Shown in pieces: positions 1 to 64,000 of a stretch of 64,000 nt of DNA (its first letter is position 1; each line of letters begins with the position of its first letter). The notes beneath the pieces were generated by a model, which had not been told where the DNA came from, did no database searches, and saw only the letters and a list, made by a program, of their open reading frames with translations. The stretch comes from Vulcanisaeta sp. JCM 14467. GTDB lineage: Archaea; Thermoproteota; Thermoprotei; Thermoproteales; Thermocladiaceae. Location of the stretch: positions 124,001 through 188,000 of the forward strand of contig NZ_BBDM01000002.1 of the NCBI RefSeq assembly GCF_001316245.1, in the 5' to 3' direction. The position numbers and the translations under genes were made by a program.

Positions 1-515
1 CGGTTGTTCCTGGATCATTTTCTTGACCTCATCATCAACTACTATGATGTGATTGCCAGGTAGGATTAGTAATTGGTCGGTGGGTGTGAATATGTCTGTT
101 GGGTATCCATCGGTTATTAGCCAGATCCAGGGCCTGTAGTAATTAATGCCCTGCTCCTTATACTGCTGCTTCCTCCTCTCAACAGCCTCAACAGCCTTGA
201 GCAGTGCGTGACCCATTGGCGTGAGACCTCCAGGGATTAATAATCCACTTACGTAATCAACATCAAGCTTCTCAACAGGTACGAAGTCCTGGACCAGCCT
301 AACGCCGTTTTCATCATTACTACCACCAAAGGCCATTATGCAACCTCAACCCTCCTCCTGGCGATATCATCCTTAAGAATCTCCTCCTTAAGCAAACGAA
401 GCCCAGAGACTAATCTAGAAATCCTTGGTGTCATTGAGCCTGAGACATCAACGAGGAGTAACAATGGTTGCTTAGGCTCCTGAGGATACGGAATCTCGGC
501 GGGTATTGAGCTCAT
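1..515 (-). CDS. TerY-like von Willebrand factor A protein (cut by window edge, frameshifted)
   Basis: Starting at ATG 515, residues 23-29 read DVSGSMT, the D-x-S-x-S metal-ion (MIDAS) motif of VWA domains. After a one-base loss near 336-340 the next frame continues with [28 protein letters not shown] (the MIDAS threonine) and [10 protein letters not shown] (the MIDAS aspartate), which is the TerY type. The 3' end lies outside the window. TerY-like VWA proteins often occur with PP2C phosphatases and Ser/Thr kinases, both of which are present at 24-27 kb. Family assignment is good; function is inferred. Confidence 0.8.
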
Positions 516-540
516 AACCGTTAAGCAACTCCGAAGTGGA

Positions 541-550
541 TTATTTAAGT
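541..550 (-). promoter_or_regulatory. TATA box for the VWA gene
   Basis: On the minus strand the sequence reads acttaaataa, centred about 30 bases before ATG 515. This is the spacing of a crenarchaeal leaderless transcript. Confidence 0.4.
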
Positions 551-646
551 ATTTTTAGATCTTCAGTAGTTTATTTTTATTAATTCCTCATTATCTTCCT
601 CCTGTTGATGTTAATATTTTAGTGTGGCTTTTGTTTTTAGTGCTTA

Positions 647-895
647 ATGGGTGGTTGTTGTTCTGGTGGTTCTATTTCTCCTGGCGAGGCTGCTAGGATT
701 GCTTATAACCACGTTTATGACATGTATCGTTGGGAGTACCTTAACATGTATGGTGTGAATTTGAGGGTTGTTAGGACGTATAGGTATGGCTGTGCATATA
801 ACGTGATAATCAACGTAATACTAACACCAATATCAATAGCCTTCGGCAGGAGGGGAACAATAAGGAAGACCCATAAGGTACAGGTAGACCCATGA
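647..895 (+). CDS. small hypothetical protein with N-terminal Cys/Gly segment
   Basis: 82 residues beginning MGGCCSGGS, then a basic, tyrosine-rich middle (MYRWEY, RTYRYGCAY) and a short hydrophobic stretch near residues 51-65. No family recognised. A TATA-like ttaatatttt at 611-620 lies about 31 bases before the ATG, which supports a leaderless start. It may be a small metal-binding protein, but only the paired cysteines suggest this. Confidence 0.45.
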   Translation: MGGCCSGGSISPGEAARIAYNHVYDMYRWEYLNMYGVNLRVVRTYRYGCAYNVIINVILTPISIAFGRRGTIRKTHKVQVDP

Positions 896-1229
896 CGATA
901 AACGTCATAAGTATGACGTGAATATAATGTAAATGAAAGTTAATCCTGATGTATGCACTGCGCTTACTATGTTAGTAAGTAAGTTTTAGAATGTTGATGC
1001 ATAAAGTCTTATATGTATGTGACGTATCTCAGCGTGATTAAGCTAGGAGTGCCAGAGGTGGGCTTTTGCCTAGCTCTAAACGCATTTATTAATGCTTAAT
1101 TAGTTAATAAAAAGATAGTGTAATGAGATTCGGGATTATATTTTTAAGTTCTAAGGTTGCTGTAATTTATACTAGCATAGTATTAAACAGTATATTTATT
1201 AGGCTCCGCATATATTTGTTAAAATATAA
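896..1229. other. intergenic stretch with one inverted repeat
   Basis: No gene seen. It holds a 7-bp perfect inverted repeat (AGCTAGG at 1041-1047, CCTAGCT at 1069-1075) with a 21-base loop. This could be part of a small RNA or chance. The rest is AT-rich and leads into the next gene. Confidence 0.3.
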
Positions 1230-2447
1230 ATGAGTGTTATACGACGAAAAATAGAATGGAGCAATGCAATGGCAATATTATTAATTATTTGCCAAACTAT
1301 TGTCACATCTGCTATTGCGGAGGAATTTCAATTATTAATAACTAGGATACCAGTTACGGTATCCATATACAGTATCTGTTTTCTCGTTATTCTCGGTATA
1401 ATAATTATGCTTCTCATTCCTAGGCTGCTGGCTAGGCCTGTCTCTAATAAAAACCTTGTATTTTTAACGATAATATTTTCATCAATTCTTGCTGGTATAT
1501 CTATGGCGTTTTTAGTGGCTTATTACGTATTATTATTTCCTTCTTTATTATTTGAATTATCAATTGCTATCGAAGTTTCTGCAATGTTTAGTATTCCAAC
1601 TATTCCTCAGGTCTTTTTTTGCCGTGGTCTTTCCTGGGAGAGAAATTGAGGTAGTTGGTGGTAACCTCACCATAACTGCTATTGGTATTTTAGCAATGTC
1701 TATGGGAATTACGTTTTTAACAATACCAGCATTGCCACACAGTACTGTTAATTTCTCAGTAATTGCTGGACCAATATTCGGCTCAGGTTTAACATTAATT
1801 GCGACGGGGCTTCAGGAGTATTTTAGGAGTCTCGTCACTACGCCTATACTGAGGATCGAGGTCCTTAGTGAGCCTGCAATTAGGAAGCCAATACTGACTA
1901 CCTTCCCGGACTTCTGCGGTACTCAGCGTCCTCCTAACAATAATATCGTTGGTTATCTTAGGCTTGCGGTTAGGAATGTTGGTCGTGGTGCGGCTAAGGA
2001 TTGTGTTGCTCAGGTTAGGGTGTTGGAGAGGCTTGATCCTAGTGGTTATTGTAAGTGTGTGGGTGGACCTAGTGGTGAGTATGTTGATTGGCTTGACTTA
2101 ACCTGGCTGGTAACGTCGCTAGGGTTAATATTAATCCGAACGATGTTAGGATAATCAACCTAGTAGCTATGCCGCTTGATGTCAGTAATAAGCCATTCTT
2201 CGTCATCAATCAAAACTTATGTCAAAACATACCAACAGCCTGCGGTGGTAGTCTACCCTATGCATGGTTCGCCAGACCAGACGTAATGGCTTATGGTTGT
2301 CTTAATAGGATGCAGGACTGCTTAACTAAGCTCATCTACATGATCGAGGTTCAAGTAACCTGCGAGAATGGTAGGGCTGAGCCTGTTAGACTTAAGTTAA
2401 TTATTGGCGATGATTGGGATCATACTGACGTAGTTAAAGTATCCTAA
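1230..2447 (+). CDS. membrane-anchored protein with C-terminal Ig-like/CARDB-type domain (two frameshifts)
   Basis: Residues 1-140 carry four hydrophobic helices. At the T7 run 1614-1620 the frame breaks; removing one T joins it to FAVVFPGREIEVVGGN and two more helices. The soluble part contains YLRLAVRNVGRGAAKDC, a pattern typical of CARDB-like beta-sandwich domains, so it probably projects from the membrane. A second one-base loss near 2095-2105 joins WLD to LNLAGNVARVNINPND and then the 92-residue C-terminus. Corrected length is about 405 residues. Function unknown. Confidence 0.6.
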
Positions 2448-2506
2448 GGTTAGAAAGTAAATCTAAGTTAGGCATTAAATCGAACTAGGCTAAATTTCTT
2501 AAATTA

Positions 2507-2791
2507 TTGTCTCATTTCATGTTATTAATGAATACTAATTCCTTTGCTGGGTGGATTTGGTTATTATTTTTGTTGGCTACTGTCGGTAATGTTATTGACT
2601 TGGTCATTAGTTGTGTCGGTGTCGTGTTTCTCGGTCTGTATGAGGGTAATGCCTTCGCCACCCAACTACACCTTAGTGATTACTTGGCCATTGCCTTGGC
2701 AATCATTACCTACCAAGTCATTGTAACTACATTGTATCTATTGTATCGTTGGGTCCTGAAGCGATGGGGCACTGTGAAGAGCTTGGTGTGA
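2507..2791 (+). CDS. small membrane protein
   Basis: 94 residues with about three hydrophobic segments: WIWLLFLLATVGNVIDLVI, a short central one, and YLAIALAIITYQVIVTTLYLLY, followed by a basic tail (RWVLKRWGTVK). No family recognised. It shares a four-base GTGA overlap with the next short gene, so the two are probably translated together. Confidence 0.5.
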   Translation: MSHFMLLMNTNSFAGWIWLLFLLATVGNVIDLVISCVGVVFLGLYEGNAFATQLHLSDYLAIALAIITYQVIVTTLYLLYRWVLKRWGTVKSLV

Positions 2792-2919
2792 TTGCCATTA
2801 AGTACTTCTTGATTAGTTTCATGATTGGATTAACGGTATTGAAGTACTTATTTGTGGCTTATGACATGGCATTGATATTAAGCAGATTGGTGGTCATGAG
2901 TTTGTATGTCATGATGTGA
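2788..2919 (+). CDS. 43-residue hydrophobic protein overlapping the previous gene
   Basis: GTG at 2788 overlaps the TGA of the upstream membrane gene (GTGA). The peptide runs VIAIKYFLISFMIGLTVLK and on to VMM, and is almost wholly hydrophobic with two possible membrane segments. The overlapping start is the main evidence that it is real. No family known. Confidence 0.35.
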   Translation: MIAIKYFLISFMIGLTVLKYLFVAYDMALILSRLVVMSLYVMM

Positions 2920-2967
2920 ATAGGCTGTGTCAATATCTTAAATAATATGTAGCATGGCGACTAGGTT

Positions 2968-3585
2968 GTGAGGTGTGGTGTTCCTTTTTGTCCGAGGGAG
3001 GCTGGTGGGGTTGTGAGGATTAGGTATGTTGTTGGTGAGCCTGAGGTTGCGTTGTGCAGTGAGCATGCTTCTAGGTTTCGTAAGGCTGAGTATTACTGGG
3101 GCTTGATTAACTGGGACTCATTAGGCAGGGCTTACCTGCTCTTTGGCTTGGCTCATCAATTGCTTGGTAATGCCGTGCTGTTATTTGCCATGGGATTTAA
3201 TGATGCCTCGGCAATAATGGTTAGGGCATCACTCGAGACCATGCTACACTCGGTGCTGAGCATGAGTAATCCGAAGTTCAGTAATGATGGTATGCTCATC
3301 ACCTACGAACATGATAAGACTTACGACGAGTGTACATTAGGTCAATTAATAAGTGAGGCTGGACGAAAAGGGTTGCTAAACGGTGATTTGATTGGTTGTG
3401 CTAATAGGATTAAGGAGTATGGGAACTTCGTAACGCATATTGGTGAGAGGCAATGGAGACAGCTTATTAGGGCTATTAATTCTGATGAACTTAAGCTCTG
3501 GATTGGCGATAACGACATAGAGGAGGCGCTGAGGTGCATTATCGAAATCATGAACCACCTAGCAAGCAATTTGACGAGGAAGTAA
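2968..3585 (+). CDS. DUF4145/HEPN-like helical protein with N-terminal zinc-binding motif
   Basis: 205 residues from GTG 2968, with a TATA-like tcttaaataa about 28 bases upstream. The N-terminus has C-x4-C then C-x2-H (ALCSEHA), a likely zinc knuckle. The helical C-terminal domain has RASLETMLHSVL and IKEYGNFVTH, matching the DUF4145 pattern of an R-A-x-LE helix and a later GN-x-x-H, a branch of the HEPN superfamily. Such proteins often sit in restriction or defence loci. Intact; the precise role is unknown. Confidence 0.6.
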   Translation: MRCGVPFCPREAGGVVRIRYVVGEPEVALCSEHASRFRKAEYYWGLINWDSLGRAYLLFGLAHQLLGNAVLLFAMGFNDASAIMVRASLETMLHSVLSMSNPKFSNDGMLITYEHDKTYDECTLGQLISEAGRKGLLNGDLIGCANRIKEYGNFVTHIGERQWRQLIRAINSDELKLWIGDNDIEEALRCIIEIMNHLASNLTRK

Positions 3586-3638
3586 TCCTTAATCGAGACT
3601 CAATCCATGAACCTGAGCCTAGGCAGGAAGAGGAAAAT

Positions 3639-3884
3639 TCACCTAGACAAGGTCTGCTGTATGAGTATGCACTTCGTGAATCCCTCGCTCTCGTAGAATC
3701 TTCTTAATATCAATATCTTTGTTGAGTCTTTTTTGCTTTGGCTAGCTCCATTGCTATGCCGTCCTTGCTCCTCACCTCGATTATCATGTCTTGTCTTCAT
3801 TAACCTCCAGGTGAGTCGTAACTGGTTCGATATCTCGCTTTTGGTCTAGATAAATTACTATATCGATTATTTTATTAGCTGCAT
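3639..3884 (-). pseudogene. small family protein, copy 1 (several frameshifts)
   Basis: The minus strand carries pieces in different frames: MQLIK, IIDIVIYLDQKRDIEPVTTH LEVNED, MIIEVRSKDGIAMELAKAKK and RRFYESEGFTKCILIQQT, ending at 3639. The order and wording match copy 2 at 9079-9305 (CHLEVNGD, VIIEVRSGDSMAMKL, LRKFYENEEVMKC, QQT). At least three frame changes are needed, so this copy is either decayed or badly called. It is convergent with the DUF4145-like gene. Family not recognised. Confidence 0.5.
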
Positions 3885-4309
3885 GATTGGAGTTATGGTC
3901 GCTAATTGACTTGGGTCTAAATGAACGTTGGTCATGGGTATAAGTATGCTTATTGATCCTTGAGTTCGTTATAGTATCAATCCTTGAGTGGTGTTACTAC
4001 CGTGTTTATTAATGAATGATGCATGGGGTATTACGTAATTGCTTAAGTGAAAATGAGCCGTTTAGGTTGGGATTTTGATGGTTCTTAGAACCACATCAAC
4101 TAGCCCTTGGTTTGTTTGGTTTTGGTTAGTTCCTCTAGGTCTGAGTAGTTCCTCGAGTTCCTCCCTGTCCTCGCCCACGTAGGCAAGCATCCTGCACACG
4201 GGCAGTTAATGCGTAAAGAGGCTATATAAGTCTTCAGTGATTGAAATAGGGATGGGCGGTTACGTCGGCGGTGTGTTTTAAGGAGTAATTGAACACGAGT
4301 AATCATTAG
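3885..4309. other. intergenic stretch with weak coding traces
   Basis: A minus-strand ORF at 4062-4190 would encode about 42 residues (MLAYVGEDREELEELLRPRG at its start), charged and possibly a gene fragment. Nothing else convincing. A TATA-like gttttaagga at 4274-4283 serves the gene that follows. Confidence 0.3.
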
Positions 4310-4650
4310 ATGAGATTAACCCTAGAAAGCTGGGAGTCAGATTCGCCAGGTCTTTTAGGCTTGTTGGGGATCCGGAGCTTGGCGTGGTTCCTAGGAATAT
4401 GTGTGATGAGCGCGTGAGGTTCCTGGAAGAGAATGTGGTGAAGGCGATTCGTGACAATGATGAGGGTAGCCTAAGGCTCCTCTACGAATTCTTCCTAGGC
4501 ATCAACGACGCAATAATGGGCGACTACGATGATGCGGTTGGTAACCTGGACCTGGAGGTCTACCTAAGGGTAATGATGGGTGACCAACTCTACGAGGAGT
4601 TGATGGACAGGCTAAGCCAATACGCTAGGAGGAGGGTGGTCAATAAATAA
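4310..4650 (+). CDS. small helical hypothetical protein (frameshift at the start)
   Basis: The uninterrupted frame runs INPRKLGVRFARSFRLVGDP, then MCDERVRFLEENVVKAIRDN and ends RRRVVNK. Its own frame has no good start before GTG 4384, but ATG 4310 sits 31 bases after a TATA box, so a one-base loss just after that ATG is the simplest reading. Corrected length is about 113 residues, acidic and helical. No family recognised. Confidence 0.5.
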
Positions 4651-4696
4651 TGAATCTTTAGTGTATTCATGGCAAAATACTTAAGCCTGTGCGGGT

Positions 4697-5056
4697 GTGG
4701 TGTTTGTGGGCTCGGTGTTTAGGGATGCTGTGTTGGTTGTTGTAGTTATTTCTGTGTTCCTCATGATCTATTACTTCGCCTACTCCCTATCATTCACTTA
4801 CCTGAGACCATACATGAATTACTACTGGAATGTGTCAAGTAGCCACGCCAGGGTGTTTAACCTGCCCATGCTCATCATCCTCGCCTCATCGCCATTCAAC
4901 GCCTACGAGGCTGTGCTTATCCACGTGAATCCAACGTTTTACTTCCTGGAGAGCGTGCTCGCGCCGACTCTTTCATTACTCGACCTTCTGCTGGCTTATG
5001 AGGTTGTTATGCTTAGGCTTAGGGCTAAGCCTGGGATTGACCTATCGGCTTTATGA
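4697..5056 (+). CDS. membrane protein
   Basis: About 116-119 residues with an N-terminal helix (DAVLVVVVISVFLMIYYFAY), a central hydrophobic stretch (LPMLIILASSPFNAYEAVLI) and a third (LESVLAPTLSLLDLLLAYEV). GTG 4706 is a better start than 4697 because it lies 27 bases from aaaatacttaag. It is followed by another membrane protein at 5115. Function unknown. Confidence 0.5.
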   Translation: MVFVGSVFRDAVLVVVVISVFLMIYYFAYSLSFTYLRPYMNYYWNVSSSHARVFNLPMLIILASSPFNAYEAVLIHVNPTFYFLESVLAPTLSLLDLLLAYEVVMLRLRAKPGIDLSAL

Positions 5057-5114
5057 GGTTCGTATTACTGACTTCACTCGCTGATTCCTGCTTACTTCAT
5101 TAATTGCGTGGCCA

Positions 5115-5399
5115 ATGCTTGGCGTGCCGAGCATAGGCACTTCCGTCTTCACCGTGTTCCAGGTAATTGCCGCGTCCTACGTATCGATGCGGTTGGTCAG
5201 TGCCATACACCTGGTGAGGGATTGGCCCAGGCCACTGCGTGATGCAACGTATGTGCTTGCCGTAATCACGATCGTCCTTGTGGATGTCGCCATATTCATA
5301 AGATGTATACCGATAGCAGATATAAACCACGTAATTGGACTGGCAATCGCCGTAATGCTCATTTTGGTATATCATGAATATTTTATTCGTAAGTCTTGA
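5115..5399 (+). CDS. small membrane protein
   Basis: 94 residues with three hydrophobic segments: SVFTVFQVIAASYVSMRLV, ATYVLAVITIVLVDVAIFI and HVIGLAIAVMLILVYHEYFI. It lies on the same strand as the preceding membrane gene, 58 bases away. No family recognised. The opposite strand is also open here, but the hydrophobic pattern favours this frame. Confidence 0.45.
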   Translation: MLGVPSIGTSVFTVFQVIAASYVSMRLVSAIHLVRDWPRPLRDATYVLAVITIVLVDVAIFIRCIPIADINHVIGLAIAVMLILVYHEYFIRKS

Positions 5400-5636
5400 G
5401 GTATCCTCTCCGCAATGATTTATTATTAGTTTAGTATTGTAATCCCTGCTCGGAATCATGTGCCTTGGCTTGGTGGGGGTACTTCCTGGTTGCTCTTATC
5501 TTAGCTATGATATGGTTAGGTTGGGTGGCCATGGGGTGACTATGCGTCTTGGGTGGGTTTTCTTGGGTCTGGTTGATTATGTGATTGGTAATTGAATGTC
5601 AGTAATGTTTTTAAGCAAGATAAATAGAATGTAAAA

Positions 5637-7589
5637 ATGGATGTGACTAGGTGGTTTGGGAGAATGAGATGGGAGAGTGGTATGGAGCGTCTCGAATTAC
5701 CGTGTTGGCGTAGATTCGCGTTAATGGCTGGAGCTGCAGTATTCAAATACCGCTCCCACTTCCGCTTGCTCATAGAGACTATAGAGTCGTTGAGAGATAA
5801 GGACTTATTCAAGGGGCTTATTGAGGCTGCCAAGCCCTGTAGTATAGATACGATTTTTCTTTGGGGAGATGGTGGACTTAACATCTTATTAATGGACTTA
5901 ATTGAGATTAATGGCATACATAGGTATATGCTAATAAGTGGAGGGATATTGCTAAAGAGTTAGAGGAGTTGAGGAGTAAGTGGTTGAGTAGGGGGAGTCG
6001 GTTTGTTGAGGCCGTTTATGCCCTTGGACTTTCCATACTCCTCGCTGGCGCTAAGGCTGCTGGTGAAGACGTCGATGCCAAGGCGGCTGAGACGGCGCTA
6101 TGGCTCTCCGGGTTTAGCATGAGACAGATAAATGATTCAACATACTACGTGGATAATGTGATAAGGCTGTTAACTCCGCTACGTAATTTACATAGAAGCG
6201 GATGGACGCACTTAATCAGCAATGCAGCAAGTATTGCGGTTACGAATCTAGTCCATGAAATGCTTGATAATATTTATGTCAATGCCGATGATCTAGATGA
6301 GTGGGTTAAGGCTAGGTTGGTGGAAACATATGTTAATGCGTTAGTTAAGACAGGATACGACGAATATTCAGGTAGGGCAGCTCACTTGCTTAGTGAGGTA
6401 AAGGACGATACTTTAAAGATAATAATAAAGACTCATGTGTATGAACGCCTCGCCTCGACTGGGAAAATGGAACTGTATGGCTATGTGTGCGAGGAACTTG
6501 AAAAACTGTCGCGAGATCTTGAGGAGATCGAGAAGCAAGCATCTTTGAATCCCAGGGAATTCCTAAAGAGACATCCAGAGCTTAGGAAGTACTTGGAGTG
6601 GCGTTATGTGGCAAGGACTGAGGTGGCGCTTAACATAGCTATTAAGGAAGCCCAGACCCTCGCTTTACTTGGCTTGGGTCATTGCGCACGGAATAGGGGT
6701 GAGTTTAAGATGGCTGAGGACTATTATAGAAGGGTTGCGGACGCTTCACGTAGATGGGGCTGGGCATATTACATAGCTGGTAGGTTATTGGCTGCCTATG
6801 CAATGGCATTGAGGACATTGATGAATGGGCATTTTAACGATGTAATTAATGAATTTGAGGGGCTTTGGAACGAATATATTCAGGAAAGCCAGAAAGAAGA
6901 ACAAAGTGCGTCATCACCTGGGTTAATGACTTACATACTTGGCGGCTACTTAATTGCATTAGCCTGACTGGAAGGCTTAGGGATGCGGAGAAACTACTTA
7001 AGGATCATGATGAGCTCCTCAGCGCGAATGCGCAATTAAATGTCGCCACGCATTTCATACTGAAGTACCTGGGCGCGATGGTAGATATGCCGAGTGAATG
7101 GGGGGTGTCATTGGCAATGCTGTGGCATGTGAAGAAAGCGTTTTCGGAAATCCTCGATGAGATTCTAGGTAAATCCACTACGGATGAACCATCATGTAAG
7201 GAGCTGAGGGAGCCTGAGGATAAATTATGTACCTATGCCCACATGGCCATGAAGGGTGATAAGGAGGCGGAGGATGCCATTAGGAGGTTTATCACGTTAA
7301 CGCTCAGTAGTGCGGGCGTCCCGCGTGATTTGTTGGATAGGGCCAACACTAGGCAGCTCATTGAGGTTTATGCGCCGGCGACGTCAATGGGCCAATTCAT
7401 CCTGTTACTACGGGCGCTAGCCTTGGCGATAAGGACTTGGCAATACTCCATGCTGAAGTGGGTAGTGCTATGTTTAACAAGGAGCTTCCCAAGAGGTTCT
7501 TTAGGGAGCTTGCCAACGCGCTAAGGAGTGGTGATGAGGGTGGCGCCAGGAAGGCTGTAGCCAAGCTATACTACTATCACTTCTTCTGA
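5637..7589 (+). CDS. large helical PaREP/TPR-like protein of Thermoproteales (three frameshifts)
   Basis: Starts at ATG 5637, 26 bases after tttttaagcaag. Pieces join near 5940 (WRDIAKELEELRSKWLSRGS), near 6960 (LTGRLRDAEKLLKDH) and near 7430 (DKDLAILHAEVGSAMFNKEL), ending KLYYYHFF at 7589. Corrected length is about 650 residues, nearly all helical, with TPR-like stretches (ALLGLGHCARNRGEFKMAED). From memory, the ending resembles the C-terminus of large paralogous proteins in Pyrobaculum and relatives. I see no Walker motif. Role unknown; repeat-rich proteins of this type may be protein-interaction scaffolds. Confidence 0.6.
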
Positions 7590-7669
7590 TTCAGTTTTTC
7601 GATTTTATGCCGTAACTTCGCATAACTTTCTATTTCTAGTTGCAATAATTTATGCCGTGTGTTGGATTG

Positions 7670-8884
7670 TTATCCGTAGTTTGGTGGTTTGCCGTATAGG
7701 TTGAGTATTAGGTCTAATTCGCCGAGTAGTTCTTCATGCCCCACCGCGAATACGGTAATTACCCTCCCACGCCTACACTTAATCCTGACCCTATCGAACC
7801 TGGGGTCCACATTCCTCACGATATCCCTCACCACATGCGTACAGCCCTTCCAAGCCTTGATTAACACGGTCATTCGCTTACCATCAGCACTTCTCAATTG
7901 GAGTAGTTCGCTAGAGTTAGGGTTATCCAGGCTCAGGAGTTCGTATGGTGACTCAATCTCGAGTAAATCCTTGAGCCCACTCATGCTCCGGCCCTTACCA
8001 TCCTCGCAACCGAGTATTTCCCTCAACTTCCCCAGCTTCTTCTCGTTATCCTCGTTTAAGTGGTTTTTTTACGAAATTTGTAAGTTCATCGCATAGCCTG
8101 TTGTTGCTCACGTATATCTTTAAGTAGGGTTTGGGTGCGTTTATGCTCAGTTTCAGCTTTGGGAAGAATGATAATACGTAATAGACGGTTTTGTAGAGGT
8201 GGCTTAGTATTGATTTTGCCTTTGTTGGGTTAAAGTATTCGTTAACGATATCTAGCGCATGCGCGCCCATATAGTTAATCCCTTGATTCGTTGCGGACCC
8301 TTGGTCTGTGATTCCCGTGGTTTTCACGGTAAGGTTTATCATGAGTAGTGCTAGGATTGCCAGCACCATGATGCCTAACCCGGCCGTTATTGCATCGTGG
8401 CTATTTACGCTTATGAATGGGTGTAGTATTGTGTCCATGGCGAATACTACCGAGAACGCTATAAATAATGCTGTAAGAATAGGTAATAGAGGAATTGGTG
8501 AGTACTGTAGTAATTTCTTGATGCCCTTACCTTTCTTAATGATTATGCTAATGTCATCGATTATGTTCCTCCCCTCAAGTCGCTTGATGGTCTCGACTAT
8601 GTTGCCTGGCTTATGAGCAATTCATTAATTGGTGTGATGTCATTCGTGAGCTCATTCACTAATTCATTTGCACGCCTGTGTAACATTACTATGCTCGCGA
8701 GGACTGCGATTAATAATATGCCCGTAAAAATGGGATTCCTCAGCACGCCGTCACAGCCCCAAAGGGCTATGCCAGCACCTACCCAGGTAATTACCTGGAG
8801 AATCCTTACTTCCCTCGGCTTGTCAATCAGCGAATCCGTTAATGCCGATATAATGCTGCTCTGAATAAGCTCGCTTATGTCCAT
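7670..8884 (-). CDS. four-helix membrane protein with cytoplasmic C-terminal domain (two frameshifts)
   Basis: From ATG 8884: MDISELIQ, two hydrophobic helices (VITWVGAGIALWG, IFTGILLIAVLASIVML), a break near 8615, then GNIVETIKRLEGRNIIDD and two more helices (PLLPILTALFIAFSVVF, AITAGLGIMVLAILALLM). A second break lies in the T7 run 8064-8070; one base fewer joins ELTNFVK to NHLNEDNEKKLGKLREILG and the soluble C-terminus. About 400 residues. No family recognised. Confidence 0.6.
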
Positions 8885-9078
8885 ACTGGGTATTATTCTT
8901 GGTTCACAATAAAAATGCCAGCGTGGAATTCACTAAGTTCAAAATATATTACCATGATGAGTTGTGTCCGTCAGTAATTACTTAATTAAATGATTGAATG
9001 ATTGATTGTTGTTTTATTCGTATTTAACGACTCATTTACTGAATAATGGCTTGGATGGGTAGTTCCCCAAAAGCCAGG

Positions 9079-9305
9079 TTATTCCAATTGGGTCTGTTGC
9101 AGTGGCGTACATTTCATGACTTCCTCATTCTCGTAGAATTTCCTTAGCGCTTTGGTTGGGTCCTTTGCCTTGATCAACTTCATTGCCATGCTGTCCCCAC
9201 TCCTCACCTCAATTATTACGTCACCATTAACCTCAAGGTGGCATACGGTGGCTGACTTAAACCCGTGTCCCCAGTCTCATTAATGGCTATGCTGACGAGC
9301 TCCAT
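9079..9305 (-). CDS. small family protein, copy 2 (one frameshift)
   Basis: ATG 9305 gives MELVSIAINETGDTG, then a one-base break near 9260 leads to FKSATVCHLEVNGDVIIEVR, AMKLIKAKDPTKALRKFY and a stop at 9079. About 75 residues. It is homologous to the decayed copy at 3639-3884 (shared HLEVN-x-D, IIEVRS-x-D, FYE-x-E, QQT). The family is unknown to me; the conserved order suggests a compact beta-alpha domain. Confidence 0.5.
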
Positions 9306-9730
9306 GGTTGCAGGGGCTTGTTTCTTGGTGTTGTGCGTGGTATTTATTATTGCCGTGATTGGCTTGGTGGGTGTAACCTACGGTCTAGGGGATTCCCGGG
9401 GCGTTCCTCGCTGGTGTCAGGCTTATTTTTGGCTATGGTTGCTTGAAGCTAGGCGTGGTCTTTGTGGTTGTTTGCTTGAGGTTAGAGCATAAGGTCATTG
9501 CTGGGGTGAGGGTTAGGTGGCTTGGACTTCATTTTAGTGAGCGACGAGTCTGCTGGAATCGGGATAGTGAGGGGTGTTTAGGTAAGCCGAGGTATATTGT
9601 GTTAGGCTGTGATTATGGCTTGCTCACGGTGATGGGCGAGGTGCTCAGTCCGTTGAGACTGGTGGTAGGACTTGGGTGTGGTTGTTGTGCTGGGGTTTGT
9701 GAGGGTTATGGGTTGGCCGTTAGGCTTTGA
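9304..9730 (+). CDS. possible membrane protein, doubtful (one frameshift)
   Basis: ATG 9304 gives MVAGACFLVLCVVFIIAVIG, a clear hydrophobic helix, and a frame change near 9435 would add KLGVVFVVVCLRLEHK and a cysteine-rich segment ending VRL. Its start overlaps the opposite-strand ATG at 9305 in a CCATGG palindrome and its end overlaps the next gene by 11 bases. Composition is plausible, but no family or promoter supports it. Confidence 0.25.
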
Positions 9731-10733
9731 TTATTGTGATGGTGATTAGTGATATTATTGAGGTCATCACGGTGTATGTGAGTATTTGTAGTCTTAAGTA
9801 TTTTATTGGTGCTTGTTTGGGGATGACTATGTAGTTGCCTAGTAGGAGTAGGGCTAGGGTTGTTAATAGGGTGAGTAGGGTGTTGAGTAGGTGGGTTGTG
9901 TGCCCTAGGAGTAGGGCGGATGTGGTCCATGATAGTGCTATGGTGGCTATACTGAGTAATTGAAACATCCAGGAAAAGGCCTTATACAGTCCATTGAGCG
10001 TGAGCCTTACGTATATGGGGATTGGTGGTGGATTGTTTGTTCCGCTGATTGTGAACCCAAAGGCCAGGTTCTTGGGGTCGCTTGCTATGAGACTTAACTT
10101 ACCACTAGGTATTGTGTTCAGCCGTTCTTGCACTATCCTGGCCATGCTGCTGTGTATTTCAAGGTGTTCAGGAACTACTTCGTAGTGGTGGTATTGGCTT
10201 TGGGTCCATGGTGCTGGTGGCTGGTTTATTGGATGGATGAGGCTAAATACGTATACGTCGAAGTAGGGTGTTAGGAAATCCATGAGTTTCCCTAGTCGAC
10301 TCTCGCGACTTACATTGGCGTTTAACGTTTGTGCAGTGTGGGTTAGTGTGATTACGTAGTAGTTGCCTGGCTTGATGGGTTCATTTAGCCTAATGCATAG
10401 GTATTCCAGGCCCGGCTCCCTGTCCAACAGGCACCTCTCGTCCCTCCTCAGTATGCTTAACCTCCTGCCGTCTGGGCCAAATGCCTCAATCTTCATGGCG
10501 AATTTCTCGGAATACGTAAGTCCTCCGGAGTACTCAAGCACGTACCTCCTATCTATGCAAACGGTACTTATCTCCGAGGTACATACATTCACAAACGTGA
10601 GCTCTAAATCATCAATGAACATTAGGTGGCTCTGGTACCTACGACGCCTCTGAACCCTAACAACCCGGGCGCAACCCACGGCATCGCTAAGTCTCTCACG
10701 CAAAACACCCGGCGGGCACTCTGCTTGGCTCAT
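9720..10733 (-). CDS. hypothetical protein with three or four C-terminal membrane helices
   Basis: 337 intact residues. The N-terminal two thirds are soluble with beta-strand character (LELTFVNVCTSEISTVCIDR, GNYYVITLTHTAQTL). The C-terminus has hydrophobic helices (LLSIATIALSWTTSALLLG, LLTLLTTLALLLLGNYIVI, ILTYTVMTSIISLITITII). A TATA box (cccttaaatacgg) lies about 29 bases before ATG 10733. No family recognised. Confidence 0.6.
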   Translation of the reverse strand: MSQAECPPGVLRERLSDAVGCARVVRVQRRRRYQSHLMFIDDLELTFVNVCTSEISTVCIDRRYVLEYSGGLTYSEKFAMKIEAFGPDGRRLSILRRDERCLLDREPGLEYLCIRLNEPIKPGNYYVITLTHTAQTLNANVSRESRLGKLMDFLTPYFDVYVFSLIHPINQPPAPWTQSQYHHYEVVPEHLEIHSSMARIVQERLNTIPSGKLSLIASDPKNLAFGFTISGTNNPPPIPIYVRLTLNGLYKAFSWMFQLLSIATIALSWTTSALLLGHTTHLLNTLLTLLTTLALLLLGNYIVIPKQAPIKYLRLQILTYTVMTSIISLITITIIKA

Positions 10734-10783
10734 TACTGCCTTGGATTGAGACTAGGCCGTATTTAAGGGCATGGTTAAGCAAC

Positions 10784-11290
10784 CTAGATAATATTCAGCA
10801 ACTTCTTCTCCTTCTCGATTAGCTTCTTCGCCATCCTTGCGGCGTACACGAATTTCATGAACCTCCTCGGCAGCTTCATCTTACTTAATTCCTCGATTGC
10901 GCCCTCAAGTCTCTTCTTACCCTCCTCATTACCCGATTTCCAGGCTTGGTAAATGAATAGTCCAAGCGCCTTCTCATCCCACTCAAGGTAATAATCCAAG
11001 TCACCAACCAGGATATCCATGAAGAGTGGGTTACTCTTAAGTAACTCCTCTGGCGATGCGGCGTTGTTATTCTTTCCATCATTACTAATGCCCACTTTAC
11101 CACGTTCTTGTTCGTCCACGGTATGGATTACGTTATTTGATATAATAGTAAATTGTTCGAACATTATATCGAAATGCTTGAATAAATACTTAGGTATTTT
11201 ACCAGTAATATTATTGATATAGGTAATAAAATAAACATAGTTTTGCTTAAATAACTTACCAGCCAAGTAACCAGACATCCGCATCACCAC
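10784..11290 (-). CDS. hypothetical soluble helical protein
   Basis: 168 intact residues. The first half is mixed (YVYFITYINNITGKIPKYLF). The second half is charged and helical (WDEKALGLFIYQAWKSGNEE) and ends in a lysine-rich helix (AKKLIEKEKKLLN). A TATA-like gcttaaaaagc about 30 bases upstream supports the start. No recognised family. Confidence 0.55.
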   Translation of the reverse strand: MVMRMSGYLAGKLFKQNYVYFITYINNITGKIPKYLFKHFDIMFEQFTIISNNVIHTVDEQERGKVGISNDGKNNNAASPEELLKSNPLFMDILVGDLDYYLEWDEKALGLFIYQAWKSGNEEGKKRLEGAIEELSKMKLPRRFMKFVYAARMAKKLIEKEKKLLNII

Positions 11291-11399
11291 TCTACTCAGG
11301 TTATTTTAACAGATTGCTTTTTAAGCACTTTCTGGTTTGGCCGTTAAAGTCGTTACCATGCTCAGGAAGATCCTGATTCTTGGTACTTACAAAATTTTG

Positions 11400-12487
11400 T
11401 CATATGAATCTTCTGTATAGGTTTCCATATCTGCCAATGTAGCCTCTTATTTTTATTTCGTAGCCGCACCTTGGGCATTTGTAACCGACTAACTTAACGT
11501 CGATGACTCTGTCTTCGAATCTTTTGATTAGTATGGTGCCGCATCTTGGGCAGTATGTGTGTTGTCCTGGGTGGCCGGGTATGTTGCCTACATAGACGTA
11601 GTCGAGTTCTTTCCTTGCTCTTCTCCATATGTCTTCGATTAGTTTGGTTGGTGTTGGTGAGTTGTTTAGTTTGTGTGCTGGGTAGTATGCCGTTATGTGT
11701 AGTGGTACGTCTCTGCCCAACTTGGCTACGGCATTTATTACCTCGTCTGCCTCATCATCGTTGATTCCCGGTATTACTAGGTATGTGAGCTCTAGGTGTA
11801 TGCCTAGCTTGATGGCGTACTCGAGTGTGTTCATTAGTTTGTTGAGGTCTGCGGCTAGCCATTGCCTGTACGTTTCGTGCCCGCCCTTAATGTCTGCGTT
11901 CATCCCGTCCATTCCTGCGTCGAATAGGCCTTTATGGCTTGTGGTGTTAGGTAGCCGTTGGTGTTTATTGAGGCGTGTAGTCCCCTGGCCCTGGCTAGTT
12001 TGAAAACATCGATGGCATACTCAGTCAGTAGTGTTGGTTCGTTGAAGCTTATGTTAATGCCCGAATCCCCATTCTCGATGGCCCACTCAATGAGTTTCTC
12101 GGGTGGTACGTAGACTCCGTCGATACTTGCGAATTTGGATAAGTGCCAGTTTTGACACCATGCGCAGGGAAAATTACAACCCCACGTGCTTATCGTCAGG
12201 GCTGATGTGCGTGGGTAGTAGTGGTATAGTGGCTTGATTTCCATGGGCCTTGACTCAGCTGCCGTTAATAGGCCGTATGTGGTTGTGTAGAGTTTTCCGT
12301 CTATGTTGAGGCGCATTCTGCAGAGCCCTGCCTGGCCGTTTGATAGTGCGCATTGTCTGTGGCATAGGGTGCACCTGATCCTGCCATTGCCGAGGCCTAC
12401 GTAGAATGGGCTTTCCCTTACGTTGGGTAGCCTGAGTAAATCGCTTGATACTTTGTAGACCCTCAGCGGCCATGAGTAAATGGGCAT
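11400..12487 (-). CDS. amrS: AmmeMemoRadiSam-system radical SAM enzyme (frameshifted)
   Basis: Best start is ATG 12487 (MPIYSWPLRVYKV), 28 bases from gatataaagg. An N-terminal cysteine cluster (CTLCHRQC, AGLCRM) precedes the radical SAM motif CNFPCAWC (C-x3-C-x2-C), typical of the PflA-like AmrS family. A one-base loss near 11910 joins QAIKA to FDAGMDGMNADIKG. The C-terminus carries a zinc ribbon (YCPRCG and YKCPRCG). Family members act with Memo and AMMECR1 proteins, which I do not see in this window. Substrate unknown. Confidence 0.8.
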
Positions 12488-12547
12488 TAGTAATACCTCG
12501 TGGTTCACCCTTTATATCCTTATTAACTTGGTTCAGTCCTAGGGATT

Positions 12548-12976
12548 ATGAGTCTTGGTGTTGATGTTGAGGAGTTTAATAGGTGGATGTTAATGGCAAG
12601 GAGGACGCTTGAGTCGGCGAGGGGTGATGCTGAGCGTGGGGATTACAATTGGGCGTGCTTTAAAGCTCACCAAGCCTCGGAGTTTGCCGTTAAAGCTGTT
12701 CTTTATGGTGTTGGTAGGCCCGTAAGTGGACTTTCTATTACTCATTTGCTTAGTGCTTTAGGTGGTATTGTTCAGGTCCCTGGTGATGTCCTGGATTTGG
12801 GGAAGTTTCTTGATAAGTTTTATGTGCCGACTAGGTATGTTGATGCCTGGAGTGAGGGTGTTCCATACGAGTACTTCACGGCTGATGATGCGGAAATGGC
12901 TATTAAGGCTGCTGAGGTGATTATTGGGTTTGTTGAGGATTTATGGAGGAGGTTATTAGGTGGCGTGAGGAGTTGA
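12548..12976 (+). CDS. HEPN domain protein of a HEPN/MNT pair
   Basis: 142 residues. ARRTLESARGDAERGDYNWA and CFKAHQASEFAVKAVLYG are the paired helices of HEPN domains, and ITHLL and TADDAEMAIKAAEVI complete the fold. In this type the HEPN protein is usually the toxin or ribonuclease partner of a minimal nucleotidyltransferase, and that gene overlaps its 3' end by 34 bases. A TATA-like cttattaact about 25 bases upstream supports the start. Confidence 0.8.
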   Translation: MSLGVDVEEFNRWMLMARRTLESARGDAERGDYNWACFKAHQASEFAVKAVLYGVGRPVSGLSITHLLSALGGIVQVPGDVLDLGKFLDKFYVPTRYVDAWSEGVPYEYFTADDAEMAIKAAEVIIGFVEDLWRRLLGGVRS

Positions 12977-13317
12977 GGAGGAGGGCCCTTGAGTTGGTTA
13001 GGCGTGTTGCTGAGGAGGTTCGTGGTACGGTGTTTCTGGTTGGTTCGTATGCCAGGGGTGATTTTTCGGTGGATAGTGATGTGGATGTGGTGGTTATTGG
13101 TGATTTTAGTGGGCCGCCGCATAGGAGGTTGCTTGATCTTGATACGCCGCCTGGTGTTGAGGTTTTGGTGTTCAATGTTAATGAGATTCTTCGTATCGTT
13201 GGGCGGTGCTACCCCCTTGCCCTGGACATAGCCATTGGTGTGGTTCTTAAGGATGAGCTTGGTATTGCTGATGGGTTGGTTGCTGGGGCTAGGGGGTGCT
13301 TGGGTATTACTCATTGA
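12943..13317 (+). CDS. minimal nucleotidyltransferase (MNT) partner of HEPN
   Basis: 124 residues. VGSYARGDFSVDSDVDVVVI contains the G-S-x-x-R-G-(x)-S-D-x-D signature of the polymerase-beta nucleotidyltransferase fold, with the metal-binding D-x-D. VEVLVFNVNE supplies the third acidic position. MNT proteins neutralise HEPN toxins, in known cases by adding nucleotides to the HEPN protein. It overlaps the upstream HEPN gene, so the two are one operon. Confidence 0.85.
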   Translation: MEEVIRWREELRRRALELVRRVAEEVRGTVFLVGSYARGDFSVDSDVDVVVIGDFSGPPHRRLLDLDTPPGVEVLVFNVNEILRIVGRCYPLALDIAIGVVLKDELGIADGLVAGARGCLGITH

Positions 13318-13362
13318 TTTATTTGGTGGGCGCTGAGGCAAAGTTCTTTAGTTGGTTCCTCA

Positions 13363-14231
13363 ATGCGTATTTTAATGGCGAGGGTTTACCTTGGTCCTGC
13401 CGGTATACCGCTTGGTGCTAAGGAGAGGAAGAGGAGTGCTGGTACGATAGATGGTATTAGGTATGTTAGTGAGGTTGGGCTTAATGCTATGGAGGTTGAG
13501 TTTGTTCAGGGTGTTAGGATGACGAGGGAGGCCGCTCAGGAGGCTGGTGAGGTTGCTAGGGAATTGGGCGTCAGGCTTTCCGTGCATGCACCGTACTTCA
13601 TAAACCTGTGCAGTGAGGAGGGGGAGAAGGTTGAGGCGAGTATTGCGAGGCTTGAGGAGTCCCTGGATAGGGGTGAGGCCATGGGCGCCACTGTCGTCGT
13701 CTTCCACCCGGCTTACTACGGTAAGCTTGGTCCGGAGGGTTGTTATAACGCTGTTAAGGAGGGTGTTTTGAGGGTTGTTGATTGGATGAAGGAGAATGGC
13801 ATTAGGAATGTGAAGCTTGGTTTGGAGGTCATGGCTAGGAAGAGCCAGTTTGGTAGTTTGGAGGAGACCTTTAGGCTCGTTAAGGAGATTAATCACCCGC
13901 AGGTGGTTGCCGTGATTGATTGGGGCCACGTGTTTGCCAGGAATGGTGGCTCGATTGATTATAGGGCTGTGCTTAACATGTGGCATGAGTACTTCGGCGA
14001 TCAACCAATGCACACCCACTTTACCTGCGTTAAGTACAAGAAGGGTGAGTGGTTGATGAGCATGAGCCCATTGACACGAACAACCCACCATTCGAGCCAC
14101 TAGCCAAGGAGTTGGGCAGTGAGGATATTGAGATAACCATAATAAATGAATCCCCACTACTCGAGAAGGACGCACTCAAGATGAAGGAAATACTACTCAA
14201 GTACAATAACGTCCTCGTGGGGTTACATTAA
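13363..14231 (+). CDS. nfo: endonuclease IV-like TIM-barrel protein (frameshifted)
   Basis: Corrected length is about 289 residues. Motifs in order: GPAGIPLGAK, NAMEVEFVQGVRM, LSVHAPYFINL (metal-binding His), VVFHPAYYGK (His), LGLEVMARKSQFGS (Glu), VAVIDWGHVFAR (Asp, His) and MHTHFTCVKY (His), the AP-endonuclease 2 zinc-site pattern. A break near 14048 joins KKGEW to VDEHEPIDTNNPPFEPLAKE, which holds the last D-x-H. Crenarchaeal proteins of this type are annotated as deoxyribonuclease IV and repair abasic sites. Substrate not proved here. Confidence 0.75.
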
Positions 14232-14299
14232 AGCAATGATATTGTATGCGCTTAATTGGAGTTAAGGTTTATAGTACTACTGTTAATAGTAATACTTGT

Positions 14300-14527
14300 A
14301 TGGGTTATGTAACGGTCTCCGCAAAGATTAAGAGGGAGTTATGGGAGAAATTGAAGAAGTATAACATACCGATTAGCGACGTAATAAGGAAGGCGCTTGA
14401 GGAAGCGGTCAGGAAGGCCGAGGAGGAGGAATTAGCCAGGGCCCTTGATGAGGCGGCTCAAATACTTAGTAAGATACCTGATGAGGAGATCGTGGAGGCC
14501 ATTAGGTCTAGCCGTGAGGAGAGATGA
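14300..14527 (+). CDS. VapB-type antitoxin
   Basis: The better start is ATG 14300 (MGYVTVSAKIKRELWEKL), 26 bases after gtttatagtac. A more upstream ATG at 14246 would add 18 atypical residues. The N-terminus is a ribbon-helix-helix DNA-binding motif (VTVSAKIKRELWEKLKKY, then ISDVIRKALEEAV), followed by a helical toxin-binding tail. It overlaps the following PIN gene by four bases (ATGA), so the pair is an operon. Confidence 0.75.
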   Translation: MGYVTVSAKIKRELWEKLKKYNIPISDVIRKALEEAVRKAEEEELARALDEAAQILSKIPDEEIVEAIRSSREER

Positions 14528-14977
14528 GCTATTTATTTGATGCTTCGTCGATTATAAACATAATTAAACATTAGGTAAGAATGCAATAAATTTTTTTACG
14601 TAATAACTATGTACTTGATTTAACGATATATGAGATTGGTAATGTGATCTGGAAAGAGACCGTATTACTCAGGTATTTAACGGAGAATGAAGCTTCAACC
14701 ATGTACGAAGATGTATTATGGACTATTAACAATTATATGAACATAATTAAGCCGAGGAGTCCCGAAATGGTACTTAAATTAGCTATGAAAATTAGGCTGG
14801 CTTATTACGATGCTGCCTACGTTACTACCGCATCTTAGGAGGACTTAACGTTAGTGACGGATGATAAGAGATTGATTAAGAAAAATTGATGATAATAGGA
14901 GGGCTATCATCGAATTATTACGTAAGGACGTGGTGGTTAAGACCAATGATGCTTTCATAGGCAGGAGTAGGCAGTAG
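14524..14977 (+). pseudogene. PIN-domain VapC toxin (multiply broken)
   Basis: ATG 14524 gives MSYLFDASSIINIIKH, the first PIN strand with its catalytic Asp. Then come a break near the T7 run at 14590-14596 and FLRNNYVLDLTIYEIGNVIW (the PIN Glu), AYYDAAYVTTAS (third acidic residue), an in-frame TAG near 14836, LTLVTDDKRLIKK (last Asp), and another break near 14884. All four PIN acidic positions survive, but at least three lesions separate them. This is either a dead toxin beside a live antitoxin or a run of base-calling errors. Confidence 0.65.
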
Positions 14978-14979
14978 AC

Positions 14980-15719
14980 TTAGGGCTTCGCGACCCATTT
15001 GAATCCGTACTTTTCATAGAGGTGCTTGACGTCGTCGCTCCTTAAGAATTCGAATAGTCTCGCTGCTTCCTCGCTTGCCCAGGGCATTAGGGCGAAGGCT
15101 AGTTTGCCGGTTTTATTCCTTGGCGGTGCCGTGTATTTAAAGCCCCAGTATATGGCTTTGGTCCTCCAGACGACCCCCGCGTCTATGATCCCGTTCTGTA
15201 GTAGTTGTGGTATTTCCCTGTGGTGTATCCTCGTTAGGTACACGGATCCCCTGCCTATGAACTCGGTGTAATCGCCACAGTACTCCGTGTATAGTTCCCT
15301 GAATAACTCGCCAATGCCCTCGGTGATTGGGTTTGGTACTGCGACTCTCCTACCCCTCAACTCGCACCAGTCATTGACTGGCTCGCCTGTGTAAACTATG
15401 GCTAAGTCGTTCTCCACGTACTCGAACTTATCCCTTACGCTTAGCTTCTCGAGCATCCCAGTGGTAGGGATACGATATCGGGCCTAACGTCAATGACCAA
15501 GTCCCCAATGACCAGTGGCTCTCCCAAGGCTCTCCTGAGGACTAGTCCCGGTGGTATTGTCTCGACGTACACCGTGAACCCCTTAGCCCTTAGTAGGTTT
15601 AGTAATTCGTTGATTACAAACCATTGATTACCTGCCAGGCTCATCTTCACACCGCTTAGTGAGCCCCTCACGTCACTGATCACGTTGAAGCTTGGTAGTG
15701 CTATGTCGGCACCGCTCAT
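14980..15719 (-). CDS. periplasmic-binding-protein-like (molybdate/tungstate type) protein (frameshifted)
   Basis: Two frames join near 15455 (one C lost in tccctacc). The first piece has SLAGNQWFVINELLNLLRAK and VYVETIPPGL; the second has MLEKLSVRDKFEYVENDLAI VYTG, EYCGDYTEFIGRGSV, DAGVVWRTKAIYWGF and a C-terminal HLYEKYGFKWV, a pattern of type 2 binding proteins for oxyanions. There is no signal peptide or membrane anchor, so it may act in the cytoplasm or be a regulator. No ABC transporter genes adjoin it. About 247 residues. Confidence 0.6.
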
Positions 15720-15744
15720 TAGCCATTGCCAAATGGGGAAGCTC

Positions 15745-15750
15745 TTTAAA
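15745..15750. promoter_or_regulatory. shared bidirectional TATA element
   Basis: The palindrome tttaaa is centred 28 bases before the minus-strand ATG at 15719 and 26 bases before the plus-strand ATG at 15774. Both genes are therefore probably leaderless and could be driven from one TATA box in the 54-base gap. Confidence 0.45.
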
Positions 15751-15773
15751 CGGGTTTCTCCCTGGGTTAGTCG

Positions 15774-16103
15774 ATGTTTAGGGTTGTGGTGCAGGTTTCG
15801 GATATAGACAGTGTGGATCAGGCAATAACCTCATGCAACAACCTAATCAATGAAATGCCCGATGCGGAGGTTGAGGTTGTTTTTCATCAATCGGCAATAA
15901 ACGCCGTGGTTAAGGGTAGTAGGGTTGAGGAGAGGATTAAGGAATTGATGAGGCGTGGGGTTACCGTGGTTGCCTGCAGAAATTCCATGAGGAGTAGGAA
16001 CATAACCGAGGATCAATTGATCGAGGGTGTGAAGATCGTTAATGCAGGCGTTGCCGAGATAGTGCGTAGGCAAGCCGAGGGGTGGTACTACCTTAAGTTA
16101 TGA
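15774..16103 (+). CDS. DsrE/DsrF-like family protein
   Basis: 109 residues. FRVVVQVSDIDSVDQAITSC, VEVVFHQSAINAVVKGS and RGVTVVACRNSMRSRNI fit the DsrE/YchN fold, in which the Cys after the third strand (VVAC) can carry sulfur. Such proteins act in sulfur relay or as small redox partners. Intact, and divergent from the binding-protein gene with a shared TATA. No sulfur-metabolism genes adjoin it, so the role is open. Confidence 0.75.
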   Translation: MFRVVVQVSDIDSVDQAITSCNNLINEMPDAEVEVVFHQSAINAVVKGSRVEERIKELMRRGVTVVACRNSMRSRNITEDQLIEGVKIVNAGVAEIVRRQAEGWYYLKL

Positions 16104-16106
16104 GCA

Positions 16107-16379
16107 TCATTTACCTAATTCCTTGTTCAACCTGTCAATTATGTCCACAGCCCTCTTTAGGAGGTCCAGTTGGCTTGGTTTAAATGTGAAGTTCTCATCA
16201 CCAATGGCATACTCAACATCACAATCATTATTGCAAACCACGGACACGTAGATTCCAAAGTCCTCACCAAGCTCGAGGATTATAACCCTCTCACGCCCAT
16301 ACTCCTCAACGCTCGCCTTAATACCCAATTCCCTGACCGTATCGATTATCTTATTTACAACAGTCTCCAGGTCCGTCAT
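16107..16379 (-). CDS. small hypothetical protein
   Basis: 90 residues: a helical N-terminus (LETVVNKIIDTVRELGIKAS), a beta-rich middle (RVIILELGEDFGIYVSVVCN) and a helical C-terminus (LLKRAVDIIDRLNKEL). A TATA-like gatttaatac about 27 bases upstream supports ATG 16379. It is convergent with the DsrE gene, three bases apart. No family recognised. Confidence 0.55.
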   Translation of the reverse strand: MTDLETVVNKIIDTVRELGIKASVEEYGRERVIILELGEDFGIYVSVVCNNDCDVEYAIGDENFTFKPSQLDLLKRAVDIIDRLNKELGK

Positions 16380-16430
16380 TGACGTGATTATGGCAATGCA
16401 GTATTAAATCTTTATAGTTCCGTGAAGAAA

Positions 16431-16440
16431 TGTAAATAAA
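16431..16440 (+). promoter_or_regulatory. TATA box for candidate small RNA
   Basis: tgtaaataaa lies about 26 bases before position 16462, exactly where the hairpin of the candidate RNA begins. A second TATA-like element, ttaaatctttatag (16404-16417), lies further upstream. Confidence 0.35.
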
Positions 16441-16461
16441 TCCCTGCAGCAAATCGAAATA

Positions 16462-16515
16462 TGCCTGCGGAGAGGGCTTTGAAAGCCCACGATGATGCAG
16501 GTCGTCAGGTCCCCC
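16462..16515 (+). ncRNA. candidate K-turn-type small RNA, copy A
   Basis: The outer stem CCTGC (16464-16468) pairs with GCAGG (16497-16501), and the inner stem GGGCTTT pairs with AAAGCCC (16474-16488). Between them lie GGAGA on one side and ACGATGAT on the other, with the tandem GA layout of an L7Ae-binding K-turn. The tail is rich in C and T (ggtccccctt). A very similar element occurs on the minus strand at 48656-48693. It may be an H/ACA-like guide RNA; its target is unknown. Confidence 0.45.
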
Positions 16516-16535
16516 TTGTCAAACAACCATCCTCA

Positions 16536-17471
16536 CTAAATTAGGTTATTCGTCCTTAGGTACTTAATGATCTTATCAACGAGTATCTCAGCAATCCTCC
16601 TCTGGGCCTCCCTGGTCTCTGCACCAATGTGTGGAGTCACTATGACCCTTGGATGCCTAACCAACTCAACTTCCCAAGGTTCTTTTGGCGGTTCGTTCTC
16701 GAGCACATCCAGGGCCACCGCAGCCACCTTACCGTCGTTCAAGGCCTTGAGTAGTGCCTTCGTATCTATAACCTCACCCCTCGATGTGTTGATTATTATT
16801 ACGCCATCCTTCATCATTTGGAACTCCCTCTCCCCAATCATGTGTCTTGCGCTTGGTGTTAGGGTTACGTGTATTGTTATGAAATCACTACTTCTAATCA
16901 ATATCTCAAAATCCACGAAATCCACACCCAGCTTAGTAGCCTTATCCCTAAGGTCGACTATGTCATAGGCCTGAACCTTCATACCAATAGCCCTGGCAAG
17001 CTCAGCAACCCTCTGTCCAATCCTGCCGAAGCCGACCACGCCGAGGACCTTACCGAATAACTCAGTACCCACATACTTACCCTTTGGCCACTCACCACCC
17101 TTGACCAGCCTATCCTGGAGGGCCACTAGCCTTGCAGCTGCGACCATAAGACCAATCACTAGTTCCGCCACGGACTGTGTTGAGCCCTCTGGCGCGTTGA
17201 GTACTTCGATTCCCTTTGACCTGGCGTACTCAACGTCGATATTGTCGAGGCCAACGCCAGCCCTAGCAATAACCCTGAGCCTACTCGCCGCATCAATCAC
17301 CTCTCTGGTTACCTTCGTCCTACTCCTAACCACTAATACCTCGTAATCCTTAATAATGCTCATCAACTCATCCCTGTTGATACCGGGCTTGTAATCGACG
17401 GTTATGCCGTTCTTGCTTAGTTCGTTCACTATGTATTCGTCCACGGGGTCCGTTATTAATGCCCTGACCAT
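16536..17471 (-). CDS. serA: D-3-phosphoglycerate dehydrogenase (short form)
   Basis: 311 intact residues. It oxidises 3-phosphoglycerate to 3-phosphohydroxypyruvate, the first step of serine synthesis. Features in order: VVRSRTKVTREVIDAA, ARAGVGLDNIDVEYA, the NAD-binding GFGRIG near residue 155, INTSRGEVID (catalytic Arg), VLENEPP (Glu) and TPHIGAET (catalytic His). It lacks the C-terminal ACT domain, so there is probably no serine feedback. A related hydroxyacid dehydrogenase remains possible. Confidence 0.85.
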   Translation of the reverse strand: MVRALITDPVDEYIVNELSKNGITVDYKPGINRDELMSIIKDYEVLVVRSRTKVTREVIDAASRLRVIARAGVGLDNIDVEYARSKGIEVLNAPEGSTQSVAELVIGLMVAAARLVALQDRLVKGGEWPKGKYVGTELFGKVLGVVGFGRIGQRVAELARAIGMKVQAYDIVDLRDKATKLGVDFVDFEILIRSSDFITIHVTLTPSARHMIGEREFQMMKDGVIIINTSRGEVIDTKALLKALNDGKVAAVALDVLENEPPKEPWEVELVRHPRVIVTPHIGAETREAQRRIAEILVDKIIKYLRTNNLI

Positions 17472-17490
17472 TCATTGTCTAAATAGGTCA

Positions 17491-17502
17491 TTGTTTTTAA
17501 GC
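17491..17502 (-). promoter_or_regulatory. TATA box of serA
   Basis: On the minus strand gcttaaaaacaa lies about 25 bases before ATG 17471, giving a leaderless transcript. Confidence 0.45.
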
Positions 17503-17554
17503 ATTATTACCTATATTGATTATAAATCGAGTCTAGGTAATACCCTGGCGTATC

Positions 17555-17563
17555 GTTTAAAAG
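17555..17563 (+). promoter_or_regulatory. TATA box of the serine recombinase
   Basis: gtttaaaag lies about 28 bases before GTG 17587. This supports the start upstream of the catalytic-serine segment. Confidence 0.4.
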
Positions 17564-17586
17564 TCATTTGCAATAACACTGACGTT

Positions 17587-18343
17587 GTGATACCTGCCGT
17601 AGCTACGTAAGGGTATCGACGGAGATGCAGGACCCTGCAAACCAAATTGAGTACCTAAAGCGCTGGAGTGAGGTTAGGGGCTTTCAGATATTGAGGTTTT
17701 ACGTTGATGAGGCCGTTAGTGGTGCATCGCCAATAATGGATAGGCCAGCCTTTAGGGAGTTGGTTAAGGACATTGAGGGTAATGCGCTTAATCCGAGGCC
17801 GATGGTTCTTTTGGTTTATGAGACGTCTAGGCTTGTTAGGAATTTCCAGGAGCTCTTTAGGCTATTGGACATTGTTGAGAATAGGCTTGGACTATTGATA
17901 GTTAGTACGAGTGAGAAGGAGGCCGTGCTGCAGAACCTCGATGGTGCCTATAGGCAGTTCCTGAGGACTGTCCTGGCCTTCGTGGCGTCGATGGAGAGGG
18001 AGTTCATTAGGCAGAGGACTAGGGCAGCCATGGAGAGACTTAGGGCTGAGGGTAAGGTGGTTTCTAAGGTGGACTTAATGCCCAATGACCTTGTTCAGGA
18101 GGTTCTGAAACTATATGGCGAAGGGTTGAGCCAAAGGGCCATTGCGGTTAAGTTGGGCATTAGCCTGTATGCCGTGAGGAGGATACTGGGTAAGCATGGC
18201 TTTAGGGGCGGTTATACGTGTCCGCGTTGCTTCATAGGATGGATATTGTTGATAAGGCTTTGGTTCAGGTTGATGGTAGGTATGGCATTAAGTACGTACT
18301 GCACTGCCCTAACTGTGGTTATGAGGAGACTAGGATTGAGTGA
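17587..18343 (+). CDS. serine recombinase/resolvase with HTH and zinc ribbon (two frameshifts)
   Basis: GTG 17587 encodes VIPAVA. A one-base loss near 17605 restores YVRVSTEMQDPANQIEYL, which holds the nucleophilic Ser of small serine recombinases. Then follow VLLVYETSRLVRN, AFVASMEREFIRQRTRAAME (the long E helix) and a helix-turn-helix (GLSQRAIAVKLGISLYAVRR). A second break near 18230 joins YTCPRC to DIVDKALVQVDG and CPNCGYEE, a zinc ribbon. No transposase partner or terminal repeats adjoin it, so it is an orphan recombinase. Confidence 0.75.
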
Positions 18344-18354
18344 TTTAAGGGCAG

Positions 18355-18599
18355 TCACAACTCGCCCTTTATATACTCCCTGAACTTACCGAGGGCGTTG
18401 AGGACCCTGGCAACCATTAACTCGTCACCCCACTCCACGTAGTAAACCTTCCACTTATCGAGTTCCAGCTTATCACCCTGCCAAGGTAGCCATGCCACCA
18501 CTGTAGGGATTCCTCAATCATCTTAATTAGGCGAACCTTATCATCCTCATCAGGATGGACATCGTCTAGATCCAGGATTATTATTGCGAACCTCCTCAT
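18355..18599 (-). CDS. small hypothetical protein (one frameshift)
   Basis: ATG 18599 gives MRRFAIIILDLDDVHPDEDD and KVRLIKMIEESLQWW. A break near 18500 leads to WQGDKLELDKWKVYYVEWGD and ELMVARVLNALGKFREYIKG, ending at 18355. About 80 residues, convergent with the recombinase. The acidic N-terminal strand and Trp-rich middle are distinctive, but I recognise no family. Confidence 0.5.
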
Positions 18600-18699
18600 G
18601 CCGAGTCATTAGTTATGATTGCTAACCCATTTATTAACATAATTTCCTTGCTAATTACCTACAAAGGCATTTTAAGGAGGGCTTTGACCCTTAATCGCG

Positions 18700-19494
18700 A
18701 TGAGCTACACGGCATGGATCATATCAATAGGCAATGAACTACTCATTGGTAAGACAGTAAATACAAACGCCGCCTGGCTCGCGAGAAAATTGACACTGCT
18801 TGGTTATGATGTTAGGAGAATAATTACCGTACCAGACGTTGAGGAGGATGAGATTGAGGCGTTTAGGGATGCCATTAGGCGGGGTATTAGGGTCGTTATT
18901 TCGACTGGTGGTTTAGGACCAACATTTGATGATAGGACGAGTGAGTACCTGGCTAAGGCGTTGAATAGGAAGTACGTGATTAATGACGATGCGCTCAGGC
19001 TCGTGGTTGAGACATTCAAGTCAAGGGGTCTTGAGCTAACTGAGCCCAGGCTTAAGCAGGCTAAAATGCCCGAGGGGGCTAAACCACTGCCTAACCCTGT
19101 GGGCACCGCACCTGGTATTTGGGTTGAGGAGGGAAACACAATAATCATTGCGCTACCTGGAGTTCCTGCTGAAATGATGGCGATATTCGAGAACTACGTG
19201 GAGCCAAAACTACGTGAGATAGGGCCCAGACTGCACTTTGTTGAGAGGTCGATAACGGTTAAGGGTGTTCCTGAGGCTGACCTGGCGCCAATAATTGAGA
19301 GGGGTATGAAGATGAGCAATAGAATCTACATTAAGAGTCATCCGAAGGGTCATGAGATTAGGTCGCCATTAGTGGAGATTCACGTGTATGTTAGTTCTGA
19401 GGACGTTAGGAGTGCTGAGGATGAGGTCAATAGGGTTATCGACTTCCTCATATCGGCAGTAAAGGAAAAGGGAGGTGAGGTTTTAACGGGTTGA
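18700..19494 (+). CDS. CinA N-terminal/molybdopterin-binding-domain protein
   Basis: 264 intact residues. AWIISIGNELLIGKTVNTNA, VVISTGGLGPTFDDRTSEYL, LPNPVGTAPGIWVEEG and IIIALPGVPAEMMAIFENYV are the signature blocks of the COG1058 family (MoaB-like fold). Archaeal members are annotated as nicotinamide mononucleotide deamidase-related or competence-damage-like proteins. The C-terminal deamidase domain of bacterial CinA is absent, as is usual in archaea. A TATA box (cattttaagg) lies about 27 bases upstream. Confidence 0.85.
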   Translation: MSYTAWIISIGNELLIGKTVNTNAAWLARKLTLLGYDVRRIITVPDVEEDEIEAFRDAIRRGIRVVISTGGLGPTFDDRTSEYLAKALNRKYVINDDALRLVVETFKSRGLELTEPRLKQAKMPEGAKPLPNPVGTAPGIWVEEGNTIIIALPGVPAEMMAIFENYVEPKLREIGPRLHFVERSITVKGVPEADLAPIIERGMKMSNRIYIKSHPKGHEIRSPLVEIHVYVSSEDVRSAEDEVNRVIDFLISAVKEKGGEVLTG

Positions 19495-19514
19495 CATAGG
19501 TTTCGGTAAAAAAG

Positions 19515-20369
19515 TCATGCATACTTAATTATTGAGTATTTGAGACAGTCACCAGAGCTGACCTTATGTGGATGACCAAGTACTAAAATTCTCTCCATGT
19601 CATCATATGAGAAGACCAGGTCAGGCTGCGCACCACAGAGTAGGCCTAGACCCATTAACTCAGGTACCTGCCCAGGCACAACGCTCGAGAAGACCCTCTG
19701 TAGGTAATCCCTCATGGTACTTGACATGCTTAGGTCGAATAGCGTGCTTAGCATGACCTCGTTACCAGTCAGGGTTATGTCACCTGGCTCAAAACCGTAG
19801 GTATTCACGAAATCATCACGCATACCGCTGAACCTATTCCTAACGTTATTAATAACTTCAAAGGCAGCCCTAAACAAATCACTTGGATTAGCACCAACCT
19901 CGCTAGTCACGTTATCCGAGAACTTAATACTAGCCTTCCTAGCGCAGACGACCTGCCCCATGTCCTTATCCTCAACATTCTCGACCCCATTGTACACAGA
20001 AACCATCGAGCCACTAACCTTAACACCAACAGGCTCACTAGGGGCTGATTGCATGTAGCACTCAATACCACCCATTAGGTACGTTGGGTAGAAGTTCTCG
20101 CTTATGTTGAAGAAGTTCTTGAAGGCACTCACGAGGTAATTACCTGGGTCATAGTTGGGCTCGGTGATCGAAGACTGGATCAGGAAGACCCTCTTATTCT
20201 CGACAGTGCCAAGACTAACCTGCTGCGTCTCGAAGCCAGAGACGGACCTATAAATATCCACGTACTTGGAGAACGTGCCCTTAATCTCATCAGCCATATA
20301 ACGTGCGGAGCCGGACAACGCATTCATTATCTCCCTAATTATTTGCTCCTCATTCCCAACCTGAGCCAC
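19515..20369 (-). CDS. conserved-looking hypothetical protein
   Basis: 284 intact residues, soluble, mixed alpha/beta, with a few cysteines (GGIECYMQS, VVCARKAS, LLCGAQPD, SGDCLKYS). No signal peptide or membrane segment. A TATA-like ctttattaatt about 30 bases before ATG 20369 supports the start. I recognise no domain. It is convergent with the CinA-like gene, 20 bases apart. Confidence 0.55.
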   Translation of the reverse strand: MAQVGNEEQIIREIMNALSGSARYMADEIKGTFSKYVDIYRSVSGFETQQVSLGTVENKRVFLIQSSITEPNYDPGNYLVSAFKNFFNISENFYPTYLMGGIECYMQSAPSEPVGVKVSGSMVSVYNGVENVEDKDMGQVVCARKASIKFSDNVTSEVGANPSDLFRAAFEVINNVRNRFSGMRDDFVNTYGFEPGDITLTGNEVMLSTLFDLSMSSTMRDYLQRVFSSVVPGQVPELMGLGLLCGAQPDLVFSYDDMERILVLGHPHKVSSGDCLKYSIIKYA

Positions 20370-20427
20370 TGAATTCGCCGAACGAGAATCAACGACCTAA
20401 TTAATAAAGGTTTCTAAGTACGCAAAG

Positions 20428-20847
20428 TTAAACGAGACTTCTAGGATCAATTCTAGTCAGACCAACTACCTTATCATACACGTTATCTGTGGATATGATC
20501 TTCCTATCCTTATCATATAGTAGGCATGTTGCTGCGTTATACGCATCGAAGATTGATGAAATGCCGTATTGATCCATCAGTGCCAGGGCTAATAAGTCAA
20601 CGTCAACGGTTGTTGGAATCCACCTGAGGTTTGGTATATGTGTTAATGCACCAACCCTATTAAGTATCTCACGCCTACTGAGCCCAGTACGACTAAGCAC
20701 ATAGTAAATTTCATGAATAACCTCCCTACTCACCAAGACCTTACCAAAATCCCCATTGGCAATACGTAGTAATAACTTATCAGCCACGTCCTTAAGCCAA
20801 TCCCTATCCTTTAAATGGGCCACTAATACGTCAGTCTCAATCAGCAT
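20428..20847 (-). CDS. PIN-domain VapC toxin
   Basis: Start at ATG 20847 (MLIETDVLVAHLKDRDWL), which overlaps the antitoxin stop by 11 bases. The four acidic PIN positions are visible: ETD near residue 5, REVIHEIYYVL, FDAYNAATCLL and ISTDNVYDK. About 139 residues. VapC toxins are Mg-dependent ribonucleases that often cut tRNA or rRNA; the target here is unknown. Intact, unlike the PIN gene at 14.5 kb. Confidence 0.85.
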   Translation of the reverse strand: MLIETDVLVAHLKDRDWLKDVADKLLLRIANGDFGKVLVSREVIHEIYYVLSRTGLSRREILNRVGALTHIPNLRWIPTTVDVDLLALALMDQYGISSIFDAYNAATCLLYDKDRKIISTDNVYDKVVGLTRIDPRSLV

Positions 20848-21089
20848 GGCCCAACCTCCTAGCTCTTTCAAGGGCATCCCTAGCGGCTTCTTCCTCGGCT
20901 TCTTTTTTTCAATTCTTCAATACTCTTCTCACTCCTTATGATGCCAGATGTTGCGGCTAATGGGTCCTTGGGTATGGGTATGCCTATGAAGTATTCACCA
21001 ACATCAATTATAATCACCGAACCATACTTAGCAAGTCTCCCAGGTAACCTAATCCTACCTCTATTATCGATCTTAACCACGCTCCCCAT
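20837..21089 (-). CDS. AbrB/VapB-type antitoxin (one frameshift)
   Basis: ATG 21089: MGSVVKIDNRGRIRLPGRLA is the swapped-hairpin AbrB DNA-binding domain. The frame breaks in the T7 run 20903-20909; one base change restores KKEAEEEAARDALERARRLG, a helical toxin-binding tail ending at 20837 inside the PIN gene. A TATA (gatttaaataaatg) lies about 26 bases upstream. It forms a toxin-antitoxin operon with the PIN gene. Confidence 0.75.
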
Positions 21090-21281
21090 TAAACATTAAT
21101 AGTCCCACATTTATTTAAATCTTCCACATGCCTAATGGCATCTCCTTCCGTGATTAATATTTATCATACTTACACCACTATTAAGGTAAAATTTTAATGC
21201 CCGATCAATATTTATGGCTGTGATTATAAAAAGACAACCCATAGCTGATTTTAATGAGAAATTGAGAGTGAACCATATGAG

Positions 21282-22667
21282 GTGTTCATCATGAGTAATA
21301 AGAACATCATAACTAGTTACATTAGGAACATCATAATTCTTGCGGCTATAGCCCTAATATTCTATGCAGTGTCATATGCAGTATCACCTCCTTACCCTAT
21401 ATCGCTAGTATTTATATTTATTGTAAACGGTATATTTATACCAATAATAGTCTTTCTAATACTCAACCTAGCAGGCAATCTACTAATGTCTAGAAATATT
21501 AATGCCCTTAAGGCACTGGGCATGGTTATTACACGATTAATATCACCAGCCATATCAATTTACCTAATCTTCACTGCATTAATACCCATCCTATTACCAC
21601 TTAATACGTTCATCAACATAACCACAGCCATAATGACGGCGTACCTAGTAATACTCGGATTACTAACCAGGTCGTTTGGAACCGTACTTGGCCACACAAC
21701 TAGAGAATCGATAAGGGGCCTTGGTACTACTATAGCTCTGTTCGGCATGGCAATGCTTACCCTACAGATATATGCATCGCTGTATACACTGTATACCCAA
21801 TCAATAATACCAATGAGCATACTCATACTCACGTCCGCTATATATAACGCATTCCTATACGCTGCCGTGACATCCATAGTAATTACAGCAATAGTTTCCC
21901 TGGGCTTCCTAACCCCGTTAAGGCCCGTATCCATGGACATGGCGCACATATCCGGTGATACTATGTATATAGTGGCGATAATAGGCATGGCAATCATACT
22001 CGGTACACTAACACCCTATGACAACTATATAACCGCATTATCAATATCAGCACTAGTAATTATTACTGCCTTAATAAGCTATAGACTCATAACGGCATAT
22101 TTAAGGCTTGGCGAGAGTAGGGTAAGGGACATATACAGCGAATATGCCAGTAAAGTCATGGGAAAAATAGTAAATAATGACTATGAATTAATTAATGCAA
22201 TGAATGATTTTATGGCAAATGGAAATAAGGAACCATTACTAAGATACTTAACAAACATGCCAACGCACTGCAGCGACGTGAGAATAAAGGCCCTGGGCAG
22301 GCTGCGAAGGTATAAACCACCATATTATGGAGGGCTTTGGCCATGGGAAACAAGCGGCATTAAAACCAAGGCTGTCAAGGATGCTGAAATAAGGACAAAA
22401 ATAGCCACAGAAATAATAACCCTAATATCAACATGCCAAGAGGAAAAACAAGCAATCCAAGTCAGCGCCCAACCCACAACCCCACCCACAGCACCAACCG
22501 CCCAATACATAGCTGAGGACGGCACCAGGATTTACGCCCAGCCAACCGAGGAACTACCAGTCAAACCACTCGAGGAGGAAACCAAGACCAAACAAGAAGG
22601 TACGGTTATAAAGCAAGAAGAAACAACGACCACAAAATCAAAAGATGAACAAAAAGGAAATAAATAA
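21282..22667 (+). CDS. multi-span membrane protein with cytoplasmic tail shared with the 30.8 kb protein
   Basis: 461 intact residues (GTG 21282 or ATG 21291). About eight hydrophobic helices up to residue ~270 (IIILAAIALIFYAVSYAV and on), then a helical soluble part (RVRDIYSEYASKVMGKIVNN) and a Pro/Thr linker. The last ~55 residues begin AEDGTRIYAQPTEELPVKPL and turn into a Lys/Glu/Thr-rich end. The same tail ends the Ig-like protein at 30765. It heads the signalling cluster and is a plausible kinase target; this is inference. Confidence 0.65.
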   Translation: MFIMSNKNIITSYIRNIIILAAIALIFYAVSYAVSPPYPISLVFIFIVNGIFIPIIVFLILNLAGNLLMSRNINALKALGMVITRLISPAISIYLIFTALIPILLPLNTFINITTAIMTAYLVILGLLTRSFGTVLGHTTRESIRGLGTTIALFGMAMLTLQIYASLYTLYTQSIIPMSILILTSAIYNAFLYAAVTSIVITAIVSLGFLTPLRPVSMDMAHISGDTMYIVAIIGMAIILGTLTPYDNYITALSISALVIITALISYRLITAYLRLGESRVRDIYSEYASKVMGKIVNNDYELINAMNDFMANGNKEPLLRYLTNMPTHCSDVRIKALGRLRRYKPPYYGGLWPWETSGIKTKAVKDAEIRTKIATEIITLISTCQEEKQAIQVSAQPTTPPTAPTAQYIAEDGTRIYAQPTEELPVKPLEEETKTKQEGTVIKQEETTTTKSKDEQKGNK

Positions 22668-22702
22668 AAATATACAAAAAAACAAAGAGTAAGGGAAGAA
22701 TA

Positions 22703-23773
22703 ATGACCAAGCAATCATTGCTAGTAGGGGCATTAATACTGACGTTAATATTACTTTCAATTTCAATAGCCCTAGCTCAGATGCAGGAGCCCTCAACTAG
22801 CCCACTTATTTCGAATGGTATTGCTTGTGTCCAGTTTAATAACCCGCCGCCATACCCTGGCGGGACCTATCCAGTACATTGGGATGTGTTTAAGGTTGCG
22901 CTTAACGGCGGGAACCCATGCAACTACCCAAACCTATTCATAGGAGATTTAAGGGCAGGGGAAACTGCGCATCTTGTTTACTATAATGGTTATAGTGATG
23001 ATGGTGATAGTGACTCAAGAATAGGGACATATACTCAGCTATACATTGTGAATAATCATGAAATCCTTGGGGTTATTAATGCTCCTAGTGGCTTAACGGA
23101 AAGGACTTATTAGGAGTTGGTGGGTAATCTTCCGGTGGTTTACGTAAACTTCACAGTGAGTAATACTCCTCAACCTACCATGTTTTTGTACGTGATTGAT
23201 TTCATTAATGATATTTACGTGGATCCAAATCCTGGGGAGACATCGTGGGTTGTGGCCCTTGGTGTTGGTAATTACTCCTTCCCAGCCCAACATCCCCGTG
23301 AAATGTATGACCTAGCCACTAATTGGGGCTTTAATGCATCCTTAACCCCCAGATCAATTCACACCTGGCTATTGGGCTAAGATATACATACCAGTAAGTG
23401 CTGGCCAATTCGTTTGGATGGAGATAAACCAGCCTGGGGTTGGTACTTACTACCTAGCCCTATACCCACTAACACCTATTGAAGGGTACTACATAGCATC
23501 AGCCAGTGGTTGGGCGTTCAATAAAATTGTAGGCTTGATATTCGCTAATAATACTGTCTCAGCCAGCGGAGCACTCCAGTTGTTTACGGCACCAGCCTAA
23601 ACAACCTACAACAAAACATCAATGAGGCACTAACTACATTGGGTATTAAGACGGCTGCTAGATCACCAATGCTTAATGTATTTAATGGGATAATACTGTT
23701 TGTTACCATAATCGTTATTGCTATCATTGTAGTATTAGTTATTTTACCGGCGACTATTCACAGAAGGCACTAA
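22703..23773 (+). CDS. secreted, C-terminally anchored surface protein (several frameshifts and one in-frame stop)
   Basis: ATG 22703 starts a signal peptide (SLLVGALILTLILLSISIAL, cleavage after ALA). Pieces follow: a beta-rich domain to TERTY, an in-frame TAG at 23111-23113, VGNLPVVYVNFTVSNTPQPT, a break in C5 near 23348 to PGYWAKIYIPVSAGQFVWME, and a break near 23595 to LNNLQQNINEALTTLGIKTA. The C-terminal helix (FNGIILFVTIIVIAIIVVLV) and ILPATIHRRH end at 23773. About 350 residues, probably cell-surface. A homologous C-terminal remnant lies at 27251-27457. Confidence 0.55.
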
Positions 23774-23928
23774 TAGATTTATGACCAATAAAACTGGAGG
23801 TTGTGATTTACCGTGGCATTAAACGTAATGGCTTATGTGGTAGTTACATAATTATACTATCTAACTTCCATGGTAATAAACTAATCATAATACTTAAAAT
23901 TAAAGATTAAGCAGTAGATTGGAAGAAC

Positions 23929-24942
23929 ATGCTCAATAAATTAACGACCAAGGAAGGATATAAGGTTTTAATAAGCACGTGCACAAACCATGCAGAGTCA
24001 CTTGCCTTTACGTATAAGGCATACCTAGGTGGGTCACCAACTTTATCGTATGGGGTCCTCATACCTTATGAGGATATTAATACAGCTCTTGCAATATTAA
24101 GAAGGGTGTTGCTAAATATGCCCATAGGCGATGATTTATTAATTAATTCGCACTATTACATTTGGCATAATAATATCGAGATGCTGTCATCAAAACGATT
24201 AAGGAAATACCTACACATGGTAAATGCTGAAGATACATCAGGTAAGGTCATTATTGCATCACCATACTCAATGAAAGGAGCCAATAAGGAGAGGAATGAG
24301 GACTCCACGGGGATACTATCAATTAAATACTGCGGAGACACGGTAAACCTACTCCACATATTCGCAATAGCAGATGGAGTGAGCAGCCTACACGGCGGTG
24401 ATTATGCAAGTTCATTTGCGGTAAGGAGCTTCATCTCGGGTGCATTGTCATTATTAAATTCCGTAAACACAGACCTTAAGGATAACCTAAGGGAATTACT
24501 AATGAGGATACACACAGAGCTTCAGGAGTATGCCGAGAAAAACAACGTAAACACTGGGACAACATTCACGGGAGGCGTAATAATGCAAAGAGGTAATGCC
24601 GCAATAGCCACCATAGTTCACATAGGTGACTCAAGAGCATACAAGATAGTTAACAACACGGTAAATAGAATAACGACTGACCACTCCCTCGGGGGTCACG
24701 TAATAACCCAGGCATTAGGCTACGTGATTAAGAACATAGATACGTATGAAACAATGATTGGACGAAACACATACCTAATCCTAACCACGGATGGCATAAC
24801 TGACGTAGTACCTGACGAGACAATAGGGCGAATAGCCTATGAGTATAGGTATCCAAAGTACGTATCATGGGCGCTTGTGAATGCCGCAGAAAATCTTGGT
24901 ACTGGTGATGATGCAACAGTACTAACTATATGGAGAACCTAG
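23929..24942 (+). CDS. PP2C-family Ser/Thr protein phosphatase
   Basis: 337 intact residues. All PPM motifs are present: RNED near residue 122, ADGVSS near 148 with GGDYAS after it, GTTFTGG near 211, HIGDSRAY near 231, DHSLGGHVITQALG, TTDGITD near 287 and GDDATVL near 326. The acidic residues bind two metal ions that activate water for phosphate removal. The first ~110 residues are an extra domain of unknown role. It is convergent with the kinase-surface protein operon and is probably the kinase's opposing enzyme. Confidence 0.9.
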   Translation: MLNKLTTKEGYKVLISTCTNHAESLAFTYKAYLGGSPTLSYGVLIPYEDINTALAILRRVLLNMPIGDDLLINSHYYIWHNNIEMLSSKRLRKYLHMVNAEDTSGKVIIASPYSMKGANKERNEDSTGILSIKYCGDTVNLLHIFAIADGVSSLHGGDYASSFAVRSFISGALSLLNSVNTDLKDNLRELLMRIHTELQEYAEKNNVNTGTTFTGGVIMQRGNAAIATIVHIGDSRAYKIVNNTVNRITTDHSLGGHVITQALGYVIKNIDTYETMIGRNTYLILTTDGITDVVPDETIGRIAYEYRYPKYVSWALVNAAENLGTGDDATVLTIWRT

Positions 24943-25975
24943 GCTGTCGCAACATCGTCATACGCATTACGCGACCTAAGCCACAAAGCCATAATCGTCG
25001 CCGCCACAACAATTAAAGCGACAACTATTATAATGGCAATAACACCACTAAGTATGAATGGAACACGCCTAAAGTGAATAGGTATAATCACTGGCCCATT
25101 CACCGTTATGGTATTACTCGTTATATTCGCTACGTAGCCGTGAATCGGCTCAATGTAATACTCATACGTGTTCTCAGGTAGAAAGAGTGTTATTGTATTA
25201 GATGTTGCGTTAATGATAGTTCCATTTAATTTAATCGACCAAGATGTACCAAGTGGTAGTCCACTTTCGACAAAAGACACGGTATAGACAGCCATTATCC
25301 TCTCCCAACCGTGTTGGTCAGTAACTATTGATTGGCCCAATGGTTGTAGTATTGTGACGTTAAGTACTACGTATATGTAATACGTACCCTGCTGGGTAGG
25401 CATGTAGTTAAAGGCTATGGGATTAATACCTGGACTTAAATTCACAGATCGAGAAAGTATACTTGCATCTGACACGCTTTCCGTGTTAGATATGTAGACC
25501 GTGACCTTACCCGTTAGATTCTTCTCCTGAGTATTGTTATTGTTAATGTAGACTATTATACTGAAACTATCATTAGAAGTGTTGAAGGTTGACGTTACAT
25601 TCATTACCCACGGCATGTCCCTCGTAAAGTTATACACCAGGTGCTCAGGCACGTCAATAGTTAGGTTACCCCAGTATTCTGTGTAATTAAAAATGGTACT
25701 ATTAGGATGATAATACACGTAAACTATATACTTACCAGGCGAGATATCATTAAATACTAATTGGGAGTTATTCATGTATACCGTAGCTATTCTTTGCATG
25801 TTAGTGGCATTCACGAGTATGCCGTAAACAACGCCAGGCACCTTAGTTACAGCTCGCCAGTAACATTAAACACATTAATCTTAACGGTATAATCCATAGA
25901 ATCCGCCATAACCACGTGAACACCCACCAACAATAACAATATGGAGATTGCGAGCAATATAATGAGCCTAGCCAT
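24939..25975 (-). CDS. surface protein with signal peptide, Ig-like domains and C-terminal anchor (one frameshift)
   Basis: ATG 25975 begins a signal peptide (RLIILLAISILLLLVGVHVV). A one-base loss near 25858 joins FNVTGE to AVTKVPGVVYGILV. Beta-rich domains follow, then SFVESGLPLGTSWSIKLNG, a repeat type common in archaeal surface and thermopsin-like proteins and also seen in the 29448 gene. The anchor is FILSGVIAIIIVVALIVVAA near the end with a short charged tail. It starts four bases after the kinase stop, so the two form an operon. Confidence 0.65.
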
Positions 25976-25979
25976 ATCA

Positions 25980-27205
25980 TCACCCAGCACCAGCATTTAT
26001 CTTAAACAATACCTGCAGATACGGGCCCTTCATCGCGTCATAAGCTAACGCAATTACATCGCCATCCCTAAGCTCGAACTCAGGGGACTCCTGCTTATAA
26101 CCCCTATAAACCTCGATCCAACGCCCATCCCTATAAACGGCAGTCTTATTTAAACTGCGAGATCCTTAAGGAACCACTTATCACCCCTCCTAAATATCAT
26201 ACAATGCCTCTTACTAATGAACTTATTCTCATCATAAATCTCAACCATAGCCTCACCACCCCTATAATAAAACTCAGTCGCGTCAGAGGTATCATTCCTA
26301 CCGAGTATAATAACGTCACTATTCACATCATACTTAACACCCTTAATCACCAGGGAAACAGGGGTCTCCGCAATCTTAACCTCACCACCAAGCAAATCAC
26401 GAAGCATATCACTAGCCGTCAAGTACCTATTACTCATGACCGGGTCCATGGCCCTACGAATAACCTTAACAACCCTCTCATCAACATCCTCATTATACTT
26501 CCTCGGATCGGGGGGCACAACAACATTGTCTGGGTAACCTGGCATGTCATACTCAGGGTCACGCCCTGTCACCAGGAAGTAAAGCACGGCACCCAAGGAC
26601 CAAATATCGCTCTGGGGTGACGAGAGGAATCGCCTCTGCTCCGGAGCCGTATAGCCGCCAGGTGATATCACGGCCTCATTAGACATGGGCTGGTCGTAAT
26701 AATACCTACTCGTACCGAAGTCAATCAACTTAACAATACTGCTCTTCCTCTCAACTAGTATGTTCTTGGGCTTAATGTCCCTATGAATCACGTTATTCCT
26801 ATGCATGAAGGAAACAGCATCACAGAGCTGCTTCATAATATCAATAACAGCATCCATGGAGGCCTATTATTACGCACGTAGGAGTCAAGCTAGGCCCATC
26901 AATATACTCAAGAACCAAAATCACAGGATTAAGATTAACGCCAGACACTGTACGAAGAACCTCAAAGGCCTCCACCAAACTCACAATATTCCTATGCCTA
27001 AGAACCTGAGAACCTTAGCCTCATGCCTGATCTTCTCAATATTAAGTCGAGTGCTCTGCAGGTCATCCTCCCTAATGATTGGCTCCTTAACAACAAAATT
27101 CTCATTAGTATCGAGCTTCTTAGCAAGCCAGACATAACTCATACCACCCCCACCAAGCTCCCTAACCACAACATAATCCCTAAACCTAACACCAGGCTTA
27201 AGCAC
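25980..27205 (-). CDS. Ser/Thr protein kinase with C-terminal FHA domain (about four frameshifts)
   Basis: GTG 27205, 26 bases from ttttaaatag. Pieces in order: the glycine loop GGGGMSYVWLAKK, FVVKEP (ATP lysine), HRNIVSLVEAFE, VILVLEYIDGPSL, HRDIKPKNILVE (catalytic loop), LIDFGTSRYY, GGYTAPEQRRF and SDIWSLGAVLYFLVTG: a full Hanks-type kinase of about 270 residues. The FHA domain follows: VIILGRNDTSD, SKRHCMIFRRGDKWFLKDL, then after a break near 26150 SLNKTAVYRDGRWIEV and ELRDGDVIALAY. FHA domains bind phosphothreonine, so it can recognise its own or partners' phosphorylated sites. Confidence 0.85.
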
Positions 27206-27250
27206 AATAAAATACGCGAAAAACTATTTAAAAATTGTACGCCAATAGTG

Positions 27251-27457
27251 TCAGGTCTTTCTACGCATTGTAGCTGGTAAAATAATAAGTACCACAATAA
27301 TCACAACTACAATTACGATAATGAACAACATCACTGAGGAAAACAATGACGTACTGACCGTTATGAGGTAATTAGCCCATATACTGCTTTTGATGCCTTC
27401 ACCCGAAGCTACTAATACCAAGTCTGGATTTGTTATGCTAGTTGGCTTAGTGCTGCG
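27251..27457 (-). pseudogene. C-terminal remnant of a surface protein
   Basis: An open frame without a start codon encodes about 68 residues ending FIIVIVVVIIVVLIILPATM RRKT. The membrane helix followed by ILPAT and basic residues matches the end of the 22703-23773 protein (VIAIIVVLVILPATIHRRH). It is probably a leftover of a duplicated surface gene upstream of the kinase. Confidence 0.45.
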
Positions 27458-27734
27458 TTATTCGCGTAGTATGGCGATAATCAATTTTATATACCCTACT
27501 TTATATATAAATTTATAAAAATGAGGACTGACTGATAACAATTTGATTCACTTCGGCTCTAAAGCACATAAAAGGAACCTGAGTATTCTTAATTTTGTTT
27601 ATGTCATTGTTCATCACCTCATGTTATAATTAATTTACAGACCTTCTGCGAAATGTTACTGATAAAATAATCCATGCAACACCAATAGCGATTGTAATTA
27701 TAATAATACGCAGCATTATTTCTAAGCTTGTTGT
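27458..27734 (-). other. mostly non-coding stretch with one short hydrophobic ORF
   Basis: AT-rich. ATG 27716 opens a 28-residue peptide (MLRIIIITIAIGVAWIILSV plus TFRRRSVN) that ends at 27630. It is in the same frame as the preceding winged-helix protein, separated by that gene's TAA, so it may be a tiny membrane peptide or a lost C-terminal anchor. Confidence 0.3.
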
Positions 27735-28878
27735 TTATTTTTTTGTTTTTATTAGTATGTGGTATCCGAGCGGCATTAATTTTAGGTTGTCGTCTAGTAG
27801 AGTCATTGCCCTGAGCCTATTGATCTCCCAATTGATGGTTTCCTCACTCACGCCGGTTTGTTCAGCGATCTCCTTCACATTAATACCCGATCTCGCACTC
27901 TCCAGTATTCGCAGCTCAAGTTGATTAAGTTGAAGGTCTACGAGACCCTTATCCATTAGGCCAATAAACCTTCTCTGAACCTCAAGAACATCGACACCAG
28001 CCTCCCTGGCGATCTGCTCAAGGGAAGCACCAGCTAAACCTCTCAAGAATAAGGCGATCCAAACCAGAAAGAGAAGACACACTAATACTAGGCGATGAGA
28101 CGTACGAAGAGAAATTAACATTAGATTTTGTCACGCCATATCTAGATTGCACCGCAAAATTAGCGAGGATACCCTGTTTAATTATTGTATTAATTATTCC
28201 TCCTGCACCTACATAAGCCATAAGTAAGGCAACACTTACCACAAACGCGGCACTATACACCACCATGTTTATAAGGGACGAAAAACTACTATATAAATGT
28301 AATCGTAGATCTACTGTTATCATAATAAGTGGAATAAATAGACCAGCACCATATACGAATAAGATCACACTAGAGACCTTAAGTATTCTATTCCTAAATA
28401 TACGCCCCAGATCATTAAACATAAGCCCTAAAGACAAAAGAAGAATAATAACTCCTATAATACCCATAAATATTGCTCCTATTAGGAACTGTGTCTCAAG
28501 TAATTTAAACCCTGTATCACTAAGGAACAAAGCCATTATTGATATTACATAAAACGCAGCAATTGGTAATAATAATGAATCCTCTATATAATTTATATCC
28601 TTATAATATTTTCCTTTAGGAAGCATACGAGATAATCGACTATGAAGCGCCATTATTGATATATATCCTAAAACGGCTCCCGTACCAATTAAAAGATCAA
28701 GTGCGGGATTTGTTATAAGATAATAGGACTCGTATTGTATAATTGGTTCATTAGCAGCGAAGAAGGGTATCAAAATTATTAAATTAGATATAATAATCTC
28801 TAACATATTGTCACGAATCGCATTAAATACGTTTAATGAAGATAAGGTACGTCTATCCATATTATTAAAAATACTCAT
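27735..28878 (-). CDS. membrane protein with C-terminal winged-helix domain (one frameshift)
   Basis: ATG 28878 (MSIFNNMDRRTLSSLNVFNA) is chosen because an aggaggagg Shine-Dalgarno lies five bases before it. About six or seven hydrophobic helices follow, then a Ser-rich linker. A break near 28025 joins SGLDRLIL to RGLAGASLEQIAREAGVDVL and a second HTH-like stretch (IRSARSG-like helix, IAEQTGVSEETINWEINRLR). So a DNA-binding-type domain is tethered to the membrane. About 380 residues. It may be a one-component membrane sensor of this cluster. Confidence 0.6.
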
Positions 28879-28882
28879 GTGC

Positions 28883-28890
28883 CTCCTCCT
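28883..28890 (-). promoter_or_regulatory. Shine-Dalgarno site deciding a start
   Basis: On the minus strand aggaggagg precedes ATG 28878 by about five bases. Most genes in this window lack such a site, so this mRNA probably has a leader. Confidence 0.5.
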
Positions 28891-28983
28891 ATACGTCCCT
28901 CTCCCCAAAACCGCCCCATAACTAATGAATAAAACAATAGTTAAAACTAGTGGTAAAAAAATATTCTAGTAAAGCATTATTAC

Positions 28984-29289
28984 TTATACCTGTAGGCGAA
29001 ATATACTGATTACCCAATCTTGCCAAAAAAACTTGCCAAAAAAATATGGAAGCAGAAGCAGAGAAAGTCCAATGAAAGCAACTAGTATTAGTCCTGCCCA
29101 TCCTCCGCCCATCCTACCCGCAACATAACCACTTATTATTAATATTATTGGTACAATCATTAATGAAAATATAATAGAATAAGGAACCATTACAGGAAGA
29201 ATAATAAATAACGCAAATAACATGGATAGTATAAGTGTAACTAACCCAAAGAGGAAGCCAAGAACTATATCTTTAGCTTTTCCCATCAC
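28984..29289 (-). CDS. small membrane protein
   Basis: 101 intact residues with three or four helices (IVLGFLFGLVTLILSMLFAL, YSIIFSLMIVPIILIISGYV, WAGLILVAFIGLSLLLLPYF) and a GGGWAG turn. The pattern resembles DUF5518-type archaeal membrane proteins, but the match is weak. A TATA (gctttaaaagc) lies about 27 bases before ATG 29289. Confidence 0.5.
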   Translation of the reverse strand: MMGKAKDIVLGFLFGLVTLILSMLFALFIILPVMVPYSIIFSLMIVPIILIISGYVAGRMGGGWAGLILVAFIGLSLLLLPYFFGKFFWQDWVISIFRLQV

Positions 29290-29447
29290 TTCATCATCAA
29301 ATTAGAGCTTTTAAAGCGTTATGGTCATAATATTTTTATAAAAATTAACAAAATACATTAAAGCTAAACTTCTCAATATTAATGATAAATGGCTAAGGTA
29401 TAAACCTAGCTGAAGTTGAATTTGACGAGCGTCGTGCTACGTTAAAT

Positions 29448-30659
29448 CTAGCCCCTCCTCCTCATGCCCTTAATAATTATTACAGCGGCTATTATGATTG
29501 CTAAAGCGATTATTTCCAGCGATATAATTGTGGTATATATGCCCCCCATAGATGAAGTCGAAGTAGATTGAGTATTAACATGCGTAACAGTAACTGGCGG
29601 GGTTATTTGTATCTGCTCAAAACTAATGGTTTGTGTAACATTGGAGTTGGTTACTGTGACTGACCCTGAGGATGGCGATGCCGTATAGCCAGGTACGGAG
29701 CCGACGGTGTAGGAAAATGTACCAGCAGGTACTTCAAATGTTACCTCATTTGTCGTTGAAGTCTTCGTGACACCATTCAGTGTTACAGACCAGGCAGTTC
29801 CAGATGGTAAACCTTGCTCAATGAATGTAACGAGGTATGGCTTGATTATAATAGTGCTACTGATAGAATTGGGTTGTCCCTCAATATTTGTAAGGGTGAT
29901 GGGTGAACTAATAAGGTTAATTTTTCCTACCAGAGGTATATCTAAGTATAAGGCACTTATTTCTATTGTATAACTAATGTCGCTTAAAGTTATTGTGATC
30001 GTTCCATTGGGTACGTTTTCTGCAGTTATTGTAATTGGAATGGTGGTTGGTTGATTAAATGTTATTTGTTCATTAATGGGATTCGCAACATCTCCCGTCA
30101 CAGTCAACACTCCACTTACATAAGTCGTATAATCCATATAAAGTGGGATAGGAACTCCCGTTGCTACTGCAGTAAGAGAAGCAAGCGAGACGCTGTACGT
30201 TCCTAAGGCATTTATATTATTTGAAAAAGTACCTCCATTAATCCCAACACCCATAATTGTTATACTCGGAATGGAAACCGATATCTGCATTTGTGATCCT
30301 GAGAGCGTTATACCGAGGTTCTCTGTTTGATTAGGGAATATCACCCCGCTTGGGATCTCAATTACTGGGCTATAGGTAATGCTAAGAGTACTACTAGCAC
30401 TTATTACGCCAGGAATGTTTATTGTGAATGGAGCGTTTATATTGAAGGTGATCTCTTCCTGAGGATCAGTGAGGTACTGGGGTTGTTGTGCATAGCTTTG
30501 TAATGGTGCGTATGTATAATTTTGTTGATCTTGTAAATAGGTGGAGCCAGTGGTATTGGCACTGCTTTGAGCCAGTGTCATTATTGATAATATTAATGTG
30601 ACTATTATGATTGCGGCTATGAGACTTACCCTTAGTGTCTTAGCTGCACGGTAAGACAT
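29448..30659 (-). CDS. surface protein with signal peptide, beta-sandwich domains and C-terminal anchor
   Basis: 403 intact residues. The signal peptide (RVSLIAAIIIVTLILSIMTL, cleaved near LAQ) resembles that of the FHA protein at 32965. A Tyr/Gln-rich linker and beta-rich domains follow, including FIEQGLPSGTAWSVTLNG, which is also present in the 24939 protein. Near the end are a Thr/Ser stretch, the helix IISLEIIALAIIIAAVIIIK and a short basic tail. TATA aacttaaaaacg lies about 30 bases upstream. Probably an S-layer-associated or adhesive protein. Confidence 0.65.
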   Translation of the reverse strand: MSYRAAKTLRVSLIAAIIIVTLILSIMTLAQSSANTTGSTYLQDQQNYTYAPLQSYAQQPQYLTDPQEEITFNINAPFTINIPGVISASSTLSITYSPVIEIPSGVIFPNQTENLGITLSGSQMQISVSIPSITIMGVGINGGTFSNNINALGTYSVSLASLTAVATGVPIPLYMDYTTYVSGVLTVTGDVANPINEQITFNQPTTIPITITAENVPNGTITITLSDISYTIEISALYLDIPLVGKINLISSPITLTNIEGQPNSISSTIIIKPYLVTFIEQGLPSGTAWSVTLNGVTKTSTTNEVTFEVPAGTFSYTVGSVPGYTASPSSGSVTVTNSNVTQTISFEQIQITPPVTVTHVNTQSTSTSSMGGIYTTIISLEIIALAIIIAAVIIIKGMRRRG

Positions 30660-30764
30660 AGTTAACTTATAGATACTTATACGTTTTTAAGTTTTTTCCA
30701 AAATGGAGGATAAGAAAAAGCTTAATGCCAATGCAGTTTAATCATTTATTCATTTAACGAATCA

Positions 30765-32957
30765 TCATGCTTTGTCTTCCTGTCCCTTGTTTTCTTCTTG
30801 TTCTTTGTTTTGTTCTTCCTCCTTTGGTTTTACGACTGTTGATTCGTTGTTTTGTTTTGTTGTTTCTTCTCCCTGCCTTACTACTGTTTCTGCCTGCCTT
30901 ACCCTTGTCCCCTCATCGAGTGGCTTTACGGGTAGTTCCTCGCTTGGTTGTGCGTAGACCCTGGTCCCGTCCTCCGCAACTCCCCTAACCACGGTGCCCG
31001 ACTCACCACCTCCACCCCTGATTATTGTCGTTGTCCTCCTAATTATGATTGTCGTGAAGTACCTAACCCTATCCCTATAGACAACCCCAAGGCCGAGGAG
31101 TGCAACGCCGGCTCCCAACCCAATCACGTTAACCATGTTGTAAACCCAGACAAGCTCTATCGTGGCTGGTCCGCTCACTGTTAGGCTCACTAGGCCTGTG
31201 GATACAGTACTCGAGCCAGTGCTTGTTCGTATCACTGCATGGCTGTAGGTCAGTGGTATAATTGGGTTTGAACCATTGGGCCTGTAATCAAGGGCGTTTA
31301 TGCTCAGGTTACCACCCTCATCAACCCAGTAGGTGCCTACGGTGTTATTCCTTAAGCCGCCTAGTCCGGTGATTACGTCCTCAACAATGACCTGGTACTG
31401 CATAACCCACTGGGCTGTGCAGGTGATTGGTGAGTTCACGGTTATTGTCGTGGTTGATGGTGGGTAACCGCAGGACCAGCCCTGGAAGGAGAGCCTGGAG
31501 CCATTGTTGTAGTTAATGAACTGCGGTATTGAGGGTAGGCTCACGGTGGAGCCCTCATTAAACCAACACTCACGGACTTGCCAGTCACGGGTCAGTAATC
31601 GATACGTAGTACTGCTCAACATAGTAGGCAGTCAACGTAGTCGGACCACTAACAGTGACCGTAACCGTGTTGGAGGAACCAAGCCCATTAGACCAATAAC
31701 CAAACACAAAACGCACACCACTACCCGCACTCACAGTACTAGGAACAGAGACAACATACGTGCCTGGGGCTACCCATAGGCTATTGGTTTCCTGCCCGTT
31801 AATGCTGGCTACGGCATTAACTGGTGTGCCACTCATGGTGACTAGGTTTATGACAAGCTCGGTTAGTACCGTGACATTAATCTCGAAAGTGTCCGTATAG
31901 ACATTGTTTGTGTACGGCCATGAGTATGTTAGGTCTAGGGTTATGACGCCGTTCCCAGCGGTGTTGGGTGTTAGATAGAGCGTTACCGTTAACTCACCAC
32001 CACTACTTACCTGTGTTGTTGATAGAGAAACATCAATATTTGGCGCTATATTTGATGTTGCGGTCGCGGTGATATCACTTGCTGTGTAGCCCGTATTTCG
32101 TAGAACTATGGTTATTGTGTTTTGCTCGTTCTCATCGAGAGTTGTAGTGCTGACGCTAACGATCGTGAATGGGCCGGGTCTACTCGGTAATACGGTAACA
32201 CTTACTGATGATGAGCCATCTAAGTATCCATCACCGTATACGTAGACCGTTACCGTATCACTAACGGGACCACTAGGCGTCTCCACGTATATCGGCACAT
32301 TGACTGTGGCCTCGCTCTGGCTGGTACCGTGACTTGCATTGACTGTGCACTGATTAGTCCGGCGCTATCGCTGACCTCCACGGTGTATGTATAGGATATG
32401 TAGCCCGTATTTTCTATACTAACTATAAGTGTGTAGGTGTTATTGCCGATTAGCGTGGTTTCCTCCTGGTTATTGTTGTTGACTATGTATGGCGAGCTCA
32501 CGATCTTGGCTGGTGGATGATCTTCCTCAATGTAGCTTGCACTACCGGTTACGCATTCGGAGGTGATGGCGTTATTAACAATTAGGCATGCGGTAACGTA
32601 TGCCGTATATGTTTGGCCATTGTAAATTGGCGGCACAATCTCCAGCGCCCCATAATATATATAACCGCCCTCAACCTCACCCTGATAAAGTGTTTCAGTA
32701 CCAGGCGGCCCACTTAATGTTACGGTTAAATAAACCGGTTGTCCCTGAAATACCTGGGCGAGATTTATGACTATATAGAATTCCTCACCCTTATAGAACA
32801 CTGATTGCAGCTGAAAGTTTGTGTTTGTGAAATAGACTAATTGATTTGAGATTGGAGGTACTGGAGCAGGATTAAGCGCGTATGCCGATACTGATGTAAT
32901 AAATACTACAAGTAATATAACACCAATTGTTATTTTTAGGAAATGTTTAAGTTGCAT
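30765..32957 (-). CDS. large Ig-like surface protein with shared cytoplasmic tail (about three frameshifts)
   Basis: Best start is ATG 32957, a signal peptide (LKHFLKITIGVILLVVFITS, cleaved near VSA). CARDB-like repeats follow, then a break near 32310 to EATVNVPIYVETPSG, more beta domains with FGYWSNGLGSSNTVTVTVSG (InlB-repeat-like), breaks near 31590 and 31560, and another GWSCGYPPSTTTITV repeat. After the helix VIGLGAGVALLGLGVVY comes a cytoplasmic tail beginning AEDGTRVYAQPSEELPVKPL and ending Glu/Gln/Lys-rich. About 730 residues. The FHA gene upstream overlaps its 5' region. Confidence 0.65.
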
Positions 32958-32964
32958 TTGCTTT

Positions 32965-34002
32965 TCACCCACCAGTGTATACTTGGGTTGACTCTTCTGT
33001 TATGAATCTTAGGTCTAGTACTCCTGCCGGGCTTATTGTGTCTCCGTTCTTGAGTTCCTGCGGTCCCTTGCCCTTTATTTCCTTGCCGTTGAGTAGTGTC
33101 CCGTTTGTGCTGTTTAGATCCTCCACATACCACTTATTGCCCCTTAGGAATATCCTGAAGTGGCCGCCGCGTTCCTCCCTACTTATCATCTGGAGGGCCT
33201 CGGGTGGGACGCCGTATCTCTCAAAGGTTTCCCTGCCGAAGACCTTCACGACATCGGTAACGGGTATTTCATTACCATTCGGTAGCCTTAATCGGTAAAG
33301 CACAACGCCAACCTTCGTTGCTGCTTCTCTTTTCTCTGCGACAACGGTTGGCCCTGACACTGATGGGCGTGGTGTTGGTGGTGCTGTGACTTGCAGTGGC
33401 GGTGGTTGTGCTCGAGCTGTCTGACTTTGGCCGCTTGGTTTTCTTAGGTACATTACCGCGCCTATTGCTGCTATAATTATTACTACGGCTAGTATTATTG
33501 ATATTAATAATGGTGATATTGGGGATGGTGATGGAGGTGGTGATGATGTACCAATAGTCACCTCAAAGGATGCCGATCCGCTTCGTCCTGTGGTTGGGTT
33601 TGATATTGTGACTATTATTGTCCAAGTACCGGTGGGTGTTGTGTCGCTTATTGGGTTTATTAGTGGTAGATATGAACTTTGATAATCATTTAATGTTAAT
33701 GAACCTGAGTACAGCGTTTCTACAGCACCACTTGGTGTCTCTCCAGTCACTACAACATTAACGTTGCAGTTAGCTGACGTTTGTGATTGCAGCCTAAGGG
33801 TTACGTAGAGTGATTCGCCAACATTAAATGTAGACTTGGGAGTTCCGCTTGGGCCGGATGGGTAGATGACTATGGGTCCGCAACCAACATCAACTGATGA
33901 TTGAGCTACCTGAGCCATTAGGATTGTTGGCAATATTAGCGTAATTATGATGAATGTGACCGCGAGACTCACCTTAAATACCTTGATTTTATGGTAAGCC
34001 AT
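32965..34002 (-). CDS. membrane-anchored FHA-domain protein
   Basis: The likely start is ATG 34002 (MAYHKIKVFKVSL), about 30 bases from gcttaaaaaaa; an upstream ATG at 34032 lies on the TATA. Signal peptide, an external beta-sandwich (residues ~35-150), a Pro/Ser linker, the helix ISIILAVVIIIAAIGAVMYL, a Pro-rich cytoplasmic linker, then an FHA domain: VFGRETFER, ISREERGGHFRIFLRGNKWY, VEDLNSTNGTLLNGKEI and LKNGDTIS. This would link a surface domain to phosphothreonine recognition inside the cell. Intact, about 345 residues. Confidence 0.85.
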   Translation of the reverse strand: MAYHKIKVFKVSLAVTFIIITLILPTILMAQVAQSSVDVGCGPIVIYPSGPSGTPKSTFNVGESLYVTLRLQSQTSANCNVNVVVTGETPSGAVETLYSGSLTLNDYQSSYLPLINPISDTTPTGTWTIIVTISNPTTGRSGSASFEVTIGTSSPPPSPSPISPLLISIILAVVIIIAAIGAVMYLRKPSGQSQTARAQPPPLQVTAPPTPRPSVSGPTVVAEKREAATKVGVVLYRLRLPNGNEIPVTDVVKVFGRETFERYGVPPEALQMISREERGGHFRIFLRGNKWYVEDLNSTNGTLLNGKEIKGKGPQELKNGDTISPAGVLDLRFITEESTQVYTGG

Positions 34003-34263
34003 AACCAGCCCGTTTAAGTATTTATCAAACATTTTTTTAAGCTTTTTTTCCTAAAAATGAAGGAAGAACATCATAAAATAAATGAATAAGCAATTATTTA
34101 CTTGTAGAATTAAAGATATATTAGAATTTATAATCTCTACAATAAACCGTTATTATGTTATCTTAAGAATATTTAAATATGCTATTTATCAAAATTAAAC
34201 AATTAAATTAAACATAAACATCATGTAGTTTATTTCATCTGCTCACAGCCTTATTAATAAATC

Positions 34264-35092
34264 TTATAGTTCATCTCCTGCGGTTCTCCACTCATCCTCC
34301 GCCGTAATGCAGTTTACGCCGTAGTCCCTGCAAAGCTTCATTATTGAGTTTAGGGTCTTGACCCACCAGTCCCTGGTCACTGGTATATGGGGCTTAACCT
34401 CCTGCTCATGAACCTAATTACCGCTGGTCTTGGTCTGAACCTGTCGATTATTACCTGGGAGTTTATCTCCTTGGCTAGGCGTATTATTGGTTCGTAGTCC
34501 TCCCTCTTATCGTTTACGCCGGGTATCACTGGGCCTAGGAATATCCAGGTCTCAACACCGAGGCTGGCTATCTTCCTGAGCGCAGATGCCCTTGCCATTG
34601 GGTGTGCGGCCATGGGCTCTATGGCCCTGTACGTGTCCCTCATTGTGGTTATTGTGAAGCCCACGTCAATCGCGCTACCGCACTTACCAATCACGTCAAC
34701 ATCCCTAACAATTAATGCAGACTTGGTCTGTATGCTGACGTGGTAACCAGCATTGCACAATACCTCGATTGCCCTCCTGGTTAGTTTATACCTTGACTCC
34801 ACTGGTTGGTATGGGTCTGTTATCGTGGATATACCGACAATACCGGGCTTAAACCTCCTTATGTCTCTGAACAGGGCTTGTATTAGGTTTACCTTGACGT
34901 AAACCACCTCACCCCACCTCTCGCTTGGCTCACCCCTCGTGAAGTCCATGGCATAGCAGTAAATACACCCGTGTTGGCAGCCTAGGTATGGGTTTAGGGC
35001 GTAGTCGTACTCGGGCAGGCCTGACTGGATAGTGCGGTCTTGACCCTTATCTCCCTAACGATGATATTACCGAGCCTAACCACACTACTCAT
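34264..35092 (-). CDS. SplB-like radical SAM protein (two frameshifts)
   Basis: ATG 35092 overlaps the NreA stop by four bases (ATGA). After a break near 35030 the radical SAM motif CQHGCIYC (C-x3-C-x2-C) appears in PYLGCQHGCIYCYAMDF, then STITDPYQPVESRYKLTRRA, VSIQTKSALIVRDVDVI, GFTITTMRD and LGPVIPGVND, the COG1533 (SplB) pattern. A break near 34395 restores a C-terminus (PHIPVTRDWWVKTLNSIMKL) ending at 34264. Co-transcription with nreA suggests DNA repair, but many COG1533 members have unknown substrates. About 275 residues. Confidence 0.75.
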
Positions 35093-36333
35093 GGGTTCCC
35101 GCCCAACCAATTAACTAGGCTTGATTGTCTCGTGAGGACCCTAATCACGTAGGACCTGGACACCCAGGCGCTTATTGGTAGTTTCAGGAAGCCAGCAACA
35201 TACTTTAGCGCGTCTCTTAAGTCGTAGAACCTCTCGTACTGGCCATTAAGCATGGCCCTAACATTCTCCCTAACCCACCAAACACCAATGGGTAGGTTAA
35301 AGCCCGGGTAAATCTCACGCCACAGTATTGCCGCGGCCTGCCTACGCATGGCTCTCAACACCTCGAGAACCGCTATCCTAGCCGCATAGTAGCAGCCGCC
35401 TATTGATGGGTAGTCATCACGGCCCCAGTAACCCTCATAATCAAGCTCAAGGACCACGTCACCACCCCAAACATTCCACGTGGAACCAGGCCACCAGGCC
35501 TCGGCCCACTCATAGAGCCAGGTGTGCGGTGCTAGTATTGTCACGAAGGTGTTATCCCTCACGCTCCTCACGTAGACCCTATACTCACTTATTAATGGGT
35601 AGTCACGAACCTCACCGAGGAGTTTATCAGAGACCTGCTTATCAACTGCGGTTATGGACCACCTGGTGGGCACGAGCCTCCTCCTCTTCCCAACGCCCAG
35701 GGCACCAACACTTAATAATCTTGATATTTGGTGAACATCAATGCCATGGTCGTATAAGGTCCAGATTGCCTCCGTGGCGTTCAGGTCAGTGTCGCTGTAT
35801 ACTTTCTCGATTATCCTAGGCGGTGGCGGTAGTGAATCTATCCGTAGTCTCTGTAGTGGTGCTGATGGTCCGAAGGGTGGGGAGTGCTCATCAAGTACGT
35901 ACCTACCGCTAACCGGTTTCTCAAGTACTAGCTCGGAATCCACGGGCCCACTCGATAGGGCCATGGCCTGTATCTCATGGAGGATCCTGGGTGGGTTCCT
36001 GGCATCCTCAACCCTAACCCTCACTGAGCCCCTAATCAACGATAACCTACTCGATATGAAGTCCTCGAGTCTCATGCCTAGCCAGGTCTTGGGATCCTCA
36101 AGCTTACTTGTGTCTCCATGTATCGGTGGCGTTGCTGGGTAGACATTAACCTTGGGATAACCAATTCGCCCAATGAATACACTTGGTGGCGATGAACCAT
36201 CGATCTGCTCCCTATTAGCCACGCTCCTTAGTGTGTATTTTGCACGTAATTCGGCAAGGACTGGGCAGTAGGATAATCCGCATAGGTTGTACTCTCCCCT
36301 GCACCTAATGCACAATGCTGGGTTAATCCTCAC
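35089..36333 (-). CDS. nreA: archaeal DNA-repair protein NreA
   Basis: 414 intact residues. The N-terminal zinc motif (CIRCRGEYNLCGLSYCP) and later blocks (SPPSVFIGRIGYPKVNVYPA, DPKTWLGMRLEDFI, GRYVLDEHSPPFGPSAPLQR) are characteristic of the archaeal Nre family. The extreme C-terminus, QSSLVNWL, fits a PCNA-interacting (PIP) box, as in studied NreA proteins. It leads an operon with an SplB-like radical SAM enzyme. Role: DNA damage response at the sliding clamp, known from family studies. Confidence 0.9.
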   Translation of the reverse strand: MRINPALCIRCRGEYNLCGLSYCPVLAELRAKYTLRSVANREQIDGSSPPSVFIGRIGYPKVNVYPATPPIHGDTSKLEDPKTWLGMRLEDFISSRLSLIRGSVRVRVEDARNPPRILHEIQAMALSSGPVDSELVLEKPVSGRYVLDEHSPPFGPSAPLQRLRIDSLPPPPRIIEKVYSDTDLNATEAIWTLYDHGIDVHQISRLLSVGALGVGKRRRLVPTRWSITAVDKQVSDKLLGEVRDYPLISEYRVYVRSVRDNTFVTILAPHTWLYEWAEAWWPGSTWNVWGGDVVLELDYEGYWGRDDYPSIGGCYYAARIAVLEVLRAMRRQAAAILWREIYPGFNLPIGVWWVRENVRAMLNGQYERFYDLRDALKYVAGFLKLPISAWVSRSYVIRVLTRQSSLVNWLGGNP

Positions 36334-36431
36334 TACAATTATGCAGTACCACTAGGCGTTATATAGGCATTTCGATTAACCACCCTGAGTAGGAACCCTT
36401 AAAAGACCCTTCGTGATCTTTCGTAAAGCCT

Positions 36432-36594
36432 ATGAGGAGGTTTAGGTGGGCTTATGAGGTGTGGTAGGGAGGTATTGGTTGCCAGTGGGTTTGGTTACTT
36501 CGTTGAGTTGATTAGGAGGTGTGTCGTTAATGATGGTGTGCCCATCATCCACGTGGAGCCCAGGGTTGTTGGTGTTTGGAGGATGGTGAATTAA
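36432..36594 (+). CDS. small hypothetical protein (one frameshift)
   Basis: ATG 36432 lies about 30 bases after cccttaaaag. It reads MRRFRWAYEV, then one lost base near 36462 joins GREVLVASGFGYFVELIRRC and VVNDGVPIIHVEPRVVGVWR, ending at 36594. About 54 residues. It overlaps the next small gene by one base (TAATG). No family recognised. Confidence 0.35.
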
Positions 36595-36740
36595 TGGAGC
36601 TTAGCTATGATTGGAGGGCGTCGCTCATTGATTATGAGTATGGCGTAGTAACCATAATAGTTAGGAGTAGGTCCATTGAAACGGTAATTAGGGTTAAGGG
36701 CAACAGGATAATCGATGCATTTACAATGGAGGTTAACTAG
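36594..36740 (+). CDS. 48-residue hypothetical protein coupled to the previous gene
   Basis: ATG 36594 shares an A with the upstream TAA. The peptide MELSYDWRASLIDYEYGVVT continues with alternating strands (IIVRSRSIETVIRVKG) and ends at 36740, one base before the APC permease stop on the other strand. The tight coupling suggests that both small genes are real. Confidence 0.35.
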   Translation: MELSYDWRASLIDYEYGVVTIIVRSRSIETVIRVKGNRIIDAFTMEVN

Positions 36741-36741
36741 C

Positions 36742-38306
36742 TCATTCAGGCGGTATCTCCCTAAATAGTATATTAATGTCAATATTCTCCCTCCTCAACC
36801 TATACAGCCTAACCAAGTAGTAAATAGCAACGCCCACCGCGAATAATGCCGCGAAGAACCCAATTATGTAGGTGTTGATTGAGGGCACGAATAGGTAGGC
36901 CATTGGGTCTGTAACCTCCTCATAGGCTATCCACGCGAATAATCCCGTGGTGTAAATACCCAGTGCCACGGTCTTAATTGACCTAGTCTTATGCCAAGTG
37001 CTATGGCGGTTATCGTTATTATCATGAAGTACATGAGTATTGTGACTAGGGTGCTCACGTCCATGGTAGCTGATAATAGCGGCACTACGCTAAAGTTGTA
37101 GAGGTACATTATTACTAGGGTTATGACTAGGTCAGTCACGTGGGCCATGATTGGCGTGTGGGTCCTCGAGCTTACGTAGCTAGGGCCGATGGTAATACCC
37201 TATCGAAGGATAATGCCAGTAAGTACCTGGCTATTTGGATGACTAGTACTGAGACGACGTTTACGTACCAGGTAAATGAGCCAATAGCCACAAGCCACTG
37301 GAGCACTGGGTTTCTGAGCGCCATGATGAGGAGGGCTTGTGGGTATGGTGGCGGTAAGGTACTCGGCCAGGTAACGCCACTTACTAACCCGTAGTATATG
37401 GCGAATAGCCATTCAGCCTATTAATGCCGAGCGACGACGTAGTAACCCAAATACCCAGTGCCAGGAATATGGCGCTTATGGCGTATGTTCCATATATGGC
37501 TATGGGCATTGCGCTACCCCGCCTAACCTCACCGCCGACGGACAGGATGAAGTTCACGAATGGGAATACGTAGGCTAAATACGGTATTAGGTATATAGTG
37601 TCTAGCACAGTGCCGTTGCTCGGTAAGCTTCCTGTCACAGTGCTTGCCTGGTTCAGTAGGTTGGGCGCTGTGGTGTTTATGACCTTGATTATTTGTGGCG
37701 TGTATAGGTATAGCAGTATTATTGTCACTATGAACGTTATTATGCCGAGGAGGGATATTGCCGAGGCCAGGTATGTACCTGCCCTCGAGGATGCAATATT
37801 GATTAGTATGAATACTGCGAATATTACTGAGCTGCCAGGAATATCGCCAGTGGATTGCTCATTAACGAGTTGGCTAGGGATATGAGGCCCTGCGCGTGGT
37901 TTGATAGGCCGATTGCCAATAGTGCTGGTGCTAACCCAGTAATTAGGCCTAGGCTTATTAGTACGGCGTTGAAGAACATTTGATCTACCACGAACATGAA
38001 CATAGTTGCGAAGCCTATGGATGGGCCTAGGTTCCTTGTTATGAATATGTAGTCACTGGCTGTCCTGTAGTACGTGACGCCAACCCTATTGAGTAGTATG
38101 GTCAGTGGTAGGAATAGTAGGGCAGCCAATGCAATGGCTGTTAGTGGGTTTCCTCTTGGGAAGTTGAACATACTCGATACCAACAGTATGAAGCTTGATT
38201 GAAAGGCTATGAAGGCGGTGTTCATGAGTAGGGCTGTCCAGGGACCAATCTCCCTAACAAGGCCCGTGGACTCCCTGAGGAAGAGTCCCTGCCCTTTCAC
38301 GTTCAT
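36742..38306 (-). CDS. APC-superfamily amino acid permease (about four frameshifts)
   Basis: ATG 38306, with aatttaagaac about 28 bases upstream. Twelve or so membrane helices are spread over several frames: MNVKGQGLFLRESTGLVREI (the conserved start of this group), TALLMNTAFIAFQSSFILLV, SPIFAVFILIN-like and FVNFILSVGGEVRRGSAMPI (the helix 6 motif of APC permeases), IQIARYLLALSFDRVLPSAL, and helices to LFREIPPE at 36742. About 520 residues. Transports amino acids or amines; substrate unknown. Confidence 0.75.
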
Positions 38307-38377
38307 CGTCCTGCACCAGGCGTTCTTAAATTCCTTTCCATAGTGACGAAATCATACACAATAAATTGCATTACTGG

Positions 38378-38937
38378 TTACTTCGTTGAATATTCCTTAA
38401 TAATCTGTAGTAATTCGCCATGATGTTTCTCATCATCGGATATCCCCTTAAGAAGCTTAACAATTAGTTTTGAGATGGATCGATGTTTGGCATCAGTCTT
38501 TGTGCTAGTTATTGGTAGGTAGCTCCTGAGTAGGAAGCTGTAAATCCTAACGGCATTATCCTCATAATTCTCCAACTCGCCCAACTTCTCAATCACCACA
38601 TTTGCGGCATTAAAATGAACCTTCTCCATGGAACTGAAATAATCTATTAACGACCTGGCATGGGTTATAGCCTCCTCAATACTACCCTCCAGCGAAATAA
38701 GAGTCTCGGCATCAAAGACCTTCCTGGGTGGCATTCACGAATTAGTTCCTTCAGTGTAATTAGGATGTAATTGTGCATTGCCGATTCAATGCTTATTTTC
38801 CTCATTATAGTGCTAATGAATGCCTCATTCGTACCTGAGGCAGCAATGCCGTAAAGGATCGCTAAGTATCTCTCAAGCTCGCTCATCATATCAATTAACC
38901 TCAATAAATGATCATTAGTATTGCTGCTACTACGCAT
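38378..38937 (-). CDS. ferritin-like helical protein (one frameshift)
   Basis: Two frames join near 38730: MSELERYLAILYGIAASGTN, ISIESAMHNYILITLKELIR, then FDAETLISLEGSIEEAITHA and DEKHHGELLQIIKEY at the end. Long helices with E-x-x-H-like spacing (IESAMH, DDEKHH) suggest a ferritin or rubrerythrin-like four-helix bundle, although the metal ligands are not all clear. About 186 residues. It is divergent from the flavoprotein gene with a shared TATA, so both may respond to oxygen or redox stress. Confidence 0.5.
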
Positions 38938-38966
38938 TATTATTCACCACGGCTATTCCAGTAAGG

Positions 38967-38977
38967 GTATAATTTAT
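38967..38977. promoter_or_regulatory. shared bidirectional TATA element
   Basis: ggtataattta lies about 31 bases from both the plus-strand ATG 39004 and the minus-strand ATG 38937. One AT-rich element could drive both leaderless genes. Confidence 0.4.
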
Positions 38978-39003
38978 TTTTTTCTTCCTTGATGCACGAT
39001 ATC

Positions 39004-40318
39004 ATGAAAGTTATTATAATCGGTGGAGGAGCCGCAGGGATGAGCGCTGCATCCAGAATTAAGAGATTGAAACGTGATGCTGAGGTTATAGTCTTTGAGA
39101 GAACTGGCATTGTAAGTCACGCACCTGCGGCATACCATATTACCTAGAGGCTTATTTGATAATTATGAATTATTCATGCATTACACGCCGGACTACTTCA
39201 GGAAGGAGAGAGGTATTGACGTCAGGACCAATGAGACGGTTGTTGAGGTTGATTGGAATTACGTGGTCACGGACAGGGGAAGTAAGGTGGAGTGGGATTA
39301 TCTAGTACTCGCCACGGGCGCTAGCCCGGTAATACCAAACATACCGATTGAGGGTAATAACGTGTTTGTCATTCACCACCCGGCGGATGCGGTAAGGCTT
39401 AGGGAGATCCTTGAGTCAATGAGCACAGTGAGTATCATCGGCACTGGGTATATTGGGCTTGAGGTTGCTGAGGCGCTTAGGTTTAGGGGTAAGGATGTCA
39501 TCATGATAGGTAGATCCAGTTATCCACTGCGTAAGTCGCTTGATGAGGACGTGGGTAGGATAATTACGAACGAGCTGATTAAGTACGGAGTGAAACTACG
39601 ACTTAATGAGAGAGTGCTCGAAATTAATAATCGGGGCAATAAGCAGGTAATTATTACGGATGGTGGTAAATACGTGGTTGACGCCGTAATAATAGCAACT
39701 GGCATAAAGCCAAACATTGAACTGGCGAGGCAGCTCGGGCTTCGAATTGGTGAGACGGGCGCCGTGTGGTTGATGAGCACATGAGGACGAGTGCCGAGAA
39801 CATGTATGCCGCCGGCGACGTGGCGGAGACGAGGAACTTAATAACGGGCAAGCCCTACTGGCACCCCTTCGGCACTACAGCTAATAAGATGGGGTTCGTA
39901 GCAGGCAGCAATATCGCCGGCAAACCAATGATATTCCCGGGTGTTGTGGGTACATCAATGACCAGGTTCATGAACCTATACATTGCGAGTACAGGCTTAA
40001 CAACACAGGATGCTTTAAGACATGGTTTCAGGGCTAGGAGTGCCATGATAACGGCTAGGACAAGGGCTAGGTACTACCCAGGCGGTGGTTACGTGACGAT
40101 AAAGTTAATAGTGGATGAGAATAGCATGAGGATCATTGGCGCCCAGGTACTCGGTGATGACGGATCCTACGTACTTGGCAAAATCGACACACTAGCCGCA
40201 TTAATGGCAAGGGGCGCCACCGTGGAGGATCTATTCATGAGCGACCTAGCCTACCTACGCCGTAACCCAGGTCTGGGATCCACTTATCATCGCTGCGAGG
40301 CAATTCCTTAGGGGGTAA
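39004..40318 (+). CDS. CoA-disulfide reductase/NADH oxidase-like flavoprotein (at least four frameshifts)
   Basis: Blocks in order: [20 protein letters not shown] (FAD-binding GxGxxG), IVSHAP then after a lost base CGIPYYLEG (redox Cys of this family, S-x3-CGIPY), [33 protein letters not shown] (NAD-binding), [64 protein letters not shown] and a broken C-terminus [15 protein letters not shown] ending at 40318. About 440 residues. Such enzymes reduce CoA disulfide, polysulfide or oxygen with NAD(P)H. Confidence 0.8.
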
Positions 40319-40438
40319 TTTTTAATTATTCATTTTTATTCATTTATATTTAAAGAAATTTATATGTTTATGATTAAATGCTGATATTTTTAATGAACAT
40401 ACATATGTCTATTTACGCGAAATGATATGCCGCGTCGC

Positions 40439-40448
40439 TATATAAATT
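40439..40448 (+). promoter_or_regulatory. TATA box of cydA
   Basis: tatataaatt lies about 30 bases before ATG 40474, giving a leaderless transcript for the bd-oxidase operon. Confidence 0.5.
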
Positions 40449-40473
40449 TCCGAATAATTCAATATTTCCTTTG

Positions 40474-41883
40474 ATGGTGAACCAACCCATACTTGGGGCA
40501 CCAACTGATGTTAGGGTTGTGACTGCGGTCGGTGTCTTGGCCCACCTAGCAATGGCGTCAAGCTTCCTAGGCACAATACTACTGGCCGTGGTTGCTGAAT
40601 ACCTATACATAAGGAGTCGCAGCCCGTTTTGGTATAATACGGCTAGGACCTTCTCGGTAATATCGACAATATTCTTCGGTGTGGGTGCTGCCTTTGGCAC
40701 GCTGGTTGAGTTTGGCCTGGTCACTCTGTGGAGTAACTTCATCTCCCTTATTGGTGAGGCAATTGTACTGCCCTTCTACCTAGAGCTATTCGCGTTTTTT
40801 AACTGAGGTAATAATACTACCGCTCTATGTATTCACATGGAATAAAATTAAGAACCAGGTTCTCCATTGGATAATAGGTATTGCTGCAGCATTTGGGGGC
40901 TATTACAGCGCCTATAACATATTGGCAGTCATGGCATCACTTAGCATGAGACCGCCAGGTCTCGAGGTGGTAAACCTATACCAAGCCACTGGGCAGAATG
41001 TGGTTGGCTTGACGGATTACGTCGTTAAGTGGGCTTCGCCAACTGATGCGTGGAATATGTTTTGGTGGGGTGCCAATGTCTTCATATTCCACGGCATATT
41101 GGCTGTGGTCATACTGACCTGGTCGATAATAGCCGCCATATACCTATACTTCTACATACGTGATAGGAAGCCTGAGAGACTCATGATGCTTAAGATCCTG
41201 GTACCAACCGTGGCTATATTAACAGCAATACAGGGCTTCGTACTTGGGCATCTCCAGGGCGAGCTTGTACTGCAGGATGACCCACTTAAGTTGGCGGCTC
41301 TCGAGGGCATGTTCTGGAGCGGCCTCAGGGTTGATCCGTTAACTAGCTTCCTGGCCTATGGCACGTTCAACCATGCCTTCTGGGGTTATTTCAGCTGGCC
41401 GGCGTATGAGAGGCCACCAGCCTTTGTGTTTGTCTTCTACTGGGTCTTCATGGTCATATTCGGCATATTGCTCGGCGTCTGGAGTGGTGCATTATCGCTT
41501 TGGTACCTATTCCCGGGCTTCTTCGGTCGCTTTGGCTGGGCTAAGACCTTGGCTAACTTCTTTGAGAGGAGTGGTGTTTACTTAATGCCCTTCTTTGCAG
41601 CCTTCGCGTCAATTGGGGGTGCCGTTGCTGCCGAGTCTGGTAGGTATCCATTTATATTGGTTCAGGCAGATCCAAACCCAAGCGGTGGCCCGCCAATAAT
41701 CACTGGCGTGCCTGTTGGACCGGTGGCTTGCTTAATCCAACGCTTTACTTCCCAGTTTGGCTTGCGGTGCTTGTGCTCATTGTTGAGATAGCCATGCCGT
41801 CGCTAGCTGTTTACATGGTTTACCTATACCTAAAGAGGGCACCTAGGCATGAGGAGACAGAAGTAAGGACGGTTGAGTACTGA
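40474..41883 (+). CDS. cydA: cytochrome bd oxidase subunit I, CydA (two frameshifts)
   Basis: ATG 40474. His24 in VGVLAHLAMASSF is the likely heme ligand of helix 1. TLVEFGLVTLWSNFISLIGE and VLPFYLELFAF match the Glu-containing proton-channel helices of CydA. A break in the T6 run 40795-40800 joins LFAFF to LTEVIILPLYVFTWNK. Then come NMFWWGANVFIFHGILAVVI (His) and further helices. A break near 41730 restores NPTLYFPVWLAVLVLIVEIA up to the stop at 41883. About 469 residues. Quinol:oxygen oxidoreductase core subunit. Confidence 0.85.
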
Positions 41884-43168
41884 GGTGGTGGGCATGGTCT
41901 CAGCAATAGACATAACGGTGGGCTTGATTGCCTGGGCCTTCTCTGTACACCTACCCTTGGTCTACACAGTGCTTGGTCTTGGCTGGATATTACCAACGCT
42001 TGAGTTCATTGGTTATAAGCGTAATAAACAGGTATATATCGACCTAGCCCATAACATGGCCAACTACCTAATCACGGTATACGCCATTGGCGGGTTATTC
42101 GGCACGATAATAACGGTCTTCCTAGCCGGGTTACTGCCGATATTCACGAACATAGCCGGAGCCCTACTATGGCCCGTTTGGGGAATCGCCATAGTGTTCG
42201 GCGTCGCCATAGCCCTACCATTCATAGGCTTCTACTACAGGGGCTTCGGTAGGATTAGCCCAATGAAGCACGTAGCCATTGGCTATGGGATGGCCATTGC
42301 CCTAACGGTCATACCAGCCATGTTTAGGCTCGTCTTCGCCTTCATAAACTACCCAGCCGGCGTCGAGGTATTTAAGAGCAGCACATCCATAGTCGGCTTC
42401 ACACTAGGCATTAACTGGGGTGAGGTATTCCTAAACCCAACATATGCACCGCTGTTCCTAGCCACGCTCTTTGGGGCCATTGCCATGTCCGGCATACTCA
42501 TAAACTCAATATTTGGCTGGAGGTACGCTGTTGACAAGAGTGAGTACAGGATCACGGGCTATAGGATCAGCAACTGGATAAGCCTAATATTCGGCGTGCT
42601 CTACGCCATATTCGCCGCGCTCTACCTATACGAGGTCTACCTATACTCACCAACCGTTGCCTGGTCAATATTCGGAAAACCACCTACATACTTACCACCG
42701 GCGCTCCACGCCGTTTACCAACCAACAATGATACTGACCAGCATCTTTTACATGGACATAGCCCTAGGCCTATTATTATTCATACTCATAACCCTATCCT
42801 TCAAGTTCATCAACAGGCCAATCTCCGCGTTAAAGTTCGTGTTGGTGTTACTCCTAATGGTTAGTGCTGAGGTAATGAATGGCTTGGCGCACCTACCCTA
42901 CGCAATAGTACCGCCGTTGCCTGCAGTGCCGGTTCTCGTTAAGGCCTACGGCCTTCAGTTCACGCTCAATGTGGCTAATACCCTAAAAGTCTCCACACTA
43001 CTAACGCCTGAGCTAAACGCCCTTCTGCAACTTGTGGCTGCCCAGCCTGGGTTAATCTATGGAAGTCTCGTGGTATTTGCCTTCTTCAACGCATTGCTGC
43101 TCTACGTGATTTACGCTGCCCTCTCCTGGAAGTGGGTCCCACCTGGACTCAGGGTTGAGAAGCAGTAA
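41873..43168 (+). CDS. second CydA-like subunit (CydA') of an archaeal bd oxidase
   Basis: 431 intact residues from TTG 41873, or 424 from ATG 41894. About nine helices; SVHLPLVYTVLGLGWILPTL carries the helix 1 His and FIGYYRGFGRISPM-like loops follow. It is CydA-related, not CydB-like. Paired CydA-CydA' genes without CydB are known from Thermoproteales such as Caldivirga. It overlaps cydA by 11 bases and together they should form the membrane oxidase. Which subunit binds which heme cannot be told from sequence alone. Confidence 0.75.
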   Translation: MSTEVVGMVSAIDITVGLIAWAFSVHLPLVYTVLGLGWILPTLEFIGYKRNKQVYIDLAHNMANYLITVYAIGGLFGTIITVFLAGLLPIFTNIAGALLWPVWGIAIVFGVAIALPFIGFYYRGFGRISPMKHVAIGYGMAIALTVIPAMFRLVFAFINYPAGVEVFKSSTSIVGFTLGINWGEVFLNPTYAPLFLATLFGAIAMSGILINSIFGWRYAVDKSEYRITGYRISNWISLIFGVLYAIFAALYLYEVYLYSPTVAWSIFGKPPTYLPPALHAVYQPTMILTSIFYMDIALGLLLFILITLSFKFINRPISALKFVLVLLLMVSAEVMNGLAHLPYAIVPPLPAVPVLVKAYGLQFTLNVANTLKVSTLLTPELNALLQLVAAQPGLIYGSLVVFAFFNALLLYVIYAALSWKWVPPGLRVEKQ

Positions 43169-44663
43169 TAGTACCCACTATCCTCCTTATTAAAATAATA
43201 ATTAGATTCCTCACATTCCTCGACACAGCCACTGTAATACCGAAATAAATGACTAGGGTTATTAACGAGACAATAATTACCTGGATCAGCGAAATGATAA
43301 TACTCGGGTAAAGCGTGAACCTCACTGTACGTACAATGAGCGATAAAACGATTATTGATAATAATGATGGTAATGCATAATCCAGTATTAACGCCCTGCC
43401 ATTAAATAATGATTTAAGATTACCAAGCTTAACGAACCTAAAACTCAACGCGACTATGTTAGCGAGTAATGAGGACACCAATGCGCCAATTACGGCATAA
43501 TATACAAATCCCAAGCCTTTGAATAGTAGGATTAGTGGTATCATTGTTGATAAGTAAACAATGGTGAATGCAAGTTCGGCTAGGTGAGTATGTAGGATAA
43601 GACTCCTTAGATAAACACCAGGTCTTATTTCACGGGCATTCTCAATATCCCTCTTATCAATACCCTGCATTACATTACTAATGAATTGATTAACATTACC
43701 CAGAACACTATTTATGGCAAGGATAACTACAGGTAACACCAATAAACCGATCTCATCCTTCATGCTCGGCCTAATGAGTTTACGTAAACCCCGGGAAAGA
43801 ACGCCAGCGCCAATGCCACGTACGTGGTTATTAAGAGTACGATTAAGAAATCCCTATAGATTATCCCCAACCTCCCACGTTCAAGGAGTTCCCCGTAGGT
43901 TACATTGACGAGGGTACCACTATAACCGAAGGGCTTGCTGAGTATGAAGATCACGTACCAAATACCAAGCTGGGCATAGCCGAAGAGCCCTATGAACATG
44001 GCATCGAGGGACCTGAAGGAATTAATGGCATAACCCATTAATGGTACCCAGGACGCGCTAAGGACCTCCCTCAGGTATCTACGTGTATCATAAACATGAA
44101 CATTATACCTCAGTGAATATATGAAGGCATATAGTGATGGAATAAACACTATGAAGAATGTTGACCACAGAATAACCTCTATGGTCCATCCAAGGACCAT
44201 TATCACTGGTATGGCAACGAACTTAGTAATTGATTGAATAATGGACGTTATAACGAACCTACCCTATCCTTAACCATTAATACTGAGTTCGTTATGGACT
44301 GGAGGTATGACGTTATCTCCGAGAGCACGGCTATGATGAGGACCAGCCAGGCGTAAGGCCCATCTTAGACCAAACACCCGCTAGGTAGGCTACGGTTAGG
44401 ACCAGCGTCACAAGGTAGAAGATTGATGACACGTTTATTGCAGCCATCATATTTAATCCATTATCCCTAGCCGTCAACCTTGGGTAGGCAAAGCTTATCA
44501 GTGCCGTTGGTAGAACTGAGAACCCTATTGTTGCATTTAATAGTGATAGTAAGCCAAGGCCTGCCGTTGGTATTTTCCTCGTGATGGCGATGTTATACGT
44601 AAAACTACTCAGTAGGGTCAGTAATGATGCTAAGATCGCCATCGACCTTATGCCCCTCCTCAT
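43149..44663 (-). CDS. Wzx/MATE-like polysaccharide flippase (about three frameshifts)
   Basis: Pieces in order from 44663: RSMAILASLLTLLSSFTYNI, ARKIPTAGLGLLSLLNATIG-like helices, a break near 44330, ILWSTFFIVFIPSLYAFIYS, YLREVLSASWVPLMGYAINS FRS, a break near 43775, MKDEIGLLVLPVVILAINSV, and helices to TITASQP. Twelve to fourteen membrane helices and the repeated halves fit the oligosaccharide flippase superfamily that exports lipid-linked sugars, for example for N-glycosylation. The 3' end overlaps cydA' by 20 bases on the other strand. Confidence 0.65.
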
Positions 44664-44773
44664 TAACGTCGAATCTCCGTATTGATTACTAATTTAAAAA
44701 TTCCTCACCGTCGATCCACCACGTTATTTTAATCAATAATCTTTTCTATCACGAAATCGAAACAAGCAACGCA

Positions 44774-45706
44774 ATGCTAATATTGATTCATGGATCGTTG
44801 GGGCTTGATTACTTAATCCATAATGTACTGCCGAGCAATGATTGGGTAATAACCATGCTCTGCCCAGGTAATGGCAATGACGTTGGTATAGACGTGGATT
44901 TAAGCCCAGGGATTGTAGCTAGGCTCGCAATAATGTGGGGCAGGATACTCGACCTTAGGGATGATGACCTAAGGCTATTGATTGATTCATTTACTAATTC
45001 GTCAAGGCTTCATGAGGCCGTGAACTATATAATCGAGACTTACCAGGACTATAATGCATCAAGGCTTTACTACTTCATGAAGCTAATGAACATGCTCAAC
45101 GTATGGAGGCCACCAGGCAGGGGCTGCATAAATACTCCACTCATCGAACCAATCAAATCCCTGGTAACCACCGTCGTACTGGCTTACTACGCGTCCAACG
45201 GTATTAAGGGCTCTGCAATACTAGCGACCGACTTTACTGATGAGATTAAGGACTCATTGCAGGAGGTGAGGGGTCTCGGTAATATCTATGTTGTGACTAA
45301 TCACTTACCACGTGATCTCGGCATATTCGACGAATTAGTCATAACCTCGACCTCAATACCCCAGGAAATATTCGGTAAATTAATTAAGGTGAGCGGTGGC
45401 GTGGGTTCCGAAGTATTGATGACGAGGCTTGGATTAAGCGTTGTGAGGAATAATTTCGAGCTAGGCAGGGAGGTACTGAATGATGTTGACCTGGAGATTC
45501 TTAGGACTGTTAATGAGCTAGGCTTCACGACAATGGCATCGTTAATAGACATGATAACTCAATCGACCGCGGTGACTAGGAATGACGTTATTAAGGAGTT
45601 AATTAAGCTATCAAACATGAACCTGGTTAAAATTAGGTACCTAAGTGATGGTAGAGCCATAGTCACGCCAACCGTGGCCGGTCTTAAATTATTAGTGACT
45701 AAATAA
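44774..45706 (+). CDS. hypothetical protein with C-terminal winged-helix domain
   Basis: 310 intact residues. The N-terminal ~215 residues look alpha/beta (LILIHGSLGLDYLIHNVLPS, SAILATDFTDEIKDSLQEVR, NIYVVTNHLPRDLGIFDELV) without a recognisable P-loop. The end (DVDLEILRTVNELGFTTMAS, VTRNDVIKELIKLSNMNLVK, YLSDGRAIVTPTVAGLKLL) is a winged helix. It may be a degenerate ATPase fold with a DNA-binding tail; function unknown. Confidence 0.6.
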   Translation: MLILIHGSLGLDYLIHNVLPSNDWVITMLCPGNGNDVGIDVDLSPGIVARLAIMWGRILDLRDDDLRLLIDSFTNSSRLHEAVNYIIETYQDYNASRLYYFMKLMNMLNVWRPPGRGCINTPLIEPIKSLVTTVVLAYYASNGIKGSAILATDFTDEIKDSLQEVRGLGNIYVVTNHLPRDLGIFDELVITSTSIPQEIFGKLIKVSGGVGSEVLMTRLGLSVVRNNFELGREVLNDVDLEILRTVNELGFTTMASLIDMITQSTAVTRNDVIKELIKLSNMNLVKIRYLSDGRAIVTPTVAGLKLLVTK

Positions 45707-45800
45707 ATTCTGTTACTATTAAATATAACTTATTTACTTCATTATTGATGACGGGAGCCTATAGAGAAGAATTTATTAACTAGGTAAATCCCACTATGCG

Positions 45801-47186
45801 ATGCCACCCAAGTGGTACTGGCCAATAGACCCAAGCAGCGTTCCTAAAATAGTTGTTGAACCACCTGGTCCAAAGGCCCAGGAGATAATAAAGATGGACG
45901 AATCACTAATAATGCAGTCCTTCGGACGGTGGTACCCACTGGTTATTCGGCGAGGCTATGGGCCGGTTGTTGAGGATGTTGATGGCAACCTATACATTGA
46001 CTTCAACGCTGGTATTGCCGTGATGAATGTCGGGCATAGCCATCCACGGGTTGTGGAGGCTATTAAGCGGCAGGCCGAGTTATTCACGCACTACAGCATG
46101 ACCGACTTCTACTATGAATTAATCGTTAAGCACGCATCAATGCTCAAGGACATAGTCCCAATAAGCGGTGATAAGAGGGTATTCTACACAAACTCGGGCA
46201 CGGAGTCCATAGAGGGGGCCATGAAGATCACCCGCGGACACTTCAGGAATCAGAGACCATACATAATAGCCTTCCTAGGCGCATTCCATGGCAGGACTTA
46301 CGGCTCTATGGCGCTGACAGCCAGCAAGCCAATACAGAGGTTCGGCTTCAACCCAATGCTACCCAACGTAATACACATACCCTACCCATACCCATACAGG
46401 TGCCCATTCGGGAAGAACCTAACGGAGGAGGAGTGTGGTGAGGCTGTCCTTGGTTACCTGGAGGATTGGATATTCGGTAAGATGGTTGACCCGAGTGAAG
46501 TTTCGGCAATATTCTTTGAACCAATACAGGGCGAGGGCGGTTACGTGGTACCACCGAGGAACTTCTTCCCAGGCCTTAGGAAGATCGCTGATAAGTACGG
46601 AATACTACTCGTTGATGATGAGGTACAGGCAGGCTTTGGCAGGACTGGTAAGTGGTTCGCAATTGAGCATTGGGGTGTTGAGCCGGACATAATAACCATG
46701 GCCAAGGCGATAGCTGCTGGGCTGCCATTGGGTGCTATTGTTGGTAGGGCTGGCGTAATGGACTTGCCGAGAGGATCCCACGCAAATACCTTCGGCGGTA
46801 ACCCAGTGGCTTTAGCGGCTGGTATTGAGGTGATCAACATAATAAATGATGAGGACCTAATGGTCAACGCCCAGAGGGTTGGTGAGTACATCAAGAAGAG
46901 GTTCATGGAGGAGATGGATAGGGTCGAGTTGATAGGTGATGTGCGTGGGCTCGGGCTAATGATAGGGGTTGAGCTTGTTAAGAGCAAGAAAACTAAGGAG
47001 TACGCAACCAAGGAGATTGAGCAGGTGCTCTACGAGTCCTTTAAGAGAGGTGTTGCCGTGATAAGTGCCGGTAAGTCAACGATTAGGATTGCACCGCCGC
47101 TAAACATACCCATGGAACTTGCCGAGAAGGCCGTGGACATATTAATTGATGTTATTAAGAAGGTTGATAGGGAACGCGTTAAGTAA
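45801..47186 (+). CDS. class III PLP-dependent aminotransferase (ornithine/4-aminobutyrate type)
   Basis: 461 intact residues. NAGIAVMNVGHSHPRVVEAI, VFYTNSGTESIEGAMKITRG, LGAFHGRTYGSMALTASKPI, FFEPIQGEGGYVVPP, LLVDDEVQAGFGRTGKWFAI and TMAKAIAAGLPLGAIVG (PLP-binding Lys) are the subgroup II hallmarks. Archaeal relatives act on ornithine, GABA or as amino-acid racemases, so the substrate is unsettled. TATA atttattaac lies 27 bases upstream. No clear partner genes. Confidence 0.85.
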   Translation: MPPKWYWPIDPSSVPKIVVEPPGPKAQEIIKMDESLIMQSFGRWYPLVIRRGYGPVVEDVDGNLYIDFNAGIAVMNVGHSHPRVVEAIKRQAELFTHYSMTDFYYELIVKHASMLKDIVPISGDKRVFYTNSGTESIEGAMKITRGHFRNQRPYIIAFLGAFHGRTYGSMALTASKPIQRFGFNPMLPNVIHIPYPYPYRCPFGKNLTEEECGEAVLGYLEDWIFGKMVDPSEVSAIFFEPIQGEGGYVVPPRNFFPGLRKIADKYGILLVDDEVQAGFGRTGKWFAIEHWGVEPDIITMAKAIAAGLPLGAIVGRAGVMDLPRGSHANTFGGNPVALAAGIEVINIINDEDLMVNAQRVGEYIKKRFMEEMDRVELIGDVRGLGLMIGVELVKSKKTKEYATKEIEQVLYESFKRGVAVISAGKSTIRIAPPLNIPMELAEKAVDILIDVIKKVDRERVK

Positions 47187-47190
47187 GGGC

Positions 47191-47424
47191 CTAATTAATC
47201 AGTGCATCCTTCAAAACCTCCTTTTCCTCCTCAAGGTACCACTCCAGCACGTAATCATGCTTATCGGCGTAATTCCTGGCATACTCAAAGGCATTCCTCC
47301 AGTCATTATCCTCATAAACCACCCTCCAACCCTCCTCAATTAGGGCAAGGTCCTCAGGCTTACCACTAACTAGGATTCTACCCATCTTCCTGTTCACGAG
47401 GACTTTATACCTGCCAGTCATCAT
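47191..47424 (-). CDS. small hypothetical protein
   Basis: 77 residues: YKVLVNRKMGRILVSGKPED, then LALIEEGWRVVYEDNDWRNA and a helical acidic end (YVLEWYLEEEKEVLKDALIN). Convergent with the aminotransferase, four bases apart. A compact alpha/beta domain is likely; no family recognised. Confidence 0.5.
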   Translation of the reverse strand: MMTGRYKVLVNRKMGRILVSGKPEDLALIEEGWRVVYEDNDWRNAFEYARNYADKHDYVLEWYLEEEKEVLKDALIN

Positions 47425-47610
47425 ATCACGTATACGTGTACAGGTTAAAAAGTCCTATCAGGTTTTTATTTAAAGAGTACACTGAAACTTTCACTGAACT
47501 TACGTAGAATCCACGTTATGGATCCTCATTACCATTAATATCACCACTCGAATAAGGCAAACTCCTAAATAACCATTGACTATGACGACTGATTACTATG
47601 AATACATGAC

Positions 47611-48540
47611 TTACTTACATAATTCATAACAGAAATTACTGATGATATCTATGTACTTAAAGATGTCATCTGGGAAGATTAGCAGGTAAGTAACGTCACC
47701 AAGTCTCTCCCTAACCCTGAGAAAGGCTTGAAACACAGCACCACTACTAAGCCCCACGAGTAAGCCTGTACTCCTCGCCACGGCAATAACGCCCCTAACA
47801 GCCTCCTCAAGAGTCACGTCTACCACCTCATCAACAACCTCATGAACCCACCTGGTACCAGCCTCAAGCCTCTTTATGCCAGGTATTGCGCTACCCGCCG
47901 CGGGCTCAACACCAACCACGTAAACATCACCAAACTCATCCCTAAGCCTCCTGGCAATACCAGTTATGTGACCACCAGTACCCACACCGGCCACTAGGAC
48001 CCTCGGCACCTTACCAACACTCCTGAACTGCCTAACGATTTCCTCACCAGTCACGTCGTAATGACCCATGGGATTGTTAAGGTTCTCAAATTGATTAAGG
48101 TTAATAGCACCACTCCTCTCAGCCTCCCTGCCAACCCAACGCCAAAACTCCTCATCAATCCTATCCCTATCAACCTTAACAACCTCAGCACCCAAAACCC
48201 TAAGGATTACCTCGGTAGTCTCCGGTAGGTACTTAGTGACGTATGCCCTGTACCTAAAGCCGTAAATATTCGCCAGAGCAGCCAGAGAGATCGCTACATT
48301 GCCTGAGGAGGCTTCAAATACGTAACGGCCATGTAAGTCACCGTTTAAATACTTACGTAGTAAGAATTGCACAGTCCTATCCTTAATACTCCTACTGAGC
48401 GGATTGAAGAACTCCAGCTTCACCCAAACATCGCCGAAGCAGTCAAGCCTTACCAGTGGTGTTGGGTAGAAGTTGCTTATGAAGTCTGACACACTATGGA
48501 AAACATTGTCTTTATTATTCCCTGCAAATACCAACACCCA
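47611..48540 (-). CDS. PLP-dependent cysteine synthase-family protein
   Basis: About 309 residues; GTG 48540 is a better start than TTG 48537 as it lies ~30 bases from ccttattaag. YPTPLVRLD, FFNPLSRSIKDRTVQFLL (PLP Lys), EASSGNVAISLAALANIYG (substrate loop), GAINLNQFENLNNPMGHYD, VAGVGTGGHITGIARRLRD (phosphate-binding) and LVGLSSGAVFQA define fold type II beta-replacement enzymes. It may use O-acetylserine or O-phosphoserine. SerA at 16.5 kb could supply the precursor pathway. Intact. Confidence 0.8.
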   Translation of the reverse strand, partial: WVLVFAGNNKDNVFHSVSDFISNFYPTPLVRLDCFGDVWVKLEFFNPLSRSIKDRTVQFLLRKYLNGDLHGRYVFEASSGNVAISLAALANIYGFRYRAYVTKYLPETTEVILRVLGAEVVKVDRDRIDEEFWRWVGREAERSGAINLNQFENLNNPMGHYDVTGEEIVRQFRSVGKVPRVLVAGVGTGGHITGIARRLRDEFGDVYVVGVEPAAGSAIPGIKRLEAGTRWVHEVVDEVVDVTLEEAVRGVIAVARSTGLLVGLSSGAVFQAFLRVRERLGDVTYLLIFPDDIFKYIDIISNFCYELCK

Positions 48541-48629
48541 TCATACCAAGGCATTGAGCATGCAGGGACTTAATAAGGATTATTCCAGAATTCATTGTTG
48601 AGGAATGGGTTATTGATTATGAGGAGGGA

Positions 48630-48693
48630 TGTTCGTAATCCCCGCGGTTCGTCCGTCCACATTCATCGGGGGCCGCACAGGCCCTCTCTGGGA
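48630..48693 (-). ncRNA. candidate K-turn-type small RNA, copy B
   Basis: On the minus strand the outer stem TCC-CA (48693-48689) pairs with TG-T-GGA (48661-48656), and the inner stem GGGCC pairs with GGCCC (48684-48670) around a 5-base loop. The two sides between carry GAGA and CCGATGAA, matching copy A at 16462 (GGAGAGGGC and GCCC-x-CGATGA). The tail includes aaccgcgggg. ctttataataatc ends about 26 bases before 48693. The 3' end is estimated. Possibly an H/ACA-like guide. Confidence 0.45.
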
Positions 48694-48712
48694 CTATTTA
48701 ATGTAGGAATTA

Positions 48713-48725
48713 GATTATTATAAAG
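48713..48725 (-). promoter_or_regulatory. TATA box of RNA copy B
   Basis: Minus-strand ctttataataatc, centred about 26 bases before 48693 where the RNA hairpin begins. This spacing is what makes the RNA assignment credible. Confidence 0.45.
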
Positions 48726-48830
48726 ATTATTGCGTCCACCCAGCCCTATAACCTAGAACTTAACCTCAGCAAATTCCACTTCAAACACTTACGTTTGCGT
48801 GTGTTATGAATTCTCGAGACCGTGCATCGC

Positions 48831-48875
48831 GTGGCTTACGGGATTTACGTTCGTGAATTACGAACGATGTGCCAC
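48831..48875. repeat. nested inverted repeat, possible structured RNA
   Basis: GTGGC (48831-48835) pairs with GCCAC (48871-48875). Inside, CGTTCGT (48848-48854) pairs perfectly with ACGAACG (48860-48866) around gaatt. The internal loop is asymmetric (ttacgggattta against atgt). The direct repeat gaattctc lies on both sides. Strand and function cannot be decided. Confidence 0.4.
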
Positions 48876-48998
48876 TCCGTGAATTCTCAATTTCGCTTTC
48901 AGGAAGCCCATACCTTTGTTATTAGCAATCGAAGTAGTGGCTGTAATGTGGTGTTATTTTGATTCAGTGCTTACGTACTTTCCACGTTATTTAGTCTT

Positions 48999-49401
48999 AT
49001 GACCCACGCCATGGTTAGCTTCCTCAGCCTGGTTTTAACCCTTAGACATGCCGATTATTGGCTTAGCGCCACTGAACCAGCGCACAACCACACCATCACC
49101 AGCTACCTCAACACCACCAGGCCACGACAAACCAAAACCCGAGCCGAAGGGCCCGGAGGAGGAGGAACCGACCACCAAAGGTAATACCTAATGATTAACG
49201 TATGCAACACCCACTGTGTAAGCATTCACCTAAAGTACTCCCCAGGCATGCAGGCGTATCAAGCGGTAGTGCTCAATCACCAAGTAATTACACGCCATTT
49301 TCCCCATCGGATCAACAAGGTAATCCAGGTTATAAGTACTTTGGTGTGTTTTATGCTTATTATTGGTTTGCCCCATGATCAACAAAATTCGAATGATTTA
49401 G
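48999..49401 (+). other. region with uncertain coding traces
   Basis: A frame at 49048-49191 would encode a Pro/Thr/Glu-rich tail (TTTPSPATSTPPGHDKPKPE) ending at TAA 49189-49191. Another frame between about 49260 and 49370 reads SPSNYTPFSPSDQQGNPGYK and YFGVFYAYYWFAP, which could be the missing 5' part of the next gene. Neither has a clear promoter. Confidence 0.3.
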
Positions 49402-49869
49402 GTGTCTATTTCCCTTGTTAATGGGAATATTTATAATCATGCATTGCCTAAGGAACAATATAAATGGGGTTGTGGGTGGTTTGGTTTGGGTTGTACAAGT
49501 GCGAATGCAATAATACCAGAACCTCCAACAACATACATAGCAGAAAGTTATAAAAATGCATACCAAACTGCATTTGTTGCTGAAGAACATGAAGCATTGA
49601 ATAAATATCCATCCTTCTCGCCAGAAAGTTTAGGTCCAGGATTTATTAATGGAACATTTGGATATCAAGAATTCTATAGAAACATAGGAATTGACTATTT
49701 ATCAGCGGATACACAATATTATCAAGGACAACCATATCTATTTATATCTGCAGGATCTGGGGGAGGAGACGGATTTATGTATTTAGATTGGATTATTGTA
49801 ACATTTGGAGTTCCATATGAAAAAAACAGTACCCTGAAAAAAATTAGCCACCATTATAGAAAGTATTAA
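49402..49869 (+). CDS. C-terminal part of a secreted carbohydrate-binding-like protein, AT-rich
   Basis: 155 residues. The end YLFISAGSGGGDGFMYLDWI and IVTFGVPYE resembles the last strands of DUF2341/concanavalin-like lectin domains found in archaeal surface proteins; GFGYQEFYRNIGIDYLSAD-like text precedes it. No signal peptide, so the 5' part is probably lost to frameshifts upstream (49260-49400). Codons end mostly in A/T, unlike neighbours. It overlaps the next minus-strand gene by 26 bases. Confidence 0.4.
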   Translation: MSISLVNGNIYNHALPKEQYKWGCGWFGLGCTSANAIIPEPPTTYIAESYKNAYQTAFVAEEHEALNKYPSFSPESLGPGFINGTFGYQEFYRNIGIDYLSADTQYYQGQPYLFISAGSGGGDGFMYLDWIIVTFGVPYEKNSTLKKISHHYRKY

Positions 49870-50551
49870 CATTTGTAAGTGAAAGGTTATTGCCATAAGA
49901 CAATACATTAGTACTACCTAAAAATCCATATGGTATTAATGTACCGTTATTTGTTTCTATTATATATCTTCCAATAAAGTCTGCATATTGTGGTGAATAA
50001 TGTTGTAAATCCATAGTTTCCAATACTAATTTCAATACTTGTGGGTTATGATATTGTAAATAATTTGCTCCATAAGCGCTTACAACCATTGCTTTATAAT
50101 TTCCTGTACCTACTGCTGTCATAAATTTATCTAAATAATTTTGTGGTACAACAAAATCAGTATAACTTTCTGGATCTAATTTATTTAATAATATTGTATT
50201 ATTATTAGCTACTGGTAATACAACTCCATTTGGGTTATATATTACTATGACCTGGTCCAGTGGTTCATAGCTCGAATGTTGTGGTACAACATTTTGATTG
50301 AATTGTAGAGGAACATTTAATGCCTGTGTGAAGTCCTGCCTCATTTCTAAATTAAATGTTCCTAAATCATGTAAATTACCGTGTGGTCCCACGTAGTATA
50401 GTGTTCCTTGGTTGTTGCCGTTGTAAAGAATGAATGCGTAGTTTGAGTTGAGTCTCATGTATTGGGTGGTGGGTTGTGGGTGTAGCCAGAGGTAAAGCCC
50501 AACCGCAAGCGCAACAACCACAACGGCAGCAACAACAAAACCACGACCCAT
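49844..50551 (-). CDS. membrane-anchored extracellular hypothetical protein, AT-rich
   Basis: About 235 residues from ATG 50551 (TTG 50554 also possible). The N-terminal anchor is FVVAAVVVVALAVGLYLWLH, then a long soluble domain rich in Asn, Tyr and Gln (YAFILYNGNNQGTLYYVGPH, VIVIYNPNGVVLPVANNNTI). No family recognised. The anchor is encoded in GC-rich codons, whereas most of the rest is AT-rich, as if the 3' part were acquired. It follows the gene at 50556, with starts and stops almost touching. Confidence 0.55.
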   Translation of the reverse strand: MGRGFVVAAVVVVALAVGLYLWLHPQPTTQYMRLNSNYAFILYNGNNQGTLYYVGPHGNLHDLGTFNLEMRQDFTQALNVPLQFNQNVVPQHSSYEPLDQVIVIYNPNGVVLPVANNNTILLNKLDPESYTDFVVPQNYLDKFMTAVGTGNYKAMVVSAYGANYLQYHNPQVLKLVLETMDLQHYSPQYADFIGRYIIETNNGTLIPYGFLGSTNVLSYGNNLSLTNVNTFYNGG

Positions 50552-50555
50552 CAAC

Positions 50556-50823
50556 CTAATACAGCGGTTCCCACTTTAAAGGATTACCACCACATGAGTT
50601 TGATGCTGGGTCTCGGGCGTTGAATGCAACACCCGTTGGCAAATCAACCACGTACCTCATTACCCTGCTCAGCATTACTTCCCTCTCACCAGTCTCATCA
50701 CCGCATGCGTACCTAACCTTGACTGTTTTCGGCCCTCACTCATTATGATGTAGGTCATGCGGTACCTCGCTTGAGTAGGTCGCCGCTCAGTGCCCTTACC
50801 TGCCTAGTGACCTTAACGTCCAT
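50556..50823 (-). CDS. small hypothetical protein (two frameshifts)
   Basis: ATG 50823 lies about 30 bases after ggttttaagga. Pieces: MDVKVTRQVRALSGDLLKRG, RYRMTYIIMSEG, then KTVKVRYACGDETGEREVML, VMRYVVDLPTGVAFNARDP and a C-terminal CGGNPLKWEPLY. About 88 residues. Two cysteines (YACGD, SCGGN) could bind a metal. It forms an operon with the membrane-anchored gene downstream. No family recognised. Confidence 0.5.
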
Positions 50824-51087
50824 GTGAGTGCAGGCCTCGGTACTCCTCCTTAAAACCTCATCTCATCTTGAGGCATGAGCAGTGCCTTATTAATCAAGTT
50901 GGGGATTCAGTATTGATATGTCCAAAGCTCTTGATGGGCTTGGCGGGTTCGGCATAGGACTATTGAGGAGGAATAGGTTCTGCATGGGCGTGAAGAGGAG
51001 CAAGTACTTACTCGTCAGAATACCAATGTACATTATCAAAAATACGAAGATGCTAAGAGGAATGTCATTGAGGTGTTGTGTAGGAAG

Positions 51088-51096
51088 TATAAAAAG
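51088..51096 (+). promoter_or_regulatory. TATA box of the uS17 gene
   Basis: tataaaaag lies 27-35 bases before ATG 51123 and marks a leaderless transcript. It falls inside a weak upstream ORF (50918-51106), which I therefore doubt. Confidence 0.5.
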
Positions 51097-51122
51097 CGAG
51101 GGATGATAAGAAAAAAGAGGAA

Positions 51123-51668
51123 ATGGCTAAAGCCATAAGGCGTTTGGCACCTACAGGGGGCGGCCGCGGTACTGGGACAGAATTGTTTTTAAAGGGGTTG
51201 CCAACCCATGGCTTGATGGTTGAGGTTGTCGTTAAGGAGCTTCCGGAGAGGCCTAGGCCTGGTGAGAAGGTTCAGCTGCCTAATGGTGAGTTTGTTAGGG
51301 TTAGGCATGTGGGAGTTCCATGGCTATTACCGCCCAAGAAGGTCTGTAATGACCCTGAGTGCCCATGGCATGGGCACTTGAGTGTCAGGGGTCAGGTGTT
51401 CACGGTAACTGTTGAGAGTGTTCATGGTAGGACTGCCACCGTTATTCATGAGTGGCTTCACTACGACCCTAAGTATAAGAGGTATGATAGGAGGAGGAAG
51501 AAGATGCATGTTAGGGTTCCACCGTGCATTGATGTTAAGCCTGGCGATATAGTGTATATTAGTGAGACGAGACCCTTGGCTAAGACCATTAGGCATGTGG
51601 TTATTGGTAGGAGGGAGGATGTTACTGAGGTTAAGTCCCAGGTTCTTAGGGCTGAACAAACACAATAA
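51123..51668 (+). CDS. rps17p: 30S ribosomal protein S17 (uS17) with N-terminal extension
   Basis: 181 intact residues. The C-terminal part (CNDPECPWHGHLSVRGQVFT, EWLHYDPKYKRYDRRRKKMH, PPCIDVKPGDIVYISETRPL AKT) is the archaeal uS17 core that binds 16S rRNA. About 75 residues precede it, including ELPERPRPGEKVQLPNGEFV, longer than in most archaea. It stands alone here, outside the usual S10/spc ribosomal operon. The TATA at 51088 supports ATG 51123. Confidence 0.9.
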   Translation: MAKAIRRLAPTGGGRGTGTELFLKGLPTHGLMVEVVVKELPERPRPGEKVQLPNGEFVRVRHVGVPWLLPPKKVCNDPECPWHGHLSVRGQVFTVTVESVHGRTATVIHEWLHYDPKYKRYDRRRKKMHVRVPPCIDVKPGDIVYISETRPLAKTIRHVVIGRREDVTEVKSQVLRAEQTQ

Positions 51669-51670
51669 TC

Positions 51671-51680
51671 TTTATAATAA
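51671..51680 (+). promoter_or_regulatory. TATA box of the TatD-like gene
   Basis: tttataataa lies 21-30 bases before ATG 51701. It follows the uS17 stop codon by two bases, so the two genes have separate promoters despite the short gap. Confidence 0.4.
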
Positions 51681-51700
51681 TCCAATTCCTAATACCCTCA

Positions 51701-52414
51701 ATGCTATTCGATGCGCATACTCATTTGCACGAGTTCTTAGATAGTAGGATTGCTGAGTTCACTAAGGAAATAATCATGGCAGCAGTCTCCGATGACTATC
51801 CATCATCTAAGAGGACTATCGACCTTGCGGATAATTATGAGAGTATCATACCCTGCGTAGGCATTCATCCCTGGAATGTGGATAAGGTCAACCTTGATGA
51901 ACTTAGGCAGGTGGAGAAGTTGTTGTCTGAGGCCAGGTGCATTGGTGAGGTTGGTCTTGATAGGAGGTTTGTACCGCAGACCTTCAATAGGCAGGTTGAG
52001 TTCTTTCAAACATTCGTAAACTGGGCGAGGGACTATGACTTACCACTCAATATTCACGCACCGGATGCCTGGAGAGATGTCCTTGAGATTGTTAGGAGAG
52101 CTGATGTCGATAGGGTACTATTTCATTGGTACACGGGCCCACTTAACCTGATCCAGGAGTTTAGGGATTATGGCTACTACATATCGATTAATGCCGCGAT
52201 TAAGATTCAGGAGAAGTCGAGGGCTGTGGCTAGGGAGGCGCCGCTGGGCATGATACTTCTGGAGAGTGATGGTCCGTATGAGTATAGGGGAGTAACGCTT
52301 GAGCCTCCGATGGTTAGGGAGGCTGCGAATATTGTGGCTGAGATAAAGGGTGTTAGTGTTGAGGACTTGTGGGATACTGTTGGCAATAACTTCTCTAGGC
52401 TTTTCAACCTGTAG
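51701..52414 (+). CDS. TatD-family metal-dependent hydrolase
   Basis: 237 intact residues. FDAHTHLHEF (H-x-H), CVGIHPWNVD, CIGEVGLDRRF (Glu), LNIHAPDAW (His), VLFHWYTG (His) and LLESDGPYEYRG (Asp) give the amidohydrolase metal site in order. Family members are 3'-5' exonucleases or D-aminoacyl-tRNA-type hydrolases; nuclease activity is most likely. Slightly short for the family (usually ~255). Confidence 0.85.
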   Translation: MLFDAHTHLHEFLDSRIAEFTKEIIMAAVSDDYPSSKRTIDLADNYESIIPCVGIHPWNVDKVNLDELRQVEKLLSEARCIGEVGLDRRFVPQTFNRQVEFFQTFVNWARDYDLPLNIHAPDAWRDVLEIVRRADVDRVLFHWYTGPLNLIQEFRDYGYYISINAAIKIQEKSRAVAREAPLGMILLESDGPYEYRGVTLEPPMVREAANIVAEIKGVSVEDLWDTVGNNFSRLFNL

Positions 52415-52515
52415 TACTTAACCTATTTATATATTGATACCCTATGTTCATAGCTACGTACGTGCAGTATCAATAGTAATAGTTATTAAGACCCCAATTA
52501 GTGACTTAACTCCGT

Positions 52516-52842
52516 ATGGCAGAGAAAACAGGCCCATTCCAGAAGGTGGTTGTTGACCAGGACATCTGCATCGGTTGTGGTGCTTGCGTGAGCGTGTGCC
52601 CATATCAGGCGTTGGAGCTTGATGAGAATGGTAAGGCTAGGTTAATATGGGACCAGTGCAAGGACGACTTCAGCTGCGTACCAGTATGCCCAGTGAACTG
52701 CATATGGAAGACGAGCGAGGCACCAGACTCAGCCAAGGGCAAGGCCAACTGGTACAGATTCAGCAAACCACTAAGCGATGCTGAAAAGAAGGAATTCGAA
52801 GACTGGAAGGCTAAGTATAAGATCGCCTGGGCACCTGCGTAA
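52516..52842 (+). CDS. ferredoxin with two [4Fe-4S] motifs
   Basis: 108 intact residues. CIGCGACVSVCP is a classical cluster motif near residue 18. A second set (CKDDFSCVPVCP) has C-x5-C-x3-CP spacing, which is non-standard, so the second cluster may be altered or [3Fe-4S]. The C-terminal ~45 residues are a charged extension (SKPLSDAEKKEFEDWKAKYK). Electron carrier; partners are not visible nearby. TATA gttattaagacc lies ~30 bases upstream. Confidence 0.85.
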   Translation: MAEKTGPFQKVVVDQDICIGCGACVSVCPYQALELDENGKARLIWDQCKDDFSCVPVCPVNCIWKTSEAPDSAKGKANWYRFSKPLSDAEKKEFEDWKAKYKIAWAPA

Positions 52843-52881
52843 GGCATTGCCTTTTGTTTAATTAAATATTTAAACTGATTG

Positions 52882-52888
52882 TTTTTTT
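52882..52888 (+). terminator. T-run terminator after the ferredoxin gene
   Basis: A run of seven T on the coding strand, 40 bases after the ferredoxin stop and before the TATA of the next gene. Archaeal RNA polymerase stops at such T-tracts. Confidence 0.35.
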
Positions 52889-52934
52889 CCTTGCGATAGA
52901 AAGATTAAAACAGACTATTTCTAAGCCTGACTTA

Positions 52935-53450
52935 ATGATAATGGATAAACTGGATAAAGAGATATTGAGGGAGATCCAGAAAGACGGTAGGTTGCAATTG
53001 AGTAAGTTGGCTGAGATCCTCAATCGACCAAGGACGACGGTGGCAACCAGGTTGGCTAGGCTTGAGGGTGATAAGGTAATAACATCGTATAGGGCTGTCA
53101 TAGACCCGCTTAAGGTTGGCTTCTCACTTCTGGCGTTCGTACTTATTAGCGTCAGGAGGAGCGCGCCAAGCGGTGGTAAGTCAGCCCAGGTAATCCTCGT
53201 CGAGAAAATACTAAAGGATAGCGATACTGACCCTAGGCTTCCCTGGATTGAGGAGGCATACGTAATAACCGGTCATTACGATCTTCTACTTAAGGTTTGG
53301 GCCAAGGACCTTAGGCAATTGAGTTACTTCCTAATTAATTACCTGCCAACACACCCAGACATTGCCCAGACGGAGACCATGCTAGTGCTCGAATTAGTAT
53401 CCGATTGGAGGGATAGGTTACTACCAATTGACAAGGTCCTACCAGACTAA
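52935..53450 (+). CDS. Lrp/AsnC-family transcription regulator
   Basis: 171 intact residues. LDKEILREIQKDGRLQLSKL and AEILNRPRTTVATRLARLEG form the N-terminal winged helix-turn-helix, and the RAM effector domain follows (GFSLLAFVLISVRRSAPSGG, EEAYVITGHYDLLLKVWAKD). A Gly/Ser-Ala loop of about 35 residues is inserted in the RAM domain. Probably controls amino-acid or energy genes. Its stop overlaps the pyrF stop by four bases. Confidence 0.85.
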   Translation: MIMDKLDKEILREIQKDGRLQLSKLAEILNRPRTTVATRLARLEGDKVITSYRAVIDPLKVGFSLLAFVLISVRRSAPSGGKSAQVILVEKILKDSDTDPRLPWIEEAYVITGHYDLLLKVWAKDLRQLSYFLINYLPTHPDIAQTETMLVLELVSDWRDRLLPIDKVLPD

Positions 53451-54111
53451 CAATCACTGGGATTCTTAATCGCTCTCACAATATTAATGGCGGTCTCCCT
53501 CGGTGATTCACTATTAATTATTGACCTACCAACAATCTCAAAATCAGCCCCACTGGCAATCGCACACCCAGGCTTACCACCCTGAGCACCAACACCCGGC
53601 GACAATAATTGGTACTTACCACCAACTACTGACCTAACCTGCCTTATTATACTTGGTTTCGTCGCGGGAACCACGAACCCACTAACGCCAAGATCCATGC
53701 CAAGCAATATGTTATAATCAAGCTTTTATCGTACAACTCACCACCCGAGCTCATGGAAATTAGCAAATACACATCAACGCCAAGCTCTCGTGCAATGTTT
53801 ACGGGAGTAACCAGGTTTTCCCCGCCAGTCACGGCATGCATTATTACTCCGTTAATACCCAACTCATGGGCCTTCTTAATCACATACTCATTGATATGCG
53901 AAACATCGCCAAGCTTGAAGTCGGCCAGGAAATACTTATTCACACTCCTTATCAATTCCTTAATACCCTGGGGGCCAATATTCAATAATTGATACCAACC
54001 AATCTTAACAGCATCAACTAAATCACTAATACTACTCAGGAAAGTTACCGACCTCTTAACGTCCCACTCAACGTCAAATGCCAGGATAAGCCCGGTGCTT
54101 TTTCGTATCAT
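53447..54111 (-). CDS. pyrF: orotidine 5'-phosphate decarboxylase (one frameshift)
   Basis: ATG 54111, with tttaaaataaatc about 27 bases upstream. LILAFDVEWDVKRSVTFLSS, DAVKIGWYQLLNIG, FLADFKLGDVSHINEYVIKK (the catalytic D-x-K-x-x-D) and VIMHAVTGGENLV come first. A lost base near 53720 joins YDKSLI to NILLGMDLGVSGFVVPATKP. SPGVGAQGGKPG (phosphate loop) and AINIVRAIKN follow. It decarboxylates OMP to UMP in pyrimidine synthesis. About 222 residues. Confidence 0.85.
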
Positions 54112-54220
54112 TATTGATGCAGTTATAGTGGTGATTTATTTTAAAATTATCGCTAAAATAACGCATAACCCTATCACTCATCATTAGTTATTTATAAGCC
54201 CTCCTGAGAGTAACTAGTGA

Positions 54221-55693
54221 ATGCTTGATAGGTGCTGCATTGAAGTTGGGATTACAACGAGCGGCGCATCTGTCGGCTTAGTACCGATTCAATTCTATAA
54301 GAAGGCTGAAAACCTTGCCCTTGAGGAGCAATTAGTCATAATTCATGACCCCTCGCTTGAGGATGAGTTGCTGCTTGGCGTTGTTAGGAATGTCACGAAG
54401 CTCGAGCCCCTCATTAGGGATAGGGTTAGGTCACCCTTTGTGGATAGGCCCGAGGTCCTTGACCAGACGATACTCATGCCCTTCACCTCAGCCGTGGTCA
54501 GGCTCTACGCAGCCCTAAAGCCCAGCACTAAATCAGTGCTCGAGGTTAGGCACGTGCCAACACCAGGCTCCAAGGTCTTTGTGATCAGGGATGGCAAGTT
54601 CCTCAATGATTACGTTAAGTCAAACCTGCCAATACACGTTGGTAGTCATAAGTACAGTGGTTGGCCCATTAGCCTAGATGCGAGCTTCGTTAACCAGCAC
54701 GTTGGTGTCTTTGGGGCTACTGGCGTTGGTAAGTCGAGGCTTGTTAAGGCCTTAATTGAGGAGTTGATTAGGGTTGGGAAGCACGTAGTCGTCTTTGACC
54801 ACAGCGGCGTGGATTATGCGCCGCACTTCAGGGATAGGGTCATAACATCTAAGGAGATCTCAATATCACCACCCACAATAGCCTCTGTAATCGCCGAGAA
54901 GGCAAGGCTTAATTGGCAGACCTTCGGTGAGTACCTGGAGGTTGCGGTAATAACGTACGTCACGGGCGATAAGAAGGTAAGGAGACAACAATCATCCCAA
55001 CTAATCGATACGCAGCCAGGTTCCCAAGGTAGCCAAGCCATTAAGTGGGATAAGGCATTGTTTACTAAACACCTTGTGGATAGCATGAGGGGGTTAGGTG
55101 CCAGGGACTCGACGGTTGAGAAGGCTAGGCTTTTCATTGACTACTTCATAGAGGGTGAATTCTTCGAGGAACTCAATAAGAGAACCTTATCGCCAATGGA
55201 TATCGTGAATAGGGCGTTGAAGTCGAACTTAATAGTCATTGACTTAAGCCTAGACCCAGAGCTCGTGGTTAAGCAAGCAATAGTTGCCGACACTATAGAC
55301 GCGGCTTGGAAGCTCGTTAAGGCCAGTAAGTCACCGCTGGACCTGGTCTTCGTGATTGATGAGGCTCAGAACTACGTGCCGGAGAATGAGTGGACGATAT
55401 GCGGAGACGTCATTGAGACCACGGCTAGGGAGGGTCGTAAGTGGGGCTTGTCCTTAATCGTGGCTAGTCAGAGGATTGCCAGGGATGTTAGGGCTAACGT
55501 CAGGGCTAACCTGGGTACGGTATTCTTCAGCAGGTTGAGCGCCCAGGGTGACCTCAGGGAGATAGCGGCATACATGGACCTCGCCGACGTTAGTGAGGCC
55601 ACGCTGGCCCAGTTGGGTACTAGGGAGTTCTTCGTGGCTGGTCTTATGAATCCGCTTAGGAAGCCAATACTCATCAGGGTTAGGGACGCCTAA
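54221..55693 (+). CDS. HerA-like ATPase (DNA translocase/helicase family)
   Basis: 490 intact residues. An N-terminal beta-barrel HAS-like domain, then Walker A GVFGATGVGKSRLVKALIEE near residue 170, DHSGVDY, the Walker B LVFVIDEAQNYVPENEW near 385, TTAREGRKWGLSLIVASQRI and the arginine finger region ANVRANLGTVFFSRL. HerA hexamers pump DNA with NurA and Mre11-Rad50 in repair, but no nurA, mre11 or rad50 adjoins it. It may be a HerA paralogue. TATA ttatttataagcc is 28 bases upstream. Confidence 0.85.
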   Translation: MLDRCCIEVGITTSGASVGLVPIQFYKKAENLALEEQLVIIHDPSLEDELLLGVVRNVTKLEPLIRDRVRSPFVDRPEVLDQTILMPFTSAVVRLYAALKPSTKSVLEVRHVPTPGSKVFVIRDGKFLNDYVKSNLPIHVGSHKYSGWPISLDASFVNQHVGVFGATGVGKSRLVKALIEELIRVGKHVVVFDHSGVDYAPHFRDRVITSKEISISPPTIASVIAEKARLNWQTFGEYLEVAVITYVTGDKKVRRQQSSQLIDTQPGSQGSQAIKWDKALFTKHLVDSMRGLGARDSTVEKARLFIDYFIEGEFFEELNKRTLSPMDIVNRALKSNLIVIDLSLDPELVVKQAIVADTIDAAWKLVKASKSPLDLVFVIDEAQNYVPENEWTICGDVIETTAREGRKWGLSLIVASQRIARDVRANVRANLGTVFFSRLSAQGDLREIAAYMDLADVSEATLAQLGTREFFVAGLMNPLRKPILIRVRDA

Positions 55694-56102
55694 CAATCAA
55701 TCCCACGCCTACGTAACTCCTCAACAACCTTAATACCGAGCCTGGCAACATCCCTATACTCCCTATTGCTGATTATCCTACGGATTACGTTAATATCCAC
55801 AACACCGTATTGATGAACCACGACATTCCTAAACCTAACAATAGACCTATACCTACCAAACTCCTCACTACTCAATATGCCCATACTCATTACTTATTAC
55901 CAGCATCCACGTAACCCTCAACCTCGAGACCCAGGGCCGAGGCCGCCCTAGCCATAATGTCGATCAATGACTGGGCCTGAACCTGGAGTAAATATACGGC
56001 AGATAGATATTTATACACATCATCCAGATCATTGACGTTTAAGTTATCCAGCAGTGCCGTATAGTGGAGGAGGAGCTTGAGCAATCGCTCTATCGCTCCC
56101 AT
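55690..56102 (-). CDS. hepT: HepT-type HEPN toxin (one frameshift)
   Basis: Two frames join near 55888: MGAIERLLKLLLHYTALLDN, QAQSLIDIMARAASALGLEV and then MGILSSEEFGRYRSIVRFRN VVVHQY. RNVVVHQY is the R-x4-6-H-x-Y catalytic motif of HepT ribonucleases. About 137 residues. It overlaps mntA upstream by 13 bases and ends in a four-base overlap with the HerA-like gene. Confidence 0.8.
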
Positions 56103-56506
56103 CTCCCAATCACCGCATTTATCTGCGTCCTTAGTAGGTCAAGCTTCTCAGCATCAATCATGAAGTCGAAGCAGGGCTTTAGGATCCTCAACTTAATGTC
56201 TAGGTACTCGTCTAGGTCCCTGTAATAGATGACCTTACCCTTGCCAAGTGCGTCGATTATTAATGAGCAGGGTAGGTACTCATAATTATTAAGTAGTACG
56301 AGGTCTATGTACTCCTCACGAACGTGGAGAAACCTGGACAGGGCGTATTGGAGGTCAACATACTTATCAGCGTCAGTTAACCAAACGGCTATATCCCAAT
56401 CACCCTTAACAACCCTACCCCAGGCCCTTGAGCCGAAGAGTATTGCGAAGATGATGCCGTAGTCCTTCCAGGGAAACGCCCTTAATTCATTAATGTCTAT
56501 ATCCAT
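56090..56506 (-). CDS. mntA: MntA-type nucleotidyltransferase antitoxin
   Basis: 138 intact residues. AILFGSRAWGRVVKGDWDIA holds the G-S-x9-D-x-D signature, although the first part is W-G-R-V-V, longer than usual. IDLVLLNN supplies the third Asp. MntA antitoxins modify HepT by adding AMP residues. Operon with hepT; this is the second HEPN-MNT pair in the window and belongs to a different subfamily from the 12.5 kb pair. Confidence 0.8.
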   Translation of the reverse strand: MDIDINELRAFPWKDYGIIFAILFGSRAWGRVVKGDWDIAVWLTDADKYVDLQYALSRFLHVREEYIDLVLLNNYEYLPCSLIIDALGKGKVIYYRDLDEYLDIKLRILKPCFDFMIDAEKLDLLRTQINAVIGRWER

Positions 56507-56516
56507 GATTGTAAAT

Positions 56517-57103
56517 TTATCCCTGATAACCCTTATTTATACTTATTACTGCATAGCCTAATTGAATATTAGTGTTATTCCAAATACACGTCGGCGGTGG
56601 GTTTGGTACTCTCGACCCGACCCACATTGAATTAACTAAGTTAACCGTTGTCATTTGATGCGTCGTCGAATTGTAGCAGTAGTATGCCGTAATATTATAT
56701 GGCTGGGCTGATGAGTAGAGTAATATGGTCGTGCTTGTGGTCCTCGTTATTGGGCCTATGCTCGCCATGACTGTGATGTTCGCCATTAACTCTATAACGT
56801 TGGACCCCCTCTCCTGGTATGGATACAACGTTATATTGTAGTTGATAGCTAATCCCTGGGTTGAAAATGATGATGTGGGTAGCATCAGCGTGAAGCTGAA
56901 TGTCCCAACTACGTTATTGAAGGAGGCTATGGATATGGCAGTCTCAAACTCATGCTTAAGCGCTGAAGATACTAGGGAGCGCACGTAGTTTGCCGTGTTG
57001 AGTAGGTTCATTGATGTGTAGTAATCCATATACCAAGTGAAGGCTATCACCAGGCTAATAGGGCCACGGTCATTATTATGAAGGCTAGGATGTCCATGCC
57101 CAT
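56517..57103 (-). CDS. pilin-like secreted protein (one frameshift)
   Basis: ATG 57103 shares one base with the upstream stop. MGMDILAFIIMTVAL, then after a break near 57060 ISLVIAFTWYMDYYTSMNLL makes an N-terminal membrane helix like those of its neighbours. A beta-rich domain (GTFSFTLMLPTSSFSTQGLA, NITVMASIGPITRTTSTTIL) with paired Cys (YYCYNS, TCIW) follows. About 197 residues. Last gene of the pilin-like operon. Confidence 0.55.
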
Positions 57104-57966
57104 CACCCAAAGCCAACACCGATTTGGATAATGACTATGTAGACAGTATTACCAACGACAGTGACAGGGTAAGTGGGCTTTCTTAATACGATGCCATTAC
57201 CGAGGTAGCAAGTCTCATTAACCTCTAATTCACCATTTGATTTACCGTTGAAAACAATGGATTGGGTACTAATGTTCATTATATTAATCACTAACTTGCT
57301 CCTTCCCTGGGAACTAATTGAGGTGAGCAATGGGATGTAGACATAACCAACACCATCAGCCCAGTGCCGTTCACTACCATGACCCTAGGTACCATTACCA
57401 AGTAGGTGCCGTAATAATTACCGTCGAGCTCGCCATAACCGAGTTGTAGAATGGCCATTGAGGTACCCATTAAGACATTTTTTTCCGTAACTGACAATTA
57501 AGGAGAGGTCATTAGGCGAGGATGTGGGTGTCCCATTGAGCGCCGAGCCTCTCCACACGATTTGAGGCCCTAGCGGTAGTGAGAAGTAGTTCGGCGGTAC
57601 ACCATATATTAATTCACCCGATGTCTCGGTAATCTTTAATTCGCCCGGTATCATGATTGTTATGTTACATTGGGCATTCGTTGAGTCGACGAAGTTGTAT
57701 ATGCCGTAGTTCGTGTTGGGTAGTTTGTACGTGAGTACGGCGCCTGGCGTGAACATGAATGCATCTATGTCATCAGCAACATTGGTGAGGAAAGAAGCCA
57801 CGTACTGAATAGATGATTGAGCTGCCTCATTACTGAACTGAATCATTGAGAATGTGAGAAAAACGGCGCTAAGTATTAGGATGGTTACAATTAGAATAAC
57901 AGTACTTAATATATCGCTCTGTCCGAACATCCAACGTGACTTAGTAGGTCCTGTTATGCACCTCAT
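57103..57966 (-). CDS. pilin-like secreted protein (about two frameshifts)
   Basis: MFGQSDILSTVILIVTILIL is a class III signal: basic residues (KSRW) before G, then a long hydrophobic helix. The external domain continues through breaks near 57480 (LSLIVSYGKNVLMGTSMAIL) and near 57350 (VYIPLLTSISSQGRSKLVIN) to PVTVVGNTVYIVIIQIGVGF. Corrected length is about 285 residues. It shares layout with the 57971 gene (ISTQSI / GYGELDGNYYGTYLVMVPRV against NASGTYYGEFLALYPRV), so the two are paralogues. Confidence 0.6.
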
Positions 57967-57970
57967 TCAA

Positions 57971-58723
57971 TCACCCATAATACACATATATGTATATCGG
58001 GAGTATTTCAATTTTTCCATTAATGACAACCCCACTACTAAGTAACTCATTACCGACACCACAGGTGTAGTTTATGACGTAGGTCCCAGGACTATAGTAA
58101 TTGTAATTAATTGAGTATGGGTATGTCACGTTAAACACAAGCAAGTTACTTAAGCTAGACTTAAACTTCGTAATAAATAAGGGAACCAACAACTCATACT
58201 GACCATTGTCTAACGTAAACACGGCAACCCTTGGGTAAAGCGCCAGAAACTCACCATAGTAAGTCCCCGATGCATTAACTGCACCATATAGTACCACGTT
58301 AAATAAGCTGCTTGACTCATTCACTACGACCAGGTTGCTATTGCCTAGGAGTACGTTAATGTACCCACTGGGCATTGATCCGTAACTCGGCGGTATGCCA
58401 AATACGACACTACCACTGCTGTAGATTACCGCCCCATTAATGGACAGGCTACAGAATGAGGGTATCACACCGTATGTGCCGTAATTCGTCATGAACACTG
58501 GGTAACTAAGCACGCTAGCCGGCGCTGGATTGACCAATGCCGTGTTGAGGTCTGTGGCTATATTCTCGAATAGGGTCTCGACTTGGGAAATGGATACGCT
58601 TGCTGATGCCTTACTAAAGTTTATTCCGGCAACTACGTAGAAGATAAATGCTAGCGCAATAACCACACCCATTATTATGACCACACCAACAACCTCACTT
58701 AAGCCCCTGGACATACCCATCAC
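57971..58723 (-). CDS. type IV pilin-like protein with class III signal
   Basis: About 247 intact residues, with MSRG at 58714 as the likely leader. MSRGLSEVVGVVIIMGVVIA is a textbook archaeal prepilin: short leader, cleavage after G, then a hydrophobic helix for filament packing. The globular domain has GIPPSYGSMPSGYINVLLGN and ASGTYYGEFLALYPRVAVFT. Expected substrate of a PibD/FlaK-type peptidase. Very close spacing to its neighbours indicates an operon. Confidence 0.75.
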   Translation of the reverse strand: MMGMSRGLSEVVGVVIIMGVVIALAFIFYVVAGINFSKASASVSISQVETLFENIATDLNTALVNPAPASVLSYPVFMTNYGTYGVIPSFCSLSINGAVIYSSGSVVFGIPPSYGSMPSGYINVLLGNSNLVVVNESSSLFNVVLYGAVNASGTYYGEFLALYPRVAVFTLDNGQYELLVPLFITKFKSSLSNLLVFNVTYPYSINYNYYSPGTYVINYTCGVGNELLSSGVVINGKIEILPIYIYVYYG

Positions 58724-58745
58724 CCACTAGTCACACTCATTAAGC

Positions 58746-60500
58746 CTAAATAAACGAGATAGTAAGTACCGTTTGGTAATTGTATAACGCATATGCCGAT
58801 GCCGTTGGCGCTAAACCACTTATGGGAAATCTCTCCCTGTATTGCGGTGGTACTACGTTGTACTTATCGATTAGTTCGAAGTTGTATGATGTGACTATGG
58901 GCATGTAGTATGTCGTGGTTGGTGTTGGCGTTACCCATAGGTCGTAGATTATGGTCGTTGCATTATATACGTAGATATAGCCATTAATCGGGTTGGGATT
59001 AGAGGATGTGCTCTGCTCTAGTAGTAAGTTACCCGGGGATAGAACTAGGTCAATACCTGTTATGTTGGGGGTTGACATTAATTCACTGCAGTTGAGCCCG
59101 TTATACTTAGTTAGGTTGTAGAAGGTTGAGTTGGAGCTGCTGCTCATTGCCACTAGATCGTAGATAGTCGCGTTAATGTTTATTCCACACTTTGCTGGGT
59201 TAAACGATAATGACAGTGTGAGTAGGTACACATAGTAGTAACTGGGCAGTGTCGTGCTATTTACGGCATTACCATCAATACTTAATATTAGGCGCTCATG
59301 ATTACTTCCGAAGGCTTCAGTTACGTAGATATTACCGACATCTATTGGGAATGTAGCACCCGCAATGGATCCAGTGTAATTGTTTATGCATGTACCATTA
59401 ACGAAACATACACTCAATTCCACATTCACGTCACTAAAGCCCAGCGTAAATGTTGTACCAGGTATTGACGTTAATACCTGACCAATTAAGTAGGCATTAA
59501 CTCCACCCATATTATCACCGATACTCACCGGTAGGGTACAACTAGACGTAGTTGGGGCATTCAGGCCCTGTCCAGACGCGGTTCCACCGCTCGTCTTTAT
59601 CTCAACTAGGTAATCACTGCCGCTATACATGCCATTACTGGCGGAGTAGCATTGGTACTGGCCCAGTAATTGTTGTGTATAGTAATTCATGAATTGGGGC
59701 TCATTATTATATGGCGCGTCTAGTGTGGAGTACATGAAGTTATTAATGCCACCAATCGGGTAACAGTATGGGTACTGGCAATATGTGTTTTTCATCACGT
59801 TGAATGGCGTACTGCCATTGGACACTAGCATATAGATTTTGCCAGTAGCATTAATCCAAACAACCGCAACACCAGTACGTGGGTCGAAGTACTCAAGCCA
59901 CCAACTGAGCATCCTGACACTGCCGCTCTCGATGCACTGGGTTATGTTGGTCTCGAGTGGGTTTGTGCATTGTATGAAGGCTACATTCGAGAGTGGGAGG
60001 GTGGTATTTATTTGATAATCATTGCCGAGTATTAGGTTTAGTGTGTAGACGTTTATTGATAGCATTGACGTGTTAGTACTCGTAAGCGGTACTGGCATGC
60101 CAATGGGTGGTGCGTAGTAAATGCTCGGTATCACACGCATCGGTATTAGGGCATAATTACCGCCACGCAATACTGAGGTCACAATAACCACCTTATCATA
60201 GGGAACCACTGCAATGTACCAATCATACTGCGGGCCTATTATAGTGTCAAGCAGTGACTGCAGGTCACTCCAATCATTATGCTGCACATAGTATGTGAAC
60301 TGCGGATTATTAATGGCCGTAAGTAATGTGTCATATGTATACCACTCCATGCTTGTCTGAACTTGGCTCCTCAGTGTGGTTGTTGGTGAATGGAAGATTA
60401 CCGGCAATAGGGCTGCCAGGACGAGCACAATTATTGTCGCCGCAATGGCCTCAAGAATCCTAGCCTGTCCGTGAATGGATCTAACGTGTAGGTTGGGCAT
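58746..60500 (-). CDS. giant pilin-like surface protein
   Basis: ATG 60500 gives MPNLHVRSIHGQARILEAIA; cleavage after the G would leave QARILEAIAATIIVLVLAAL, a class III pilin helix. An upstream ATG at 60518 is also possible. About 584 residues, far larger than normal pilins (100-250). The external part is beta-rich with many paired cysteines (CTNP, QCIES, YCQYPYCYP, CTLP, CFVNGTCINN), suggesting disulfides. It ends near the membrane-distal side without a C-terminal anchor. Confidence 0.6.
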   Translation of the reverse strand: MPNLHVRSIHGQARILEAIAATIIVLVLAALLPVIFHSPTTTLRSQVQTSMEWYTYDTLLTAINNPQFTYYVQHNDWSDLQSLLDTIIGPQYDWYIAVVPYDKVVIVTSVLRGGNYALIPMRVIPSIYYAPPIGMPVPLTSTNTSMLSINVYTLNLILGNDYQINTTLPLSNVAFIQCTNPLETNITQCIESGSVRMLSWWLEYFDPRTGVAVVWINATGKIYMLVSNGSTPFNVMKNTYCQYPYCYPIGGINNFMYSTLDAPYNNEPQFMNYYTQQLLGQYQCYSASNGMYSGSDYLVEIKTSGGTASGQGLNAPTTSSCTLPVSIGDNMGGVNAYLIGQVLTSIPGTTFTLGFSDVNVELSVCFVNGTCINNYTGSIAGATFPIDVGNIYVTEAFGSNHERLILSIDGNAVNSTTLPSYYYVYLLTLSLSFNPAKCGININATIYDLVAMSSSSNSTFYNLTKYNGLNCSELMSTPNITGIDLVLSPGNLLLEQSTSSNPNPINGYIYVYNATTIIYDLWVTPTPTTTYYMPIVTSYNFELIDKYNVVPPQYRERFPISGLAPTASAYALYNYQTVLTISFI

Positions 60501-60505
60501 GATTA

Positions 60506-62783
60506 TCACCCTTGACATGATGGTAGGTCTTGAGGTGGATATTGAGAGGGATAATAATAGTAGTAAGGATAACAATGGTAGTAATAGTATTGTAATTGAG
60601 TATAGTTGTAGTACTGTAGTTGCCCATTTTTGTATATATAGTATAGGTTGTAATTCCTGTAAGAGTTATAGTTACAATTAAGTATTGTGTTGTAGACATA
60701 CGTGTAGGGTAGTGTCTGATTGGGGAAGTGCTCATACTCCGTGACCCAATTATAAAATACATATGGGTATGGACATATAGCAGTATTGCCAAAACCTGTT
60801 ATGGATGCTTGTGACTGTGGAATGACTTGACTAATCACAGTGTAGCCTGTGGCTAGGTTGTACAGTGTTTCGTTGAAGGTGAATATTGAGAATGTATGAG
60901 ATGGGAATGTGTTGCTTACCTTGAGAATATTCAATAATTGTATCGGCTTTACTAAGCCCAACACTACATAATCATAGCCGTTGATTATATTCGTTACGTA
61001 TAAGCGTGTTTGAGCCGTATATGGAGAGTAGGGTTGGTATACCGAGGTTTATGAAGTACGTATTAACCAGTAGCTCACCATTTGACTCATTATATATGTA
61101 GGTCATGTACGGTATTAATGACGTGGCGGAGTACCCGTGCTGTATTAGGGAGTTCTGCGGCTGAGCCCATGGGTTTAGTACGAGTACTACGTTGCTGTAG
61201 TTCACGAGGATTAGGTACTGCGTTGTTGGGTATCCCGTGGGTGGCCAGGGCATTTGTACGTTGAATACCACTGCGTTGCTTGTTATGTTGCACACGGTGT
61301 AGTTTAGGCTAAAGCTTGTTGCGCCTAGTGTGGGTGTTACGGCTAGCCCACTTAGTGTTGTTCCGAGGGCTGGTTGGTTGTTTATGGATACCTCGATTGG
61401 TATGTTCGTAGGTAGTTGGTAGCTGTTGAAGTACTTTATTGACGCGTTTATTACTGCGGCATTACTGAGCAGTAGTGCTACCCAGGAGCCAATATATACC
61501 TTATTACTTTGGTTATAGCCACTCAGCATGTATGCGTTATTGCCAAATATTGTATTTAGTATTTTATGGAAGTTAGGTAAATAAACGGTAGAGCTATAAG
61601 GTAATTTGTTTACATTTATAGATTTACCGTTGTAATAAACATTGATGTTAGATGAGCTAGTTATGGGTTTACCATTAACATAGATATACATTGTGGCAGT
61701 TCCAATAATCCCGGTATTGCTATCGCTGTTATCAAATAGATTGAATGAGGTAGGTGGTGTTACTACAATTGTTATGTTTATAGTCGTAGGACCAGTATTG
61801 GAACTGTATTTTGAGCTTGATGGCACGACATAAACCGTGTATCCATTATTGCCTGTGCCGCTGGTTGGTGGTGTTGGTGTTAGGAAGTTTATGCCCACGA
61901 GGTAGTTGTTTGGTGATTGGGTTACGTTGAAGGTTGCGGATATTGCGAAGCCGCTTTGCCCCATTAACTCATCGACTGGGTACGTAAATACAAGTGAGTA
62001 CGGCCCTGAGGAGGCCACCCAACCGGTGCCATTCAGCCACTTCTCGTAATTATTCTTATATGCCCTATAGTAAGGTGCCCATAGGTTGTTGGCTTTTCCC
62101 GTGGAGTATATGCCTGGGCCTGTGCATGTGTAGGTGTTGTTTGTGAAGTTGAATACGCACTGCAGCGTTGTTGTGTATGTCATGTAGTTTGGGCTTATGT
62201 TGCAGGTGCCGCTTGGTGCTATTGCTGCTGTTAGGTTTATGGAGGAGTCTAGTGTTAGGTGTTGTATTCCTAGGCTTGGTAGGTCGTAGGTTTGGTTGGC
62301 GCCTACGTATATTAATGATATGTTACCGCCTGAGTAGATATACCTTATACCTGGCACGCTGAGGGCTCCGTAGAACCCGGTCACGATCGTCACGTGAGGG
62401 TTGAGACTACTCTCGGGCACCACAAGCCCTGTTGGTGTGTATAGGCTTTCAATCATTAGCTTTAGTTGAGTGTCGATTACGTTGGATAGTGAGTAGGGTA
62501 CTGGCATTGAGGTTAATGCATGCAGGTATAGGGTGACCCCCTCGTTCATTAGGAATTGGCTGTAGTTAATGGCGTAGTTGGCCACTACGGTGTTCATAAC
62601 CTGTATCAATTGTTCAACGATTACCTGTGGGTCGTACTTAAGGGCGTAGTAGATGCTCCTCTGGTAGATGTAGGCTGGTGTCATTGTGAATTCCCTGTAT
62701 ATAAAGGCTATCACGAGTACGAGGAGGACGAGGAGTACCGCAATGATTAGTAGTCCCTGACCCCTTTTACCGAGACCTGCCAT
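60506..62783 (-). CDS. giant TadE/G- or pilin-like surface protein (one frameshift)
   Basis: MAGLGKRGQGLLIIAVLLVL LVLV starts with a KRGQG motif like TadE/TadG and class III prepilins. About 600 residues follow, rich in Asn, Tyr, Thr and Ser. A break near 61015 joins LSIYGSNT to LYVTNIINGYDYVVLGLVKP and a C-terminal Tyr/Asn/Gln-rich tail (YNYTQLQYYYYHCYPYYYYY). Corrected length is about 755 residues. It overlaps or abuts the next gene, so an operon is likely. Confidence 0.6.
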
Positions 62784-62794
62784 GCCTCATCACC

Positions 62795-64000
62795 TCATTG
62801 GGCCGAATTGGTTACCGCCATAGTACAGGTATAGCGTTGCGTAGTAGCTGAGTCGCCTATATAGACGAGTGCCGTTGCCGTACCCACCGGGACATCCTTA
62901 ATAGATTCACCAAACACTATTGGCCTATTATTCATTAGGTAGTCTGGGTATAGGCCGTAGGGCACAATCAAGGTCTGGGCGAGGGGCACACTCCCAGCCT
63001 GCCCCTGTGAGTTCCTAACAACATTTATGATAATGAGCATTGGCGTACTTGGTAGGTTCCAGTAGCAGCGGCGTAGTTACTAGCCCCGAGCCTGTAGGTA
63101 GGTGCATGGTACGGGGTATGAGTGGGCGCCCCTGCCTGGGTTGAGGGTGAAGTTAATACTCTCGAATGTGTAGCCGTAGATACTCTTGTACACGGCAATA
63201 ATCCTGAGGCCAAGGGCCGTGGAGCCTGGGTTGGGCGCAATACTAGTGCCAAGTAGGCAGTTGGTGAATAGGTGTGGGTCCGTGAAGACTATTGAGTTGT
63301 AACCTCTCTCGTTTATGAATGGTATTACGCCAACAAGTAGTAGTGGTGTTGTGACGTTTGGGTATTGGTAGTAGGCGTAGTCCGCAAGCCCGCCAATACT
63401 AGCCCTGATTATTATAAAGTAGGAATTATCCTGGTCGAAAGCGATTGGTAGGGTTAGGACGGCGACACCGCTTGAGTTCGTGTAGCCAACTTCACTACCC
63501 TCTATCAGGAGTGGGCTTGTGGATATGACGCTAAATGAGTTGGCTGGCGGTAGTTGGGTGCCGGGTTGTGCAGGGGTACATGGGGTTAGTATGCCGTACT
63601 GGCAGGCCAGGTCGTTACTGCCCTGGTCAACCATGTAGTACTGCACCGAGACCTCTGCACCACCCACTGGGGTGCCATCCCTATAATTCGTGACCCTCAC
63701 AACCAGGTTAAAGCCCTGTAGGCTTGCCGTTATGTTTAATACTGGGGTTATCACGAGTGTGAACTCGTAGTCCCTACCGAGGCCGAGTAATTGCTTGACT
63801 AGGGTGTAGTTAAGCATCCAAGGTGTGTAGGAACTGGGTATGAATAGCCAGGAGCCGGTTAGAGAGACCTGGCTAATCCCGTACTGGGTTAGGAATTGTT
63901 GGAAGCCAACGCCGTTGATTTGACTCGTGGTGCACACGCCAACTGGTGTTGGGCCGAGCCCGCTTGCGTAGTCCCAGTAGGTGAGGGCCATGACCTTGAA
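62795..64000 (-). CDS. secreted protein of the pilin-like operon (5' end outside window, frameshifted)
   Basis: The frame is open to the window edge, so the N-terminus is missing. Beta-rich text: LVVRVTNYRDGTPVGGAEVS and VGYTNSSGVAVLTLPIAFDQ form a fibronectin/Ig-like fold typical of archaeal surface proteins. Breaks near 63080-63020 join YLQARG to VTTPLLLEPT and MLIIINVVRNSQGQAGSVPL, ending TCTMAVTNSAQ. It lies 11 bases before the giant TadE/G-like gene and probably belongs to the same assembly. Confidence 0.55.

Follow-up and report, generated by a model that had tools for sequence, protein, structure and literature searches.

An all-or-none set of kinase, phosphatase and phosphothreonine readers, paired with surface proteins bearing threonine-rich tails, suggests a phosphorylation switch of the cell surface in some heat-loving archaea

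Do a Ser/Thr kinase, a protein phosphatase and two FHA domains encoded among surface proteins in a heat-loving archaeon form one system, and does that system act on the envelope? To our knowledge, few substrates have been assigned to archaeal Ser/Thr kinases, and the archaeal control of S-layer-associated proteins and of many pili is an open question. We analysed such a locus (Table 1) in a 64,000-nucleotide stretch of DNA from Vulcanisaeta sp. JCM 14467, hereafter the window.

Table 1. Features of the locus (G000, the window's own genome; C2, its contig 2)
Feature	Position	Strand	Basis or genome position
Polytopic 8-helix membrane protein, cytosolic helical domain, disordered tail	21282..22667	+	Tail match, AlphaFold2
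Shared tail copy 1, AEDGTRIYAQPTEELPVKPLEE..EGTVIKQEE (polytopic protein)	22509..22649	+	G000:C2:146509-146649
Signal-peptide surface protein, C-terminal TM, frame-split, without tail	22703..23773	+	
PP2C-type protein phosphatase	23929..24942	+	Pfam PP2C_2 6e-10
Ig-like anchored surface protein, 4 nt after kinase gene; one frameshift near 25850	24939..25996	-	
Hanks-type Ser/Thr kinase with C-terminal FHA, about 400 aa frame-corrected	25980..27205	-	Pfam
Polytopic membrane protein, C-terminal winged helix, frame-split; neighbour	27735..28908	-	Pfam HTH_24 2.6e-5
Signal-peptide surface protein, C-terminal TM, no tail; neighbour	29448..30659	-	
S-layer-like Ig/repeat surface protein, ~740 aa, C-terminal TM	30765..32972	-	Homologues beside module
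Shared tail copy 2, GVAEDGTRVYAQPSEELPVKPLDE..AETVVRQ..ESTVVKP (S-layer-like protein)	30813..30983	-	G000:C2:154813-154983
Membrane FHA: signal peptide, beta-sandwich ectodomain, one TM, linker, cytoplasmic FHA	32965..34032	-	Pfam FHA 1.8e-12

Gene content and integrity of the locus

The initial annotation had reported a kinase-FHA, a PP2C phosphatase, a membrane FHA protein and surface proteins within the window, and a Pfam scan covering ten window proteins confirmed this overall observation. For the kinase, described there as a full Hanks kinase fused to FHA, both domains were recovered after frame correction (Pkinase, 5.4e-38; C-terminal FHA, 1.2e-8), but the gene is not a single intact ORF, being read in four frames (27205->25980). 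Compared with an intact homologue, the gene has single-base deletions at four positions, and the genome search matched it at G000:C2:150156-151205. Differences in the gene number 66, 31 and 211 at codon positions 1, 2 and 3. This third-position bias shows that the kinase is under purifying selection and rules out a pseudogene; the four single-base deletions are therefore probably assembly errors. Seven homologues, among them the frame-corrected window kinase, share the catalytic K, E, HRDxKPxN, DFG and APE elements, the one exception being DLG for DFG in G055. The nearest solved kinase by alignment is PknB, and the module kinase has no TM segment. The PP2C protein also matches NCBIfam Stp1/IreP (3e-30, below that model's curated cut-off), and its metal-binding acidic residues E124, D125, D149, D288 and D327 are invariant in five homologues.

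The second FHA protein spans the membrane as first described, with a signal peptide, a TM segment and a Pfam FHA domain. Its AlphaFold2 model (pLDDT 77) has strands at 45-161, a helix at 174-195, disorder at about 197-241 and the FHA domain at 246-345. The disordered Pro/Thr linker contains P-T-V-V and reads SGPTVVAEK (longer peptide SGPTVVAEKRE). Foldseek matched this protein to FHA domains solved with phosphopeptides, with GarA and OdhI among the nearest folds. The residues that bind phosphothreonine are intact in both FHA domains (GR, SREE..H and STNG in the membrane protein; GR, SKRH and SLN in the kinase, where GR/SxxH/N is conserved across seven homologues), so that the loss of Arg/Ser that would have told against the initial reading is not seen here.

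The described gene arrangement also held. The PP2C gene runs towards the kinase-Ig pair and overlaps it by 4 nt (24939-24942), kinase and Ig-like genes are separated as TGA, 4 nt, ATG, and the start of the ~740-aa surface gene overlaps the membrane FHA gene. Of the surface ORFs counted initially, three (30765-32972) constitute one frame-split gene. The membrane-tethered winged-helix protein was likewise found, as a polytopic protein with a C-terminal helix-turn-helix encoded by a frame-split gene. The polytopic protein at 21282-22667 had been overlooked as a prime candidate client; AlphaFold2 models it as eight long helices with a disordered tail (397-461). This region of the window is rich in surface proteins and has a lower G+C content (about 0.41).

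Co-occurrence, shared tails and pilus loci

Among 81 genomes of the class, kinase-FHA was found in 11, membrane FHA in 11 and PP2C in 12, with overlaps of 10, 10 and 11 (p 4e-10, 6e-11 and 1e-12). The three genes usually adjoin one another in genomes having them, and gene order and neighbours are kept across several families. The conserved neighbourhood on which the earlier reading depended is thus strongly borne out in relatives, and the three genes are a real module. Its pattern is all-or-none: kinase, PP2C and membrane FHA are all missing from the closed same-genus genomes G004, G007 and G010 and the near-closed G011. The kinase clade had no match outside the class among 398 genomes of the phylum (E<=1e-75). 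The distribution of the module among genomes is patchy.

The ~740-aa S-layer-like protein accompanies the module, with homologues beside it in G002, G013, G016, G024, G025 (two), G034 and G039. The Ig-like protein follows the kinase also in G005 (L057 2655-3578) and G002 (L058 12988-14061); its tail is short, ending ..DDVATA or ..DDVTTA. The winged-helix protein, a 101-aa small membrane protein and the 29448-30659 surface protein were rejected as core parts because none has a homologue in the other module loci examined, and they lie outside the conserved set.

In the window's genus, unrelated membrane proteins beside the module have one disordered Thr-rich tail in common. The tail of the polytopic protein matches that of the S-layer-like protein at 2.1e-14 (64% over 48 aa); the latter is 101 aa long, Thr-rich and predicted, from the positive-inside rule, to be cytoplasmic, and it carries three T-V-V-[KR] motifs. 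At E<0.01 the 50-aa tail was found in G000, G002 and G005 only, in G002 on three unrelated proteins, and the G002 homologue of the 22703-23773 protein bears the shared tail motif EGTRIYSSETLVK. The tail was not found in module-less genomes, where polytopic homologues stop before it, while in G005 tm1 the cytosolic domain is lost and the tail kept. Tail copy 1 is a candidate kinase substrate and FHA dock, and the polytopic protein is a prime candidate client of the module; candidate Thr-bearing peptides are SGTVVRGVAEDGTRVYAQ and AETVVRQGEETT.

The motif T[VL][VI] occurs in 7 of the 16 module tails and linkers against 1.3 expected (family-wise p about 0.001, for a motif picked post hoc and with shuffles that do not model sequence relatedness). 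For tails alone the enrichment is weak (3/10, p 0.03), and 'ET' alone is not enriched in the tails (10/16 against 7.95 expected). T-V-V is absent from the G016, G034 and G039 tails, some of which have T-x-V-Y or T-x-T-W instead. The module-specific shared tail and the T-V-V motif lend independent support to the initial proposal that cytoplasmic tails are the substrates, and the earlier interpretation as a whole is partly supported.

Two Thermoproteaceae (G034 and G025) carry the module within a type IV pilus locus, where the pilus ATPase is fused to FHA (T2SSE+FHA, 739 aa) and T2SSF (TadC) is present. Triple EET motifs ahead of the FHA domain are conserved in a linker that is otherwise divergent (in G034, EETVVWEETRLLEETLVA). 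Small N-terminal-TM proteins in these loci are read, by sequence only, as class III signal-peptide pilins, and vWA is present in G034, G025 and G021. In the window and its family the module yielded no pilus gene; G000 ATPase homologues among the matches listed are on contig 1, none on contig 2. The earlier statement that no homologous secretion machinery is present holds for the type VI secretion system (T6SS) but misses these pilus loci. VipB/TssC (PF05943) is absent from ten module genomes, whereas the control search matched E. coli, which rules out T6SS membership.

A candidate phosphorylation switch and its alternatives

We consider it probable that the module is an envelope-coupled threonine-phosphorylation switch, in which kinase and PP2C would toggle the phosphorylation of tail and linker threonines on which FHA domains dock, and which would also act on the Thermoproteaceae pilus. 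The targets of the cytosolic kinase-FHA would be threonines of short T-V/L-V/I motifs, often preceded by E. These motifs lie in the disordered cytoplasmic tails that the S-layer-like and polytopic proteins carry, and in the membrane FHA protein's juxtamembrane linker. Binding of the phosphorylated motifs by both FHA domains would cluster surface and membrane proteins into a complex, and PP2C would reverse the phosphorylation. In Thermoproteaceae the switch may also reach the type IV pilus via the ATPase-fused FHA and a vWA-FHA adaptor. Envelope or pilus complexes could in this way be assembled, retained or silenced.

An unlikely alternative, though the one that survives best, is a general cytoplasmic Arn-like regulator of surface-gene transcription whose FHA domains read phosphorylated regulators rather than tails. 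Sulfolobus ArnA and ArnB, with kinases and PP2A, control archaellum expression (PMC6509490); G021 has a soluble form made of vWA, Zn-FHA, kinase-FHA and PP2C, a MAG titled Euryarchaeota has a similar vWA, FHA and kinase-FHA set, and the polytopic winged-helix protein adjoins the module in the window. Against it, the cluster has no conserved transcription factor, and one of the FHA proteins is anchored in the membrane and carries an ectodomain. Only genomes with the module have membrane proteins bearing the shared tail, and the pilus ATPase has FHA in two relatives.

We regard as rather improbable that the tail serves as a tag for sorting or assembly, read by a non-FHA factor, with kinase, PP2C and FHA having other substrates. 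In favour of this reading, Thr is missing from EELPVKPLEE, the best-conserved block of the tail, and one G005 tail copy has Ala at the Thr position of G-T-R-V-Y. Against it, the tail was found only together with the kinase module and next to it, and T-V-[VI]-[KR] is kept in all G000, G002 and G005 tail copies except G002 surfA (T-L-V-K).

There is only a slim chance that the module serves defence or biological conflict in the manner of TerY-P triads, KKP or PD-T4-6 kinases, the surface proteins being hitchhikers in a variable island. Its patchy presence would fit, as would the many PADLOC kinase models matched by the kinase domain and the joining of vWA, PP2C and kinase in TerY-P triads, which are linked to restriction systems (PMC11090510). 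Known anti-phage kinase systems were rejected, however: the PADLOC matches span the generic kinase domain only, with no partner genes or full-length family match, and the other module proteins gave no defence match. The cluster showed no conserved nuclease or restriction gene, and both the tails and the pilus fusion speak for the envelope.

That unrelated signalling genes came together by chance in a surface-protein island of reduced G+C content (about 0.41) can be set aside as next to impossible: the co-occurrence data (p 1e-10 to 1e-12) already contradict it, as does the conserved adjacency in several families.

Under the favoured reading of a phosphorylation switch, the module supplies kinase, phosphatase, readers and likely phospho-sites together, and it is therefore testable with peptides and recombinant proteins. 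Paper searches returned no description of the T. tenax and T. uzoniensis kinase-FHA clusters, nor did the accessible literature yield one of a switch of this kind.

Relation to known systems

The phospho-site of GarA is E-T-T-x-V, which resembles ETTVVRG of the module. PknB as nearest solved kinase, and GarA and OdhI as near FHA folds, recall the regulation of GarA and OdhI by PknB-like kinases, but the targets of those proteins are metabolic enzymes, and they have no coupling to the membrane. TerY-P triads resemble the soluble relatives in G021 and L075, which combine vWA and kinase (with PP2C too in G021); the module kinase differs in being fused to FHA rather than to a zinc ribbon or OB fold. 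The ten scanned window proteins gave no vWA match, and no restriction or tellurite genes were noted in the module.

The Arn network of Sulfolobales (ArnA FHA, ArnB vWA, ArnC/ArnD kinases, PP2A) is likewise archaeal FHA/vWA/Hanks-kinase signalling that governs a type IV pilus-like structure, and its FHA protein binds the partner at the C-terminus, where the phospho-sites lie (PMC6509490). ArnA and ArnB are soluble, however, the phosphatase is PP2A and not PP2C, and by the account in the main text of PMC4858521 they are never encoded in type IV pilus or archaellum loci. The soluble Zn-finger FHA paired with vWA that marks Arn was not found in the window, whose FHA domains are kinase-fused or membrane-anchored. 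An ArnA-like separate Zn-finger FHA gene lies beside a membrane kinase on contig 8 of the window's genome.

Thermoproteales type IV pili, surveyed by Makarova et al. (2016, PMC4858521), share with the pilus loci described here an ATPase, TadC, pilins and a large S-layer-like protein anchored at its C-terminus. The main text of that census singles out Thermoproteus uzoniensis, with at least six unique additional components, but, supplementary figures aside, names no kinase, PP2C or FHA fusion in these loci. The fusion would be, as far as the literature found shows, the first case of a phosphothreonine reader built into a pilus ATPase.

The closest parallel is the PpkA-PppA-Fha pathway of T6SS (TssL pThr14 in Agrobacterium, PMC3953482), in which Hanks kinase, PP2C and FHA genes are also clustered. 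There, kinase-dependent Thr phosphorylation on the cytoplasmic part of a membrane protein is read by FHA, as we propose for the module. The TssL peptide DLPpTVVEI, which carries the PpkA-dependent site, is a verified ligand of the Agrobacterium T6SS Fha (PMC3953482) and contains the T-V-V enriched in module tails and linkers; the module T-V/L-V/I matches TssL pT-V-V-E. The differences are that the module kinase lacks a TM and itself bears FHA, that one FHA is membrane-anchored with an ectodomain, and that its candidate clients comprise S-layer-like and polytopic proteins, joined in Thermoproteaceae by the pilus ATPase. In its mode of action the module would resemble the T6SS threonine-phosphorylation pathway, to which it does not belong. 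Tentatively, and with slightly less than even confidence, we suggest that Thermoproteota have an independently assembled accessory envelope switch whose clients are marked by a transferable T-V-V/T-x-V-Y tail, with the Thermoproteaceae pilus under the same code; it would be a convergent archaeal counterpart of T6SS phospho-control.

Gene content and co-occurrence

The 64-kb window belongs to contig 2 of a Thermoproteota assembly (2.44 Mb, 25 contigs, 82% complete) in which indels are abundant and many genes are spread over two to four frames; its gene list was obtained by joining frames across breaks. Read this way, the locus bears out the initial annotation of a Ser/Thr phosphorylation system among surface proteins, except for the frame breaks and for the 740-aa gene, which had been split.

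Genes of the window locus, read from joined frames
Gene product	Position	Strand
Polytopic membrane protein	21282-22667	+
Surface protein	22703-23773	+
PP2C	23929-24942	+
Ig-like surface protein	24939-25996	-
Kinase-FHA	25980-27205	-
Polytopic winged-helix protein	27735-28908	-
Small membrane protein (listed between the adjacent rows)		
Surface protein	29448-30659	-
S-layer-like protein, ~740 aa	30765-32972	-
Membrane FHA protein	32965-34032	-

Just upstream of the kinase, a C-terminal TM fragment (27251-27457, minus strand; ..IILPATMRRKT) resembles the C-terminus of the plus-strand surface protein and looks like a remnant of a surface-protein gene. A short ORF beside the locus (20428-20877, minus strand) is PIN-domain (VapC-like) in appearance, judged by eye.

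Compared with its homologue in the same-genus genome G005 (L057 1442-2671), the kinase gene lacks a single base at each of four sites and shows no further internal indels, and substitutions by codon position 1/2/3 number 66/31/211. The third-position bias, with four single-base losses as the sole internal indels, points to purifying selection with late deletions, which are probably artefacts. The catalytic residues of the kinase have been retained, as have GR, SxxH and N in the FHA. PknB is the nearest solved kinase. Foldseek placed the FHA of the membrane FHA protein beside the FHA domains of DgcB, GarA and OdhI; the modelled ectodomain of this protein probably falls near RbmA.

Among 81 genomes of the class, the kinase clade was found in 11, the membrane FHA protein in 11 (full-length copies and those cut by a contig end) and PP2C in 12. 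Pairwise overlaps were 10, 10 and 11 (hypergeometric p 4e-10, 6e-11 and 1e-12, values that are too strong because related genomes are not independent draws). This module of three genes is scattered across several families and is absent from the closed same-genus genomes G004, G007 and G010 and the near-closed G011. Every one of the ten genomes that encode both kinase and membrane FHA has them on a single contig, separated by about 0.02-16 kb, and the next most constant neighbour is the S-layer-like protein. Beyond the class, the kinase clade had no match among 398 phylum genomes at E<=1e-75. Two genes away from the membrane FHA in G070 is a ParA/MinD-like ATPase (L055 2210-2908), and in G055 the module adjoins the gene for a secreted vWA protein of 1028 aa whose C-terminus carries a dockerin-like repeat (L034 8253-11339).

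Threonine-rich tails and linkers

The clearest sign of what the module acts on is a shared Thr-rich C-terminal tail, which on sequence comparison would mark its proteins as clients. In the window's genome, homologous tails end the polytopic protein (21282-22667) and the unrelated S-layer-like protein (2e-14, 64% over 48 aa). The same tail occurs on three unrelated proteins in G002 (weakest match E 0.004) and on two polytopic proteins in G005, one of which has lost its cytosolic domain yet retains the tail. It was not found in any same-genus genome without the module, and polytopic homologues stop before it in G001, G003, G010, G014 and G023, as does a homologue on a different contig of the window's own genome. 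Since the tail is limited to module-bearing same-genus genomes and sits on unrelated proteins, we regard the tailed proteins as candidate clients. Residues 397-461 of the polytopic protein, its tail, are disordered in the AlphaFold2 model; predicted topology places the tails on the cytoplasmic side.

All two-position patterns around Thr were scanned in 16 tails and linkers, using one representative per homologous tail. The best pattern was T followed by two aliphatic residues (16 versus 2.5 expected, family-wise p ~0.001). With each protein counted a single time, T[VL][VI] was present in 7/16 against an expectation of 1.3, and T.[VIT][YW] in 6/16 against 0.33, these expressions having been refined after data inspection in a post hoc analysis of few tails. 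The T[VL][VI] enrichment is weak in tails alone (p 0.03), and T-x-V-Y or T-x-T-W occurs in some of them. In the window, the linker of the membrane FHA protein has the sequence SGPTVVAEKRE.

Pilus-linked and soluble relatives

In two putative Thermoproteaceae, G034 and G025, the module shares one locus with pilus-type genes. These encode seven small N-terminally anchored proteins resembling class III signal-peptide pilins, a TadC (T2SSF) protein, a secreted protein of ~1,050-1,210 aa, a vWA-FHA protein and a T2SSE ATPase with a C-terminal FHA fusion that was not found elsewhere among the 398 phylum genomes. Three EET motifs precede the FHA in both ATPases (EETVVWEETRLLEETLVA / EETLVAEETKVVEETLVA), and the surrounding linker has diverged. 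A census of archaeal T4P (PMC4858521) singles out Thermoproteus uzoniensis for extra components, and no kinase or FHA is described for T4P loci in its main text; an earlier mention elsewhere may exist.

A soluble form is encoded in the family member G021 as a compact operon of Zn-FHA, vWA, kinase-FHA and PP2C (L160 3927-7638). Genes for vWA, Zn-ribbon FHA and kinase-FHA also lie in a row in L075 (7973-11173; VBMB01000138.1, a MAG titled Euryarchaeota archaeon), whose kinase-FHA, from outside Thermoproteota, is 31% identical. Given these soluble sets, the envelope-linked module may derive from a soluble one, with the G021 operon as a possible ancestral form. An ankyrin-repeat protein gene adjoins the G021 operon.

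Other FHA loci were also observed. On contig 8 of the window's genome (L002, 70560-73745), an ArnA-resembling Zn-finger and FHA protein lies beside a polytopic membrane Hanks kinase; this is a phospho-signalling pair separate from the module. Several putative Thermoproteaceae encode stand-alone FHA proteins of about 100-120 aa (L042 10019-10321, similar in L044-L047 and L049), often adjoining a 359-381-aa gene, and most of these genomes are without the module.

Proposed working and known systems

The genes, residues, linkage, tails, motif and fusion were observed, and phosphorylation, docking, a direction of effect and a signal are inferred; the module probably works as follows. The kinase-FHA would phosphorylate Thr in tails and linkers, and the FHA domains of the kinase and the membrane protein, together with that of the ATPase in the putative Thermoproteaceae, would dock the pThr. 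Docking would gather envelope proteins, or the motor of the pilus, into clusters, and PP2C would reset the phosphorylation.

This working is similar to that of the T6SS threonine pathway (PpkA-PppA-Fha) and of the Arn network of Sulfolobales, but no T6SS sheath was found in ten module genomes and the locus has no soluble ArnA (FHA)/ArnB (vWA) pair, and the module is therefore a member of neither. In Agrobacterium, TssL undergoes PpkA-dependent phosphorylation at Thr14 and Fha binds DLPpTVVEI (PMC3953482); this ligand has the same T-V-V as the tails and linkers described here, a likeness noticed after the motif scan.
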